In this document: positions 1-64,000 of the stretch, in pieces | How positions within the stretch are numbered: position 1 is the stretch's first letter | Layout: every line of letters begins with the position of its first letter | Assembly (NCBI RefSeq): GCF_963665355.1 | Contig: NZ_OY762229.1 | Coordinates: 5,306,001-5,370,000, forward strand | Source of the DNA: an uncultured Desulfobacter sp. | GTDB taxonomy: Bacteria; Desulfobacterota; Desulfobacteria; Desulfobacterales; Desulfobacteraceae | DNA: 64,000 nt | Direction of reading: 5' to 3' | The notes under the pieces: generated by a model | The model's database searches: none | The model's input: the letters and a program-made list of their open reading frames with translations, nothing else | Told to the model about the DNA's origin: nothing | Translations under genes and position numbers: made by a program

Positions 1-1
1 A

Positions 2-1354
2 CAGATTGAAAAGGCCGAAGCTGTACAAACTGCCATGCAGGAGAAATTCACCAACAAGGAATTGTACAGCTGGATGAGCTCTCAAATTTCCGGCATCTAT
101 TTCCAAAGCTATAAATTGGCATATGATCTTGCCAAACAAGCTGAAAGGGCTTTCCGTTTTGAACTTGGACTTGATGAGTCCAATTATATCCAATTTGGTT
201 ATTGGGATAGCCGGAACAAAGGGCTGCTGGCCGCAGAGAAACTCGCTCTTGATCTCAAGCGGATTGAGACAGCCTATCTGGAAAAGAATTGCCGGGAATA
301 CGAACTAACGAAGAATATTTCACTTGTACTGCATGATCCTATGAGCCTGATCCAGCTTAAAGAGTCCGGAGTCTGTGAAATCCTCCTGCCGGAAGAACTC
401 TTCGATGCCGATTATCCGGGCCACTATTTCAGGCGTATAAAAAACGTTAGTCTTACTATGCCTTGCGTGGTCGGTCCATACACCGGCATCAACTGTACCT
501 TGTCGCTTCTCTCAAGCCGGATACGGGCCAAAGCCACGATCACTGATAATTACAGTGAAACCCTTGAGAGTGCCGATTCCCGATTTAGGTACGATTTTGC
601 CTCGGTAAAAAGTATTGCAACCAGCCATGGGCAAAATGACAATGGAATGTTTGACCTCAATTTCCGGGATGAACGTTACTTGCCTTTTGAAGGCGCCGGC
701 GTCATTTCACGTTGGTGCATTGAACTTCCTGAAGAAAATAATGCTTTTAATTTGAGTACCCTCTCAGACGTGGTTTTGAGACTAAACTACACCTCTCGTG
801 AAGGTGGTCAACGCCTACGCAAAGAGGCAAAAGAATCACTGAATCGTTTACGTCAAAAGCTCAAAAAGGTAAAAAGCAATGAAAACGATGCACAACCTGG
901 ACTCAATCCGGCACTACAACGTCTCTTTAGTGCTCGGCATGAATTTCAAAAGGAATGGTATGCGTTTGTACAAACAAAGTCCAATGAAAAGGCCGAAATG
1001 CCCCTAAACATTACCTCAGAACATTTCCCATTCCTGTTCCGAGGCAAAAACAAAGATATCCATAAAATTAACATATTCTTAAAAGCAAAGAACGACGAAT
1101 CACTCGAGGGTATTGAATTGATAAAGTTAGAAATAGCCCCTCCGGAGGCTTTTGATTTTGAACCACTGCCATTGGTTTGGCCTTTCACAGATAATGACAA
1201 ACTACTTAAAGCCTTTAAAGAGCCACCACATCCCAATGAACCATGGGGGCTTGGCAAATGGGTTATTCGACGGGATATCGACTTGGCCGGCTTGTACAAG
1301 ACCTCAGTCGAAGATCTGCTGTTTGTGTGTACCTACACTCTAAATGAAGACTAA
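2..1354 (+). CDS. Tc toxin component TcA, C-terminal part (5' end outside window)
   Basis: The reading frame is open to the left edge, so this is the 3' part of a much larger gene; about 450 codons are visible. TcA proteins form the large pentameric pore and translocation subunit of insecticidal-type Tc toxin complexes, and their C-terminus docks the TcB-TcC cocoon. The visible part matches the TcA C-terminal TcB-binding region. A helical stretch of the EKFTNKELYSWMSSQ type is followed by the beta-rich domain with FRRIKNVSLTMPCVVGPYTG and FEGAGVISRWCIELP. The gene ends at a TAA at 1352-1354, with no partner (TcB/TcC) following inside the window, because EF-G lies downstream on the other strand. 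Family assignment is from recalled conserved motifs. Whether the whole toxin is intact cannot be judged. Confidence 0.85.
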   Translation, partial: QIEKAEAVQTAMQEKFTNKELYSWMSSQISGIYFQSYKLAYDLAKQAERAFRFELGLDESNYIQFGYWDSRNKGLLAAEKLALDLKRIETAYLEKNCREYELTKNISLVLHDPMSLIQLKESGVCEILLPEELFDADYPGHYFRRIKNVSLTMPCVVGPYTGINCTLSLLSSRIRAKATITDNYSETLESADSRFRYDFASVKSIATSHGQNDNGMFDLNFRDERYLPFEGAGVISRWCIELPEENNAFNLSTLSDVVLRLNYTSREGGQRLRKEAKESLNRLRQKLKKVKSNENDAQPGLNPALQRLFSARHEFQKEWYAFVQTKSNEKAEMPLNITSEHFPFLFRGKNKDIHKINIFLKAKNDESLEGIELIKLEIAPPEAFDFEPLPLVWPFTDNDKLLKAFKEPPHPNEPWGLGKWVIRRDIDLAGLYKTSVEDLLFVCTYTLNED

Positions 1355-1466
1355 TACATAAAGGCGTAAATATAATAACAGAACCGTTATAACATACCCT
1401 AACAGCAGAACCGCTGCATGGTGGGCGTTGCTTTTTACTTGTTGTGTGTGCAGAAGATAAGAAACC

Positions 1467-1516
1467 AGTTCAATCTTCTGACTACCGTTATTGATTGGCA
1501 GCCAGAAGATTGAACT
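1467..1516. terminator. Hairpin between convergent TcA and fusA genes
   Basis: A perfect 14-bp inverted repeat (AGTTCAATCTTCTG at 1467-1480 and its complement at 1503-1516) with a 22-nt loop lies between the two converging genes. There is no clear U-run on either side, so a bidirectional terminator role is inferred from position only. Confidence 0.4.
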
Positions 1517-1534
1517 CAGATATAGAGATTTGGA

Positions 1535-3568
1535 TCACACCGCATCAAAACGTTTAAACTGCATTGTAAAGGTGCCCCGGCCCTGGGTGGCGGAACGAAG
1601 AGCTGTGGAGTAGCCGAACATCCGTGACAAGGGAACAATGGCTTTTATAACCTGAATGCCGGATTTCGGAGCAATGGATTCCACCCTTCCGCCCCTGGCA
1701 TTTAAATCTGCAATGGCATCGCCCATATTGGCGTCCGGCACAAACACCTCCACATCCATGATGGGTTCAAGCAGAGCCATCTTGGCTTTTTTAAGGGCCT
1801 CTTTTACCGCCATGGATGCACAGACTCCGAAACCGAGTTCAGAGGCCTTTCCCTCCTCATGGAACCCGTCCGCCAGAACAATCTCAACATCCACGATGGG
1901 ATAGCCTCTAAGGAACCCGCCCTCCAGGCTTTCCCGGATTCCGGTTTCAATGGTCTGGATATACTGGGGGGCAATTTTTTCCTCGGGTACAAGGGATTTG
2001 AAAGTCACCCCCGTTCCCCGGGCCAAAGGATTAAGCTCCACCGTAACGCCGGCATGATGGGATTTCCCCTGGATCTCCCGTTCAAACACAGCCTGGCCGG
2101 TTGCGGACGCCGTAATGATTTCCCGGTATACCACCTGGGGTTTGCCCACATTTACACTGGTGTTGAACTCCTTGACCATCCTTGAAATGATGATCTCAAG
2201 ATGCAGTTCTCCCATGCCCGACAAAATGGTCTGTCCGGTTTCCTCATCCTTGCTGGTTTTAAGGGTGGGATCCTCTATCAGGAATTTTGACAGCACATCA
2301 TCGAGCTTTTCCTGGTCGGCATGGGTTTTGGGCTCAATGGCTATGGAGATAACAGGCTGGGCATATTCCATTTTCTCCAAAAATACAGGATGGTCAGGAC
2401 TGCAAAGGGTATCGCCGGTGCCGGAATCCTTAAGCCCCACAATGCCGATGATGTCACCGGCCGATGCCTCATCCAGACGTTCGCGCTTGTTGGCGTGCAT
2501 TCTTAAAAGTCGGGACAGTTTTTCCTTACGGTTCAGACCAGGGTTGAACACATCCGCACCCGAAGCAATTTTTCCTGAATAGATCCGGGCAAAAGAGAGT
2601 TTGCGCCCCTCAATCATGGAGACCTTAAAAATCAGGGCCGCCAGGGGGCCGTTTTTTTCCGGTTTGAACTCAAGGATCTCACCGGTTTCAGGATGCTCGC
2701 CCTTGACCGGAGGGACGTCCTTGGGGCTTGGAAGATAATAGTCAATGGCATCCAGAAGCGGCTGAACCCCTTTGTTTCTCAGGGCAGATCCGCACAAAAC
2801 AGGCACCATGGTCCGACGGATGGTGGCAGCCCGGATCGCGGCCCGAAGCTCATCCACTGTGATCTCTTCCTCACCCAGGTATTTTTCCATGATGGTGTCA
2901 TCAAGCTCGGACACAGCTTCCAGGAGTTTGTCCCGATACTCCTCGGCCAGTTCCAGAAACTCATCTTCAATGGGCCCGGCAGTATATTCAGCGCCCAGAG
3001 TCTCATCATTCCAGGCAATCTGCTCCATGGTCAAAAGGTCAATAACACCTGCGAACCGGTCCTCCGCCCCGATGGGCACCTGGATCATCACAGGATTGGC
3101 AGCCAGCTTTTCCCGGATGGAAGCACAGGCGGCAAAAAAATCAGCACCCGTACGGTCCATTTTATTGATAAAAGCCATTCTTGGCACCTTGTACCGGTCA
3201 GCCTGGCGCCACACAGTTTCGGACTGGGGCTCCACACCGCCCACGGCGCAAAATACGCCGATGGCCCCGTCAAGAACACGCAGAGCCCGCTCCACCTCCA
3301 CGGTGAAATCCACATGGCCCGGGGTGTCAATGATCTGGATTGTAGCCCCTTTCCACTGGCAGTAGGTCACCGCCGAGGTAATAGTGATCCCCCGGTCCTG
3401 CTCATCCTGCATCCAGTCCATGGTGGCCTCGCCGTCATGAACTTCACCTATCTTATGGGATCTTCCCGTATAGTATAGAATACGTTCCGTAACCGTGGTT
3501 TTACCCGCGTCAATGTGGGCCATGATCCCGATGTTTCTAATTTTTGATATATTTTTTTGCTTGCTCAT
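1535..3568 (-). CDS. fusA: Elongation factor G
   Basis: Translation elongation factor G, the cytosolic GTPase that drives ribosomal translocation. The 677-residue protein is slightly shorter than the usual ~690. The GTPase motifs are all present: AHIDAGKTT (residues 17-25), a RGITI switch I, DTPGH near residue 82 and NKMD near 135. The later domains include the GELHLE signature of domain III and the conserved C-terminal RGRG region. It is not next to rpsL, rpsG or tuf, so it may be a stand-alone or second EF-G copy rather than the str-operon gene. It stands alone on the minus strand, convergent with the TcA gene and divergent from the DUF1992 gene. A long complementary-frame shadow was ignored. 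Confidence 0.95.
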
Positions 3569-3754
3569 AGGTTTCGTATCTATTTAAATTCAGCTTAATA
3601 TTCGGCATAGTGGTGATACAGTATTGCCATTTAGGTGTCAAGAAAATAGCTTGCAAAACCGCGCCCGGTTTAATAGAATTAATTTCCTTGTTGCAGGCCT
3701 GTGTGAGTCCTGCTTTAGGCAGTTGCCAACCGATCGGAGCCGTCCATATCTGTT

Positions 3755-4126
3755 ATGATTCCAGGGTTTGAGACCATAGTTGAAGAACGCATCAAAGCAG
3801 CCCAGAAACAGGGCCGGTTTGATAATCTCCAGGGCAAGGGGAAACCTTTAGTATTTGATGACAGCCCTGTACCCAATGACCTTCGCATGGCTCATAAAAT
3901 CTTGAAAAATTCAGGATTTCTGCCCCCTGAAATTGAAATTAGAAAACAGATGGACCAGGTGCGCGAACTCATGGACCATGCAGAACCGGCGTCAACGGAA
4001 AAGTCAAAACTGCACAAAAAACTAAATTACCTGATGGCCAAGCTGGATGCGGTCCGCTCAACCGGACCCGGCAGCACCCTGGTCCGGGGTCAGTACAGAA
4101 CCGCATTATTGAGAAAAATAAAATGA
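3755..4126 (+). CDS. DUF1992 family protein (DnaJ-C28-like conserved domain)
   Basis: Small soluble protein of 123 residues that matches the DUF1992/YhdN family (DnaJ homologue subfamily C member 28 domain) over nearly its full length. Seen: an N-terminal ETIVEERIKAAQKQGRFDNL, followed by GKGKPL and the RMAHKILKNSGFLPPEIE segment typical of the family. Its biochemical function is unknown. The ATG at 3755 opens the conserved domain almost immediately; the nearest GGAG is about 15 nt upstream, so the ribosome-binding site is weak. Its stop overlaps the start of the next gene by 4 bp (ATGA), which implies translational coupling. Confidence 0.85.
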   Translation: MIPGFETIVEERIKAAQKQGRFDNLQGKGKPLVFDDSPVPNDLRMAHKILKNSGFLPPEIEIRKQMDQVRELMDHAEPASTEKSKLHKKLNYLMAKLDAVRSTGPGSTLVRGQYRTALLRKIK

Positions 4127-4614
4127 ATATTCGCAAAAAAGATAAAGACGGATTATTTAAAAACATTTTTGTGGCCTATTTCATCCTCCTGCTCCACGTA
4201 TTTCTTCTGGCCGGCATCGGCCTTACCGTGGTGCTGTTCCAGGGAATTTATCACTATCTGCCCTGGATCATGGCCGGAATCGCCATTCTGGTGCTCTCCA
4301 TTGTCTGGGTCATTTACGCCAGAATGAAAGAGACCTCGGCCTCCCTGGGCCAGGTGCTGGGAGCCCCCCAATTTCAGGACAGGGCTGTTGAGATACGACT
4401 GCTCGGCGGCCTTGCGTCCTTTGAAATCAAAGCCAAAGAGCATCCCCGGCTGGCTAACCCCACCGGCCTTTCCCCCTATTCCGATGTTCAACTCATTGAA
4501 AGCCCGGGCGACAGGGAGGAACGCAGATTACTGGAACTTAACGGGCTTTATGACAAGGAACTGATCACCAAAGAAGAGTTCGAAAAAGCCCGCCAGGACA
4601 TCATACAGAGCTGA
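4123..4614 (+). CDS. Two-TM membrane protein with C-terminal SHOCT-like helix pair
   Basis: A 163-residue protein of unknown function. A short basic N-terminus is followed by two hydrophobic segments (about residues 12-38 and 43-65). A soluble region follows, ending in a SHOCT-type motif (LLELNGLYDKELITKEEFE, near residues 138-156), a short helical motif often found at the C-terminus of membrane proteins and thought to mediate oligomerisation. The start overlaps the DUF1992 stop by 4 bp, and ddl follows after 29 nt, so it sits in the middle of a probable transcript running to purDE. Function is not inferred. Confidence 0.7.
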   Translation: MNIRKKDKDGLFKNIFVAYFILLLHVFLLAGIGLTVVLFQGIYHYLPWIMAGIAILVLSIVWVIYARMKETSASLGQVLGAPQFQDRAVEIRLLGGLASFEIKAKEHPRLANPTGLSPYSDVQLIESPGDREERRLLELNGLYDKELITKEEFEKARQDIIQS

Positions 4615-4643
4615 TCACCCAACCAATTCCAAAGGAGAGATGC

Positions 4644-5603
4644 ATGAAGAAAATCAGGCTGGCCCTGTTATCAGGCGGTGTGTCCACGGAACGGGAAGTG
4701 TCCCTAAACAGCGGGAATCAGGTATTTGCTGCCCTTGACAAGGAAAAATACGACATCAAACGGTATGATCCCAAATTTGATCTGGCAAAACTTGTAACAG
4801 ACGCACCGGATATTGATGCGGCCCTGATTATTCTTCACGGCCCCTTTGGGGAAGACGGCACGGTTCAGGGGCTATTGGACCTTTTGAACATTCCCTACCA
4901 GGGCGCCGGTGTTCTGGGATCAGCCGTTGCCATGAACAAACTGATGGCCAAAAGACTGTACCGCCAGGCAGGCATCCCCACCCCCGATTATATCAGCATT
5001 TCCACCCACACCCCTGACCCGGACCCACAACGGCTGAAAGCCATTGGTTTGCCCATCGTGGTCAAACCGGTGTGCGCCGGATCTTCGGTGGGTATGAGCA
5101 TTGTATCGGATGAAAAAGATCTGCCCGCCGCCATTGAAAATGGCTTTCAAAATGATGACACCCTGATCCTTGAACAATATATCAAGGGCACGGAACTGAC
5201 CTGCGGGGTCCTGGGCAATCAGGATCCTGAAGCCCTGCCCGTCATTGAAATCGTCCCCGGAGAGGGCCATGACTTTTTCGATTACCAGGCCAAATATGTG
5301 GCCGGTGAAACCCATGAGATATGTCCTGCCCGCATTGACGAACAAACCACCCAAAGGGTTTATCAGCTTGCCGTTGAAGCCCACAGAACACTGTTTCTGA
5401 AAGGGTACTCCAGAACGGACATGATGTTGAAAGACGGCCAGCTCTATGTTCTTGAAACCAACACCATCCCCGGCATGACAGCCACCAGCCTTTTTCCCCA
5501 GTCCGCAGCCAAGGCGGGCATTGAATTTGGCGACCTGATGGACAAACTCATTGAACTTGCCATAGAAGAGAACAAAAGAACCAATGTAAGGAGAGCCCAA
5601 TGA
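4644..5603 (+). CDS. ddl: D-alanine--D-alanine ligase
   Basis: ATP-grasp ligase that joins two D-alanines for peptidoglycan precursor synthesis in the cytoplasm. At 319 residues it is of normal length. Visible family features are LLSGGVSTEREVSL at residues 8-21, an LHGPFGEDG motif near 73, VVKPVCAGSSVGM near 140 and, at the C-terminus, a YVLETNTIPGMTATSL active-site and magnesium-binding segment. A good Shine-Dalgarno (AAGGAGAG) lies 6-7 nt before ATG. The stop overlaps the purDE start by 4 bp (ATGA). Ddl homologues with other amino acid specificity exist, but the serine-rich active-site loop and metal-binding residues support the usual reaction. Confidence 0.93.
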   Translation: MKKIRLALLSGGVSTEREVSLNSGNQVFAALDKEKYDIKRYDPKFDLAKLVTDAPDIDAALIILHGPFGEDGTVQGLLDLLNIPYQGAGVLGSAVAMNKLMAKRLYRQAGIPTPDYISISTHTPDPDPQRLKAIGLPIVVKPVCAGSSVGMSIVSDEKDLPAAIENGFQNDDTLILEQYIKGTELTCGVLGNQDPEALPVIEIVPGEGHDFFDYQAKYVAGETHEICPARIDEQTTQRVYQLAVEAHRTLFLKGYSRTDMMLKDGQLYVLETNTIPGMTATSLFPQSAAKAGIEFGDLMDKLIELAIEENKRTNVRRAQ

Positions 5604-7363
5604 AAATCCTTGTAGTCGGCAGCGGCGGCCGGGAACACACCCTGGTCTGGAAAATCTCCCAAAGCCCTCTTGTAGATAAAATTTACTGTGCCCCGGGAAA
5701 TGCAGGCACTGCAGCCCTGGCTGAAAATGTGAAAATCAGTGCTGAGGATATTGATGCACTTTCGGCATTTGCCCTGGAAAATCACATTGATTTGACCGTC
5801 GTGGGTCCCGAAGGCCCTCTGGTGGCCGGTATAGCAGATGTTTTCCAGGAAAAAGGACTGGCCGTGTTTGGTCCGTCCGGGGCCGCAGCACAACTTGAAG
5901 GCTCCAAAGTCTTTTCCAAAAATCATATGCTCAAGTACAAAATCCCCTGTGCTGCGGGCAAATCCTTTACCGATCCCCACCGGGCCAAACTTTATGCCAA
6001 AGCCCTGGGCGCCCCCTGCGTGGTCAAGGCGGACGGGCTTGCCGCCGGCAAGGGCGTTATTGTCTGCACAAGCCTGGAAGAGGCAAACGCCGCCATTGAC
6101 GACATGCTGGAAGGCAACAAATTCGGAGATGCCGGAGCCGTGGTTGTGGTTGAGGAGTGCCTCAAAGGCGAGGAAGCCTCGTTTATTGTTCTAACTGACG
6201 GCAACACGGTTCTTGCCCTGCCCGAATCCCAGGACCACAAGAGGATATTTGATGATGACAAAGGCCCCAACACCGGGGGCATGGGTGCATATTCCCCGGC
6301 GCCTGTTCTGGATCACCTATTGCGCACCAAGGCCATGGAAGAGGTGATGATCCCTGCGGTAAAAGGCATGGCCCAGGAAGGCACACCCTTCAAAGGAGTG
6401 CTCTATGCCGGATTAATGGTGGACAAGGACAGCATCAAAGTCCTGGAGTTCAACACCCGTTTAGGGGACCCTGAAACCCAGCCCATCCTCATGCGACTGG
6501 AGAACGATCTCGTGCCTTTGATGGAGGCCTGCTGCAACGGCACCCTGCACAACCATAAAATCAAGATTGACCCAAGGGCCGCCATGTGCGTGGTCATCGC
6601 CGCCGGCGGGTACCCGGGGTCCTACGAAAAGGGCCATGAAATCACAGGACTGGACCAGGCCAACGGAGTCAGGAACACAGTGGTGTTCCATGCCGGCACG
6701 GCCATGGACAACGGCAAGGTGGTGGCATCCGGCGGCAGGGTTCTCGGGGTCACATCCCTGGGTGACACGGTGGAAGACGCCATCAATACGGCCTATGAAG
6801 CCTGTGCAAAAATTAACTTTAAGGACTGCTTCAGAAGAACGGACATTGGCGCCAAGGCACTGAAGCGCATGGCCATACCGCCCCAGGTGGGTGTGATCAT
6901 GGGTTCGGACTCTGATTTTTCAGTGATGCAGAGCGCCCTTGTCATGCTCAAAAAATTCGATATTCCCTACTATGTCACCGTGGCTTCGGCCCACAGAACG
7001 CCTGAAAAGGCTGTGCAGCTTGCGTCCCGGGCCCGGGAACAGGGCATTAAGGTGCTCATCTGCGGAGCAGGCCATGCCGCGCATCTGGCTGGCGTCATTG
7101 CCGCCCATACCACCCTGCCCGTTTTGGGAGTACCCATTGACTCCAGCGCGCTCCAAGGTATGGATGCGCTTTTGGCAACGGTGCAGATGCCCCCCGGCAT
7201 TCCGGTCTCCACCATGGCCATCGGCAAATCCGGAGCCCAGAATGCCGGGATCACAGCAGCCCAGATCATCGGGGTCTCTGATCCGGTGGTGGCGGAAAAA
7301 CTTGCGGCATTTAAAAAGGAGATGGCAGACAAGGTGGAACAAAAGGCAGCCTCATTTGCCTGA
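5600..7363 (+). CDS. purDE: Fused PurD-PurE: GAR synthetase / N5-CAIR mutase
   Basis: One 587-residue reading frame encodes two purine-biosynthesis enzymes. Residues 1 to about 425 are phosphoribosylamine-glycine ligase (PurD): [13 protein letters not shown] at the N-terminus, [30 protein letters not shown] and [12 protein letters not shown]. From about residue 430 to the end is a PurE-type N5-carboxyaminoimidazole ribonucleotide mutase: [40 protein letters not shown] and the [13 protein letters not shown] segment. PurD adds glycine to phosphoribosylamine (step 2); PurE moves the carboxyl group (step 6b), so the two steps are not consecutive. The joint is in frame with no stop or rearrangement signature. 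It overlaps ddl by 4 bp. Both halves keep their active-site motifs and are expected to work. Confidence 0.93.
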
Positions 7364-7392
7364 TACCATTATGTTATCCTCTGATTTTCTAA

Positions 7393-8034
7393 ATGAGCCA
7401 GAATAAAATCGTCCGGGTGGATAAAACCAACCCGGATGTCGACATCATAAACCAGGCCGCCGGCATTCTTAAAACCGGCGGCCTGGTGATTTTTCCGGCA
7501 ACCTGCCTTTACGGCGTGGCGGCCAATGCCCTGTGTGGCGATGCTGTTGAAAAAGTATTCCAGCTCAAACAGCGCCCCCGAAACAACCCCATTCTGGTAC
7601 TGATAAAAAACAGAGACCAGCTTGGAAGCCTTGTGGCAGAAATACCCCGGAAAGCCTGCATACTCATGGACAAATTCTGGCCCGGCGGCCTGACCCTGGT
7701 ATTTGATGCGGCAGACGGGGTCAGCAAAAAACTTACCGCAGGGGGGCATAAACTTGGCATCCGCCTGCCCGGACATCCTGTGGCCCAAGCCCTGGTCAAC
7801 AGTGTTGATTTTCCTGTCACCGGTACCAGCGCCAACCTGTCCGGTCAACCTGGATGCACCCGGACAGAGATGCTCTCTTTGGAAATCACTGAACAAGCCG
7901 ACTTGATTCTGGACGCAGGACCGGTTAAGGGCGGGGCCGGATCAACGGTTGTCGATGTGACCTGCACACCCCCCAAAATTTTGCGCCGGGGGGCTGTTCC
8001 CTCCTCAGACATTTATGACTGCCTGCAAGAGTAA
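7393..8034 (+). CDS. tsaC: L-threonylcarbamoyladenylate synthase (Sua5/YrdC family)
   Basis: YrdC-fold enzyme that makes threonylcarbamoyl-AMP from threonine, bicarbonate and ATP for the universal t6A37 tRNA modification. Seen: PATCLYGVAANAL near residue 36, the KQRPRNNPILVLI RNA/ATP-site motif near 60, FWPGGLTLV and GTSANLSG. At 213 residues it is the single-domain form, lacking the extra Sua5 C-terminal domain. It follows purDE by 29 nt on the same strand. Its pathway partner TsaD is encoded at 39.3-40.3 kb in this window. Other YrdC-domain proteins (HypF, YciO) exist; length and motifs favour TsaC or a close paralogue. Confidence 0.85.
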   Translation: MSQNKIVRVDKTNPDVDIINQAAGILKTGGLVIFPATCLYGVAANALCGDAVEKVFQLKQRPRNNPILVLIKNRDQLGSLVAEIPRKACILMDKFWPGGLTLVFDAADGVSKKLTAGGHKLGIRLPGHPVAQALVNSVDFPVTGTSANLSGQPGCTRTEMLSLEITEQADLILDAGPVKGGAGSTVVDVTCTPPKILRRGAVPSSDIYDCLQE

Positions 8035-8219
8035 AGCAGTGCGCCACAAATAATTTTTCTTCTTTTTGACCGGAATCTGTTGATGTGATATTAATGTTTT
8101 TTAAAATTTATTTTTTACATTGATAACAAGATTGCAATTTTAACACTTGTGCCATGGATTAATTACCGCTATGGTATAAATCAATGTACCCATAAAACCG
8201 TTTTTAAAAGGAGGATATC

Positions 8220-8426
8220 ATGGATTTAACTTATATCTGCGTGAATCATAATTGTTCCTTTCCCGGGGCAACTTCCTTTGAGATGACATTTAAAGCAGAA
8301 TCCATCATGGACGAAAAAAATGTCGCAAGCCTATTCTGCCCATTCTGCAGGCACGAACTCATGCTGCGGGCTCCGGATGAAATCCCCCAGCAGTTATCCC
8401 CAAACGGTACAATTCATCCGCATTGA
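8220..8426 (+). CDS. Small zinc-ribbon-like protein, unknown function
   Basis: A 68-residue protein preceded by a strong Shine-Dalgarno (AAAAGGAGGATATC before ATG). Two cysteine pairs, CVNHNC near residues 8-13 and CPFC near 40-43, suggest a zinc-ribbon fold. A 185-bp AT-rich upstream region separates it from the tsaC-like gene, so it probably has its own promoter. A strong hairpin terminator follows 24 bp after its stop. I do not recognise the family. Confidence 0.6.
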   Translation: MDLTYICVNHNCSFPGATSFEMTFKAESIMDEKNVASLFCPFCRHELMLRAPDEIPQQLSPNGTIHPH

Positions 8427-8450
8427 ATCTCATCCGAACCGAATCGAACC

Positions 8451-8500
8451 AGGCCGGGCTGAATGAAACTTACGTTGATTTCAGCCCGGCCTGATATTTT
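8451..8500. terminator. Bidirectional intrinsic terminator
   Basis: A perfect 13-bp inverted repeat (AGGCCGGGCTGAA at 8451-8463 and its complement at 8480-8492, 16-nt loop), with ATATTTT on the plus side, lies between two convergent genes. It probably terminates both the small zinc-ribbon gene and the alcohol dehydrogenase. Confidence 0.8.
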
Positions 8501-8512
8501 ACCTGTCTGTAT

Positions 8513-9679
8513 TTAAAAGCACGCTTCCAGAATACCCAGAATTTCACCGGGGGTCAGGCTCTTATACCCGCCCTTGAGAATAACCGTGGATTCAGCAATT
8601 TGGGGAAGCATCTCCTTGGTTGCACCCAGCTCCTTCAAAGAAGTCACGATACTGCATTCATTCATGAATTTTTCCATGGCATTAATACCTTCCCGGGCAG
8701 TCTCCTCTTTGGCCTTGCCCTCCGGGGAAATGCCCCATACCTGAGTGGCAAACCGCACAAATTTATCCAATCCGTATGCATAAATATGGCGGTAGTAAGG
8801 CAGTGAGATTGCGGCAAGGCCCATGCCGTGGGCACAGTCCGTGTAAGCGCCAAGCTGGTGCTCAATCATGTGAACCTGCCAGTCCTGGGCTTTGGAGAGC
8901 CCTGTTACGGTGTTCAAGGCAAGGGTGGCATTCCACATCAGGTTGCTTCTGGATTCATAATCTTCAGGGTTATTCAGAGCTTGGCGGGTATTATCAATGG
9001 ATGATCTCATCAGGCCTTCGATAATATAGTCTGTTGTGTTGTTGTCATCGCCGCTGAAATACTGCTCCATGAGGTGGGACATGGTATCAAACACCCCGCT
9101 GACCATCTGATACGAAGGTACGGAAAAGGTGTATTCCGGGTTCAGGATGGAAAATCTGGGATAGGCCGCCACGGGAAACACTCTGCCGGCCTTTACTTTC
9201 ATCTCCTCATGGGTGATGACCGAGCCGCCGTTCATCTCGGAGCCCGTGCCCACCATGGTCAGAATGGATGCCACGGGAACCGTTTCATTGGCAAGGCTTT
9301 TATACCCCAGCCAGTATTTTTCAAAAGGATCTTCATCGCAGTATGCGGATACGGCAATGCCCTTGGCGCAGTCGATAACAGAACCTCCGCCCACAGCCAG
9401 AATCAAACTGACCTTATTGGCCTTCACAAGCCTGACACCTTCCATCAATTTGGCATAGGTGGGATTAGGCATGACACCGGAAAGTTCCACCACTTTTTTC
9501 CCGGCATCTTTGAGGATGGCAGTGACCTGGTCGTAAAGGCCCATGGACTTGATGGCATTTTTACCGTAGATCAGAAGAACGGTTTCTCCGTAATTGGTCA
9601 GTTCCCCCTTAAGCTTGTCCAAAGATTTTTTTCCAAAATATATTTTTGTGGGATTGTGGAATGTAAAATCCTTTAACAT
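8513..9679 (-). CDS. Iron-containing alcohol dehydrogenase, YqhD/BDH type
   Basis: A 388-residue cytosolic group III Fe-dependent alcohol dehydrogenase. Similarity is to the NADPH-linked YqhD / butanol dehydrogenase branch: an N-terminal FTFHNPTKIYFGK, then VGGGSVIDCAKGIA around residues 95-110 for the dinucleotide. Probable metal ligands are visible as D and H in FDTMSHLMEQ and two further histidines in MIEHQLGAYTDCAHGMGLA. These enzymes interconvert aldehydes and alcohols; the actual substrate cannot be read from sequence. It is a single gene, divergent from the metallophosphoesterase and terminated by the hairpin at 8451-8500. It differs clearly from the second Fe-ADH at 17.8-19.0 kb. Confidence 0.92.
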   Translation of the reverse strand: MLKDFTFHNPTKIYFGKKSLDKLKGELTNYGETVLLIYGKNAIKSMGLYDQVTAILKDAGKKVVELSGVMPNPTYAKLMEGVRLVKANKVSLILAVGGGSVIDCAKGIAVSAYCDEDPFEKYWLGYKSLANETVPVASILTMVGTGSEMNGGSVITHEEMKVKAGRVFPVAAYPRFSILNPEYTFSVPSYQMVSGVFDTMSHLMEQYFSGDDNNTTDYIIEGLMRSSIDNTRQALNNPEDYESRSNLMWNATLALNTVTGLSKAQDWQVHMIEHQLGAYTDCAHGMGLAAISLPYYRHIYAYGLDKFVRFATQVWGISPEGKAKEETAREGINAMEKFMNECSIVTSLKELGATKEMLPQIAESTVILKGGYKSLTPGEILGILEACF

Positions 9680-9880
9680 ATAAAAATCCTTTTGTTATGG
9701 TTAGGTCTTATTCTTAACAATTTGCCAAACGCCCAAAAATTATGAGAAGATAACATCTATATGGGCTCATGACTATGCTTGTTTTTGCCTTTGGCTGCAA
9801 ATTAAAATCAACCTTTATTTTCTGGGTAAAATTTTATGAACGCCCAAACAACTTGTTAATTTACTTTCATTTTTAGCAAT

Positions 9881-11089
9881 ATGATTTCATTTTTAATCAC
9901 AGCGGTCCTGGTCACAGGTTGTATGTACGGTTTTTTCGGATTTCGGATAATCATGCCTCTGCCCTTGGGAGCCCAGTGGAAAACCGGGATGTGGGTGATG
10001 CTGGCGCTTTGCTTTGCGGCGCTCATCCTGTCCATGATGGCCAGACACAGCCATCCCGTCCATTGGATCACCCCGCCTCTTTTCTGGGGTGCCTATACCT
10101 GCTTTGGCTTTATCACCCTCATAGTCCCGGTTATTCTGGTCAAGGACGTCTGCATCGGGGCCTATTCTCTTGGACGAAAGCTTGCTTCCCTATTTGGAAC
10201 CCCAAACAAGGATACCGGGAAATCAAAAGCAGGACTCAATCCGGCCCGAAGAAATTTTTTGACCAACGCCGGCAATGCCGCCCTGATAGGCACAACTCTT
10301 GTTTTAACGGGATATGGCATCATCCGGGCGATTAGGGAGCCGGACGTGGTCATGATGGACGTGCCCATAAAGGACCTTCCGAATCCGTTTAATGGGTTTA
10401 CCATTCTTCAGATCAGTGATCTGCACATCAGCATGACACTGAAAGCGCAATACGTGCAAAAAGTTGTGAAGCGGGCCAGCCGGGAACAGGCAGACATGAT
10501 CGTATTTACCGGAGACATGGCCGATGGCCGTGAAAAAGATATGGGCAAAGACGCAATGTCCCTGTCAGACCTTTATGCCCCGTTTGGGAAGTATTTCGTA
10601 ACAGGAAACCACGACTATTATTCGGGAGTCTTTCCATGGCTGGACAGGATTGAACGTTTAGGTTTTACCCCCCTGATCAATGAGCACCGTATCATTGAAA
10701 AGGAAAGCGCCCGGATTGTGCTGGCCGGGATCACCGACTACCGGGCGGACAGAATAATACCCCATCATGCTTCTGATCCCGCCAAGTCTCTTCACGGCGC
10801 GCCGTTGTCCGTTCCGAGAATCATGCTCGCCCACCAGCCCAAAAGCATATTCAGCGCAGAGCCTCTGGGCGTGGACCTGATGATCTGCGGCCATACCCAC
10901 GGCGGACAGTATGTTCCCTGGAACTTTCTGGTTCCCCTGGAGCAGCCCTATGTGCACGGGCTTCACCGGCACAATGCCACCACCCAGATCTATGTAAGTC
11001 GCGGAACCGGGTACTGGGGACCGCCGCTGAGGATCGGTGCCCCGCCGGAGATCACTGTCCTCCGGCTGGTCAACAGGAAGCCGGCATAA
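9881..11089 (+). CDS. Membrane-anchored metallophosphoesterase (YkuE-like)
   Basis: A 402-residue protein with about four hydrophobic segments in the first 110 residues, then a hydrophobic stretch at about 134-150. The calcineurin-type phosphoesterase domain runs from about residue 170 to the end. All metal-binding blocks are visible: ISDLHIS, FTGDMADG, GNHDYYSG, LAHQPKS and CGHTHGGQ. The substrate is unknown; related YkuE-type proteins have been linked to lipid or envelope phosphate chemistry. The catalytic domain sits after the membrane region, so it could face the periplasm. The terminal part is convergent with the CDF transporter gene, with only about 10 bp between stops. Confidence 0.88.
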   Translation: MISFLITAVLVTGCMYGFFGFRIIMPLPLGAQWKTGMWVMLALCFAALILSMMARHSHPVHWITPPLFWGAYTCFGFITLIVPVILVKDVCIGAYSLGRKLASLFGTPNKDTGKSKAGLNPARRNFLTNAGNAALIGTTLVLTGYGIIRAIREPDVVMMDVPIKDLPNPFNGFTILQISDLHISMTLKAQYVQKVVKRASREQADMIVFTGDMADGREKDMGKDAMSLSDLYAPFGKYFVTGNHDYYSGVFPWLDRIERLGFTPLINEHRIIEKESARIVLAGITDYRADRIIPHHASDPAKSLHGAPLSVPRIMLAHQPKSIFSAEPLGVDLMICGHTHGGQYVPWNFLVPLEQPYVHGLHRHNATTQIYVSRGTGYWGPPLRIGAPPEITVLRLVNRKPA

Positions 11090-11099
11090 AGGACGTGGA

Positions 11100-12011
11100 T
11101 CAGTGCAGATCTGACGGGTCAATATGCACCCGGACCTCTCTGACCTTATCCATGTTCACCCGTATGGCCTCCCTGAGAGATTCGCCGATGTCATGGGCCT
11201 TTTCCACAGTAATTTTGGGGTTCACCACCATGTCAAGATCAACCAAAAAAAAAGCACCGCTACGGCGCACCCGGATACCGTGAACGCCTCTCACCCCTTT
11301 CACGGTGAGCGCAAGCTTCTCCACTTCCCGGATTTTTTTCTCACCCGGGGATTCATCCATAATCTGCCCCACGGCATCCATGGCAATACCGTAACTCATT
11401 TTAAATATGAACAGGGCCACCACAATACCGGCCACGGGATCAAGAACAGGGTATTTTAGCCTGGCACCAATAATACCGATCAAAGCGGCAATGGAGGAAA
11501 AGGCATCTGACCTGTTATCCATGGCATTGGCAATGGTTGACGGGCTGTTGGTCTTCACCCCGGCCCTGTAAGTGAACTGATACATCAGTTCGTTGACGAC
11601 AATTGACAATATTGCCGCATATACGGCCAAATTTCCCGGAGCGTGGAGACATCCATGCCGGATTGTTGTTATGGCGGCCCTGATGATCTCAACACCGGCT
11701 GCGGCCAGCATGCCCCCCACAATGAGGGTGGAAATCACCTCTGCCCTGCCGTGGCCGTAAGGATGTTCTTTGTCTGCGGGTTTCTGGGCAATTTTCAGAC
11801 TGACATAAACAAATATGGATGCAAAAATATCCGAGGCGGAGTGCACGGCATCCGCAAGCATGGCCCCGGAGTTTGACACAATGCCTGCCCAGCCCTTTAT
11901 AACCGCCAATGCCAGATTTCCTGAAAATCCCACCAACGCCCAGTACCTGGCGGTCTGGAAATCTTTATCTAAATCTTTATCCATTGATGTTAATTTCTGG
12001 CTTTTCCCCAT
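11100..12011 (-). CDS. Cation diffusion facilitator family metal exporter
   Basis: A 303-residue inner-membrane protein with the six-TM CDF layout and a C-terminal cytoplasmic ferredoxin-like domain (from about residue 210). The two intramembrane metal-site motifs read HSASD in TM2 (LADAVHSASDIFAS) and DNRSD in TM5. The tetrad is therefore H-D / D-D rather than the D-D / H-D of FieF, and metal specificity (Zn, Fe, Mn, Co) cannot be assigned safely. Family members export divalent metals by proton antiport. The N-terminal MGKSQKLTSMDKD could be trimmed: an ATG nine codons downstream is an alternative start. Monocistronic on the minus strand. Confidence 0.9.
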   Translation of the reverse strand: MGKSQKLTSMDKDLDKDFQTARYWALVGFSGNLALAVIKGWAGIVSNSGAMLADAVHSASDIFASIFVYVSLKIAQKPADKEHPYGHGRAEVISTLIVGGMLAAAGVEIIRAAITTIRHGCLHAPGNLAVYAAILSIVVNELMYQFTYRAGVKTNSPSTIANAMDNRSDAFSSIAALIGIIGARLKYPVLDPVAGIVVALFIFKMSYGIAMDAVGQIMDESPGEKKIREVEKLALTVKGVRGVHGIRVRRSGAFFLVDLDMVVNPKITVEKAHDIGESLREAIRVNMDKVREVRVHIDPSDLH

Positions 12012-12128
12012 TAATTTCTGGCTCCTTAAAAATTTTGCGGTTTAAAGCCCCATCGTTGCCTTTCAGCGCACGGGAACAAGCTCAGTAGTCATTGAACAGA
12101 CAATCACTTTTGACAGGATATAAAAAAA

Positions 12129-13346
12129 TTATTCCTGGCGGTACGTACTGAGGAAATCACCCATATCCTGCATGGCCTTTGTCAGCACCTTTGGTTCCGG
12201 CAACATGACTATTCTGAAATGATCCGGTTCCGGCCAGTCGAATCCACTTCCCGCCACAAGCAGAAGATGCTTGCTTTCCAGTAAATCCATCACAAATTTC
12301 TTGTCATCTGTAATATTGAATTTCTTGGCATCAAGTTTCGGAAAAAGATAAAACGCGGCCGAATTTTTAACGTATGAAATGCCCTCAATTTGATCCAGCG
12401 CTTTGATTGTGGCTTCCCGTTGTTCATAAATTCTTCCTCCGGGGGCGATCAACGCCTTTGTGCTCTCCTCATCCTCCAGTGCCGCCGGAATCACAAGCTG
12501 TGTTAATGCATTGCCGCACAAACGCATGGCAGCCAGTTTCGTAATAGACGCAATCAAACTGCCGATCTGCTGGCGCGGCCCGCTGATTGCCAGCCAGCCG
12601 CAGCGAAACCCGCATACGATGTGGGACTTGGATAACCCGTTGAAGGTCAGGACCGGCATATCAGGCGCCAGTGCCGCCGTAGAAACATGTTCGAGTCCAT
12701 CCATCACCAGTCGGTCGTAAATTTCGTCCGAACAGATAAGCAACTTGTGTTCCCGTGCAATTTGTATGATCTGCGCCATCACCTCTTGGGAATACAACGC
12801 CCCAGTAGGATTATTGGGGTTGATAATCACTATGGCGCGTGTTCTCTGTGTGATCTTTTTGCGGATATCGGCCACATCAGGATACCATTCACAAGCCTCG
12901 TCACAACGATAAAGCACTGGGGTCGCGCCTACAATATAGGCCATATTCGTCCAAAGTGAATAACTTGGAGATGGAATAAGAATCTCGTCACCGGGATTTA
13001 GAAACGTGGTCATTGCCATATTTACAACTTCACTGACACCGTTTCCAATAAATATATCATCCATGGTAAGGTTCAAAAGCCCTTTACCAACGTGATAGTC
13101 ACATATGGCGGTTCTGGCATCCGGCATACCTTTCAGGTCACAATATCCAACGGCCTTATCCACATTGTTTATTAATGCCGTGCGCACGCTGTCAGGCATT
13201 GTAAACCCGAATGTGGCTGGATTCCCCGTATTCAGTCTTAACACATCAATGCCGGCAGAAACCATTTCCATGGCTTTTTCAAAAATAGGACCGCGTATGT
13301 CTGAATGGACATTTTTCATTCTGTCTGAAGATAGTATGGAATTCAT
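12129..13346 (-). CDS. PLP-dependent aminotransferase, AlaA/AspC-type class I
   Basis: A 405-residue fold-type I aminotransferase. Seen: IINPNNPTGALYS (about 177-189), CSDEIYDRL with the PLP-ring aspartate (about 207-215), and FNGLSKSHIVCGFRCGW, which contains the Schiff-base lysine near residue 240. Overall similarity is to the alanine-forming AlaA group, but class I specificities overlap and the amino donor is uncertain. Upstream lies the ftsK-like gene on the same strand, its stop 25 nt from this start region, so the two could share a transcript. Confidence 0.88.
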   Translation of the reverse strand: MNSILSSDRMKNVHSDIRGPIFEKAMEMVSAGIDVLRLNTGNPATFGFTMPDSVRTALINNVDKAVGYCDLKGMPDARTAICDYHVGKGLLNLTMDDIFIGNGVSEVVNMAMTTFLNPGDEILIPSPSYSLWTNMAYIVGATPVLYRCDEACEWYPDVADIRKKITQRTRAIVIINPNNPTGALYSQEVMAQIIQIAREHKLLICSDEIYDRLVMDGLEHVSTAALAPDMPVLTFNGLSKSHIVCGFRCGWLAISGPRQQIGSLIASITKLAAMRLCGNALTQLVIPAALEDEESTKALIAPGGRIYEQREATIKALDQIEGISYVKNSAAFYLFPKLDAKKFNITDDKKFVMDLLESKHLLLVAGSGFDWPEPDHFRIVMLPEPKVLTKAMQDMGDFLSTYRQE

Positions 13347-13370
13347 TGTTAAATGCCTCTTTATATTTTG

Positions 13371-15581
13371 TTACATACGATGGCCCAGGCCGATCACCTG
13401 GCGGGGCCGGACACCATCCGAAGGGGCGACGACACCCTGTTTTTCCATAAGGTCAATAATTCTTGCGGCCCGGTTGTAACCGATCCTCAGCGCCCGTTGC
13501 ACCCCGGATATGGAGGCCTGGCGGGTGGACATGACAAAGTCCAGGGCCTGCTGGTACTTTTCATCATATTCATCATCGTCATAGGCCACGGCCTGCATAT
13601 CGTCTTCCTGTTCCGTGGTGACATCGGCAATATATTCAGGTTTTCCCTGGGCTTTGACAAATTCGGTGATGGCACTGAGCTCCCGCTCGGACAGATAGGT
13701 GCCGTGGACCCGCTTAAGCCGGGCCGTACCCGGGGGAACAAAAAGCATATCGCCCCGGCCCAGAAGAGTTTCCGCACCATTGGCGTCAATGATGGTGCGG
13801 GAATCAGTCTTGGAAGAGACCTGGAATGAAATCCGGGTGGGAAAATTGGCCTTGATAATGCCGGTGAGCACATCCACGGAAGGCCTCTGGGTGGCCAGAA
13901 TCAGATGGATGCCCGCAGCCCGGGCCATCTGGGCGATACGGGTCAAAGAAAATTCAATATCCTTGCCCGCGGTCATCATCAGATCGGCCAGCTCGTCAAT
14001 GATCACAACAATATAAGGGAAGGGATTATGGTCTTCCTCCATGTCCGACAGATCTGTGTTTCGAACTTTTTTGTTATACTGCTCTATGTTTCGCACATGC
14101 ATTCCGGCCAGTTTCTCATACCGCTGCTCCATTTCCCGGACCACCCACTGCAGTGCAATATTGGCTTTCTGCATGTCTGTGATTACAGGTGTAATCAGGT
14201 GCGGGATGTTGTTAAACAATGAAAGTTCAATGCGTTTGGGATCAATCATAATAAACTTGACCCGGTCCGGCGTTGATTTATACAAAATACTGCAGATCAT
14301 GGCGTTGAGAGCCACGCTTTTGCCGGTTCCCGTGGCCCCGGCAATGAGCAGATGGGGCATTCTTTCAAGTCCCACCACCACGGGTTTTCCCATGATATCC
14401 TTGCCCAGGCAGATGGGCACGGGAGACTTGATTTCAGCAAAGGCGGAACTACCCGCAATATCCCTGAACGGCACAACCCCCATGCTGGGATTGGGTATCT
14501 CAATGCCGATAACATCCTTGCCCGGAATGGGGGCCACCAGACGGATACTTAAGGCACTTAAGGCCAGGGCCAGGTCATCGGCCAGCCCCACGATCTTGCT
14601 GATCTTGATCCCCGGGGCGGGCTTGTACTCAAAGGTGGTAATCACAGGACCCGGAAGAACCTCCATGATTTCGCCCTTGATGCCGAAATATCCCAGTTTC
14701 TGCTCCAGCAGTTCAGCATCCCGCCTGATAGCCTCGTGGTCCACCACGGTTTCCCGCCCCCCCTCTTCAAGGAAATCCAGGGAAGGCAGGCGGAACTTCT
14801 CATCGCCACTGTCCCGGACATTGGCCCCGGGCAAACGCCGGTCTTCGGGGGTGGCTGAAACTGGTTTCACCGGGGTTATAATCGTCACCCTGGGCGCCTG
14901 TGTTTCCAACGGTTTTGACTGGGCATCCCTGGTCTTTTTCAGGGTGTCAAGGACCTGTGTGACCAAAGGCCCGGGGCAGTCCTTGGCCTGCACTTTTTTT
15001 TCATCGGATTCATTCTGATCATGGTCCAGCCGGGGGATATCACTTAAATCGGCAAGGGGCAAAGAGGGGTCTTCGGATTCCATTTCAAGGGCCAGGCCCA
15101 GGATTTCATCATCTTCACATTCGCAGTCAGGCAGCCTTTCTTCATCGAATTTTAAGGATGTTGACTCATCTATAAAAGTCTCTTCAACAGAAGGCTCTTC
15201 AACACGGTTGATGGTGGAGGATTGGGTATTTCGTTCCTCATGGGCGGCAACTAGTTCATCATACCTGTTTTGAAGCTTGACATACATGTCTGCCAGGTTC
15301 AGATTGGCCAGCAGCAGCTTGACATATGGGTTGGCCTTATTCGGCCCGCCAATGATTTTGTCTGCTTTCTCCATTTCACCGGTCATCACCATTGCAATGC
15401 GCTGGGCATCACGCGACCCGGTCTCCCCACTGATCTGAAATTTATACTCTCCGCATTCGGTTTTCAGACACAAAAGATTATTATCTAAGCTGTAATTCTT
15501 ATTTTCCACGCTGAATAGTACTTTCCTAAAAACACGAGTTTTTCGTTCAGGCACGACGGATTGGCACCGACCGGTCCGCAA
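13371..15581 (-). CDS. FtsK/SpoIIIE-type DNA translocase without membrane domain, ZapA-like N-terminus
   Basis: The C-terminal ~480 residues are a complete FtsK motor. There is an alpha-domain EVLPGPVITTFEYKPA, Walker A GATGTGKS, Walker B VVIIDELADLMM, the ATQRPSVDV motif, and a winged-helix gamma domain of about 65 residues (QASISGVQRALRIGYNRAA) that reads KOPS-type sites. FtsK normally starts with four transmembrane helices; here no hydrophobic segments exist. Instead the N-terminus (YKFQISGETGSRDAQ and NLNLADMYVKLQ, about residues 45-110) resembles ZapA, a FtsZ-ring protein. A low-complexity acidic linker follows. The first 24 codons look non-coding. A GTG at 15509 with AGGAAAG 11 nt upstream gives a 712-residue protein and is a better start. 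Function (chromosome translocation at the septum) is inferred. Confidence 0.87.
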   Translation of the reverse strand: MRTGRCQSVVPERKTRVFRKVLFSVENKNYSLDNNLLCLKTECGEYKFQISGETGSRDAQRIAMVMTGEMEKADKIIGGPNKANPYVKLLLANLNLADMYVKLQNRYDELVAAHEERNTQSSTINRVEEPSVEETFIDESTSLKFDEERLPDCECEDDEILGLALEMESEDPSLPLADLSDIPRLDHDQNESDEKKVQAKDCPGPLVTQVLDTLKKTRDAQSKPLETQAPRVTIITPVKPVSATPEDRRLPGANVRDSGDEKFRLPSLDFLEEGGRETVVDHEAIRRDAELLEQKLGYFGIKGEIMEVLPGPVITTFEYKPAPGIKISKIVGLADDLALALSALSIRLVAPIPGKDVIGIEIPNPSMGVVPFRDIAGSSAFAEIKSPVPICLGKDIMGKPVVVGLERMPHLLIAGATGTGKSVALNAMICSILYKSTPDRVKFIMIDPKRIELSLFNNIPHLITPVITDMQKANIALQWVVREMEQRYEKLAGMHVRNIEQYNKKVRNTDLSDMEEDHNPFPYIVVIIDELADLMMTAGKDIEFSLTRIAQMARAAGIHLILATQRPSVDVLTGIIKANFPTRISFQVSSKTDSRTIIDANGAETLLGRGDMLFVPPGTARLKRVHGTYLSERELSAITEFVKAQGKPEYIADVTTEQEDDMQAVAYDDDEYDEKYQQALDFVMSTRQASISGVQRALRIGYNRAARIIDLMEKQGVVAPSDGVRPRQVIGLGHRM

Positions 15582-15788
15582 TGGAAATTCAACCCGTTGC
15601 CATTAATTTTTATTAAAACAGACCATATAGGACCGCTGAGGTTATATCACAACCCAGGCCGGGATTCCAGACAGTTCAAAAAACCAGCCACGGTACATGG
15701 TGATAATATGTTTTGAAAGCCACTGGACAATATGCCTGTTTTGTCGCAAACTTTGCACTTTGGTAAAAAAAATACAAAGGAGCTTTAC

Positions 15789-15992
15789 ATGGAATGTAAA
15801 AAAGAAAAAAACCTAAACCAGTGCAACTGCAGCTACGAGCCCTGCTCCAGAAAAGGTGTCTGCTGCGAGTGTATTGCCTACCATTTAAAAATGAGGCAGC
15901 TTCCCGGATGCTGTTTTCCCGATGACAGGGAAAAAACCTGGGACAGATCCTTTGAGCATTTTGCCAAACTGGTTGACAAAGGCCTGGTCTGA
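15789..15992 (+). CDS. Small cysteine-rich DUF6485-like protein
   Basis: A 67-residue protein with seven cysteines in the first half ([18 protein letters not shown]) and a [14 protein letters not shown]-like tail; it matches my recollection of DUF6485 proteins, which are common in anaerobes and of unknown function. The ATG at 15789 is preceded by AAGGAG at 7-8 nt spacing; an ATG 57 nt further upstream is in frame but has no ribosome-binding site. The cysteine pattern suggests metal or cluster binding. Confidence 0.75.
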
Positions 15993-16057
15993 TCCCCCCT
16001 CCCCCCCAGCCCGACATGACAATTTAAACGAAGGCCTTGAACCCGGTCAAGCGCTTA

Positions 16058-17725
16058 TCAATCCGGCTGCTTATCCAGCAATTCCCGGATGGTGGCTGAA
16101 AGGTTTGACAAATTGGCAGGCTTTGGTATGTATTTTTTTATGCCTGCCCTCAATGCATCGGCCTTTGAAAAATGTTCGTTGTAACCGGAACACATGATAA
16201 TGGGAATGTCTGCTCTTATTTTCAGTGCGGCCAGGGCAAACTTATCTCCTGCCATCCTGGGCATGGTCATGTCTGTGATGATGAGATCAAATTGATCAGG
16301 TGCTGTTTGAAACATTTGCAGTGCAGACGCCCCATTATCATAGATTGATACACGGTATCCCTTGGCGGTTAAAAAGGCTTCCAACGCTTCTAAAATTGAT
16401 GTTTCATCGTCTACTATCATCAGCCGTCCGGAAGCGGGCGTCTCTTTTTTCTGTTCCATGGCCTGCAGTGGTTCCGGCCCGGACGTCTCGTCGATAATCA
16501 CCGGCAGATAGATATGAAACGTTGTCCCGAGGCCCAGGGTTGTCTCAAATTCGATGTAACCGTTATGTTTTTTTACGATTCCGGCAACCACGGCCAACCC
16601 AAGACCGGTTCCCCGGCCCACTTTTTTGGTTGTAAAATAGGGATCAAATATTTTGTCTTTGATTCTATCGTCAATCCCCTGGCCGGTATCACTTACTGAA
16701 AGCCGAAGATACCCGTTTTCAGCGTCGTGTGCGCCCGGAACGCCATTACGTTCAGAAACTGTTTTTTCCTCCAGCGCAACGGTCAAAGTTCCCCCTTTGT
16801 CCCCCATGGCATGATACGCATTGGTGCAAAGATTCATGATCACCTGATGAAGCTGGGTCGGGTCTGCCAGAACCTTTGCTCTGGAAGTTAAATTCTGTTT
16901 TATTTCAATGGTTGAAGGAATGCTGGAACGAAGCAGATTCAAGGCTTCTTTCAAAATCAAATCCAGTTTGATGGGATGTCTGTTGATTTTACTCTGCCTG
17001 CTGAATGACAAAATCTGCTGGATTAATGAAGAGGCTCTCTGGGCGCTTTCAAAAATTTTGCGGTTATATTCTTCAACTTTCCGGGGATCGTTTTTATAGG
17101 TTTCCAGCAGTTGGGAATACCCGAACATGCCCGAAAGGATATTGTTGAAGTCATGGGCGATCCCCCCGGAAAGAGTCCCGATGGCTTCCATTTTATGGGC
17201 CTGGCGAAGCCGGTCTTTAAGCTTTAACCGTTCCTGCTCCGCCTGTTTTTTTTCAGTTATGTCAATGGTCAGAAAATAAAACCCGCTGACATTCCCGTTT
17301 GTGTCCATTTCAGGGACATAATTTACTTCATACAGCCTGTTTCCATCATTTGCCGCATTGAATAAGATTAACTCTATGGTGCCGGACCGTCCGGAAAGGG
17401 CGTCTTGGACATAGGATTCGATTTTATCGTAATTGTGTGGTCCCATGACACTTTTCATCTGCCGGCCGATGATTTGATCCCGATTCTTCCCATACGCCTT
17501 TTCAACCGCCCGGTTGACCAGCACATATCTAAGATCCGCATCCACATAAGAAATCAGGGCCGGCAGGTTGTCGATCAACAACTGTAGATTTTCTTCTCTC
17601 TCCCTTGCCCTTTCAAGCTGTTTTTTCAACAGGGGATAGTAACTTTTCCGTGTGGACTCAAGACTTAATTCCAGAAATTTCCTTCTGGCTGCCACATGGG
17701 GTTTTGTTTGCTCAGGGGTCTCCAT
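16058..17725 (-). CDS. PAS-domain hybrid histidine kinase with receiver domain
   Basis: A 555-residue signalling protein with no obvious membrane segment, so probably cytosolic. Order: N-terminal coiled coil (about 1-45), PAS domain (about 46-165, NLPALISYVDADLRY onward), and a HisKA H-box with LSGGIAHDFNNILSG, H near residue 195. The HATPase domain follows, with N-box NLCTNAYHAMG, DTGQGID and GRGTGLGLAVV. The receiver domain (about 435-550) has MIVDDE, phospho-acceptor D in IITDMTMP and the lysine in YIPKPA. The C-terminal receiver implies an internal phosphorelay to an unseen partner. It stands alone; neither stimulus nor target is visible. Confidence 0.92.
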   Translation of the reverse strand: METPEQTKPHVAARRKFLELSLESTRKSYYPLLKKQLERAREREENLQLLIDNLPALISYVDADLRYVLVNRAVEKAYGKNRDQIIGRQMKSVMGPHNYDKIESYVQDALSGRSGTIELILFNAANDGNRLYEVNYVPEMDTNGNVSGFYFLTIDITEKKQAEQERLKLKDRLRQAHKMEAIGTLSGGIAHDFNNILSGMFGYSQLLETYKNDPRKVEEYNRKIFESAQRASSLIQQILSFSRQSKINRHPIKLDLILKEALNLLRSSIPSTIEIKQNLTSRAKVLADPTQLHQVIMNLCTNAYHAMGDKGGTLTVALEEKTVSERNGVPGAHDAENGYLRLSVSDTGQGIDDRIKDKIFDPYFTTKKVGRGTGLGLAVVAGIVKKHNGYIEFETTLGLGTTFHIYLPVIIDETSGPEPLQAMEQKKETPASGRLMIVDDETSILEALEAFLTAKGYRVSIYDNGASALQMFQTAPDQFDLIITDMTMPRMAGDKFALAALKIRADIPIIMCSGYNEHFSKADALRAGIKKYIPKPANLSNLSATIRELLDKQPD

Positions 17726-17745
17726 TACTGAAAATAGCCTCTTTC

Positions 17746-17853
17746 ATACGAAAGTTCCAATGAGTTGTTCATGTATTTTTCCATGCACTTTCATGGGTTG
17801 TTCCGGGCTGAACCCGGGTGTTGACAGACCAGGCCGGCCCATAGCCGTTAGTC
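17746..17853 (-). repeat. Dispersed structured repeat, copy A
   Basis: A ~108-bp sequence that begins at the stop codon of the Fe-ADH gene (GACTAACGGC on the minus strand) and recurs at 47269-47364 inside a transposase pseudogene. Three short stems can be drawn in both copies: CGGC/GCCG around ATG, CCTGG/CCGGG, and GAAAGT/ACTTTC at the far end. Differences within stems keep pairing through G-U wobbles. No protein is expected here. Confidence 0.65.
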
Positions 17854-19017
17854 GTAAATCTGTGCATATAGTTGTTCAATATCCTGAATGCCGGCATCTT
17901 TGGGATTGGTTGCCAGGCAGGGGTCGTTAAATGCAAATTCGGATAATTGGGGAATATCTGAAGATTTAACGCCCAGATCAATCAGTCTTTGATGAATACC
18001 CAGCTTTTTTCTGAACCCGGCAATATGATTTGAAATGGCACGCCCTTTTTGTTGGGGGGAGATCCCGGCCAAATCCAGCCCCAGGGCCTCGGCCAGCCGG
18101 TCGTATTTGTGTTCACATGCCGAATAGTTAAACTCAACAACTTTTTCCAGAAGAATCGCATTACATTCGCCATGGGCCAACCCGAACATGCCGCCCAGGC
18201 TGTGGGCCATGGCATGCACAAGGCCTAGGCTGGCATTGGAAAAGGCAAGCCCGGCCATGAGGCTTGCGGTCATCATTTTATCCCGGAAAGCTATATTATC
18301 CGGCTCATTATACGTTTTGAGCAAATATTGTGAAATAATTTCAACGCAGGCAATGGCCGCAATGTCCGTTAAAGGAGACGATGCCGTTGAAACAAAGGCT
18401 TCACATGCATGACACATGGCGTCCATGCCGGTGGCCGCCGTAAGCTCCGACGGCATGGTTGTCGTCGTCACAGGGTCAATCAAGGCAATATCCGGAATCA
18501 CCATCTTGCTGATCACTGCGATCTTAACCTTTCTGGGAGTGTCCTGGATGATGGCAAACTGGGAAACATCGGCAGAGGACCCGGCTGTTGTGGGAATAAA
18601 AATTAACGGCGGCCCCGGGCTTGGGACCATGTCAACACCTTCGTAATCCAGAATATGGCCGGGGTTGCCCATCATCACCCCGATGCCTTTGGCGCAGTCC
18701 ATGGGACTTCCCCCGCCAACGGCAATGATCAGATCGCATCCTCTGTTTTTGCACAGTTCAAACCCATTCATAACCTCATGGTCTTTGGGATTTTGTGTGA
18801 TCTGATCAAAGATCGCGTATGAAATGCGGGAGTCCTTAAGACTTTTCTCCACCTGGGATGTCCATCCGGCATTCCGTACGCCCGGGTCGGTAACAATAAG
18901 CACCCTTGACGCGCCAAAATTGCTTGCATGGCGTCCGGACAGATGGATCGCCCCCTGTCCGTATACGATTTCCGGCGCCAGAAATTTTCTCAGATTCAAC
19001 AGAGGCGTGTTATTCAT
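17848..19017 (-). CDS. Iron-containing alcohol dehydrogenase (group III)
   Basis: A 389-residue Fe-dependent alcohol dehydrogenase of the FucO/DhaT/AdhB-like branch. It differs from the YqhD-type gene at 8.5-9.7 kb. Seen: VGGGSPMDCAKGIGV (about 95-110) for NAD(P) binding; metal ligands in GMDAMCHACEAF and in the LVHAMAHSLGG / FGLAHGECNA block. It may oxidise a primary alcohol such as ethanol or a propanediol; the substrate is not readable. The last codons and the stop lie inside the dispersed repeat copy A, so the C-terminal QIYD may have been set by that repeat. Promoter not identified. Confidence 0.9.
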   Translation of the reverse strand: MNNTPLLNLRKFLAPEIVYGQGAIHLSGRHASNFGASRVLIVTDPGVRNAGWTSQVEKSLKDSRISYAIFDQITQNPKDHEVMNGFELCKNRGCDLIIAVGGGSPMDCAKGIGVMMGNPGHILDYEGVDMVPSPGPPLIFIPTTAGSSADVSQFAIIQDTPRKVKIAVISKMVIPDIALIDPVTTTTMPSELTAATGMDAMCHACEAFVSTASSPLTDIAAIACVEIISQYLLKTYNEPDNIAFRDKMMTASLMAGLAFSNASLGLVHAMAHSLGGMFGLAHGECNAILLEKVVEFNYSACEHKYDRLAEALGLDLAGISPQQKGRAISNHIAGFRKKLGIHQRLIDLGVKSSDIPQLSEFAFNDPCLATNPKDAGIQDIEQLYAQIYD

Positions 19018-19185
19018 AAATGCTCTCTTAATTTATGGACGAATCAGAATTAGTCGTTTGATACTTATGATAAAAAATTATCGTCAACTTTTCTTTATTT
19101 GGCAATACTTTTATTTTTTAGCTATTTTATCTCAATCATACCCGACAGGTGTTATCTGTTCTTTTGATGGTATCCCACTGAATTC

Positions 19186-20001
19186 TCACGACCTGTGAGA
19201 GACATTGCCCGTATAGACGAAACCGGCCTGAACAGGATAATGGTCGGATGGAAAAAAACCGTTATGGGAATCCTGTATCACCTGTCCGGATACAGGAGAT
19301 ACACCGTTCCTGTAAAGTATCCAGTCGATGTGAAGCCCTGTTTTTTTCCCGGTAAAATCGTGGAAGGTCGTGACAGACTCCCCTTCCATGACCAGGCCAA
19401 ATCCCCGGGATTTAAAACACAAATGGGCAGGCGAACCCGGAGTGGCATTAAAATCGCCGGTGATGATCTGGGGCACTCCCCTTGGAAAATATTCAAGAAA
19501 ATCCATGACCAGACTGGCGCTTTTTTTCTGGACCTCGGATTCAAAATCAAAGTGGGTGTTGGCAACGATCAGATACCGGTTTTTCTTCTTAAACCAGCCA
19601 ATGACACATTGCCGGGGCCATCTGGAACCGGGAAGCAGGGAGGGAATGTCCGGGGTGGGGGTTAAAAAAAAGTGGCGGTGACCCAGACATTCCCAGGACG
19701 GGTCGAACAGGATCAGGGTGTTCTGCCACCATTTAACCCCTTTATTGTACCAGCCAATGAGACCGTAGCCCTTCAGTGTCCGGGCCAGAAACTCGGCCTG
19801 GAAATGATTGACCTCCTGAAAGCCCATAAAATGGCAGGGGTAGGTTTGCAGAATTTCTGCCACCAGATCCTTCCGGTGCTCCCAGTCATGGGGCCCCTCC
19901 TTGGCCAAGCCGAACTTAAGATTCAGCGTCATGACAGTAACCGGACCCGCGGCTTGGGTTTTGTCCTTTCCCGGAACAGGTATGTGGGAGATCTCAGCCA
20001 T
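19186..20001 (-). CDS. Endonuclease/exonuclease/phosphatase family protein
   Basis: A 271-residue metal-dependent hydrolase of the EEP superfamily (DNase I / sphingomyelinase fold). The catalytic blocks are all visible: TLNLKFGLA near 25, GFQEVNHFQ with the Mg-binding glutamate near 60, ANTHFDFE, ITGDFNATPGS with the D-x-N pair, and the C-terminal SDHYPVQAG. No signal peptide is seen. It could act on nucleic acid, phospholipid or a phosphorylated metabolite; the sequence does not decide. It is monocistronic and divergent from the ABC importer operon. Confidence 0.87.
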   Translation of the reverse strand: MAEISHIPVPGKDKTQAAGPVTVMTLNLKFGLAKEGPHDWEHRKDLVAEILQTYPCHFMGFQEVNHFQAEFLARTLKGYGLIGWYNKGVKWWQNTLILFDPSWECLGHRHFFLTPTPDIPSLLPGSRWPRQCVIGWFKKKNRYLIVANTHFDFESEVQKKSASLVMDFLEYFPRGVPQIITGDFNATPGSPAHLCFKSRGFGLVMEGESVTTFHDFTGKKTGLHIDWILYRNGVSPVSGQVIQDSHNGFFPSDHYPVQAGFVYTGNVSHRS

Positions 20002-20219
20002 AATGACATAAAATGAGATATTCCCTCCCGCCTGTCAACACCCGATGGGCCTCCTGTCCGGGGGAATGTGTACACACCGCCGGACCGAATAATCAGAAGA
20101 TCCAATTATGTTTCAAAAACAGCAATAATCCCCGGTGCATTTCTTACATTTTTGACGCTTATACTTTACTATTGACAAAACAAGCATACAAATAGTACTC
20201 ATACGCCCATGATTGATAT

Positions 20220-20249
20220 TTTATAAACTACTTTTTTACTTTATAAACT
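20220..20249 (+). promoter_or_regulatory. Tandem TTTATAAACT direct repeats upstream of uptake operon
   Basis: Two identical 10-bp copies (20220-20229 and 20240-20249) with a 20-bp period, about two DNA helical turns, end about 42 bp before the first gene of the receptor/ABC cluster. Such spacing suits a dimeric regulator. No Fur box or cobalamin riboswitch could be recognised in the 290-bp region, which otherwise shows only AT-rich promoter-like sequence (a TTGACA near 20174). Confidence 0.35.
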
Positions 20250-20290
20250 GACGACAAAGCACATATTAACCAGCAAAAAGAAAGGACGGG

Positions 20291-21088
20291 ATGACCAGGC
20301 TCCAAGTTCACCATCTGTATTTTGATTACAACACCGGCCCGGTATTAAAAGATGTCTGTATGACAGCGGAACCCGGCATGATTTCAGGCCTGCTCGGCCC
20401 CAATGCATCAGGCAAAACCACCTTGCTCAAGTGCCTGAACGGTATCTTCCATCCCCGGTCAGGCCGGGTATGCCTGGCCGGACAATCCGTGGCCAAAATT
20501 CCCAGAAAGGATTTGGCCAAAATCATGGCCGTGGTTCCCCAGCAGACCGGGGCCATCTTTTCCTTTACCGCCAGACAGATGGTGGTTATGGCCAAAGCAT
20601 CGGGCCTGGCCATGTGGCAGCGCCCGTCAAAAACTGATTTTGCCCGGGCCGAAAAAGCCCTGGAGGATATCGGAGCGAGTGGGCTTTCCCACCGCATGTT
20701 CAATGATTTAAGCGGCGGAGAACAACAGATGGTTCTTCTTGCCCGGGCCATGTTCCAGTGCCCGGAAGTTCTTCTTCTGGATGAACCCACGGCCCATCTG
20801 GACTTTAAAAACCAGCACCTGATTCTGGATATGGTTAAAAGCGTCACCAAAGAGAGAAATCTGACAACAGTCTTGACCCTGCATGATCCCAACCTGGCAG
20901 CCCGTTACTGCGATAAGGTTGTGATGCTTAAAAAAGGAGAAGTGTGCGGTCAGGGTCCTGTCCGGGAGATGTTCCGTGAAGAGACCATTGAATCGGTGTA
21001 CGGTATAAAGGTCATAGTGACCAGTCATAACCGGAAAGACTTCCTGGTGATCCCCCGGACCAATACCGCCGGGGATATCATGTTCTGA
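20291..21088 (+). CDS. ABC transporter ATPase, iron-chelate/cobalamin type
   Basis: A 265-residue cytosolic ATPase of the FecE/FhuC/BtuD group. Seen: Walker A GPNASGKTT (near residue 38), Q-loop VVPQQTGAIF, signature LSGGEQQM, Walker B LLLDEPTAHLDF and the H-loop TLHDPN. It should power the single permease encoded next. It opens a run of six same-strand genes with gaps of 8-37 nt that looks like one operon. GGACGGG lies just before ATG. The substrate is probably a metal chelate, on the basis of family and of the TonB receptor in the same run. Confidence 0.92.
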   Translation: MTRLQVHHLYFDYNTGPVLKDVCMTAEPGMISGLLGPNASGKTTLLKCLNGIFHPRSGRVCLAGQSVAKIPRKDLAKIMAVVPQQTGAIFSFTARQMVVMAKASGLAMWQRPSKTDFARAEKALEDIGASGLSHRMFNDLSGGEQQMVLLARAMFQCPEVLLLDEPTAHLDFKNQHLILDMVKSVTKERNLTTVLTLHDPNLAARYCDKVVMLKKGEVCGQGPVREMFREETIESVYGIKVIVTSHNRKDFLVIPRTNTAGDIMF

Positions 21089-21103
21089 AAGGCGGAAAGC
21101 GTT

Positions 21104-22123
21104 ATGACGAAACACCGTCCTTTATATCCTGTCTGTGTGCTTTTCTTAGGATGCTCGGCACTTCTGGCCCTGTCAACGGGGAAATACCCCATGACACCTG
21201 CCACTCTGGTGCAACTGTGCCTGTCTGCTGTGGGGTGCAAGACATCCGGTGCTGACCTTGCAGGCCCGGCTCTGGTGCTGTGGTCTGTCCGCCTGCCCAG
21301 AATCCTCATGGCCGTGCTTGTGGGGGCGGGAATCTCCGTGTCCGGGGCTGTATTCCAGGGCCTGTTTAAAAATCCCCTGGTCTCCCCGGGCATCCTGGGC
21401 GTCACATCCGGCGCCAACTTTGGTGCGGCGCTGGGGCTTCTTTTTTTTGCCGGATCAGTCTGGGCCATCCAGGTGTCGGCCTTTGCCTGGGGACTTATTG
21501 CCGTAGGCCTGACCTGCCAGATCGGAAAAAGGGGAGACCGCTCCATCACTACTCTGGTCCTGGCCGGGGTCATTGTCTCAGCCCTGTTCATGGCAGGGCT
21601 TTCATACATCAAGTGCAAGGCAGACCCCATGGGCCAGCTTCCGGCCATTGTGTTCTGGACCATGGGCTCTTTCAACAGCATATCATGGGCAGACGTGGCC
21701 TGGGGCGGCGGGCTGATTGCCCCGGGCCTTGTGGCGGCACAATTCATGAGCTGGGGCCTTAATCCGCTGTCCCTGGGTGAGGAAGAGGCACTTTCCCTTG
21801 GGCTGAACGTAGCCAAACGGCGGGCGGTATACATAATGCTTGCCACCCTGATGGTCTCTGCCGCCACAGCGCCCTGCGGCACCATCGGTTGGGTGGGGCT
21901 TTTGATTCCCCACATGGCAAGAATTTTTACCGGTGCCGACCATACGCGTCTTATTCCTGTATCCGCCCTGTTTGGCGCCATTTTCATGCTGGCCATGGAC
22001 ACCCTGGCAAGAACGCTTCCCGGAGGGGAAATTCCCGTGGGTATTTTAACGTCCGTCATCGGTGCCCCCTGCTTTGGCCTGCTTTTAATCCGCAATAAAA
22101 CCTGTATCTGGAACAATCACTGA
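21104..22123 (+). CDS. FecCD-family ABC permease
   Basis: A 339-residue inner-membrane permease with about ten hydrophobic segments. It belongs to the FecCD/BtuC family of type II importers: VRLPRILMAVLVGAGISVSG, GAVFQGLFKNPLVSPGILGV, and the coupling-helix region GTIGWVGLLIPHMAR near residue 260. One permease gene implies a homodimer. It starts 15 nt after the ATPase gene and ends 13 nt before the binding-protein gene. Confidence 0.93.
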   Translation: MTKHRPLYPVCVLFLGCSALLALSTGKYPMTPATLVQLCLSAVGCKTSGADLAGPALVLWSVRLPRILMAVLVGAGISVSGAVFQGLFKNPLVSPGILGVTSGANFGAALGLLFFAGSVWAIQVSAFAWGLIAVGLTCQIGKRGDRSITTLVLAGVIVSALFMAGLSYIKCKADPMGQLPAIVFWTMGSFNSISWADVAWGGGLIAPGLVAAQFMSWGLNPLSLGEEEALSLGLNVAKRRAVYIMLATLMVSAATAPCGTIGWVGLLIPHMARIFTGADHTRLIPVSALFGAIFMLAMDTLARTLPGGEIPVGILTSVIGAPCFGLLLIRNKTCIWNNH

Positions 22124-22136
22124 ACGGACAATCCCC

Positions 22137-23237
22137 ATGAATCAATCCACTGAAAATAAATTATCGGTACTGCTTGCTGCAGGATTAATCGTGCTGCTCA
22201 CGATCTTTCTGACCTGGGGAGCAACGACGGCGGCAGAGGAACAAACCTTTCGGACAATCACGGATCTTTCCGGCCGGCAGGTCCGCATTCCCCGTACGCC
22301 AAAGCACATCGCCTGCCTTTTCGGCCCAAGCTATGAGAAAGTGCTGGCCTTAGGTGCCCGGGACCGGATCTCCATGGTGGCCAACGTGTCCCTGCCCTGG
22401 AATTTTGTCATCAATCCGGACCTTGCCGATATTCCGGCTTTAACCCATTACGGCTCACCCGATGTAGAGGAACTGCTGAAGCAGTCAACCGACCTGGTTA
22501 TCTATCACCCTTTTGCCAAACAGATTGAACGGCTGGAGGCGGCAGGCCTTCCCGTGGTGGTGGCCTACGACGGCAACCAGCGCATGCATACACTGGATGC
22601 ATTTTTGGAAGACTGGTATGACCAGATCCGGTTTTACGGTGAGCTCCTGGGTGGACACGCCCCGGACATTGCCGCCGATTACTGCACTTATGCCGATGCA
22701 AAAATCCGGCAGGTGACCGATAAAACGTCCAGAATGCCGGAAAAACTGCGCCCCAGGGTTTTCTGGTTCTGCGGCCAGGTCAACGGCCCCATCGGCACCC
22801 AGACCCGCCACACCACCGCAGACTGGATCGTCACCGCAGCCGGAGGCACCATGCTCACCCATGATGACCCCTCCTACTTCGTATCCATATCTACCGAGGA
22901 GCTGATTTTATGGAACCCCGACATTATCCTGGTCAGTACTTTGCCCTCGATAACACCGATCCTGTCCGATGCACGCCTGAAAGGCGTGACAGCGGTAAAA
23001 AACAAACAGGTTTACATGACCCCCCAGGGACAGTTCTACTGGAGCCATTTTTCAACTGAATCCTTTCTGTGCATTCTCCATCTGGCCACGCTGTTCCTTC
23101 CCGATCAGTTCCCGGATCTTAATTTGATCCGGGAACTGATCGACTACTACGCCCGATTTTACCATTATGATCTGACACAGGACCAGGCAGAACAGATACT
23201 GGCACATCTTCCGCCCGGACCTGAAGCCGGAAGCTAA
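22137..23237 (+). CDS. Periplasmic substrate-binding protein of the ABC importer
   Basis: A 366-residue type III binding protein. There is an N-terminal hydrophobic signal or anchor (about 8-30), then TDLSGRQVRIPRTPKHIACL, typical of FecB/BtuF-like proteins, the two-lobe fold joined by a long helix, and WNPDIILV in the second lobe. No lipobox cysteine is seen, so it is either exported free or membrane-anchored. The second lobe shows visible similarity to the C-terminal part of the neighbouring radical SAM protein (RPRVFW/RPRVYY; NPDIILV/APQIIVV). The ligand is unknown. Confidence 0.88.
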   Translation: MNQSTENKLSVLLAAGLIVLLTIFLTWGATTAAEEQTFRTITDLSGRQVRIPRTPKHIACLFGPSYEKVLALGARDRISMVANVSLPWNFVINPDLADIPALTHYGSPDVEELLKQSTDLVIYHPFAKQIERLEAAGLPVVVAYDGNQRMHTLDAFLEDWYDQIRFYGELLGGHAPDIAADYCTYADAKIRQVTDKTSRMPEKLRPRVFWFCGQVNGPIGTQTRHTTADWIVTAAGGTMLTHDDPSYFVSISTEELILWNPDIILVSTLPSITPILSDARLKGVTAVKNKQVYMTPQGQFYWSHFSTESFLCILHLATLFLPDQFPDLNLIRELIDYYARFYHYDLTQDQAEQILAHLPPGPEAGS

Positions 23238-23274
23238 CTACATATAAAAAAGTGAAGAAAAGAAGAGGAGAGAG

Positions 23275-25311
23275 ATGAAATTTACGTTGCAAATCAGGAA
23301 AATGATATTCCCTGCCGCTGTACTGCTCATGTTGTCCGCCCATGTTTTTGCAGACACCACAGATGGCCAGGTCTTTAATTTAGGCGAGGTTGTGGTCTCA
23401 GGCGAAAAAACAGCCGCCACAAAGGCCACCACCGTCACCGAGGTTTCCATGGAGGAGATTGCCGCCAAAGGCGCCACCACAGCGGCCGAGGCCTTAAAGT
23501 TTCTTCCCGGCGTCTATGTCCAGTATGGGGGCAAAGGAGATGCCCATGTCAGTATCCGGGGTTTTGAACAGCGCCAGGTCAAAATTCTCATTGACGGCGT
23601 TCCGGCCCGGGAGAGTTACTTCGGGACTGTGGATCTGGCCATGCTTCCCGCAGATGCCATATCAAAAATTACCATCACCAAGGGCGCAAGCTCCGCTCTT
23701 TACGGATCCAACACCATGGGCGGTGTCATCAATATCATCACCAGAAAGGGGAGCAAACTTTCACAAACATCGGTTTCCGCCTCCTTCGGCGACTATGACA
23801 CGGCCCATTACAGTGCCAACCACGGCGGCGCCCTTGGCAATGAAGGAATCATCAACTACTGGATCGGTGCCGGTTACCAGGCCTCGGACGGCTACCGGCT
23901 CTCCGGCGATTTCAATGCCCACAACACGGACAATGGCCTTGGCACCTCGTATAACGAAGACGGCGGGGCCCGGGATTTAAGCGACTACCAGAAAAAAAAT
24001 CTGGACATGAAGATCGGATATGATCCCGGCGGCGAGTCAAGCCTCTACCTCTCCTTTGACTATGTGGATAACGACCGCGGCATCCCGACATTTTACAACC
24101 GGTACTGGGCCTATGATCACTGGAAACAGTGGCAGCTCAACCTGGCCGGCGAGCACAGAATTTCAGAACTGCTCAAGCTTAAAGCACGGCTCTACTACGT
24201 AAGCCATGAAGACGGCATTACAGATGTCAGCTGGGATGCCGACCATACCACGGGCGGAAAAAAATGGTTTGAAAAAAGTTATTACGACGACGACACCATG
24301 GGCGGTGAACTGCAGACCACCCTCAACATTGTGTCATGGAATACCCTTCGCATCGGCGTAAACTTCATGGAGGACAATCACCAGGAGGGCAACTATCTCA
24401 GTGATGACTGCTACAACGTTCTTAAGGGATGGTCCCCGGTGGGATGGGAACCCGAAGAGGAGTACACGGCCCAGACGTGGACCCTTGCCCTGGAGGACGA
24501 GATCACTCTTTTTGAAAAGCTCTCCGTGGTGCTCGGCGTCAGCTATGACGTGTTCGAGCCCACCAAAACATCTTCCCAGCCCGAACCCGGAAAGACTGAC
24601 GCCGTCAATCCCCAGATCGGGCTTGTGTATGCCCTGGACAAAGAGACCAGCCTGCACGCCTCTGTGGGCCAGAAGACCCGGTTCCCCAGCTTAAAAGAGC
24701 TCTATTCCGACCTTGTGGGCGGCAATCCCGACCTTGAACCGGAACAGACCCTGGCCTATGAAGTCGGCGCAGCCCACACATTTACCGGAGAGATCCGGAC
24801 AAATCTCGCCTTTTTCTATAATGATGTGGATGATCTGATCGACACCACCAAGATTGACGGAGAATCCGTCTATATCAATATCAACAAGGCTGTGATTTAC
24901 GGTGTTGAGGCCGGTATCGCCATTCCTGTTACCCAGGCCATGGATGTCAGCCTCAACTACACCTATATGTCCACCGAAGACAAGTCAAACAATGGCCGGG
25001 ACCTGGAAGGACGCCCCCGCCACCGGGTTAACCTGGGCCTGGGTTACCGTTTCTCCTTCGGGCTGACCGCCGATTTGAACGCCTCCTATAATTGTAAGCA
25101 GTACTGGGAAAACGCCGGCACCTATGAATGGGAAGAGCTGCCTGACTACTTTTTGCTCAACCTGAAGCTGACCCAGAAACTGCCCCGGATCGGCAAACTG
25201 GCCCCGGAAATTTTTGTGCTGGGGACCAATCTGCTGGACGAGGATTATTATGAAACCAACGGTCCCGAGCCCGGATTCAACTTCCTGGCCGGTGTGAATC
25301 TCAAGTTTTAG
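23275..25311 (+). CDS. TonB-dependent outer-membrane receptor
   Basis: A 678-residue receptor with an N-terminal signal peptide (cleavage probably after HVFA, about residue 27). The plug domain spans about 35-150 (VVVSGEKTAATK, VSIRGFEQRQVKILIDGVP, GASSALYGSNTMGGVINII) and a 22-strand-type barrel follows. It resembles the BtuB/CirA/FepA group. No TonB or ExbBD genes lie in the window. In the operon it follows the ABC importer genes and precedes a radical SAM enzyme. Receptor and importer together imply uptake of a large chelate or cofactor across both membranes; which one is not evident. Confidence 0.92.
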   Translation: MKFTLQIRKMIFPAAVLLMLSAHVFADTTDGQVFNLGEVVVSGEKTAATKATTVTEVSMEEIAAKGATTAAEALKFLPGVYVQYGGKGDAHVSIRGFEQRQVKILIDGVPARESYFGTVDLAMLPADAISKITITKGASSALYGSNTMGGVINIITRKGSKLSQTSVSASFGDYDTAHYSANHGGALGNEGIINYWIGAGYQASDGYRLSGDFNAHNTDNGLGTSYNEDGGARDLSDYQKKNLDMKIGYDPGGESSLYLSFDYVDNDRGIPTFYNRYWAYDHWKQWQLNLAGEHRISELLKLKARLYYVSHEDGITDVSWDADHTTGGKKWFEKSYYDDDTMGGELQTTLNIVSWNTLRIGVNFMEDNHQEGNYLSDDCYNVLKGWSPVGWEPEEEYTAQTWTLALEDEITLFEKLSVVLGVSYDVFEPTKTSSQPEPGKTDAVNPQIGLVYALDKETSLHASVGQKTRFPSLKELYSDLVGGNPDLEPEQTLAYEVGAAHTFTGEIRTNLAFFYNDVDDLIDTTKIDGESVYININKAVIYGVEAGIAIPVTQAMDVSLNYTYMSTEDKSNNGRDLEGRPRHRVNLGLGYRFSFGLTADLNASYNCKQYWENAGTYEWEELPDYFLLNLKLTQKLPRIGKLAPEIFVLGTNLLDEDYYETNGPEPGFNFLAGVNLKF

Positions 25312-25320
25312 GAATATGCC

Positions 25321-27072
25321 ATGAAATGCATGATCTGCGAACAAAAGTGTGAGATCCCGCTGCATGGAACCGGCCGGTGCAAAATGATCACGGCGGATGA
25401 TCACGGTATCCGGGAACGGTATCCCGACCGGTACCTGGCTGCCGTAGATACCGCCATCGAGTCCATGCCCATGGTGCATTATCACCCCCGGGGCACCTTT
25501 CTTCAGGTCTGCACCGTGGGATGCAACTTTGACTGCCCCGGCTGCGTGTCACAGATTCTCACCGATCATTTAAATGCCATCCAGGGGCAGTTCCAGCAAA
25601 TGTCGCCGGAAAAGATTCTGGACCGGGCACAACAGACCGGTGCCCGGGGTGTGATGTTTTGCTTCAACGAACCCACAATCTCTTTTTTTACCTTCATGCG
25701 GCTGGCCCGCATGGCAAAAGAAAGAGGTTTGACCGCAGGCTGCGCCACCAACGGGTACATGACCCGATGGGCATTGGAAAAGCTGTCTCCATTCCTTGAC
25801 TTTGTGAACATTGGGATCAAGGGGTCAGCCCCGGATGTGTGTAACGCCTGCGGGATTAAGGATGCACATCCCATTTTCAGAAACATTGAACTGCTGTATA
25901 AAAAAGGGATCCATGTGGAGATCTCGGCCGTATACCGCAAAGGCCGGGAGGATGAAGTCGAAGAGACCGCCCGGTTCATCGCCTCTTTATCCAGACAGAT
26001 TCCGTTCCAGCTCATGCGTTTCTTACCCTTCGGCAACGGGGATCCTGAAGACGAACCCACGGTGATGTCCTCAGAAGCCCTGTGCCTGCGGCTGCAGCAG
26101 CATCTTGACCACGTCTATCTTTTTAATACGCCCGGAACGTCCTTTCTTGATTCGGTCTGCCCCATGTGCGGAAGCACCATTATGGCCCGGGGCTTTTTCG
26201 GCCCCATGTGTGCCAACCTTTACCGGTACCAGCCCGGAGGCAGATGCGACTGCGGCTACCAGCTGCCCCTCCAAGGAGAGATCCACCCGGAGGAGCAGCA
26301 CCGGATTTCCGGATATTTCGGCGGATACCGCACCGTGAACGCCATGAACATGATCCGATCCATCCTGGGCATTTTAGGGGTCAAGGACAAAACTGTGGCC
26401 GATACAATCATGGCAGAGGCAGTGCGCACAGATCTCATTGACGGCTTGTACCAGCGCCTGAACCGGATTGACGACTACCTTGCCACGGTGGATGAGTTTG
26501 CCAAAAAAACGGACACCCAGAAAAGGGCTGACCAATACCGGGAATATGTTGAACTCAGGGTCCGGCGAATCCAAAAGAAAATCGCACACGTTCCAAGACC
26601 ACGGGTCTACTACTGCCTGGGCCATCCCATGATCGCCATGTTCGGCGAAAAAATGGAGTCGTGCCTGGCAATGGCCGCAGGGGCAGAACTCACCAACCTT
26701 GATCTGAACCGGGAGAAGCGGCCGGGCATTACCATTGACCATGAGGCGTTTCAACGCATGGCGCCCCAGATCATTGTGGTGGCCGATACCCTGGCCTGGC
26801 CGCCGTCGGATGTTATCGAGTGGTGCAAAAAGAATCATCTGTCCGCCCCGGCGCTGGATGACGGCAAGGTATTCGGATTACATCCCTTTCGCAGTTCCAC
26901 CAATACAGACTGGATTTTAGGGCTCATGGCCCTTGCCAATATTATTCACCCGGCCCTGTTTCAATATGACCTGAAAAAAGAGGCCGACGATTTTTACAAC
27001 ACATTTTACGGACATCCCTATGATAACGGCCGGCCGCCGGTACTTGCCTGGGAGGAGAACTCAAATGGCTGA
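25321..27072 (+). CDS. Radical SAM protein (AmrS/PflA-like core) fused to a binding-protein-like lobe
   Basis: A 583-residue cytosolic protein. The N-terminus has a CMICEQKC...GRC cysteine cluster. The radical SAM cluster motif CNFDCPGC (C68, C72, C75) follows, then FCFNEPTISF and ATNGYMT typical of AmrS/activase-like members. Around residues 280-320 a second cysteine-rich region (CPMCG...CDCG) may hold zinc or another cluster. From about 418 onward the sequence changes to a lobe similar to the C-terminal lobe of the neighbouring periplasmic binding protein. It includes RPRVYYCLGHP, APQIIVVADTL and a DDGKVFGLHPFRSS strand-helix, yet it has no signal peptide. The fusion suggests that the enzyme acts on the imported compound or on a metal ligand. 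It overlaps the methyltransferase gene by 8 bp. Specific chemistry unknown. Confidence 0.88.
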   Translation: MKCMICEQKCEIPLHGTGRCKMITADDHGIRERYPDRYLAAVDTAIESMPMVHYHPRGTFLQVCTVGCNFDCPGCVSQILTDHLNAIQGQFQQMSPEKILDRAQQTGARGVMFCFNEPTISFFTFMRLARMAKERGLTAGCATNGYMTRWALEKLSPFLDFVNIGIKGSAPDVCNACGIKDAHPIFRNIELLYKKGIHVEISAVYRKGREDEVEETARFIASLSRQIPFQLMRFLPFGNGDPEDEPTVMSSEALCLRLQQHLDHVYLFNTPGTSFLDSVCPMCGSTIMARGFFGPMCANLYRYQPGGRCDCGYQLPLQGEIHPEEQHRISGYFGGYRTVNAMNMIRSILGILGVKDKTVADTIMAEAVRTDLIDGLYQRLNRIDDYLATVDEFAKKTDTQKRADQYREYVELRVRRIQKKIAHVPRPRVYYCLGHPMIAMFGEKMESCLAMAAGAELTNLDLNREKRPGITIDHEAFQRMAPQIIVVADTLAWPPSDVIEWCKKNHLSAPALDDGKVFGLHPFRSSTNTDWILGLMALANIIHPALFQYDLKKEADDFYNTFYGHPYDNGRPPVLAWEENSNG

Positions 27073-27730
27073 AACAAACTGGACAAAAACCCGAAACCCG
27101 ACATTTGACAAGGAAGGGGCTCTTCGCATGGACCGAATTGCCAAGACGGCATTCAAACCCATATATCCGGTGATTGCCCAAAATGCCGTTCATGTTACTG
27201 GTAAAAGTAAAGGCCGGTGTCTGGACATGGGCACAGGTCCCGGCATGCTGGCCTTGGCAATGGCCAAAGCTGCGCCGGGAATGGCGGTGACGGCCTTTGA
27301 CTTTTCCGATGACGCCCTGAAAATTGCCAGGACGAATATCCGGGAAGCAGGTCTTGAACAACAAGTGACCACCACAGCAGGAGACGTCCATGCCATGCCC
27401 TTTGAAACCGGCGAATTTGATCTGATCGTCAGCCGGGGTTCCATGTTCTTCTGGAAGGACTTAAAGCAGGCGTTTGCTGAAATTTTAAGGGTTCTTTCCC
27501 CCGGCGGCAGGACCTACATCGGCGGTGGATTCGGAAGTCTTGACCTCAAAAGGCATGTCATAAAGGAGATGGCTAAAATAGACCCTTCCTGGGACTGCTA
27601 TGCCAAAAAAAAATCCGGAGACGACGGCATGAAACGATTTGAAAAAATGTTTGATGAATTAAACTGCAGCAGCTACCAGATCATTGATGATGATACAGGG
27701 TTCTGGATTGTGCTGTCCGCTCCGGCGTAA
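27065..27730 (+). CDS. Class I SAM-dependent methyltransferase
   Basis: A 221-residue cytosolic methyltransferase. The ATG at 27065 is preceded by GGAGGAG at 7-nt spacing, which decides the start against an in-frame ATG 45 nt earlier. Motif I is LDMGTGPGMLAL (about 45-56); motif II is an acidic FDFSDDALKIA strand; post-I and IV regions (GEFDLIVSRGSMFFW) are present. It is translationally coupled to the radical SAM gene and ends the uptake cluster. The substrate is not known; linkage suggests modification or breakdown of the imported chelate or cofactor. Confidence 0.85.
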   Translation: MAETNWTKTRNPTFDKEGALRMDRIAKTAFKPIYPVIAQNAVHVTGKSKGRCLDMGTGPGMLALAMAKAAPGMAVTAFDFSDDALKIARTNIREAGLEQQVTTTAGDVHAMPFETGEFDLIVSRGSMFFWKDLKQAFAEILRVLSPGGRTYIGGGFGSLDLKRHVIKEMAKIDPSWDCYAKKKSGDDGMKRFEKMFDELNCSSYQIIDDDTGFWIVLSAPA

Positions 27731-27742
27731 AACCTTCGTTCC

Positions 27743-27811
27743 TGGGACCCGGGAAAAAATTCCTTAATAGTGCCCGCCTTTTCCGTAGCATTTATTTTTT
27801 CCCGGGTCCCA
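27743..27811. repeat. Long perfect inverted repeat before the lipoprotein phosphoesterase
   Basis: A 17-bp perfect inverted repeat (arms 27743-27759 and 27795-27811, core GGGACCCGGGAAAAAA) with a 35-nt spacer. The right arm ends 8 bp before the ATG of the next gene. It could end transcription of the uptake operon (arms rich in A or T next to GC) or hide the next gene's start. Confidence 0.5.
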
Positions 27812-27819
27812 TATTCCCA

Positions 27820-28902
27820 ATGCAATCACTTTTCAATAAAAAATATTTTTCTATTCTGGTGTTCCTGATCCAGGTGTATTTTGGGGTGATCTCGTCCTGT
27901 GCCCCAGAGGCCGTACCCACCGGCGGCAGTGTGCAACCCTGGACGTTTGCAGTGGTCAGTGACACACAGGGGAACAACAAAGCACCAGAAAGCCACTCCT
28001 GTATCAACGATCACATCGTCCACGCCATTGCCGATGACCTTGCACGTGAACATCCCGACTTGGTGCTGGTTTCCGGAGATCTTGTCAACGGCTGGCTAAA
28101 AAATAGCGATACGGCCTACCCGGTTCAATATCAAAACTGGAAAAAAGCCATGGCCGCGGTTTATGAAGCCGGTATCCGGGTCTATCCCATCCGGGGCAAC
28201 CATGACAGCGGACCGGAACGGCTGGTGCTGCCGCCGTTGCCGGCCCATCTTGAACCGCCTGACGGAGCACTTGATCAATTAAAAAAGACCTTCCAAAAAA
28301 CATTCAGCGAAGCCTATATTCCCCAAAACAGCCCGGTTGGTGAACAGGGATTAACCTACAGCTTTCGGCATAAAAATGCTTTTTTTGTGGGACTGGACCA
28401 ATACAGCAATGGTCAGCACAAAGTTAATCAGGCCTGGCTTGACCGGCAGTTGCGGAATAATACGCATCCCCATATCTTCATCTATGGCCATGAACCGGCC
28501 TTTGAAATGAACCACAAGGACAATCTGTCCTGTTTTCAGAAATTGCGGGATATTTTTTGGGACAGCATCGGGCAAGCCGGTGCCGTAATCTATTTTTGCG
28601 GGCATGACCATTTTTACAACCGCGCCCTGATTCCGGACAGCACAGGTCATCCTCTGCGCCAGATTGTTGTAAGTCCCGGCGGCGGCAGGCTTAGAACCTG
28701 GTCCGGCCGTTACGAGGAATCCAATCGGGTAACCCGCGAGTATCACAATGAAAAATTTTATGGTTATATTCTGGTCACCGTGGAGGGACTGCACGCCACG
28801 GTTCGCTGGAAAGCATTAACCCGACCGGAGGATATGTATTCCTGGCAGTTTCTGGATACCTTCTCTTATTCTCTGAAACCCCGTGTAAATGCGCTTGACT
28901 AA
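27820..28902 (+). CDS. Lipoprotein metallophosphoesterase
   Basis: A 360-residue calcineurin-like phosphoesterase. The N-terminal hydrophobic stretch ends in a lipobox (VISSC, Cys27), so the mature protein is probably lipid-anchored to an envelope membrane. The metal-binding blocks are VVSDTQG, VSGDLVNG, RGNHDSG, YGHEP and CGHDHFY. The substrate is unknown; the family includes phosphodiesterases and acid phosphatases. The ribosome-binding site is not obvious, because the arm of a strong inverted repeat covers the region just upstream. Confidence 0.85.
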   Translation: MQSLFNKKYFSILVFLIQVYFGVISSCAPEAVPTGGSVQPWTFAVVSDTQGNNKAPESHSCINDHIVHAIADDLAREHPDLVLVSGDLVNGWLKNSDTAYPVQYQNWKKAMAAVYEAGIRVYPIRGNHDSGPERLVLPPLPAHLEPPDGALDQLKKTFQKTFSEAYIPQNSPVGEQGLTYSFRHKNAFFVGLDQYSNGQHKVNQAWLDRQLRNNTHPHIFIYGHEPAFEMNHKDNLSCFQKLRDIFWDSIGQAGAVIYFCGHDHFYNRALIPDSTGHPLRQIVVSPGGGRLRTWSGRYEESNRVTREYHNEKFYGYILVTVEGLHATVRWKALTRPEDMYSWQFLDTFSYSLKPRVNALD

Positions 28903-28970
28903 AAAACCGGGGTTTACTAATCTTGGCGGGTTTACCCGGATATTAATTTTTTTTAAAAAAGGGAGGCGAT

Positions 28971-29597
28971 ATGGCCGTATATGTAAAGGACCATCCTCTA
29001 ATAAAGCATAAACTTGGATTGATGCGCCAAAAGGAGATCAGCACCAAGGATTTCAGGGAACTGGCCTCGGAAGTGGCCCGCCTGCTCACCTACGAAGCAA
29101 CCCAGGATCTTGAGACCGAAACAGAGGTCATCGAGGGCTGGGCAGGTCAGGTTGAGGTGGAAAAAATAAAAGGCAAAAAAATCACTATTGTTCCCATTTT
29201 AAGAGCAGGACTGGGCATGATGGACGGTGTCCTGGATCTGATTCCGTCCGCCAAGGTCTCTGTGGTGGGGTTTTACCGGAACGAGGAGACGTTAAAGCCT
29301 GTACAATATTATTTTAAAACAGCTTCTGCCATGGAAGAGCGCACGGCTTTGATCCTGGATCCCATGCTGGCCACCGGCGGCACTTTAATCGCCACCATTG
29401 ATCTGCTCAAAGAGGCCGGCTGCAAAAGAATAAAGGGACTTTTTCTTGTGGCGGCCCCGGAGGGCATTGCCGCACTGGAGAAAAAGCATCCGGATGTTGA
29501 TGTCTTCACCGCCAGCATTGATGAGCGGCTTAATGACGTGGGGTATATTCTTCCGGGGTTGGGGGATGCCGGGGATAAAATATTTGGAACAAAATAA
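28971..29597 (+). CDS. upp: Uracil phosphoribosyltransferase
   Basis: A 208-residue cytosolic enzyme that makes UMP from uracil and PRPP. Seen: [12 protein letters not shown] at the N-terminus, [13 protein letters not shown] near residue 75, and the PRPP loop DPMLATGGT near 130. The C-terminal [13 protein letters not shown] uracil-binding segment is also present. The Shine-Dalgarno GGGAGG stands 6 nt before ATG. It is followed after 28 nt by the uracil permease gene, giving a two-gene uptake-and-salvage unit. Confidence 0.96.
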
Positions 29598-29625
29598 TGT
29601 TTAACATAAAAGGAAAATAAGAAAG

Positions 29626-30858
29626 ATGTCCGATAGTCCGCCATCATCAACAGATTATAACTTCCGGGTAAAAGACTGTTTCCTGGGTGCCCAGATGCTC
29701 TTTGTGGCCTTTGGTGCCCTGGTGCTGGTGCCCCTGCTGACAGGATTAAACCCCAATGTGGCATTGTTCACAGCCGGGTTGGGGACCCTGGTGTTCCAGG
29801 CCATTACCCGGGGCAAGGTGCCCATATTCCTGGCCTCGTCCTTTGCCTTTATCGCCCCCATCCAGTACGGGGCCAAAACCTGGGGTATTCCCGGCACCAT
29901 GTGCGGCCTGGCAGCCGCCGGCGTGATTTATATCATACTGAGCACCCTGGTGAGAATATGGGGCAGTGAAGTTATCCAGAAAATTTTGCCGCCGGTGGTA
30001 ACCGGGCCGGTCATCATGGTCATCGGCCTGAAACTGGCTCCGGTGGCCGTGGGCATGGCCACAAGCGGAACAGATCACTACGCCAAGGCAGCAGCCATGA
30101 CTGTGGCCTGTATTGCCCTTGCCACCACGATTCTGGTCTCCTTGTTTGCAAAAGGCATTTTAAAACTGATCCCCATTCTGGTGGGCATTGCCGTGGGATA
30201 TGTTGTGGCACTGATCATGGGCATGGTCAGTTTTGATGCTGTGGTATCAGCGCCCTGGATTGCGATTCCCGCTTTTGTCTTCCCCCAGTGGAACCTTCAT
30301 GCCATCTTCTACATTCTGCCTGTGGCCATTGCTCCGGCCATTGAACATTTCGGAGACATCGTGGCCATCGGCCGGGTTACAGGTAAAGACTACATCAAAG
30401 ATCCCGGCATCCAGAACACCATGCTGGGCGACGGTGTTGCCACCTCTCTGGCGGCCCTGCTGGGCGGCCCGCCCAACACCACCTACTCCGAAGTCACCGG
30501 AGCCGTAACCCTGACCCGCTCCTTTAACCCGGCCATCATGACCTGGGCCGCCATCACCGCCATCCTGCTGGCCTTTGTCGGCAAACTGGGCGCATTGCTG
30601 CAGACCATCCCCGCCCCTGTCATGGGCGGCATCATGCTGCTGCTGTTCGGGGCCATTGCCGTGGTGGGTCTGAACACCCTTGTCCAGGCCCAGGAGGACC
30701 TTGTGGCACCAAGAAACTTGAGCATCATTGCCCTGATTCTGGTTTCCGGCATCGGGGGGCTGGCCATCAATTTCGGTAATTTTGAACTGTCCGGCATCGG
30801 CCTTGCCGGTGTACTTGGCGTTCTTCTGAATCTGGTTCTGCCACGACCTAAAGTTTAA
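29626..30858 (+). CDS. uraA: Uracil permease (NCS2/UraA family)
   Basis: A 410-residue inner-membrane nucleobase:cation symporter with 12-14 hydrophobic segments. Family features include FVAFGALVLVPLLTGLN in the first membrane helix, a TM8-like AIAPAIEHFGDI segment that carries the conserved glutamate, and the GGPPNTTYSE motif near residue 285. It should import uracil for Upp encoded just upstream. The stop overlaps the end of a decayed minus-strand dehydrogenase fragment. Confidence 0.95.
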   Translation: MSDSPPSSTDYNFRVKDCFLGAQMLFVAFGALVLVPLLTGLNPNVALFTAGLGTLVFQAITRGKVPIFLASSFAFIAPIQYGAKTWGIPGTMCGLAAAGVIYIILSTLVRIWGSEVIQKILPPVVTGPVIMVIGLKLAPVAVGMATSGTDHYAKAAAMTVACIALATTILVSLFAKGILKLIPILVGIAVGYVVALIMGMVSFDAVVSAPWIAIPAFVFPQWNLHAIFYILPVAIAPAIEHFGDIVAIGRVTGKDYIKDPGIQNTMLGDGVATSLAALLGGPPNTTYSEVTGAVTLTRSFNPAIMTWAAITAILLAFVGKLGALLQTIPAPVMGGIMLLLFGAIAVVGLNTLVQAQEDLVAPRNLSIIALILVSGIGGLAINFGNFELSGIGLAGVLGVLLNLVLPRPKV

Positions 30859-30977
30859 AGCCCCATAAAGGCCCTGGCCGCTGAAAGGGCAATTCCCATG
30901 TCCTTTACAAAGTGCCGGATGAAAAATCCCGGCGTGTCATCCCCATAGATCATTTTTGGCCCCAGATTATTTATCTG
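30855..30977 (-). pseudogene. 3' remnant of a 3-hydroxyisobutyrate dehydrogenase-like gene
   Basis: On the minus strand an open stretch of about 40 codons reads NLGPKMIYGDD and PGFFIRHFVKDMGIAL, which is the late helical region of the beta-hydroxyacid dehydrogenase (3-hydroxyisobutyrate dehydrogenase) family, ending at a normal stop (30855-30857). The NAD-binding part and everything upstream is missing (TGA just upstream). It is a relic, not a working gene. Confidence 0.6.
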
Positions 30978-31039
30978 TCATGGATTCTCCTTTCAAAACG
31001 CTTATCCCGCCATTATTGACAATCCTTTTGAGACGTTAT

Positions 31040-31064
31040 CAATAACGGCCACAGGCCGCTATTG
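31040..31064. other. GC hairpin in the ppk upstream region
   Basis: CAATA-A-CGGCC-ACA-GGCCG-C-TATTG forms a near-perfect hairpin in the 380-bp region between uraA and ppk. No U-run follows. The rest of this region holds only the dehydrogenase remnant and AT-rich, promoter-like sequence; no Pho box was recognised. Confidence 0.4.
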
Positions 31065-31239
31065 AAACTTTCATATAAACTTAAGACCTGGTATCATAAA
31101 AATTGTTTTCGCTCAAAGATTGTTTTTCGTTCAGTCCTAACACAATTTTAGTAATTTGCTGATATACATACAACACGATTTTGGGTCAAAATAGAATATG
31201 AAATGACTTTAGGATTGGCAAAGGAGCACCGAAATACGA

Positions 31240-33417
31240 ATGCAAGCAGCCACAGGTGAAGAAGACACCAATTTAGAGAAAACCGTTGAGTTGACCACGA
31301 CCAATCGTTATATCAACAGGGAGCTCTCCTGGCTCCAGTTCAACCGCAGGGTCCTTGAAGAGGCCCAGAACCCCAACCATCCCCTGATGGAACGGGTTCG
31401 TTTTCTCTCCATTTCCGCTTCCAATCTGGACGAATTTTTCATGGTCCGGGTGGCGGGTCTTAAAGCCCAGGTAAACAAAGGCGCAACAAGTGCAAACCCG
31501 GACAATATGACCCCGTCGGAACAGCTTAAGGCCATAGAAGAAGCCGTCATCCAGCTTAACAACATCACCCGGGAGTGCATCACAAGCCTGACCAGGGATC
31601 TGGAGGATGCCAATGTTTTTGTTGTCAAGCCCGAGCAGCTTACCATGGAGGACCGGGAAACCCTGCTCCTGGAATTCCAGAGCAAACTGTTCCCTGTGCT
31701 CAGTCCCCTTGCCGTGGACCCTGCCCATCCTTTTCCGTTTATCCCCAACCTGGGCCATGGCATGATCATGGATCTTATAGAAGAAGAGAGCGGGGATGCC
31801 ATGATCGCCCTTGTCATCCTGCCTTCCCAGATCAAACGCTACATCAGGATTCCAGGCAAGGAGATCCGCTTTATCCGTCTGGTTTCGGTCATAAGCATGT
31901 TCTATGATCACCTGTTTCCCGGATACCGCCTGACAGGGTCAGGGGTTTTTCAGGTCATACGGGATTCGGAACTTGAAATTGATGAGGCTGCCGAAGACCT
32001 TGTACGCACATTCCAGTCCGCGCTGAACCGCCGCCGCCGGGGCAATGTCATACGCCTGCGGGTTGATACCGGCATGCCGGATAATTTAACCAGATTCATC
32101 ACGGATCAGTTTGAAATGAACCCCGAGGATGTGTTCAAATCAGATCATGTGGAGCTGTCAGCCATCAAGGAACTGATCTGCGATGACCGCCCGGACCTGC
32201 TGTTTAAAAAATACCATGCCAGGTTCCCGGAACGGATCCGGGATTTTGGCGGGGACTGTTTTGAAGCCATCCTGAAAAAAGATATTGTTGTTCACCACCC
32301 CTATGAAAGCTTTGATGTGGTGGTCCAGTTCATCCGCCAGGCCAGCCAGGACAAGAATGTGGTGTCCATCAAACAGACCCTTTACCGTACCAGCAAGGAC
32401 TCTCCCATTGTCCAGGCCCTGGTGGAAGCCGCAGAGGCAGGGATCAATGTCACTGCCATGGTGGAGCTTAAAGCCCGGTTTGACGAAGAGGCCAACATTG
32501 AACTGGCAAGAAAGCTGGAGCTTGCCGGCGCCCAGGTGGTTTACGGCATCATTGACCTGAAGACCCACGCCAAACTCTCTTTGGTGGTGCGCAGGGAAGA
32601 CGGAAAGTTTGCATCCTATGCCCACCTTGGCACGGGCAACTATCACCCCATCACGGCCAAAATTTACACGGATCTCTCCTTTTTCACCCATAATCCGAAA
32701 ATCTGCTCCGAAGTGATGCAGATCTTCAACTACATGACAGGATATGCCAAGCCGGCCAACCTTGAAGTTCTGGACATTGCGCCCCTGACCCTGCGCAAAC
32801 GCATCATTGAAAACATAGAAAAAGAAATCGAGTTTGCCGAAAAGGGGAAGCCGGCCCACATCTGGGCAAAGATGAATTCCCTTGTGGACCCCAAAATCAT
32901 TAATTGTCTTTACCAGGCATCCCAGGCAGGGGTCAGTATTGACCTTGTCATCCGCGGTATATGCTGCCTGCGGCCGGGCATCCCTGGAATCAGTGAAAAC
33001 ATACGGGTGAAATCCATTGTGGGACGGTTTCTGGAACACTCCAGGATTGCCTGTTTTGGCAACGGCCATGAAATGCCCTCCTCCCATGCCAAGGTGTATA
33101 TATCCTCGGCAGACTGGATGCCCAGAAACCTGGACCGGCGCATTGAAACCCTGGTGCCCATTCTCACCCCCACGGTCCACCGTCAGATCCTGGACCAGAT
33201 TATGGTGGCCAACCTAAGGGATAATGAACAAAGCTGGATCCTGAACAGCGACGGCACCTACACCCGAACCGTCCCGGGCAAGGAACCGTTCAATGCCCAT
33301 AACTTTTTCATGACCAACCCCAGCCTGTCCGGCCGGGGGTCGGCCCTGCGCCCGGAATTGTTAAAAACACGGCAGAAACGCTTTCACAAGGTCAGAAAAA
33401 AGGTAAAAAAACCCTGA
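31240..33417 (+). CDS. ppk: Polyphosphate kinase 1
   Basis: A 725-residue enzyme that polymerises ATP gamma-phosphate into polyphosphate, usually as an inner-membrane-associated tetramer. Seen: [17 protein letters not shown] near residue 27 (N-domain), the [15 protein letters not shown] block near 160, and the catalytic phospho-histidine region [11 protein letters not shown] near 440. The C2-domain [21 protein letters not shown]-like block lies near 615. The ATG at 31240 is preceded by AAGGAG at about 14 nt. A start at an internal Met is unlikely because the N-domain begins about 22 residues in. Confidence 0.95.
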
Positions 33418-33428
33418 TACAACGTTAT

Positions 33429-33776
33429 CTATTTAGGGAAATTGGCTTTATTGGGTGCTATGGCACAACCCAGCCAGTCAATAATCTTTCCCATGTTTTG
33501 CATATTGGATAGTGCTTCCTGGTCGTCATTGACTTCGCCTTTGTCCAAGCCAAGGCCAAGATTCCAATAGATGGAACCGGGAACAATCATCTGGTTCATC
33601 AAGAACATATGATTGATGGTGTCAAAGACGTGGACCACGCCGGCTTTGCGGGCAGCAGCCACGGCCACGCCAATCTTGCCTGAAAAGGCAAGATTGTTAC
33701 AGACAGCAATGAAACCGGAACGGTCAATGAGCCCTTTCATCTCAGACGTGACATCGGTAAAGTATGAAACGACATA
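33429..33776 (-). pseudogene. Flavodoxin-like NADPH-dependent FMN reductase, 5' part lost at rRNA operon end
   Basis: The C-terminal ~115 residues of an iron-sulfur-flavoprotein-type FMN reductase are readable on the minus strand: SYFTDVTSEMKGLIDR, GKIGVAVAAARKAG, FDTINHMFLMNQ, MIVPGSIYWNLG. The N-terminal FMN-phosphate loop and cluster region are absent; homology stops just after the rRNA terminator (33781-33819). The open frame continues by chance through the 5S rRNA gene, which is not protein coding. It is read as a gene decapitated by a rearrangement at the rRNA operon end. Confidence 0.75.
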
Positions 33777-33780
33777 AATA

Positions 33781-33819
33781 AAAAAGCCCTGACCAAGTCT
33801 ACCTTGATCAGGGCTTTTA
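33781..33819 (-). terminator. Intrinsic terminator of rRNA operon A
   Basis: On the minus strand AGCCCTGA...TCAGGGCT forms a stem followed by a run of T. It lies just downstream of the 5S gene. The copy at 61544-61582 differs only in the loop. Confidence 0.9.
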
Positions 33820-33826
33820 AAAAAGA

Positions 33827-33943
33827 ACCGGCGGCGTTCTACTCTCCCACACAGTCTCCCATGCAGTACCATCGACGCTAAAGAGCTTAACTTCCGTGTT
33901 CGAGATGGGTACGGGTGTGGCCTCTTCGCCATCGCCACCGGTT
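33827..33943 (-). rRNA. rrf: 5S ribosomal RNA (operon A)
   Basis: On the minus strand the ~117-nt sequence starts CCGGTGGCGATGGCGAAGAG and includes the conserved CCCATCTCGAACACGG and GGGAGAGTAGAACG blocks. Ends are set by the complementary CCGG(T)/(A)CCGG helix I. It is identical in the second operon at 61590-61706. Confidence 0.95.
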
Positions 33944-34064
33944 ACACTGGTCGGACCTGGAATTTCAGATTGGTTCTCACTGCCGTTATCCCATGGGTCC
34001 TAATATGTAATCTGTTGTAGTAATATCTTCACATCAAAGTATCTAAATTTATTCGTGGAAAAAA

Positions 34065-37042
<2,978 letters not shown>

Positions 37043-37398
37043 CTATTCCACAAATAAGTTTAAACGCTTTGATGTTTTTCGGAAATTTTGTGAATTTCGG
37101 CGTTGCTACGCGTCAATTTTAAAACGGAGTAGTCTACTACACCTTATTTAAAATTGTCGCTTGCGCCTTGAACTTCACTAAAATTTCCTTCAACATAGCT
37201 GGAGTAATCAATTTGCATTGATCACACCTTTTATATTTTTAGTTGATCAGGTGTTCATTAACACCGTTTCAACAACGCTATTGATATTTACTACAACAAA
37301 TTGTCAAAGAGCAATGAGAGTGCGGCTACTTTATTCGCCGGTTTGATCTCTCAAAGTTGGTCAGTGAATCCAAAAAGAGCTTATTTATTCTTTCCTTT
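37043..37398 (-). other. 16S-23S internal spacer without tRNA genes
   Basis: About 355 nt between 16S and 23S. No tRNA-Ile or tRNA-Ala cloverleaf is present, unlike many rRNA operons. A boxA-like antitermination element (TGCTCTTTGACAA on the minus strand, 37301-37313) is visible. Confidence 0.8.
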
Positions 37399-38953
<1,555 letters not shown>

Positions 38954-39109
38954 ATAATCCTTTACTAAAACTTTTTTAGGTCTGCACTTAAAGCCTAAGC
39001 CCCAAGCACATTGTCATTGACCCGCTCTTTTCTTTTTCACTGACCAATTTTCAAAGATCAAATTCAACTACATTTTTTCGAAAAATCTGTCCGTTCGAAA
39101 AACCTGCTA

Positions 39110-39138
39110 AATATACATCCGAGGCAATATCTTGTCAA
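39110..39138 (-). promoter_or_regulatory. rRNA operon A promoter
   Basis: On the minus strand a perfect -35 TTGACA (39138-39133), a 17-bp spacer and a -10 TATATT (39115-39110) lie about 150 nt upstream of the 16S 5' end, with an AT-rich upstream tract resembling an UP element. The 150-nt leader between holds no gene. Confidence 0.8.
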
Positions 39139-39251
39139 TCTTTTTTTTATTTTTTATGTATTTCTTCGATTCATGCTGGTCAAATCATTAAAGGATTACC
39201 ACAACCTTTGCAGTCATCAACCACTATACAACCCACAGACACAACACAAAC

Positions 39252-40250
39252 CTAAAATTTTACCCGGGAATACACATCACCATCAAGGCGGCATATCTGA
39301 TTATCCCTAATCATTTCCCAACCCCTGGCGGCAACCATTGCGGCATTATCTCCACACAGTGACAGGGGCGGTGAAAATACATTGATTCTATGCCGTTCCG
39401 CTCTCTGGGCAAGATTTTCAACAAAGGTCCGGTTGGCTGACACCCCACCGGCAATACCAATACAGACACAGTTTTTTTTTCTGGCCGCGGCAATCAGCTT
39501 AGCGGATAATACATCAATTACAGCCAGTTGAAAACCTGCTGCCACATGGGCAGACTGATCATCATTCATTCCTGAATTTTCGTGAAGATGCCTTGCCACC
39601 GCCGATTTAAGCCCACTGAAACTAAAATCAAAATTATCTTTCCCAAGCATGCTCCGAGGAAATTTTATTTTTTTAGGATCACCTTTTTTTGCCAAGGCTT
39701 CAATGGCCGGCCCTCCCGGATAGCTTAACCCCATCATCTTGGCCACTTTGTCAAAGGCTTCCCCCGCTGCATCATCCCGGGTCTGGCCCATTAAAGTGAA
39801 GGCGCCGGGTTCGTTTACATAATAGATATTGGTGTGCCCGCCCGACACCACAAGACATATAAATGGAAACTGAGGGGGGCAGTCCAAAAGTTGTAATGAG
39901 CAGATGTGAGCTTCAAGATGGTTAACGCCGGCCAGGGGCAGGTGCCGCGCCCAGGCCAGAGCCTTGGCATATGAAAATCCCACCAGGAGAGCACCGATTA
40001 GTCCGGGACCCTGGGTGGCAGCGACACCATCAATATCATTTAAACCGATACCAGCCTGGAACAGGGCCTGGTCCACCACAGGCCCGATAACCTCAAGATG
40101 CATGCGCGACGCAAGTTCTGGCACCACCCCACCGTATATGGCATGGGTAGACACCTGAGAGGAGACAACAGAAGACCGAATATGTACACCATCTTCCACG
40201 ACAGCCGCCGCAGTTTCGTCGCAGGAGGATTCTATCCCGAGAATAAGCAT
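39252..40250 (-). CDS. tsaD: tRNA N6-adenosine threonylcarbamoyltransferase TsaD
   Basis: A 332-residue enzyme of the Kae1/Qri7 (ASKHA) family that transfers the threonylcarbamoyl group to A37 of ANN-decoding tRNAs, normally with TsaB and TsaE. Seen: LGIESSCDETAAAVV at the N-terminus, the metal-binding GVNHLEAHI (HxxxH), VSGGHTN near residue 134, and SFSGLKSAV. It is 26 nt downstream of purM on the same strand and may share its transcript. The tsaC-like gene at 7.4 kb is its pathway partner. Confidence 0.96.
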   Translation of the reverse strand: MLILGIESSCDETAAAVVEDGVHIRSSVVSSQVSTHAIYGGVVPELASRMHLEVIGPVVDQALFQAGIGLNDIDGVAATQGPGLIGALLVGFSYAKALAWARHLPLAGVNHLEAHICSLQLLDCPPQFPFICLVVSGGHTNIYYVNEPGAFTLMGQTRDDAAGEAFDKVAKMMGLSYPGGPAIEALAKKGDPKKIKFPRSMLGKDNFDFSFSGLKSAVARHLHENSGMNDDQSAHVAAGFQLAVIDVLSAKLIAAARKKNCVCIGIAGGVSANRTFVENLAQRAERHRINVFSPPLSLCGDNAAMVAARGWEMIRDNQICRLDGDVYSRVKF

Positions 40251-40276
40251 GTGTGGGGTACTTTGCGGCAGAAGAA

Positions 40277-41320
40277 TCAGATATATTGGGTCTGATTCTC
40301 GTTGTTTTTTCTTTCCAGAATTTCACCTATAAAATAAGCACATTCGTCCATGGCGTTCAGTCTGTCCATAACTTCCTGGGCTGATTTTTCAGGAACCACC
40401 ACTACCATGCCGATGCCATTGTTAAAGGTTTTGTGCATGTCATGCTCAGGAACATTACCTTCCCGCTGGATGATGTTGAATATGGGTGGAATCTGCCATG
40501 ATCCTTTGTGAACAACAGCCTTGCATGCCTGGGGGATAACCCGGATGATGTTTTCGTCTATACCGCCACCTGTGATATGAACCAGTCCGTGAATAGGCAA
40601 GTCGCGCAGCAGGTTAAGAATACTGGTCACATATATGATGGTGGGCTTAAGCAGTTCTTCTCCAAGGGTGGTGTCCAGGTCGGCCAGTTTAGTATTTACA
40701 TCATACCTGCACTTGTCAAAGAACACCTTGCGCACCAGGGAAAATCCATTGGAATGAAGCCCCGAAGAGGCAATTCCGATAAGTTTGTGCCCCGGACGAA
40801 TGTACGAACCGTCAATAATTTTGTCATTGTCCACAATACCTACGGAAAAGCCTGCCAGATCATATTCGCCATCCTGATACATTCCGGGCATTTCAGCGGT
40901 TTCTCCGCCGATAAGCGCACAGCCGGCCTGGGTACAGCCGTTGGCAATACCCGCAATGATTTTTTCAGCTACTCTATTGTCCAGTTTGCCTGTGGCAAGA
41001 TAATCAAGAAAAAATAGAGGCTTGGCTCCCTGAACAACGATGTCGTTGACGCACATGGCCACAAGATCTATGCCTACGGTATCATGTTTGTCCATCTGGA
41101 AGGCGACTTTAAGCTTGGTTCCCACCCCATCTGTGGAACTGACCAGTACCGGGTTGGAAATATTGGCCAAATTCAGGGAAAAAAGTCCACCAAAACCACC
41201 AATTTCTCCCATGACACCGGTCCGTGGGGTGGATTTGGCAATGTCTTTGATCCGGCCGACCAGTTGGTTGGCTTTATCGATATCAACACCGGAATCCGCG
41301 TATGTTAAAGAGTCATTCAT
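40277..41320 (-). CDS. purM: Phosphoribosylformylglycinamidine cyclo-ligase
   Basis: A 347-residue AIR synthetase that closes the imidazole ring in purine synthesis (step 5). Seen: a YADSGVDIDKAN-type N-terminus, GEIGGFGGLF, LVSSTDGVGTKL, GGETAEMPG and SSGLHSNGFSLVRK. It is divergent from hom, with a 170-bp intergenic region between. Confidence 0.96.
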   Translation of the reverse strand: MNDSLTYADSGVDIDKANQLVGRIKDIAKSTPRTGVMGEIGGFGGLFSLNLANISNPVLVSSTDGVGTKLKVAFQMDKHDTVGIDLVAMCVNDIVVQGAKPLFFLDYLATGKLDNRVAEKIIAGIANGCTQAGCALIGGETAEMPGMYQDGEYDLAGFSVGIVDNDKIIDGSYIRPGHKLIGIASSGLHSNGFSLVRKVFFDKCRYDVNTKLADLDTTLGEELLKPTIIYVTSILNLLRDLPIHGLVHITGGGIDENIIRVIPQACKAVVHKGSWQIPPIFNIIQREGNVPEHDMHKTFNNGIGMVVVVPEKSAQEVMDRLNAMDECAYFIGEILERKNNENQTQYI

Positions 41321-41492
41321 CTGATTTTACCTCACTTATGGCAATCTTGAAGGATCTTTCAATCCCTTTAAAGGAGCCAATAATACGCTCAAAACCCGCA
41401 AAAAGTCAAAAGCTTTTTGACAAGGCTGCCCCGGATGAAGTATTAAGTGGATGATTTTTAAACTAGGGACTATTTTTGGAGAAAATGTCTTC

Positions 41493-42806
41493 ATGAAAAC
41501 AATCCATATCGGCTTACTTGGATTCGGTGTAGTAGGGGCAGGCGTGGCGAAATTGCTCAAGGAGAAAAAAAATCTGCTTGAAGCCCGGATCGGTGCCTGT
41601 CTGAATCTTAAAACCATTGCTGACCTTGATATTACAACAGATCGGGGTGTCGACCTGACAGGCACACAATTAGTTACTGATGCGGCAACCGTCATTAATG
41701 ATCCGGACATTGATATTATTGTTGAGCTTATCGGCGGAGAAACCGTAGCAAAGAATTTTATCTTAAAAACCCTTGAAAACAAAAAACATGTGGTGACGGC
41801 GAACAAGGCGCTTCTGGCAAAGTTCGGTAATGAACTGGTCCATATTGCCGCAAACAACCAGGTTGATTTGGCGTTTGAAGCTTCCTGCGGGGGATGCATG
41901 CCTGTTATAAAAAGCCTAAGGGAATCTTTGGTCGCCAACGACATCCATGCCATGTGCGGCATTCTCAATGGAACCTGCAATTATATATTAAGCAAAATGA
42001 CCAGGGATGGCTCCCGGTTTGAAGATGCCTTAAAAATGGCCCAGGAACTGGGTTTTGCCGAAGCTGAACCATCCTTGGATGTAGATGGATATGATACGGC
42101 CCATAAACTTGCCATCCTAAGTGCCTTGGCCCATGGTATGGAAATCAATCTTGATGATATCCATGTGGAAGGGATACGGAACATAGGTCCGGCAGATATT
42201 GGATTTGCAGGTGAATTTGGCTATACCATTAAACTGCTTGCCATCGGGAAAAAACATGAAAATTATGTTGAAGCTCGGGTCCACCCCACCATGATTCCCT
42301 GTTCCAATCCATTGTCCCATGTGGACCATTCCATGAATGCGATTGCAATTGATGCAGACGCCACGGGACGAACCATGCTTTACGGTCACGGGGCTGGTAT
42401 GATGCCCACGGCTTCGGCTGTTCTTTCGGATATAGCTGATATCGCCAGAAACATCATCTCCGGCACCCGGCGCAGGGTCCCCACCCTTGGATATCCCCAG
42501 AAAAATATTCGAAAAATACCCATTCTTCCCATGACTCAGCTGTTCACCAGGTATTATCTTCGTTTTGAGGCCCAGGACCATCCTGGAGTTTTGTCGACTA
42601 TTTCAGGAATTCTGGGTGAAAACGACATCAGTATCAAATCTGTTCATCAGAAAGGGCGCAGTGCCAAAGGTCAGGTGCCCATTGTCATGCTGACCCACCG
42701 GGCAGAAGAAAGCAGGGTACAGGCCGCACTTGCCAAAATAGTTCAAACTGACTGCGTCGTGGGAAAACCCGTGGTCGTTCGTATTGAAGATGATGACACA
42801 GAGTAG
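41493..42806 (+). CDS. hom: Homoserine dehydrogenase
   Basis: A 437-residue enzyme that reduces aspartate semialdehyde to homoserine with NAD(P)H. Domains: nucleotide-binding GFGVVGAGVAK at the N-terminus, catalytic domain with ANKALLA, CGGCMPVIKSLRES and ILNGTCNYILSKM. The C-terminal ACT domain (from about residue 355, FEAQDHPGVLSTISGIL) is probably the threonine feedback site. The start at 41493 is preferred over an in-frame ATG 42 nt upstream because GGAGA lies 10 nt before it and the NAD-binding fold begins at once. It is followed by thrH. Confidence 0.94.
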   Translation: MKTIHIGLLGFGVVGAGVAKLLKEKKNLLEARIGACLNLKTIADLDITTDRGVDLTGTQLVTDAATVINDPDIDIIVELIGGETVAKNFILKTLENKKHVVTANKALLAKFGNELVHIAANNQVDLAFEASCGGCMPVIKSLRESLVANDIHAMCGILNGTCNYILSKMTRDGSRFEDALKMAQELGFAEAEPSLDVDGYDTAHKLAILSALAHGMEINLDDIHVEGIRNIGPADIGFAGEFGYTIKLLAIGKKHENYVEARVHPTMIPCSNPLSHVDHSMNAIAIDADATGRTMLYGHGAGMMPTASAVLSDIADIARNIISGTRRRVPTLGYPQKNIRKIPILPMTQLFTRYYLRFEAQDHPGVLSTISGILGENDISIKSVHQKGRSAKGQVPIVMLTHRAEESRVQAALAKIVQTDCVVGKPVVVRIEDDDTE

Positions 42807-42879
42807 TTGTTTATCCGTTTTTTGACGTATTCAGAACATATTGCAGCACCAATAAATTAAGATAAAAAGGGCTAAAGGA

Positions 42880-43485
42880 ATGAAAATACTTGTTGCAGAT
42901 CTGGAAGGGGTTTTTTTGCCCGAAATCTGGATCAATGTGGCGGAAAAAACCGGGATTGAAGAGCTTAAACTGACCACCCGGGATATCAGCGACTATGATG
43001 TGCTCATGACCAAGCGGTTGTCTATACTTGATGAGCATAATCTTACTCTTAAGGATATCCAGAACGTCATAGCAGGCCTTGACCCCCTTGACGGTGCAAA
43101 ACAGATGCTGGACTGGATCCGAAAACGCACACAGATTATTATCCTGTCCGATACTTTTGAAGAATTTGCAGGACCGCTTATGGAAAAGTTAGGCTTCCCG
43201 GCACTGCTTTGCCATAATCTGACTGTGGATGCATCAAACCGGATCACCGGATACAATCTGAGAATCGACAACCAGAAAGCAAGAGCCGTCAAAGCCCTCC
43301 AAGGACTAAACTACCATGTTATAGCTTTTGGAGATTCTTACAATGATACAGGAATGATCCTTTCAGCAGACAAGGGTTTTTTCTTTAAGCCCCCTGAATC
43401 CATTACCAAGGATTTTCCTGATATTCCCATTACCCATTCCTATGATGAACTCAAGGTCATGCTTACAGATCTTCTGGCGAACTGA
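42880..43485 (+). CDS. thrH: ThrH: phosphoserine / homoserine phosphotransferase
   Basis: A 201-residue HAD-superfamily enzyme. It closely resembles Pseudomonas ThrH, which dephosphorylates phosphoserine and can transfer the phosphate to homoserine, bypassing homoserine kinase. Seen: catalytic ADLEGVFLPEIW (nucleophile D7), TGIEELKLTTRDI, the RLSILDEH block, SDTFEEF and GDSYNDTGM. Placement right after hom supports a role in threonine synthesis. No thrB is visible nearby. The start is preceded by AAAGG. Confidence 0.9.
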   Translation: MKILVADLEGVFLPEIWINVAEKTGIEELKLTTRDISDYDVLMTKRLSILDEHNLTLKDIQNVIAGLDPLDGAKQMLDWIRKRTQIIILSDTFEEFAGPLMEKLGFPALLCHNLTVDASNRITGYNLRIDNQKARAVKALQGLNYHVIAFGDSYNDTGMILSADKGFFFKPPESITKDFPDIPITHSYDELKVMLTDLLAN

Positions 43486-44451
43486 ATGATAAATATTGAT
43501 GCATTTCAAAAATTGAGCGTGCTTGTCATTGGTGACTTAATGCTTGATGAGTACCTGTGGGGTCGGGTTGACAGGATCTCACCCGAGGCTCCTGTGCCGG
43601 TAGTGGCAGTGGAAAGAGAAAACTATACACTGGGTGGAGCCGGCAATGTTATCAACAACCTTTCAGCCATGGGGGCAAAAGTTTTTGCCATGGGGGCCGT
43701 GGGTACGGGACAAGCCGGTCACAATGTTCTGAAAATGCTTGAGTCGTTGGGGGTTGATGTCACAGGGGTGATCAGTGAGCCAGATCGCCCCACAACGCGA
43801 AAAACCCGAATCATAGCCTCCAATCAGCAGATGCTTCGCATTGATAGGGAGGTTAAACATAAGATCAGCGCTCATACACTTGAGGTATTAACTGGCGTTA
43901 TGGCTGGATATATAAGGAAAATGGATCTTGTTATAATATCAGATTATGATAAAGGCCTTGTTACCCAAGAACTTGTTGGCCGTGCTACCGATCTGGCAAA
44001 AAAGGCAAGGGTAATAACCCTGGCAGATCCTAAGTCCATGGATTTCTCCAAATACAAGGGCGTAACCATTTTGACCCCTAATAAGAAAGAGGCTGCTATC
44101 GCAGCCGGAATGCAGCTTCAAACCCCCGCAGACATGGAAAAAGCTGCAGCAAAGATCATGGAACAGACAGGGCTTGATAAGCTTCTGATTACCTGCGGAA
44201 AATCAGGTATGATTCTCTATGAAACAGGAAAGCCCGCTGTCTCCATTGCATCCAAAGCAAGGCAGGTTTTTGATGTATCCGGGGCCGGAGACACGGTTAT
44301 CTCACTTTTGGGCCTGGGGTTGGCCTCTGGGGCCGAATTTGAAACAGCAGCCTGGTTGGCCAATTTAGCAGCCGGTATTGTTGTAGCCAAAGTCGGAACC
44401 GCAACACCTTCAATTGACGAACTAAAACAATGCATTACAACAAATGTTTGA
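43486..44451 (+). CDS. rfaE1: D-glycero-beta-D-manno-heptose-7-phosphate kinase (RfaE domain I)
   Basis: A 321-residue PfkB-family kinase that phosphorylates heptose-7-phosphate at C1 in the ADP-heptose pathway for lipopolysaccharide core. Seen: GDLMLDEYLWGRVDRISPEAP at the N-terminus, LGGAGNVINNL, and the active-site VSGAGDTVIS with its catalytic aspartate near residue 262. It lacks the C-terminal nucleotidyltransferase domain of bifunctional HldE, so a separate RfaE2 is expected elsewhere. Its ATG follows the thrH stop with no gap, implying coupled translation. Confidence 0.93.
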   Translation: MINIDAFQKLSVLVIGDLMLDEYLWGRVDRISPEAPVPVVAVERENYTLGGAGNVINNLSAMGAKVFAMGAVGTGQAGHNVLKMLESLGVDVTGVISEPDRPTTRKTRIIASNQQMLRIDREVKHKISAHTLEVLTGVMAGYIRKMDLVIISDYDKGLVTQELVGRATDLAKKARVITLADPKSMDFSKYKGVTILTPNKKEAAIAAGMQLQTPADMEKAAAKIMEQTGLDKLLITCGKSGMILYETGKPAVSIASKARQVFDVSGAGDTVISLLGLGLASGAEFETAAWLANLAAGIVVAKVGTATPSIDELKQCITTNV

Positions 44452-44510
44452 ATTCGATAAAAATTTAACTTGACTCAAAAATGTCTTTGCTCTATATTAT
44501 TTAATGTTGT

Positions 44511-44587
<77 letters not shown>

Positions 44588-44700
44588 AGTATATCAAGGC
44601 TCTCAGCGGTTACGCTGGGAGCCTTTGTAGTTTTGGTTCCATGTTGACTTGAAAAATATCACTGCAATGTAAGCGCTTAATAAACCGCACCTTGTCTGGG

Positions 44701-44808
44701 GAGGCTCGTTATGCGATATGAGGAGGACCGGCAAGTTTGGTCTTGTCGAGGTGTTGAGGTAACAAAGCTTTGTAATCATCCTCGGTCATAGCATCGGGGA
44801 GTTTTTCC
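44701..44808 (-). pseudogene. C-terminal relic of a transposase (possibly IS66-like)
   Basis: On the minus strand an open frame abutting the IS end reads KLPDAMTEDDYKALLPQHL and stops at TAA. This resembles the C-terminal tail of IS66-type transposases, but the identification is weak. It is cut by the insertion of the neighbouring IS at 44809. Confidence 0.35.
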
Positions 44809-46326
44809 GGGTGTGTCCCACCTTTTACATAAGATGAAATTTTAATCTAAAGTAAATTCTATTTGACGCGGTGGCGAACAATTATCATTTTCCAATATAG
44901 ACCTGAATGAGGAAAAGATGATAAAAATGCCTGTAATAATACAAAGTCCGTTCAACTCTGCCGTTGTGGAAGCAAATCTGGATATATTCACCCGTTCATA
45001 TACTGAAGAAGAGAATACAATTATAGAATTTGATATGAGGAAGCGGGATTGGCAAAAAGAAGCTGGTATAAGTCATGATGTTTATTGGCCCCCAAAGACA
45101 TATAATGTAGACATACACGAATTTTCAGTATTTCATAATCCGATTGTTTACCGGTTTATATCAGCTCAGGCCTGGTATTATGATGACCATAACAGACAAA
45201 TCTGGTTTACCCCGAACATCAGAGAGGTATCAGCACAACAACATGTAAGCAGAGGTGTGTTGCGTTTGGCATGTTTTCTGGCAGTTATCTGCGGAGTCAG
45301 TCTGAGGAATATTGCAACAATATTCACAGTTTTGTTTCGGATTCCTGTAAGCAAGTCGTCTGTGAAAAGGTGGATTGACACAATCGGAAGCAGCCTTCCT
45401 TCGGAAGAGGAAATTTTAAAACAACTTCTGGAACAAAAAAAAATCAGATCAGTGTCATATTGACGGTTATTATCCCATGGGAACCAACAATTGTGTGATG
45501 GTTCTAAAAGATGAGTCGGACCGTATTCTTATTACTTATGAAGCCGCTTCGGAGAATGCTGATGATGCCCTTGCATTTTTACAAAATATAAAAAATTGCG
45601 GAATGACAGTTACTTCGGCATTCTCAGATTATTCAGACAGCTATGTGAAAGCAATCAGAGAGGTATTTCCTGATGCTAAATTTCAGGCTGATCATTTTCA
45701 TACGGCGAAAAATATATGGAAACATCTAAAGAAATCCCTTCTGGAATATAGAAGAAACCTGAAAGCGGAAGGTGAAAAAAATAAGGATGAAGATATGCTG
45801 GAAATTGCCTCAGAACTTTGGAAAATGCGATGGGTATTATTAAAAAAGCCTTCCAACTTGACTGAAAATGAACGTGAAAAGATAGAAGCGCTTGAAAAGA
45901 TAGACAGCGGCTTTATTTCAACATTTCGTTCCATAATTGATCAGATTGTAAATATTTTTGATCATTCAAATACGGATACTCAAGCAAAAATCAAACTGAA
46001 GAATTTAAAAAATCAGATTGAAAAACTCGAAAGCAGTTACCTGGGTAAGATAACGAAGTTTTTTTCTGATCACTGGGATGCTGCCATGCAGTATTTGAAG
46101 AAAAAAGGGTTGGCCAAATATCGGCGCTCCTCAAATTCGGAATCGGGTATGAGGCTTCTTAGACGTCTGGAAAAAAATCACGACGGCATAAGGTCAGTGG
46201 AAACACGAAAACACTATATAAAAATTTACCAGGCAATAAAATATTTGTCGGCTGATGTTACTGAGTTCATAAATTCAGGGACAGAAAAAATCTATATAAT
46301 GGATATGTAAAAGGTGGGACACACCC
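44809..46326 (+). mobile_element. Insertion sequence with 22-bp perfect terminal inverted repeats
   Basis: A 1518-bp element bounded by perfect 22-bp inverted repeats (44809-44830 and 46305-46326; ends GGGTGTGTCCCACC). It holds one transposase split into two frames. No clear target-site duplication is visible at the flanks. A truncated, inverted end of the same element occurs at 49995-50104. The family is uncertain; protein layout suggests an ISL3-like DDE element. Confidence 0.8.
44918..46310 (+). pseudogene. DDE transposase of the 1.5-kb IS, frameshifted at a 9-A tract
   Basis: The first frame (44918-45463, 181 codons) covers an N-terminal region with RRGVLRLACFL-like helices and a helix-turn-helix. 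It ends at TGA just after a run of nine A (45435-45443). The rest, including DQCHIDGYYPMGTNN with the first catalytic aspartate, DYSDSYVKAI and FQADHFHTAKN, is in a second frame that continues to 46310. Joining needs loss of one A (or gain of two). It may be a decay mutation or transcriptional slippage, as known in some IS families. The two halves together would give about 460 residues, a normal transposase size. Confidence 0.65.
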
Positions 46327-46555
46327 GAATTTCTTGGCAAAGTCATCCTCTTTGAGATGCTGGATTAGATCTCGTGCGGAATCGTGTTCCTCAAGGCGAA
46401 AGAACAACAATGCATGGAGTTGATCTTCAAAAGTCAGTTGCAATGGACGATTCCCTTTTGATTCGAGTATCGGGGCACCTGGAAGAATGGATTGCAATGC
46501 CGAAATATAGTGTAAGATTGAGAGTCAAAGTGCATCTTGTTGAGGTCGGATAATC
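46327..46555 (-). pseudogene. N-terminal relic of an IS4-like transposase
   Basis: On the minus strand LQSILPGAPILESKG, LTFEDQLHALLFFRLEE and DSARDLIQHLKEDDFAKKF are readable and look like the N-terminus of an IS4-family transposase. The frame is cut off by the IS end at 46326, so the gene was broken before or by that insertion. No catalytic residues remain. From 46556 to about 46828 I see nothing but AT-rich sequence. Confidence 0.5.
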
Positions 46556-46828
46556 GCATTTTTATAGAATGCCTTGTTATAATAATAGGTTACAACAAGA
46601 CACGAAAATCTACCTTATTGACTTGTCAAGTAAAAAATGATTTTTTTGATTTTTTTATCCATGCAATTTCCTAACCGGACACCACTGCAAAAAACTCGAA
46701 CATCGAGAAATATGAAGTTAAAAATAAAATTTGGCAAGAAAGTAAATCTCTGCATTATCAATAGTGCCAAAAATCGGAAAAATAAAAACACCTAAAATGC
46801 GATTTTTTAGACACCCCAATTCTGTACC

Positions 46829-47758
46829 GTTGCCTATACTGGTCAGTTTTTTGATATGCACCATCGACCGGGGAATGTCCATAACTCCAATGGTGCTGCT
46901 GAATTTATGAAAGACTGCTTTTATCACATGCGCTCCCAAGTTCCGGGCTGCATCCTTGAGGCACGCATGGACTGGGCATTTTTTAATCAGGATATCATTT
47001 CGCTGATGGCAGTCCAAAAGGTCCGCTTCACGGCCTCCGTTCCCTTTGCAAGATTCACGGAACTCAAGAAGCTCATAGAGAACTGTGATTCTTGGACAGA
47101 CATTGAGGATCAATGGTCCTTTTTTGAAACTCAGTGGAAGCCTAAGTCCTGGGATACGGAATTTCGATTTGTATTCACCAGAAAGAAATATAAAACAGCA
47201 ATCAAAGGACCTCTCCAATTAGATTTGTTTGAACCGGTAGACCGTGAATACCAATACAAAGTCGTTGTGACTAACGGCCATGGGCCGACCTGGTCTCTCA
47301 ACACCCAGGCCCAACCCACAACAAAACATGAAAGTAACTCAGCAGCTTATTGGTACTTTCATATAAATAAAACGGGGGCTGCAGAATCAGTTGTGTTGTT
47401 TCATAATGGTCGTGGTTCTCAAGAGGCAATCTTTGGCAATGCAAAAAGCGATACTGCTCTCAGCGTGATTCCATGTAAGAGGCTTGTTGCCAACCAGGTG
47501 TTCACCCTATCATCAATGATGGCGCACAATTTTTCTCAAGAGATGCAAATGATTGCCCATCCCGCATCCCATGGGACATTTCCCAAACGTCCATCGGCAT
47601 GGAAATTCCAGAAATTGGATACGATTAGGCACCGCATTACTTAAAAGGCCGGGCTTTTCACCAGACCAGGCGGCAGGCTGACGTTGACAATGAATTCGAA
47701 CCAGGCTGTGAAAAAAGATTTACTGCATTTCCTTGAAGCCATGCAGAAGGCTGCCTGA
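46829..47758 (+). pseudogene. IS1380-like transposase relic containing an in-frame repeat
   Basis: Open frame with TGQFFDMHHRPGNVHNSNGA at the start, matching the first third of IS1380 transposases, and LARFTELKKLI-like and FHNGRGSQEAIFGNAKSD segments further on. It ends with MMAHNFSQEMQM. The N-terminal part (including the first catalytic aspartate region) is missing. A 96-bp dispersed repeat (47269-47364) is inserted in frame between VVVTN and NKTGAAE. A TAA at 47642-47644 interrupts the frame, which then continues as KAGLFTRPGG to TGA at 47756-47758. Non-functional. Confidence 0.7.
47269..47364 (+). repeat. Dispersed structured repeat, copy B
   Basis: A 96-bp sequence matching copy A at 17746-17853 (opposite strand) over GACTAACGGC, ATGGGCCG, CCTGGTCT, TCAACACCC and CATGAAAGT. 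It ends ATTGGTACTTTCATAT. The terminal ATGAAAGTA/TACTTTCAT stem is perfect here. It lies in frame inside the IS1380-like transposase and adds 32 codons. Confidence 0.65.
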
Positions 47759-47817
47759 AAGATAAGAACTTTTCCAACGATTTTTTAAAACGTTGGGGTT
47801 AAATCACCATTTAGCAC

Positions 47818-47846
47818 TTGACTTTCACCGTTATTCCCATTTATAG
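47818..47846 (+). promoter_or_regulatory. Probable cspA promoter
   Basis: TTGACT (47818-47823) and TTATAG (47841-47846) at 17-bp spacing lie about 115 bp before the cspA start. This leaves a leader of around 100-110 nt, as in cold-shock genes whose 5' UTR controls translation. A hairpin CCAACG/CGTTGG lies further upstream at 47774-47796. Confidence 0.45.
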
Positions 47847-47960
47847 CTATGACATCTCTGTTTCAAGTTCAGCACAAGTATTTAAAATGCAAATTCCCCC
47901 AACAGGATCAGAATGGCTTGAAACTCATTTTTTTTATTTCCATTACAGGAGATCGCCAAG

Positions 47961-48164
47961 ATGGCTACAGGTAAAGTGAAATGGTTTAATGACTCAAAAG
48001 GTTTTGGCTTTATCGAACAAGATGATGGAGGGAAAGATGTCTTCGTGCATCATTCTGCTATCAATAAACCAGGTTTTAAATCCCTGAAAGAAGGGGAGCG
48101 TGTTTCATTCGATATTGAACAAGGGAAGAAAGGTCCTTCTGCAGTAAATGTAACCGCTCTATAG
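47961..48164 (+). CDS. cspA: Cold-shock protein (CspA family)
   Basis: A 67-residue RNA/ssDNA-binding OB-fold protein. Seen: [19 protein letters not shown] with RNP1 (KGFGFI), RNP2 (VFVHHSAI) and the [15 protein letters not shown] end. A good AGGAG precedes ATG by about 10 nt. It is intact while both neighbours are decayed transposons. It may be a cargo gene or a chromosomal gene surrounded by insertions. Acts as an RNA chaperone in the cytoplasm. Confidence 0.95.
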
Positions 48165-48318
48165 TCAGCGGTATGACCTGTTAAAAAGTTCCCGGACGGA
48201 AAATTGTTTGGGAGCTTCCTCCTTTATAAAATTCATCTCGTGATATGCGGCGATTAATGGCGGTTTGATCATTTTTGATTAAACATTCTCCAGTAAATTT
48301 GTATTACGCTGCAATATG

Positions 48319-49812
48319 TACTTGAGTTTTCGGAAAACAGTTAAAGACAAAAGAATCGAAGAATGAAATAATATGAAGGTTATTATTCAATTAAGGAGTT
48401 ACGGGTGAATATACCGTGTGCCTGCAAGCCAGCCTTCATAATTACCGGATTCTCATTTTTAAAACCCGAGCTTACTAATATCCAGTTCCAAAATTTGACG
48501 CTGATTGCATCAGCTTTGATTCTCGGGGCAAAATTCAACCTTACCGAAATCAGTCGAATGTGGCTGAAGCAAAAGAGCATATCTGCGCTGTCGGAATTTT
48601 TATCAGACAGCAAATTTTGCACCATCGAAATGCAGCGCCTGCATTTGCTGAACATGCGCAATACCTACAAGATTGTCAAAGGTAACTTTTTGATTGACGA
48701 CACCATGAAGCATCACACCAAATTTTGCAAATGGATACACGGTGTGCAAGTACTGTTTGACCATGCTTTGGGAACCAATTTGAGAGCCACATGTATTGTG
48801 TTCTTGTACTACAGTGATGGTAAATCAGTCAAATTTCCGATTTGCCACCGGATATTTTATCAAAAGAAAAGTCTCATGCCGTGGCGTCGAGGCAAAGATA
48901 TCGTGCATAAAACCAAAAATGAGCTGGCGATTGAAATGCTGAAATGGGCAATTGACAATGGATTTCCTAAATGTACGGTTTTGGCTGATTCATGGTTTGG
49001 CGTAGAACCCTTTATTAAAGGATTAAAGCGTTTAAAATTGCATTACGTCATTGAAATCAAAGCCAATTTAAATGTCAACGTGGCGTGCCAAAAACCCAAA
49101 TTGACACCAAAGGGCAGGCTATGCAAGCATCAATTCGATTCGGTTAATATCGTTGAATTTTTTACAACCGTCCTTGCCGGTCATGTCTGTGGGCTTGGAG
49201 CCGACAGGGATGAGGGAAAACAACAAAAGATTTTGTATCACACCAAGATTGCCAATATTAGGCTCAACGCGATATCGGGAAAGCATCGTTTGGTAGAAAG
49301 TTTTGACCCCACCACAAAGACCTCAAAATATTTGTTAACAGATCAACTCACATAGGAAGCCACCAAGATAATATCGATCTATGATTATCGTTGGGCAATC
49401 GAGGAATTTTTCAGGAATGCTAAGCAACTAACGGATATGGAGGGAGCCACTGTCAGGAGTGAACAAGGTGTAACAATATCGTTATACCTGGTGTCCTGGA
49501 TTGACTCCCTCCTCCATCTTGAGAATTGGAAGCAAAGCGTTGCTGGGAAATTGACAAAGGCACCATAACGGTTCCTTCGATAGTCCGTCGTGCGCAGTAT
49601 GAGAATCTTAAGGCTCTTTTGGAGAAGCTTGAGACTGATAAACATTTTGTGAAACGTTGGCTTTGAGTTGAAAAAACGCGTATGAACAGAACAAGGAAGA
49701 AGCGTTATGAGTTAGTGAATTTGGACGATGCCGGACTACAAACTGCAGCTTGACAAACAAAAACTGGAGTTTTTTTCAAAATATCAAGATAAAAAATCCG
49801 AAAACTCAAGTA
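48319..49812 (+). mobile_element. Decayed IS (IS701/IS4-like) with short inverted ends
   Basis: Inverted ends TACTTGAGTTTTCGGA (48319-48334) and its complement (49797-49812) bound a 1494-bp element containing a broken transposase gene. Target duplication is not evident. Confidence 0.6.
48405..49666 (+). pseudogene. IS701-like DDE transposase with nonsense and frameshift mutations
   Basis: Residues from ITGFSFLKPELTNIQFQNLT onward are transposase-like. The DDE residues can be placed: LIDDTMKHH, VLADSWFGVEPF and YRWAIEEFFRNAK. A TAG at 49353-49355 separates the first 316 codons from the last catalytic block. The frame then runs to TAA at 49566-49568, and the C-terminus (TVPSIVRRAQYENLK) continues in another frame to TGA at 49664-49666. 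Two disabling changes make it a pseudogene. 49813-49994 shows nothing identifiable. Confidence 0.7.
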
Positions 49813-49994
49813 TGTATTAAAGTAAAAATTCGCTCGAATCGAAATATGGGATTGATATATCCATCCCCCTTTATTCCCATTAAAGATATGAACTTAGCAC
49901 GCTAAAGCGCGGGTTTTTACTCCCCTACAAATTGCATGGTTTCTTGATTGCAACCAGGGCACCCTAAAACCGGCATAAAGCCTTCATAATATAT

Positions 49995-50104
49995 GGGTGT
50001 GTCCCACCTTTTACATATCCATTATATAGATTTTTTCTGTCCCTGAAATTATGAACTCAGTAACATCAGCCGACAAATATTTTATTGCCTGGTAAATTTT
50101 TATA
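49995..50104 (-). mobile_element. Solo terminal fragment of the 1.5-kb IS
   Basis: 110 bp match the right end of the IS at 44809-46326, inverted, with about one mismatch (CTGAAATTAT against CTGAATTTAT), then diverge after TTTTTATA. The outer end GGGTGTGTCCCACC is intact. The rest of the element is gone. Confidence 0.75.
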
Positions 50105-50209
50105 GGGCTTGATCATAACTTCGGCCAAGAAGTATGTCCTCATAAAGCTTAAAAATGAAAGATAGAAGAAAAAAATGTAGATAAAATTAGCCCGGTCTGT
50201 GAATAAATA

Positions 50210-50986
50210 ATGCGCCAAACAAAAATTATTCACAGAAAGGATCAAGAAAACCCGGACATGACATCTACATACGCTGAATCTTCTCATAATGCAAATATCA
50301 AGACACAATGGTCCAGAGATGAAGTATCTATGAAAATTATAGATTTTGAGAGCCGTAAAGGAAAACTCAGTCAGCGTGAGTTTGCAATGGATGTCGGCGT
50401 TCCCCGCACAACTTTACAAAACTGGCTCAACCGGATGGATAATATCGATGAGGCTCCGGCGATAGTCGCTTTTTTCGAAAGTCCGGCAGGTGTGAAATTT
50501 TTACATACCTTGATTCAGGCCCTCCATTTTGAATTCACCAAGGTGGGATGCGCCAGCATCCGTAATATTTGCAATTTCCTTAAGTTAACCCGGTTATCAA
50601 GTTTTGTGGCGGCATCCTACGGCACACATCAAAAAATTTCAAATCAAATGGACACCCAAATAGGCCGGTTTGGTGATATGGAACAAGCGCGTCTTTCACT
50701 GCTTATGCCCAAAAAACGGATCTCCCTATGTGAAGATGAAACCTTTCATCCTCAAGTCTGCCTTGTGGCTATTGAGCCGAATTCCAAATATATTATTCTT
50801 GAAAAATATGCCAAGGACCGTTCCGGAGCCACTTGGAACCAAGCTGTGAGAGGAGCACTTGGCAATCTTCCCGTCAAGGTCATTCAAAGTACGAGTGATG
50901 AGGGAAAGGGATTGATCCATCATGTGACGAAAGGCTTGAACGGTCATCATTCTCCGGATTTGTTTCATGTAATGTATGGGATATGA
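50210..50986 (+). pseudogene. Truncated transposase with N-terminal helix-turn-helix
   Basis: The frame covers a helix-turn-helix (RKGKLSQREFAMDVGVPRTTLQNWLNRMD), then a region with LCEDETFHPQ and CLVAIEPNSKYIILEKY, typical of a less common transposase group. The frame stops just after DLFHVMYGI, where homologues continue with a long helical domain. Broken ALAEAKKNNQ-like codons remain downstream near 51040. I judge it truncated by the IS91-type insertion. The true start may be the ATG at 50258. Confidence 0.5.
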
Positions 50987-51133
50987 TTTTAAACCGATAA
51001 GAACGGCTTGCGCCTGTGGAGAGGCGCAAAGGTAGCGTTGCCTTGGCTGAGGCTAAAAAAAATAACCAATTATGCCATAGTACCTGTGCCCTCCTTTTTA
51101 TATTGAGGCCGGGTTCTTGCCAAATTTCAAATT

Positions 51134-52174
51134 TTATCCGGCTCCGGCCGGACACACGCCGACAATAGCCATGGCAGCCCCGCAGTGAGGACATTTGAAA
51201 GCCGGCTTAGGGCTTGGCTTTACGATCAGTATTCGAACGTAGAGGATCAGCTGCACCAGGGAAAGCATCTTTTTAGCATTACTGTGCAGAAAACCGTAGT
51301 CCCTTGTTCGACGAAATCCCCGGGGTAATACATGCAGCAGGATGAGGCGTACAAAATCTTCGCCTTTGAGGGTTCGATGCTGTATTGATTTGGTTTCACT
51401 GTCAATATATCTGAAGGTGACATTTCCGTCCCGGTTGGTAATGATGTTTTTTTCACTGATGACACCCCGGTACAAGTACCTGGACAGATACTTCAGAGCC
51501 GTTATACCGGTTCCCACACGAATACAATTGACAATCCATTCAGGGGAAACGCCATTCGGGATTGGCAATTTTTTCTGATTTAATCCATCAAGAAACCTGG
51601 CACGAAAAACCCTGGCCAGAGCTTTTTGATTAAACAGATACCGGCCCTTTTTCTTTTTCCATTGGCGTTTGGCCGGATCGATCCCTCCGCCGGGAACAAC
51701 CACATGAATATGAGGATGAAATTGAAGCTGTCTGCTATGCGTATGAAGGACCATAGTCATGCCGATGTGGGCACCAAGGTGCCGGGGATTGAGTCCAAAA
51801 TCCTTCAATGTCCCGGCCACGCATGAAAACATCAGGGCAAAAACAGCGCGTTGATTCCGGTATGCCATGGTCCTGAATTGACATGGCAAGGTGAAGGTCA
51901 CCATGAAATAATTGACGGGAAGCAGTTTGTTTTTCTGCCGTTCAACCCATTGGCTTGTTTCATGGTTTTGGCAATGGGGACAATTGCGGTTTCCACAGGA
52001 TAGCGGGTGCTGTTGAGTATGCCCGCAACCCCGGCATAACGTCTGTATCGTTCCGGCCTGGGGAGTACGACAAAATCGCATGGCATTCAGGGCATTAATC
52101 TGCCCCGGCAATGCCGCTTCCCCGTAACGGGTCAAAAATGCGTCATAATACTGAGAGCAATCACGATAATCCAT
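51134..52174 (-). CDS. IS91-family transposase
   Basis: About 346 residues from the ATG at 52174 (MDYRDCSQYYDAF). A longer open frame begins 62 codons upstream but that part looks non-coding. An N-terminal zinc finger (CRGCGHTQQHPLSCGNRNCPHC) is followed by the HUH nuclease motif FHPHIHVVVPGG near residue 185 and the tyrosine motif in YLSRYLYRG. This is a rolling-circle-type transposase. The C-terminal KCPHCGAAM knuckle is present, so it looks intact. It lies downstream of the DDE/ATPase module and 3.7 kb from a tyrosine recombinase, a gene type that accompanies some IS91 relatives. Confidence 0.85.
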   Translation of the reverse strand: MDYRDCSQYYDAFLTRYGEAALPGQINALNAMRFCRTPQAGTIQTLCRGCGHTQQHPLSCGNRNCPHCQNHETSQWVERQKNKLLPVNYFMVTFTLPCQFRTMAYRNQRAVFALMFSCVAGTLKDFGLNPRHLGAHIGMTMVLHTHSRQLQFHPHIHVVVPGGGIDPAKRQWKKKKGRYLFNQKALARVFRARFLDGLNQKKLPIPNGVSPEWIVNCIRVGTGITALKYLSRYLYRGVISEKNIITNRDGNVTFRYIDSETKSIQHRTLKGEDFVRLILLHVLPRGFRRTRDYGFLHSNAKKMLSLVQLILYVRILIVKPSPKPAFKCPHCGAAMAIVGVCPAGAG

Positions 52175-52335
52175 GGACAGGCATCCAAGATAAATTAGGG
52201 TGTGGCGAGAAGGTAAAATGTCCGAGTTTAACCGATAATGTTTCAATTGATTCGGTGAGGTTGATTTAAAGAAGTCGCTTCGCTCCTTCAAAATGGGTTT
52301 TTTAAGGCATAAGCAGGAAGGCTTGAATAAAAAAC

Positions 52336-52368
52336 AAGCAGGAGCGGCAATTAGAACCACTCCTGCTT
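52336..52368 (-). terminator. Intrinsic terminator after the DDE/ATPase module
   Basis: On the minus strand AAGCAGGAG...CTCCTGCTT forms a 9-bp stem followed by GTTTTTTATT. It ends transcription from the module genes before the IS91 transposase. Confidence 0.75.
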
Positions 52369-52507
52369 CACTGTTTAGGGCATTTTATTCAATGCCTCCT
52401 GCTTCCGGTTATCCCTTGTCAGGTTTCCTCCCCAGGATATCCTGACTCCGTTTCACCGAAACTCTAAAAATTGATGTGCCGGCTATAGAAACCCGGGCAT
52501 ATAGTTT

Positions 52508-52687
52508 TTATAGCCGCTCATCGCAGTCCATAGAACCATCCTCTGACTTTCTTTTTTGGAATTGCCTGAACAACTGATATTCTTTACTTAAATTTGCAAG
52601 TCCTGCTTGAAGCATTTCCAATATAAGACACTGTAATTCTATATTTATTTCCTCAAATAGCATGTCGGGATCATCAAAACGACTCAT
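52508..52687 (-). CDS. 59-residue protein at the end of the transposition module
   Basis: Small acidic, mostly helical protein (MSRFDDPDMLFEEINIELQC start). A good AGGAGAAC Shine-Dalgarno stands before ATG, and it follows the ATPase gene by about 12 nt. No family recognised. Given its place, it could be a regulator or accessory factor of transposition, but this is a guess. The intrinsic terminator follows 140 nt later. Confidence 0.55.
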   Translation of the reverse strand: MSRFDDPDMLFEEINIELQCLILEMLQAGLANLSKEYQLFRQFQKRKSEDGSMDCDERL

Positions 52688-52699
52688 ATTGTTCTCCTA

Positions 52700-53521
52700 T
52701 TATTTTTTGGGTGGTTGTCTGGAAAAAATTTCAATAAAAAGTTTTTCATCCAGTTGGTTGAGTTCTTTTTCAATACCGGAACTCAACATTTCAGAGGACA
52801 TATTGTTCAGGACCCGTAAATTGCCGGCACAATGGTCCACAAGAGTTTTTATCAGGGTTTTGGTCATCAAATGCAGTGCACCGGCAGTGTTCAGGCAATG
52901 ATCCATATAGTTCATCAAGTCTTCCCTGATATAAGGGTCAAGCTTCATCCGGAACTGCATCCGGCTTCCCAGTGACATCAACGCCCTTGTCCTAAATCGT
53001 TCCGGCAGCCGGGTATCTCCACACAAAATAGTGGTCAGCAGATTTTGGGAGTCAAAATCCGTACTGTTTAACAGGCGTAACTCGTTTAAACAGCCGGTCA
53101 GCATCTCCTGAGCCTCATCTATGATAAGGATGGGTCGGAACAAGGTTGTTTTCACATGATTTTTCCAACGTTCACGAAGGTCCTTAAATCCGCCGTAGCG
53201 GTTGGCAGGGCTTAGATTGACGCCAAATAAAACACCCATTTCACGGTAAAAATCACCGACACTGCTTTGAGGACGTTCCATCACTCCAACAACGACCTCA
53301 TCCAGTTTGCCGAATTTATTAGCAATGAGCTGTAGTGTTTTGGATTTGCCCAGGCCGGGTTCGCCGCTGATCAATGCAAACCCGCCATTCATGGTCATAT
53401 TTTCAAGGCGAAAAATAAAACTGTTCATTGATGGTGGCTGCCATAATGCTTCCACCGGAATACTGGGTAAAAACGGATTCCATTTAAGGCCGTAATAAGC
53501 CAGAAGTTGTTTGTCGTTCAT
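52700..53521 (-). CDS. ExeA/TniB-like AAA ATPase of the transposition module
   Basis: A 273-residue ATPase with Walker A GEPGLGKSKT (near residue 52), Walker B LIIDEAQEM (near 135), and sensor-like TILCGDTRLPERF. It resembles ExeA-type ATPases and the TniB/TnsC helpers that select target DNA for DDE transposases. The N-terminal YYGLKWNPFLPSIP is typical of ExeA. It starts inside the stop of the transposase gene (4-bp ATGA overlap), a common arrangement for transposase/ATPase pairs. Confidence 0.85.
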   Translation of the reverse strand: MNDKQLLAYYGLKWNPFLPSIPVEALWQPPSMNSFIFRLENMTMNGGFALISGEPGLGKSKTLQLIANKFGKLDEVVVGVMERPQSSVGDFYREMGVLFGVNLSPANRYGGFKDLRERWKNHVKTTLFRPILIIDEAQEMLTGCLNELRLLNSTDFDSQNLLTTILCGDTRLPERFRTRALMSLGSRMQFRMKLDPYIREDLMNYMDHCLNTAGALHLMTKTLIKTLVDHCAGNLRVLNNMSSEMLSSGIEKELNQLDEKLFIEIFSRQPPKK

Positions 53522-54981
53522 GATTCTCCTTTGGGCAGGTAGGCCGGTGGCATGCCGCTTTGGGCATACTCAGCAATCAATTTTCTCAATAAAGCAGGTT
53601 CTGACTCCCTCAATGGCTCATCCGGTACAATCGTCTGTTCAGGCCTGGATTGGATCTTTCGTTTTCCGGACGCATTCTTGATTTTGTCCTGGGTATAGAT
53701 GGGAGCAATGTTTTTTCCTGTTTTTGGGTCCATGAGCCATGCTATGGATTTGTCCCAATTGGTAAAACAGACATGAAATTGCGGGATATGATGAAACCGG
53801 GAAGGAATTTCAAACCTGACGCCGTTGATGGACACGGTGCCGTCAGACTTCCTTTGCTTTCTGGATTCGCATACCGTAAAGGCGAACCGCATATGTTCTT
53901 CATCCGGTGCAGGACGGGAAACGCCTTTACCTTCCAGCATGCATTTGATAGGCGGCATACCGATATCACGATGCGTATTTTTGTTGTACTCCATTTCGAC
54001 CCAGGCCTGACTGGTGTAATTGAGATAGTCCAGGGTCAAGGGTTTGACCTTGCTCAACATAGCCATCAGACGGCCTTCAAGGGTGCCCCAGAAGGCCTCC
54101 TGCTTACCGTTTTGATAAGGGCTGTAGGGCAACGTTGTCTCATGGAGTATCCCGGTTTTTTTAAGACCGTTGCAGAACTCATGGGAAGTCATGGCAGCGC
54201 CATTGTCTGTCATTAATGCCCTTGGCAGCCCTCGTTTGAAAAATGCTTGGGTCAGTCCATGGATTAGATCTTGGGTTGTTTCACCCAGATACCATTGGAT
54301 GTGGCAACACAGACGGGAATGGTCGTCAAGGATACATAGGGCTTTGGGTGTATACCAATTGCCATTGTTATCTACTACCCGCAGGCTGCCTTCGTGGAAA
54401 TCCAGGTGCCACAGGCCGTGAACATATTCTGCCTCATAACCACGGATTTCATGCTTTTCAAATCGCTGTGCGGCAGCTTTCATGCCCGCTGTCTGTTTTT
54501 TCTTTACCGATGGTTTCCTGCTCCACCCCCTTTCCACCATACGTCTCCTGACACTGGAGTAGGAAGGGATCGCAACTGACTCATTTTGTTCCTGAAGTTC
54601 TGCTGCAAAATTATCTGCGTGCAGCTTATAACTCCAGTTTGGATAGGTGCGGTATTGCCTGCCAAGCAACCGGATCAATTCCGGGGTAAATACAATTGAT
54701 CCTCCATAGTCTGAACGGACTTTTCTGCCCAGGGCCACAATAGGATCTTGGGCGTTTTTTGCTTTGTAGTACCAGCTTTCAATGGTTGAAAAATGAAAAG
54801 CCGTTAATTCGTTTGTAATGGGATGAATGTAAAACTTGCAGGCGAGCCGCTCCAACTCTTTGCGCAACTTTCCCTTGGCCGGCGGCTGAGCTAGTAAGCT
54901 GCCAACCACGGAAAAGCGAAATAAAGCCCATTTATCAACCGGACTTTGGGTTTTACTGTTCATAGGGCGGGTTCCTTTCAA
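53518..54981 (-). CDS. DDE integrase/transposase (TniA/Mu-type)
   Basis: A 487-residue transposase with an rve catalytic core. Catalytic residues are readable as HLDFHEGS, LMTDNGAAM and NGKQEAFWGTLEG, D-D-E in order (about residues 195, 258 and 294). The N-terminal ~170 residues should carry DNA-binding helices; a Mu-type C-terminal beta-barrel with SINGVRFEIPS follows. It overlaps the ATPase gene and is preceded by a zinc/HTH protein gene. Terminal repeats of the module were not found by eye. Confidence 0.87.
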   Translation of the reverse strand: MKGTRPMNSKTQSPVDKWALFRFSVVGSLLAQPPAKGKLRKELERLACKFYIHPITNELTAFHFSTIESWYYKAKNAQDPIVALGRKVRSDYGGSIVFTPELIRLLGRQYRTYPNWSYKLHADNFAAELQEQNESVAIPSYSSVRRRMVERGWSRKPSVKKKQTAGMKAAAQRFEKHEIRGYEAEYVHGLWHLDFHEGSLRVVDNNGNWYTPKALCILDDHSRLCCHIQWYLGETTQDLIHGLTQAFFKRGLPRALMTDNGAAMTSHEFCNGLKKTGILHETTLPYSPYQNGKQEAFWGTLEGRLMAMLSKVKPLTLDYLNYTSQAWVEMEYNKNTHRDIGMPPIKCMLEGKGVSRPAPDEEHMRFAFTVCESRKQRKSDGTVSINGVRFEIPSRFHHIPQFHVCFTNWDKSIAWLMDPKTGKNIAPIYTQDKIKNASGKRKIQSRPEQTIVPDEPLRESEPALLRKLIAEYAQSGMPPAYLPKGES

Positions 54982-55078
54982 TTTTGAGTTAAAATTTTCA
55001 GCGCAGTGCTGATCAAAATCCTGGAACTCTTGATAGAACAGTTAATTTTGCAGGGCTATGCCCATCCTCTGCGTGAAG

Positions 55079-55666
55079 TTACCCCGCCCTTATATTTTGC
55101 GACATTTCGCTACCTTGGGATAAAAATGACAAACAGCGTATCAACGCTTTTTCGATGGATGGGAATTGGTTCCGATAAAAATTGAGCAGACTGCCGGGCA
55201 GGGTGTCATTTTTTATAGCTGGCGACACTCGGCCCCGAATTTTTTTCCATGAATGGCTTTCTGGAAAGATCTCTTTAAATAAATTGATCCAGCGTTTAAG
55301 GGTGTTACGGGAGATACCGACTTTTTCAGCAAGCCTGGAAATCGGAATGCCGTCGGTCGCATGCTGCCAGTCAGATACAATTGTAATAATTACGGCATAC
55401 CAGTATATATTTTTTCCCAAAAAACGGCAGGTTGGAGGAATCAAACGGCGCCGACACCCCTCCTTGCCGCAACATAAACTGAATTGTAAAAAATATTCTT
55501 CAGATAGTCCTTCTGGTTCTCCACGGGGTTTGCGTGGGTAATTGGCATAATACAGTGGCCCTTTGCAGTGGGGACACTTCATTTCTCGATACCGTTCAGC
55601 GGTTGATAGGTCTATCTTGTATAGCTTACAAAAAAGGCTTTCGTTTCTTAGTGCTTCTGATAGCAT
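55079..55666 (-). CDS. Zinc-ribbon / helix-turn-helix protein (DUF6431-like)
   Basis: A 195-residue protein. An N-terminal zinc ribbon (CPHCKGPLYYANYPR and CCGKEGCRRRLIPP) is followed by a helix-turn-helix near residues 105-130 (RLAEKVGISRNTLKRWINLF). It resembles DUF6431-type proteins seen next to DDE/ATPase transposition genes. Probably a DNA-binding recognition or regulatory subunit. The start is preceded by CAGGAGAT. Confidence 0.65.
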   Translation of the reverse strand: MLSEALRNESLFCKLYKIDLSTAERYREMKCPHCKGPLYYANYPRKPRGEPEGLSEEYFLQFSLCCGKEGCRRRLIPPTCRFLGKNIYWYAVIITIVSDWQHATDGIPISRLAEKVGISRNTLKRWINLFKEIFPESHSWKKIRGRVSPAIKNDTLPGSLLNFYRNQFPSIEKALIRCLSFLSQGSEMSQNIRAG

Positions 55667-55839
55667 ATCTCCTGCCCTGTTATTGGGTGGGAAGGCAGGA
55701 GTTCCATTGATTGTTTGCGAGATAAACGGGGGAGCTTCTGCCTCAAACCTTGCATATCTTGCAAATTATCTTCAATTTATCCATGATTTTTTGTGATTGC
55801 TCTCATAATACTCATTAATAATATCGGCTATTCGCATGA

Positions 55840-56744
55840 TCACACCTTATGAAAGTTCACATGAATGGTGTTGATCAAATCGTTGATGACATTCAGACTG
55901 CTTTTCTCCGTAACACAGGTAAAATGGGTGTAGCGGGCAGTTGTTTCCGGTCGAGCGTGGCCGAGAATGCCCTGGATATGGCGAAGGCTTAAGCCGTTTT
56001 CAAGCAGATGGGTCGCAAAGCTGTGGCGCAGGGAATGTATAGAGATTTTTTTTTAATGCCGCATTCAGCGACCACTACCTTCATGGCATTTTGAGTGCCG
56101 CCCCGGTCCATGTGGGATTTGGCTTTTTGTATGGTCTCAAACGATCCGACGGCATTGGGGAAAAGCAACTCCGGATGGCGATGCCTTTTCCATAATTCTC
56201 TCAATCCCATCAGCGTAAGATCCGGCAGGGGGACCATCCGATCTTTATGGCCTTTGCCCCTTCGGATATGGACCAGCTTTCTTTCGGCATCTATATCCCC
56301 AACCTGCAGGGACAGGGCTTCCTCCAGGCGCAATCCCATGGAGTAGGTCGTCAGAAGAAAAACTCTGTAACGCAGTTTGCGTGTCGCACCGATCAGCTTT
56401 TCAACCTCCGCAGGCGTAAGAATATCCGGTATGCTTTTCACTTTAGGCGGTCTGACGATGTTCAACCACTCCCATTCTTTTTGGAGAACAAATTTCCAGA
56501 AATGCTGAAGCCCTAAGCGATCAATTTTGACCGTACTCCAAGAATGGGACACCACCAGATCGGCAAAGTAGTCTTCAAGCTGTTCGGGTTTGAGTTTATC
56601 CGGACAACAGTCAAAATAATCCCTGACCCGGCGAACGGCACGGGAATAAGCGTCAATGGTTTTTTGAGCCTTACCCTGAAGTTTGAGGGTTTTTAAATGA
56701 CGTTCATAGAGTTCGTTAAAGCGGTTTACTTCGGATGCTTTCAT
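55840..56744 (-). pseudogene. Tyrosine recombinase, frameshifted at a 9-A tract
   Basis: Integrase of the phage/XerC type, starting at the ATG at 56744 behind AAAGGAG. An N-terminal SAM-like domain (RFNELYERHLKTLKLQGKA) and catalytic Arg in TYSMGLRLEEALSL are in the first frame. That frame goes out at a run of nine A (56046-56054). The other frame then gives [31 protein letters not shown] with the box II residues and nucleophile Tyr, to TGA at 55840-55842. One extra A (or loss of two) would restore a ~300-residue enzyme. It is either inactive or rescued by slippage. A 22-codon piece of a possible IS91-type start follows at 55837-55769. Confidence 0.7.
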
Positions 56745-56745
56745 G

Positions 56746-56807
56746 GTATACTCCTTTAATTGTAGATGGTTGGGATTTTCCTTTTGATCCCACAATTAAG
56801 AGTATAC
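56746..56807. promoter_or_regulatory. Imperfect palindrome covering the recombinase ribosome-binding site
   Basis: GTATACTCCTTTAATTGT (56746-56763) and ACAATTAAGAGTATAC (56792-56807) form a long inverted repeat directly before the recombinase start. It may be an operator, an att-like site or an element end. Confidence 0.4.
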
Positions 56808-57360
56808 ACGGCTTTGAGGTTTTCCGCCGCGAGAGCGGCTTTGTTCAAGTGTGCCGGGCAATCTGCCCCAAAGATGAGGGAAGGCCCCTCGGAGCCGCCT
56901 TTCAGGAGGAGGCTTCAAACCACCCTGAGTTGCTGTGGTTAAGAGCCATGGTAATGAGCGTCAGGGGAAAAGGCATGAGAAACATGTCAGGTATGGATCA
57001 AGGAGACGAACGTAAGTGAACCATTGATGAGGTGTCGAAAAACCGAATATTGTCGTCAAAACCGGGGTGCTTGAACTATCCCGGGATGAGATCGGAGGGT
57101 GCCTGATGATTGTCCGATCGGCGACCGGCATAGAGATGGCGTGAACTTGACCCAGGCTTTGGGATGGAACCCGGGAACCTGTCACATTGATGTTAAGGAA
57201 GCGATTCAAGCAGCGGACCTGTGAGAATCTGAGTACCGATGCAATGTACAGGGGCGGAGTCACCCGTAATAGTGATGAAGGTGCTGTAATGGCGCTGGAG
57301 CGAAGGGGTGGCATTGTTCAGCTTTACCTTTTGGTCAACTGGAATTATAGGAGGAACTGA

Positions 57361-57785
57361 TTGGGAGAAGCAAAGTCATTTGATATTTCTAAATTGGCGG
57401 TATGGGATGCTTATATCCGGGTAAAACGCAATGATGGCGGAGCCGGTGTGGATGCAGTAAGCCTTGAGATGTTTGAGGAAGATCTTGAGAACAATCTTTA
57501 CAAGATCTGGAACAGAATGTCCTCGGGGAGCTATTTCCCACCTCCTGTCCGAACAGTCTTGATACCCAAATCGGGCGGAACACGGACCCTTGGCATTCCA
57601 ACCGTGGCTGACCGAATTGCACAGATGACAGTCAAATTGTATCTGGAGCCGGAATTGGAACCGGTATTTGATGAAGATTCCTACGGGTATCGTCCGGGGA
57701 AATCTGCATTGGATGAACTCAATGCAACACGTAGTCGTTGCTGGCAGTTTGATTGGGTTTTGGATCTTGATATCAAAGGCTTCTT
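57361..57785 (+). pseudogene. ltrA: Group II intron reverse transcriptase/maturase, 5' part
   Basis: Start TTG at 57361 behind AGGAGGAAC. Residues 1-140 contain RT0-RT2: KRNDGGAGVDAVSL, YFPPPVRTVLIPK, TVADRIAQMTVKLYLEP, DSYGYRPGKSALD and WVLDLDIKG. The open frame is cut at TTCTT (57781-57785), inside the FFD of the catalytic LDIKGFFD motif. It continues at 60544. Confidence 0.9.
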
Positions 57786-57812
57786 GGAGCCATCGTCATA
57801 CTGCACATCCTT

Positions 57813-60026
57813 TCATGAAAGTTGATTAAAAAGATCCAGCTGTTTGTCTATTACCTTAATATATAAGCCCATTTGTTTTCCTTTGCGCACATGGACAGCA
57901 GGTAGCTTGCCGGATTTTACACGATGCAATACCGTTTGGCGTGAGACACCGAGTAATTTTTTAGCCTCTTTCATGGTGACATAACCCTCGGGAGGCTGTT
58001 GAACGAAGCGGGATTTTAAATCCTCTGTCATCCGAATACGCCACGGGGCTCCTGGTGTGATTTGCTCTCCGGCAATAAAGCCGTCCAAGAGCCAACGGTG
58101 GACTGTTCCAGAGGCGACGTCAAGAATTTCAGCTGCTTTTTGAACGGTTACCAGTTCACCTTCATCAGGAGAAACACTCGTTGGATCAAATTTGGGGATA
58201 TTCCAGTGCCGACGTAGATTGCCAACCCTGTTTGCTGTAAACCTATGACCTCGGGCGGTCTGTCTACCCTGCCTGTTTAAAATACCAGCAATCATTGCAT
58301 CATTATAATGCACTGCAAGACGGCGCACAAGATCAATGGTGTCTTGTGCGGTTCGGATCGTTGGCGAATTTCTTTTCGGAAGGTCCATATCAATTTCAGT
58401 CACTGCATCTGTCTGCCATCGTATAATCAGGTGGGCAGTATTCAGGGTTCGATCAACACTGATATTCACCTCTTGCAATAAAATTTGAAGCAATTCTTTT
58501 TTGTCCCGGTACGTCGTCGTTGGAGCCTGCCAAACCAGCTTTATGTCTTTACTGAGCGTATGGATATGATCACGTTGTTCAGGTGTTAGCGCTTCCGGAC
58601 GTTGTCTTTGACATTGTTCAAATTCATTTTTTGCGGCTTGAAGTTGGTGAAGACATGTTTCCCATTGATTCTCAAGCGTGCGGGCAACCAGACGATTTTC
58701 CGGTTCGACTGCTTGGAAACGACGTTCTGCTTTATCTGCTTCATATTGAAGCCGTTCAATATGTAACCGCCATTGATTTAAAGCTGCGTCATGTTCAGTT
58801 TTAATGTTCTTTTCGGCGAGCAAGATTGCATCCATGACAGCAGGTGTAATCGTATTCAAGAAGGTGTCGGCAACTACGGTGTCAATTTTTACACCTCCGA
58901 CACGCATGCAGTATTTTGCCCGGCCTTCTACAATGTTGTTGGTAGCACAATAGTATCCGGGGCTGGAGTTCTTTCCTTGGTAATATACTTTGAGCCTACG
59001 TCCACATTTCCCACAGGTGGCAAGTCCTTGCAGCAAAGCCGCTCCTTCTCTGACGGCACCAGTGGTTTTATGAGGTACCGGCCGAGTATTTTTAGCAATT
59101 CGGGCTTGATTCATTTCATAGGTCTTCCAGTCGATAAACCCTTTGTGATGGTCATGGATTAATACCGCCCATTGGGATTGAGATAACCGCTTGGTACGTT
59201 TTTTAACCTGGCCGGTTTCGTCGATAACGTATTCTTGTTTTGTTTTACCATAGGTATAAGCCCCGGCATATACAGGATTCGTCATAACAGAATGGATTGC
59301 ATGGTAGCTGGCCGTCACCCATTTAATTTCCGGAAGAAGGATGGTTTGCAACGGAAATAATAATTTGTTTGATCGAAACCATAGCCATACTTGCCGGACA
59401 GACCCCATATGCGTAAATTTTTCAAAAACAGTATGAATGGCTCCGGTAACGGCCTGGTCGGGATGCATTAAAACTTCTCCATCCTGATCACCCCAGATAA
59501 AGCCGACCGGCAGCCCCCGACGCAACTCCCCTTTGGCAGCTTTATTCCGTATACCACCTTCTAATCTTGCTCGAATGACATGAAGTTCTGCCTCGGCCAT
59601 AGTACCTTTCATGCCCAGTAAAAGTCTGTCATTAAAAAGCCCCGGATGGTAGAGGCCGTCACTGTCGCCGATAAGTGTGTTGGTTACGCTGCACAGATCA
59701 AGTAATCTGTACCAATCAGAGTTGTTCCGTGCAACCCTTGATACCTCAATCGACAGGATTAAACCAACTTTTCCAAGGGCGACTTCTGAGATCATTTCAC
59801 CAAAACCTTTACGTTGTGAAGTACTGGAACCGGATTGAGCCAAATCTTGATCAATTATTCGAATTTGTCGTTCTGTCCAGCCCAGATCAACTGCTCTGTC
59901 CTTGAGTTTGTACTGCCTTTCAGTGGATTCTCGATTAAATTCGACCTGGGCGGCGGTTGACTGTCTGATATAAATATAGGCGGTCCGTTGCAAGTGGTCC
60001 GGCTTAATTTTTTGATTATTCATCAT
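57813..60026 (-). CDS. Large serine recombinase
   Basis: A 737-residue recombinase. The N-terminal resolvase domain has YIYIRQST with nucleophile S23, SRVARNNSDWYRL, and the E-helix MKGTMAEAELHVIRARL. The recombinase domain (about 170-300) is followed by a zinc ribbon (CGKCGRRLKVYY) near 340 and a coiled coil near 420-470. The C-terminal region holds two HTH/excisionase-like domains (VQKAAEILDVASGTVHRW and MKEAKKLLGVSRQTVLHRV). Its stop is only 28 bp from the left element end. It should catalyse attP/attB integration and possibly excision. Intact. Confidence 0.93.
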   Translation of the reverse strand: MMNNQKIKPDHLQRTAYIYIRQSTAAQVEFNRESTERQYKLKDRAVDLGWTERQIRIIDQDLAQSGSSTSQRKGFGEMISEVALGKVGLILSIEVSRVARNNSDWYRLLDLCSVTNTLIGDSDGLYHPGLFNDRLLLGMKGTMAEAELHVIRARLEGGIRNKAAKGELRRGLPVGFIWGDQDGEVLMHPDQAVTGAIHTVFEKFTHMGSVRQVWLWFRSNKLLFPLQTILLPEIKWVTASYHAIHSVMTNPVYAGAYTYGKTKQEYVIDETGQVKKRTKRLSQSQWAVLIHDHHKGFIDWKTYEMNQARIAKNTRPVPHKTTGAVREGAALLQGLATCGKCGRRLKVYYQGKNSSPGYYCATNNIVEGRAKYCMRVGGVKIDTVVADTFLNTITPAVMDAILLAEKNIKTEHDAALNQWRLHIERLQYEADKAERRFQAVEPENRLVARTLENQWETCLHQLQAAKNEFEQCQRQRPEALTPEQRDHIHTLSKDIKLVWQAPTTTYRDKKELLQILLQEVNISVDRTLNTAHLIIRWQTDAVTEIDMDLPKRNSPTIRTAQDTIDLVRRLAVHYNDAMIAGILNRQGRQTARGHRFTANRVGNLRRHWNIPKFDPTSVSPDEGELVTVQKAAEILDVASGTVHRWLLDGFIAGEQITPGAPWRIRMTEDLKSRFVQQPPEGYVTMKEAKKLLGVSRQTVLHRVKSGKLPAVHVRKGKQMGLYIKVIDKQLDLFNQLS

Positions 60027-60541
60027 GATCCACTTCCCTGGTTTGATTTGTTTTTTTCAAGTAGACACATTTGCTGACAAGACGTGATAGAACAGTTATG
60101 ATTTTTTTCTTCTGTTGAAGATTGAGACTGTTCCAGATTTCTTGAGTTTTCTGCTCCTCCTGATCGGGCCAAAGTTCCAATTGCTTTTGCATGATTATGT
60201 CCCTCCTTTAAAGCGATTTCAGATTGCTGCTTTGGAGGATATATTTTCAGGAGAAGGGTATCTACTATCTTCCGTACCTGTAGTAGGTTCGATCTTGAGG
60301 CAATTAGATCCGTCTGTTTCCGGTTGTCTGGTGGTTTGAATTGGGGGCAAATGTCACCCAGATTTGTCCAATCAGCAGGTATATAGGATCTCGTGCCATC
60401 AGGTAAAACCAGGGTCAAATGTAAAATCCCATTTCTGTGAAGCCAACTGAGGACATCAAGGGCTTTTCCCTCCAATGGATGAAAATTTTTTGTTATCGTT
60501 ACTTTAGGCGGAAAACCGTCGAGGTGGGTAGTGTGTCGTGT
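60023..60541 (-). CDS. DUF5372-like accessory protein of the recombinase element
   Basis: Up to about 170 residues are encoded within the element. HPLEGKALDVLSWLHRNG, LTLVLPDGTRSYIPADWTN is the DUF5372 pattern that accompanies serine recombinases. The C-terminal half is polar and low in complexity. There is no conventional start codon in the element for the conserved part (a TTG at 60475 is possible), and the frame stays open across the element edge into the antisense of the RT gene, which is probably chance. Function unknown. The stop overlaps the recombinase start. Confidence 0.6.
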   Translation of the reverse strand, partial: TRHTTHLDGFPPKVTITKNFHPLEGKALDVLSWLHRNGILHLTLVLPDGTRSYIPADWTNLGDICPQFKPPDNRKQTDLIASRSNLLQVRKIVDTLLLKIYPPKQQSEIALKEGHNHAKAIGTLARSGGAENSRNLEQSQSSTEEKNHNCSITSCQQMCLLEKNKSNQGSGS

Positions 60542-60543
60542 GT

Positions 60544-61371
60544 TTCTTTGATAGCATTGATCATGATCTGATGATGAAAGCGGTATGTTTTCATACGGAT
60601 TGCAAATGGATACGGCTTTACATTGAGCGGTGGTTGAAAGCACCGGCGCAAATGCAGGATGGTAAACAGATGGCGCGGCATCTCGGCACACCGCAGGGTG
60701 GGGCCATTAGTCCTTTGTTGGCCAATCTGTTTCTGCATTATGCATTTGATGCATGGATGAGAAGAACCTATCCCGGTGTACCTTTCGAAAGATATGCCGA
60801 TGATATCGTTATTCATTGCAAGTCTGAAGAACAGACATTGGCCATCCACAGAAAGCTGAAAAAACGGATGACAGCCTGCAAGTTGGAACTTCACCCAGAG
60901 AAAACAAAGATCGCTTATTGCAAGGACGCCAATCGGCCTGGCAATTATGACACGGTCAGTTTTGATTTTCTTGGGTATACCTTCCGGCCGCGCATGTCCA
61001 AGAATCGATGGGGGAAATATTTTGTTAACTTTTCCCCAGCCATCTCCCGGAAGGCGGTGGTGCGAATCTTTGGTGTCATACGTGACTGGCAGTGCAATAG
61101 CCGGACACCTATGGACTTGGAGGATCTTGCAGAATTTGCAAATCCAGCAATTCAGGGATGGATCAACTACTATGGAAGATTCTGTCCATCTGCTCTGCAC
61201 AACCTGATGATGCATTTAGACCAGAAGCTTGTGAAATGGGCCATGCGGAAATACAAACGGTTTAGATTTCATGAAAAGAGAGCAACACATTGGTTGGGAA
61301 GAATCGCACACCGTGAGCCTGGCATGTTTGTTCACTGGAGATCTGGATATAAACCATCGACTGGACAATAA
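60544..61371 (+). pseudogene. ltrA: Group II intron reverse transcriptase/maturase, 3' part
   Basis: Continues the interrupted RT: FFDSIDHDLMMK, LGTPQGGAISPLLANL, and the catalytic YADDIV in FERYADDIVIHC, then LELHPEKTKI, and the maturase region FDFLGYTFRPR with NPAIQGWINYYG. The C-terminal end is RKYKRFRFHEKRA and there is no HNH endonuclease. All RT catalytic residues exist if the two parts are joined, giving 415 codons. Confidence 0.9.
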
Positions 61372-61445
61372 GAGCCGTATGAATCGAGAGGTTCACGTAC
61401 GGTTCTGTGAGAGCCTGAGGGGGAAGGTCCCTCGGGCTACTTGAC

Positions 61446-61543
61446 CAAGACTATATCAAGAAAGTTTACGTGCGTTGACCCTGGGTTGGTGACTTTGAAT
61501 AGTTGCAAAATTAAAAAAACGACGAATAGCGATTGACCAATAA
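61446..61543. other. Intergenic link between the group II intron and rRNA operon B
   Basis: About 100 bp of 3' exon sequence (TATATCAAGAAAGTTTACGT) with no gene. On the minus strand it looks like an out-of-frame piece of a transposase, but too short to name. Confidence 0.4.
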
Positions 61544-61582
61544 AAAAAGCCCTGACCAAGGATACCTTGATCAGGGCTTTTA
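61544..61582 (-). terminator. Intrinsic terminator of rRNA operon B
   Basis: The same AGCCCTGA/TCAGGGCT stem as at 33781-33819; the loop differs (AAGGATACC against AAGTCTACC), and here the stem is extended by CCAAGG/CCTTGG. Confidence 0.9.
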
Positions 61583-61589
61583 AAAAAGA

Positions 61590-61706
61590 ACCGGCGGCGT
61601 TCTACTCTCCCACACAGTCTCCCATGCAGTACCATCGACGCTAAAGAGCTTAACTTCCGTGTTCGAGATGGGTACGGGTGTGGCCTCTTCGCCATCGCCA
61701 CCGGTT
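61590..61706 (-). rRNA. rrf: 5S ribosomal RNA (operon B)
   Basis: Identical, as far as checked by eye, to the 5S at 33827-33943, with a constant 27,763-bp offset. Confidence 0.95.
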
Positions 61707-61827
61707 ACACTGGTCGGACCTGGAATTTCAGATTGGTTCTCACTGCCGTTATCCCATGGGTCCTAATATGTAATCTGTTGTAGTAATATCTTCACATCAA
61801 AGTATCTAAATTTATTCGTGGAAAAAA

Positions 61828-64000
<2,173 letters not shown>

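What the first reader, a model, noticed from the sequence alone, without database searches (positions are those of the whole stretch)
57781..60548. Two-gene serine-recombinase element inserted precisely in the catalytic LDIKGFFD codons of a group II intron RT
Seen: RT frame ends at WVLDLDIKG + TTCTT (57785) and resumes at TTCTT (60544) with FFDSIDHD; between lie a large serine recombinase and a DUF5372-like gene only. Deleting one TTCTT plus insert gives an uninterrupted 415-codon RT, so integration looks site-specific and conservative. Known: large serine recombinases make small core crossovers. Inference: the recombinase may target the most conserved stretch of intron-encoded RTs, which would give it a target in many genomes and would switch intron mobility off until excision.
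Basis: partly seen in the sequence, partly recalled or inferred. Interest (0 to 1): 0.8.

Follow-up and report, generated by a model that had tools for sequence, protein, structure and literature searches.

The report
Integrase targeting intron reverse-transcriptase codons
A small bacterial mobile element appears to insert itself, by a site-specific integrase, into the catalytic codons of the reverse-transcriptase genes carried by other selfish elements (group II introns), and relatives in distant bacteria sit at the same codon.

Summary
A 2,763-bp element (57784-60546) splits a group II intron RT inside LDIKGF^FD. Two congeneric genomes (G807, G808) carry the same intron (98-99% DNA identity) uninterrupted there. 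A third, 58-aa gene was overlooked.

The main inference also holds. Of 35 places with recombinases at least 50% identical, 28 lie in RT genes at this codon, 5 in DDE_Tnp_1_4 transposases at a look-alike LDIDDT^FD, 2 elsewhere. The 25 RT sites with both junctions read are 22 distinct targets. Elements 98-100% identical sit in targets with no DNA similarity, so insertions are independent. Genome G806 has one occupied and four empty copies of one intron.

Sister lineages strike another RT motif, IS66 transposase or other serine recombinases. Best reading: a large-serine-recombinase element whose attB is RT active-site coding DNA. Excision and an off-switch role are untested. Ten paper searches (open-licence library only) showed no report of it.

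The parts
56847..61445 (+). Group II intron that hosts the element; extent of the block shared with the empty copies in G807/G808
   Evidence: alignment start 56847, end 61445 in L231; Rfam matches
56876..56992 (+). Intron RNA upstream of the RT (group-II-D1D4-2)
   Evidence: Rfam RF01999, 118.8 bits
57361..57783 (+). RT N-part, residues 1-141, ends ..VLDLDIKGF; the frame reads on into the element to a stop at 57825
   Evidence: Pfam RVT_1 positions 1-78
57754..57815 (+). attL with core TT at 57784-57785
57784..60546 (-). The inserted element, 2,763 bp between crossover points; its genes run antisense to the RT
57813..60026 (-). Large serine recombinase, 737 aa: Resolvase, Recombinase, Zn_ribbon_recom and C-terminal HTH_17 domains
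   Evidence: Pfam; nearest solved sequence SPbeta YokA recombinase, E 1.9e-10
60016..60192 (-). 58-aa ORF with AAAGGAGGG ribosome-binding site, overlaps the recombinase start; candidate accessory or directionality factor (function inferred from position only)
   Evidence: a small ORF at the same place is annotated as hypothetical protein in several relatives
60356..60496 (-). DUF5372-like match within an open frame that runs 60023-60535 inside the element (start codon uncertain)
   Evidence: Pfam PF17342, 21.3 bits, under the 25-bit cut-off
60517..60578 (+). attR with core TT at 60547-60548
60547..61371 (+). RT C-part, starts FDSIDHD, with maturase domain
   Evidence: Pfam RVT_1 positions 78-205 and GIIM
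61370..61445 (+). 3' end of the intron RNA (Rfam Intron_gpII)
   Evidence: RF00029, 59.5 bits

Best explanation
It is a small integrative element whose large serine recombinase uses, as its attachment site (attB), the DNA that codes for the RT active-site motif D-[IL]-x-x-x-F-D of group II intron proteins. Integration joins a dyad-symmetric attP (..GGGTAGTGTGTCGTGTGTTYC-TT-GGAGCCATCGTCATACTGCAC..) to attB at the dinucleotide TT, leaving the element's genes antisense to the RT. Shown at sequence level: precise insertion without loss, the shared core, the fixed orientation, repeated independent insertion at the same codon of very diverged RTs, and empty copies of the same introns. Inferred: that the recombinase itself catalyses it through a free circle, that excision needs an accessory factor (the 58-aa ORF or the DUF5372-like protein), and that the advantage is a target which selection on the RT keeps constant in many genomes while host genes are spared because the insert lies in an intron. 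It is a parasite of a parasite that breaks its host intron's RT in cis.
For: Empty sites of the window's intron in two congeneric genomes. In G806 an element 97.5% identical to the window's in a 65-72% identical intron, with four 100% identical empty copies of that intron abutting with a 2-bp overlap. 28 of 35 related places in RT genes at the same codon; recombinase antisense to the RT in 18 of 18 cases found by the strict BLAST test. RT fragments of 21 sites have median pairwise identity 35%, 189 of 210 pairs under 50%. Near-identical elements in unrelated targets. attP symmetry about TT in 16 distinct attP sequences, 11-16 of 25 positions, 0-56 of 2000 shuffles as good. Group II RNA in 21 of 24 loci scanned. 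The recombinases of this set form one clade, support 100/99.
Against: Five of 35 places are DDE_Tnp_1_4 transposases and two are neither (L009 transposase-like in the other sense with a weak Pfam match, L010 coiled coil). L009 does not fit the DNA motif. One of three right ends in the window's genome (L193) is not followed by an RT frame. No recombination was observed; no reads or circles were available. The strict BLAST test alone finds abutting RT halves in 18 of 36 rows; the rest rest on reading the junctions.
Confidence: 0.9

Rival explanations
1. One old insertion was inherited with the intron; the shared position reflects common descent of the composite.
For: Four groups of sites share nearly identical flanks and may each be one event (L052/L238/L239, L054/L116, L146/L237, L147/L150).
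Against: Elements 98.4% identical in RTs without DNA similarity (L045, L050), 99.6% identical with RT flanks 71-74% identical (L146, L048), 100% identical in an RT and in a transposase (L150, L238); empty sites.
Confidence: 0.02
2. A recombinase with relaxed specificity inserts widely, and insertions in introns are merely the ones that survive.
For: A few insertions lie outside RT genes (L009, L010 and five in DDE_Tnp_1_4 genes); introns are tolerated places.
Against: Survival would spread insertions along the RT and over both strands; instead the 25 two-sided RT sites share one codon and the orientation is fixed. The DDE_Tnp_1_4 sites share the DNA look of the RT site.
Confidence: 0.04
3. The element works as a reversible switch of intron mobility, excised in response to a signal, so that intron and element cooperate.
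For: Insertion is precise and antisense and removing it would restore the RT frame, as the empty copies show.
Against: No excision evidence; several element copies in the sample are decayed (L118, L119, L149, L191-L193), which fits parasitism better; intact intron copies can coexist in the genome (G806).
Confidence: 0.08
4. The element spreads mainly by riding inside the intron during retrohoming with RT supplied in trans.
For: It lies in the ORF region of an intron with RNA matches on both sides; two composites lie on one plasmid (L054, L116).
Against: In L054/L116 the element is 100% identical while the wider flanks are 89-97% identical, although the first 360 bp of the N-side flank are identical, so this pair is ambiguous. 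In the other pairs the element moved without the intron.
Confidence: 0.05

Closest known systems
NGRIS-4 of Sinorhizobium fredii NGR234 (genes y4bA-D; element and gene names, and the abstract of Perret et al. 1997 saying that all nine copies lie in other insertion sequences, are recalled; the paper itself was not held; only its citation was seen)
   Same: pNGR234a carries a DUF5372 gene upstream of a large serine recombinase of the same family; reported, as recalled, to lie within other mobile elements.
   Different: Its recombinase is about 36% identical and falls in another clade; extra genes; target not RT motif A. The site specificity on catalytic coding motifs is not something I recall being reported.
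Site-specific large serine integrases that target conserved coding sequences (PMC10083194, passages read: prolyl isomerase and magnesium chelatase/ATP-dependent protease genes, competence genes)
   Same: Serine recombinase with 2-bp core and a conserved stretch of a coding gene as attB.
   Different: Targets there are host genes; the main text has no occurrence of 'reverse transcriptase' or 'group II intron'. Here the victims are other mobile elements.
DUF4368 multi-targeting serine recombinases (PMC10083194, passages read)
   Same: Small-core serine recombinases able to enter several places; a TT core occurs in one example there.
   Different: No DUF4368 match in the recombinases scanned here; narrow coding motif instead of relaxed sites.
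Transposons that hunt sites of other elements (Tn5053 family at res sites, IS1111-attC at attC; recalled)
   Same: Mobile elements specialised to insert into other mobile elements.
   Different: Those use DDE or related transposases and target recombination sites, not the coding sequence of the victim's catalytic site.

Membership tests
Large serine recombinase | Resolvase, Recombinase and zinc-ribbon domains in one long protein | tested here: met
   All three above Pfam cut-offs in the window's protein
Large serine recombinase | attP and attB unlike each other except for a 2-bp core; imperfect dyad symmetry of attP | tested here: met
   TT core; symmetry
Large serine recombinase | Catalysis of attP x attB, directionality controlled by a separate factor | not testable with these tools
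   Needs a bench assay
NGRIS-4 type elements | DUF5372 gene upstream of a related serine recombinase | tested here: met
   pNGR234a 33989-34258 and 35174-37258; the window's own DUF5372 match is sub-threshold
NGRIS-4 type elements | Same clade and same target as NGRIS-4 | tested here: not met
   L121 lies in another supported branch; its flank gave only HTH families
DUF4368 multi-targeting serine recombinases | DUF4368 domain and relaxed target choice | tested here: not met
   No DUF4368 in the Pfam results; narrow site
DDE insertion sequence | DDE transposase and terminal inverted repeats with target duplication | tested here: not met
   No DDE domain in the element. The TT at both ends could be read as a 2-bp duplication; symmetry of attP favours a core
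Group II intron (host of the element) | Intron RNA upstream and downstream, RT and maturase domain | tested here: met

The most novel reading that the evidence does not exclude
The whole family of DUF5372-associated serine recombinase elements is a guild of hyperparasites in which each lineage has evolved an attachment site in conserved, often catalytic, codons of a different mobile-element enzyme: RT motif A (this clade), another RT motif around LGIP (Cupriavidus, Paraburkholderia, probably Nostoc), IS66 transposase near its ERAIR motif, IS66 TnpB, IS21-like rve domains, the IS91 zinc domain, and the serine recombinase fold itself. Protein constraint on the victim's active site keeps the parasite's DNA target constant.
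Probability: 0.6. Interest if true: 0.9.

Novelty: new variant of a known kind. Interest (0 to 1): 0.8.

Why it matters
It shows a way for a selfish element to secure a target that cannot drift: read the DNA that codes for another selfish element's active site. Such insertions may account for part of the interrupted RT genes seen in surveys of group II introns (about 30% of 1,949 representative intron proteins were incomplete in PMC8919778, passages read; the share due to this element is unknown). The att pairs are delimited and some have natural empty sites, so integration and excision are directly testable, and recombinases with predictable targets in RT genes could be useful tools.

Tried and rejected
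Common descent of one insertion was tested and rejected. No close relative was seen in phages (155 records match, all under 60% identity, none covering 80% of the query) or in the viral contigs (no pattern match). The idea that the recombinase reads RT genes as such was dropped because of the DDE_Tnp_1_4 sites. Co-mobilisation with the intron was looked for in L054/L116 and is ambiguous there. The sister-clade survey is much weaker than the close-clade census: only 12 of 71 sister places had abutting halves of a panel protein. From 24 sister loci whose flanks were translated, 11 flank peptides were picked by eye and checked one-sided with Pfam: 10 of 11 matched a transposase or IS protein family (L098's rve match is below the curated cut-off), and the NGRIS-4 flank (L121) matched only HTH families; the other 13 were not checked, so this sample is biased. 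The L058 group (IS66 TnpC) and L109 group (IS66 TnpB) were assigned by eye. Left out of the close-clade count: L185 (same contig as L007), the fragments L013, L184 and L190, and the decayed copies L191-L193 of the window's genome. Seven plasmid records in the 60-80% identity band were not listed among the best and not examined, nor was H5. The copy L235 of the G806 intron is rearranged and was not analysed. My notes first said 23 distinct RT targets and that L193 lies in an RT; searches corrected both. No structure was predicted.
Full report
Observation. The window holds a group II intron (about 56847-61445) whose RT is split by a 2,763-bp element. The RT N-part ends ..VLDLDIKGF at 57783; the C-part resumes with the second Phe codon at 60547. 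Pfam finds two RVT_1 parts that meet at profile position 78, and a maturase domain; Rfam finds intron RNA before and after.

Empty sites. Two genomes of the same genus (G807, G808) carry the same intron at 98-99% DNA identity with the flanks directly joined; in G808 the RT is an open frame of 415 residues. A third, G806, holds an element 97.5% identical to the window's in an intron only 65-72% identical in DNA. Four further copies of that intron, 100% identical over the roughly 1.8 kb compared, are uninterrupted, and the flanks of the occupied copy abut there with a 2-bp overlap. Of the other two copies listed, one (L182) is occupied and chimeric and one (L235) is rearranged. Insertion is therefore precise and conservative at sequence level.

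Relatives. The recombinase was searched in genome contigs (6 loci, 73-95% identical), in 395 genomes of the phylum, 86 of the family and 385 of the class of the contig L006, in plasmids (537 records with a match; the 20 best listed are 52-59% identical, the next 20 listed are 36-39%), in phages and in viral contigs (no close relative). Of the 20 best plasmid records 19 were fetched with flanks; H5 was not. Further copies in the same records were taken by handle.

Census of the close clade. A script lists 36 places with a recombinase at least 50% identical in a stretch of 300 aa or more; L185 repeats L007, leaving 35. A strict BLAST test with abutting RT halves finds 18, the recombinase antisense to the RT in 18 of 18. 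Reading both junctions gives 31 sites with core TT: 25 in RT genes just before the Phe of the D-[ILV]-x-x-x-F motif, 4 in DDE_Tnp_1_4 transposases (IS1380-like, name recalled) at LDIDDT^FD, one transposase-like gene in the other sense (L009) and one coiled-coil gene (L010). L007 has only four bases beyond the core on its C side. The two truncated copies L118 and L119 have abutting RT halves, and the one-sided L149 (RT) and L117 (same DDE_Tnp_1_4 type) were read. Total: 28 RT, 5 DDE_Tnp_1_4, 2 others of 35. The distance between the two cores is 2.69-2.88 kb in 28 of the 31 two-sided sites; L051 is shorter, L042 and L046 longer. The 31 sites fall into 26 clusters at 95% flank identity, 22 of them RT. 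Group II RNA was found in 21 of 24 loci scanned, of several RNA classes (none in L006, L008, L044).

Independence. RT fragments of 21 sites have a median pairwise identity of 35%; 189 of 210 pairs are under 50% (L054 and L116 are identical there). Elements 98.4% identical sit in RTs with no DNA similarity (L045, L050); elements at least 99.7% identical sit in three unrelated targets (L009, L010, L011); 100% identical elements sit in an RT and in a DDE_Tnp_1_4 gene of one plasmid (L150, L238). The element moves on its own.

Att sites. Both ends of the element are conserved. Across sites only TT is regularly common to both junctions. It is the first two bases of the Phe codon five residues after the catalytic Asp of RT motif A (residue roles recalled). 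attP arms show dyad symmetry about TT: 11-16 of 25 positions match in 16 distinct attP sequences, 14 in the window, with 0 to 56 of 2000 shuffles as good (1 for the window). The DDE_Tnp_1_4 sites and L010 share with many RT sites GAYATY nine bases before the TT and GA one base after the core; some RT sites have GAYCTN instead; L009 does not fit.

Tree and sister clades. In a tree of 52 dereplicated recombinases the close clade (16 rows: 14 RT motif A, 1 DDE_Tnp_1_4, 1 other) has support 100/99. More distant relatives strike elsewhere. By abutting halves: another RT motif around window-RT residues 77-84 (L055, L057), IS66 transposase around residue 443 (L105-L108, L114, L244) or 454 (L060), and other serine recombinases at residue 126 (L247-L249). 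In Nostoc (L056) RT pieces lie on both sides by annotation and the C piece starts at residue 79. One-sided or by-eye evidence adds IS66 TnpB, IS21-like rve genes, IstB, the IS91 zinc domain, IS110 and other DDE transposases. pNGR234a carries a related DUF5372 gene and recombinase, which I take to be NGRIS-4 (recalled).

The window's genome. It holds three right ends of this element: the window's, one followed by an RT frame (L192) and one not (L193), and recombinase remnants. The host has been visited more than once.

Mechanism. Best reading: recombinase-catalysed attP x attB integration with the coding DNA of RT motif A as attB. Shown: position, core, orientation, independence, empty sites. 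Inferred: catalysis by the recombinase, a circular intermediate, an accessory factor for excision, and the advantage of a conserved target inside a spliced intron. The RT is broken in cis; that the intron is immobile is not shown.

Novelty. Ten paper searches were made (listings seen), and passages of PMC10083194, PMC8919778, PMC7920277, PMC4339197 and PMC10970691 were read. In these listings and passages I saw no description of serine recombinase elements that target RT genes. The library lacks most subscription papers, Perret et al. 1997 among them. The kind (serine recombinase element, insertion into other elements) is known; the target and its repetition across bacteria look new.

Noticed in passing
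L274 1402-4855 and L276 809-4280 (window's genome G000, C2 about 1.695-1.721 Mb): A second, unrelated element with three tyrosine recombinase genes (a RIT-like trio; name recalled) interrupts two different RT genes at another conserved motif, GTPQGG. Seven further-downstream RVT_1 fragments of this genome start at profile position 121-122 and two end at 123-124, as if this site were hit repeatedly.
   Followed up: partly
L182 (G806 C6 211500-221700): An element copy joins the N-half of one RT to the C-half of another (39% and 63% identical to the window's RT), probably by recombination between two inserted elements, so these insertions may shuffle RT genes.
   Followed up: partly
L247, L248, L249 (Mesorhizobium sp. 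AR07 plasmid NZ_CP080528.1): Sister elements are inserted in serine recombinase genes of the same broad family, at residue 126: the family preys on itself.
   Followed up: partly
L105-L108, L114, L244: Sister elements sit in IS66 transposase genes around residue 443, next to the ERAIR motif that I recall as the catalytic Glu region.
   Followed up: partly
window 51134-56795: Upstream of the intron lie an IS91-type transposase, an AAA plus rve gene pair and a tyrosine recombinase, in the stretch between two rRNA operons: a cluster of mobile genes.
   Followed up: no
window 57813-60026: The close-clade recombinases have a C-terminal extension with HTH_17 (two stretches in the window's protein); two of the RT-motif-2 relatives scanned lack HTH_17. 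It may contribute to target choice.
   Followed up: no
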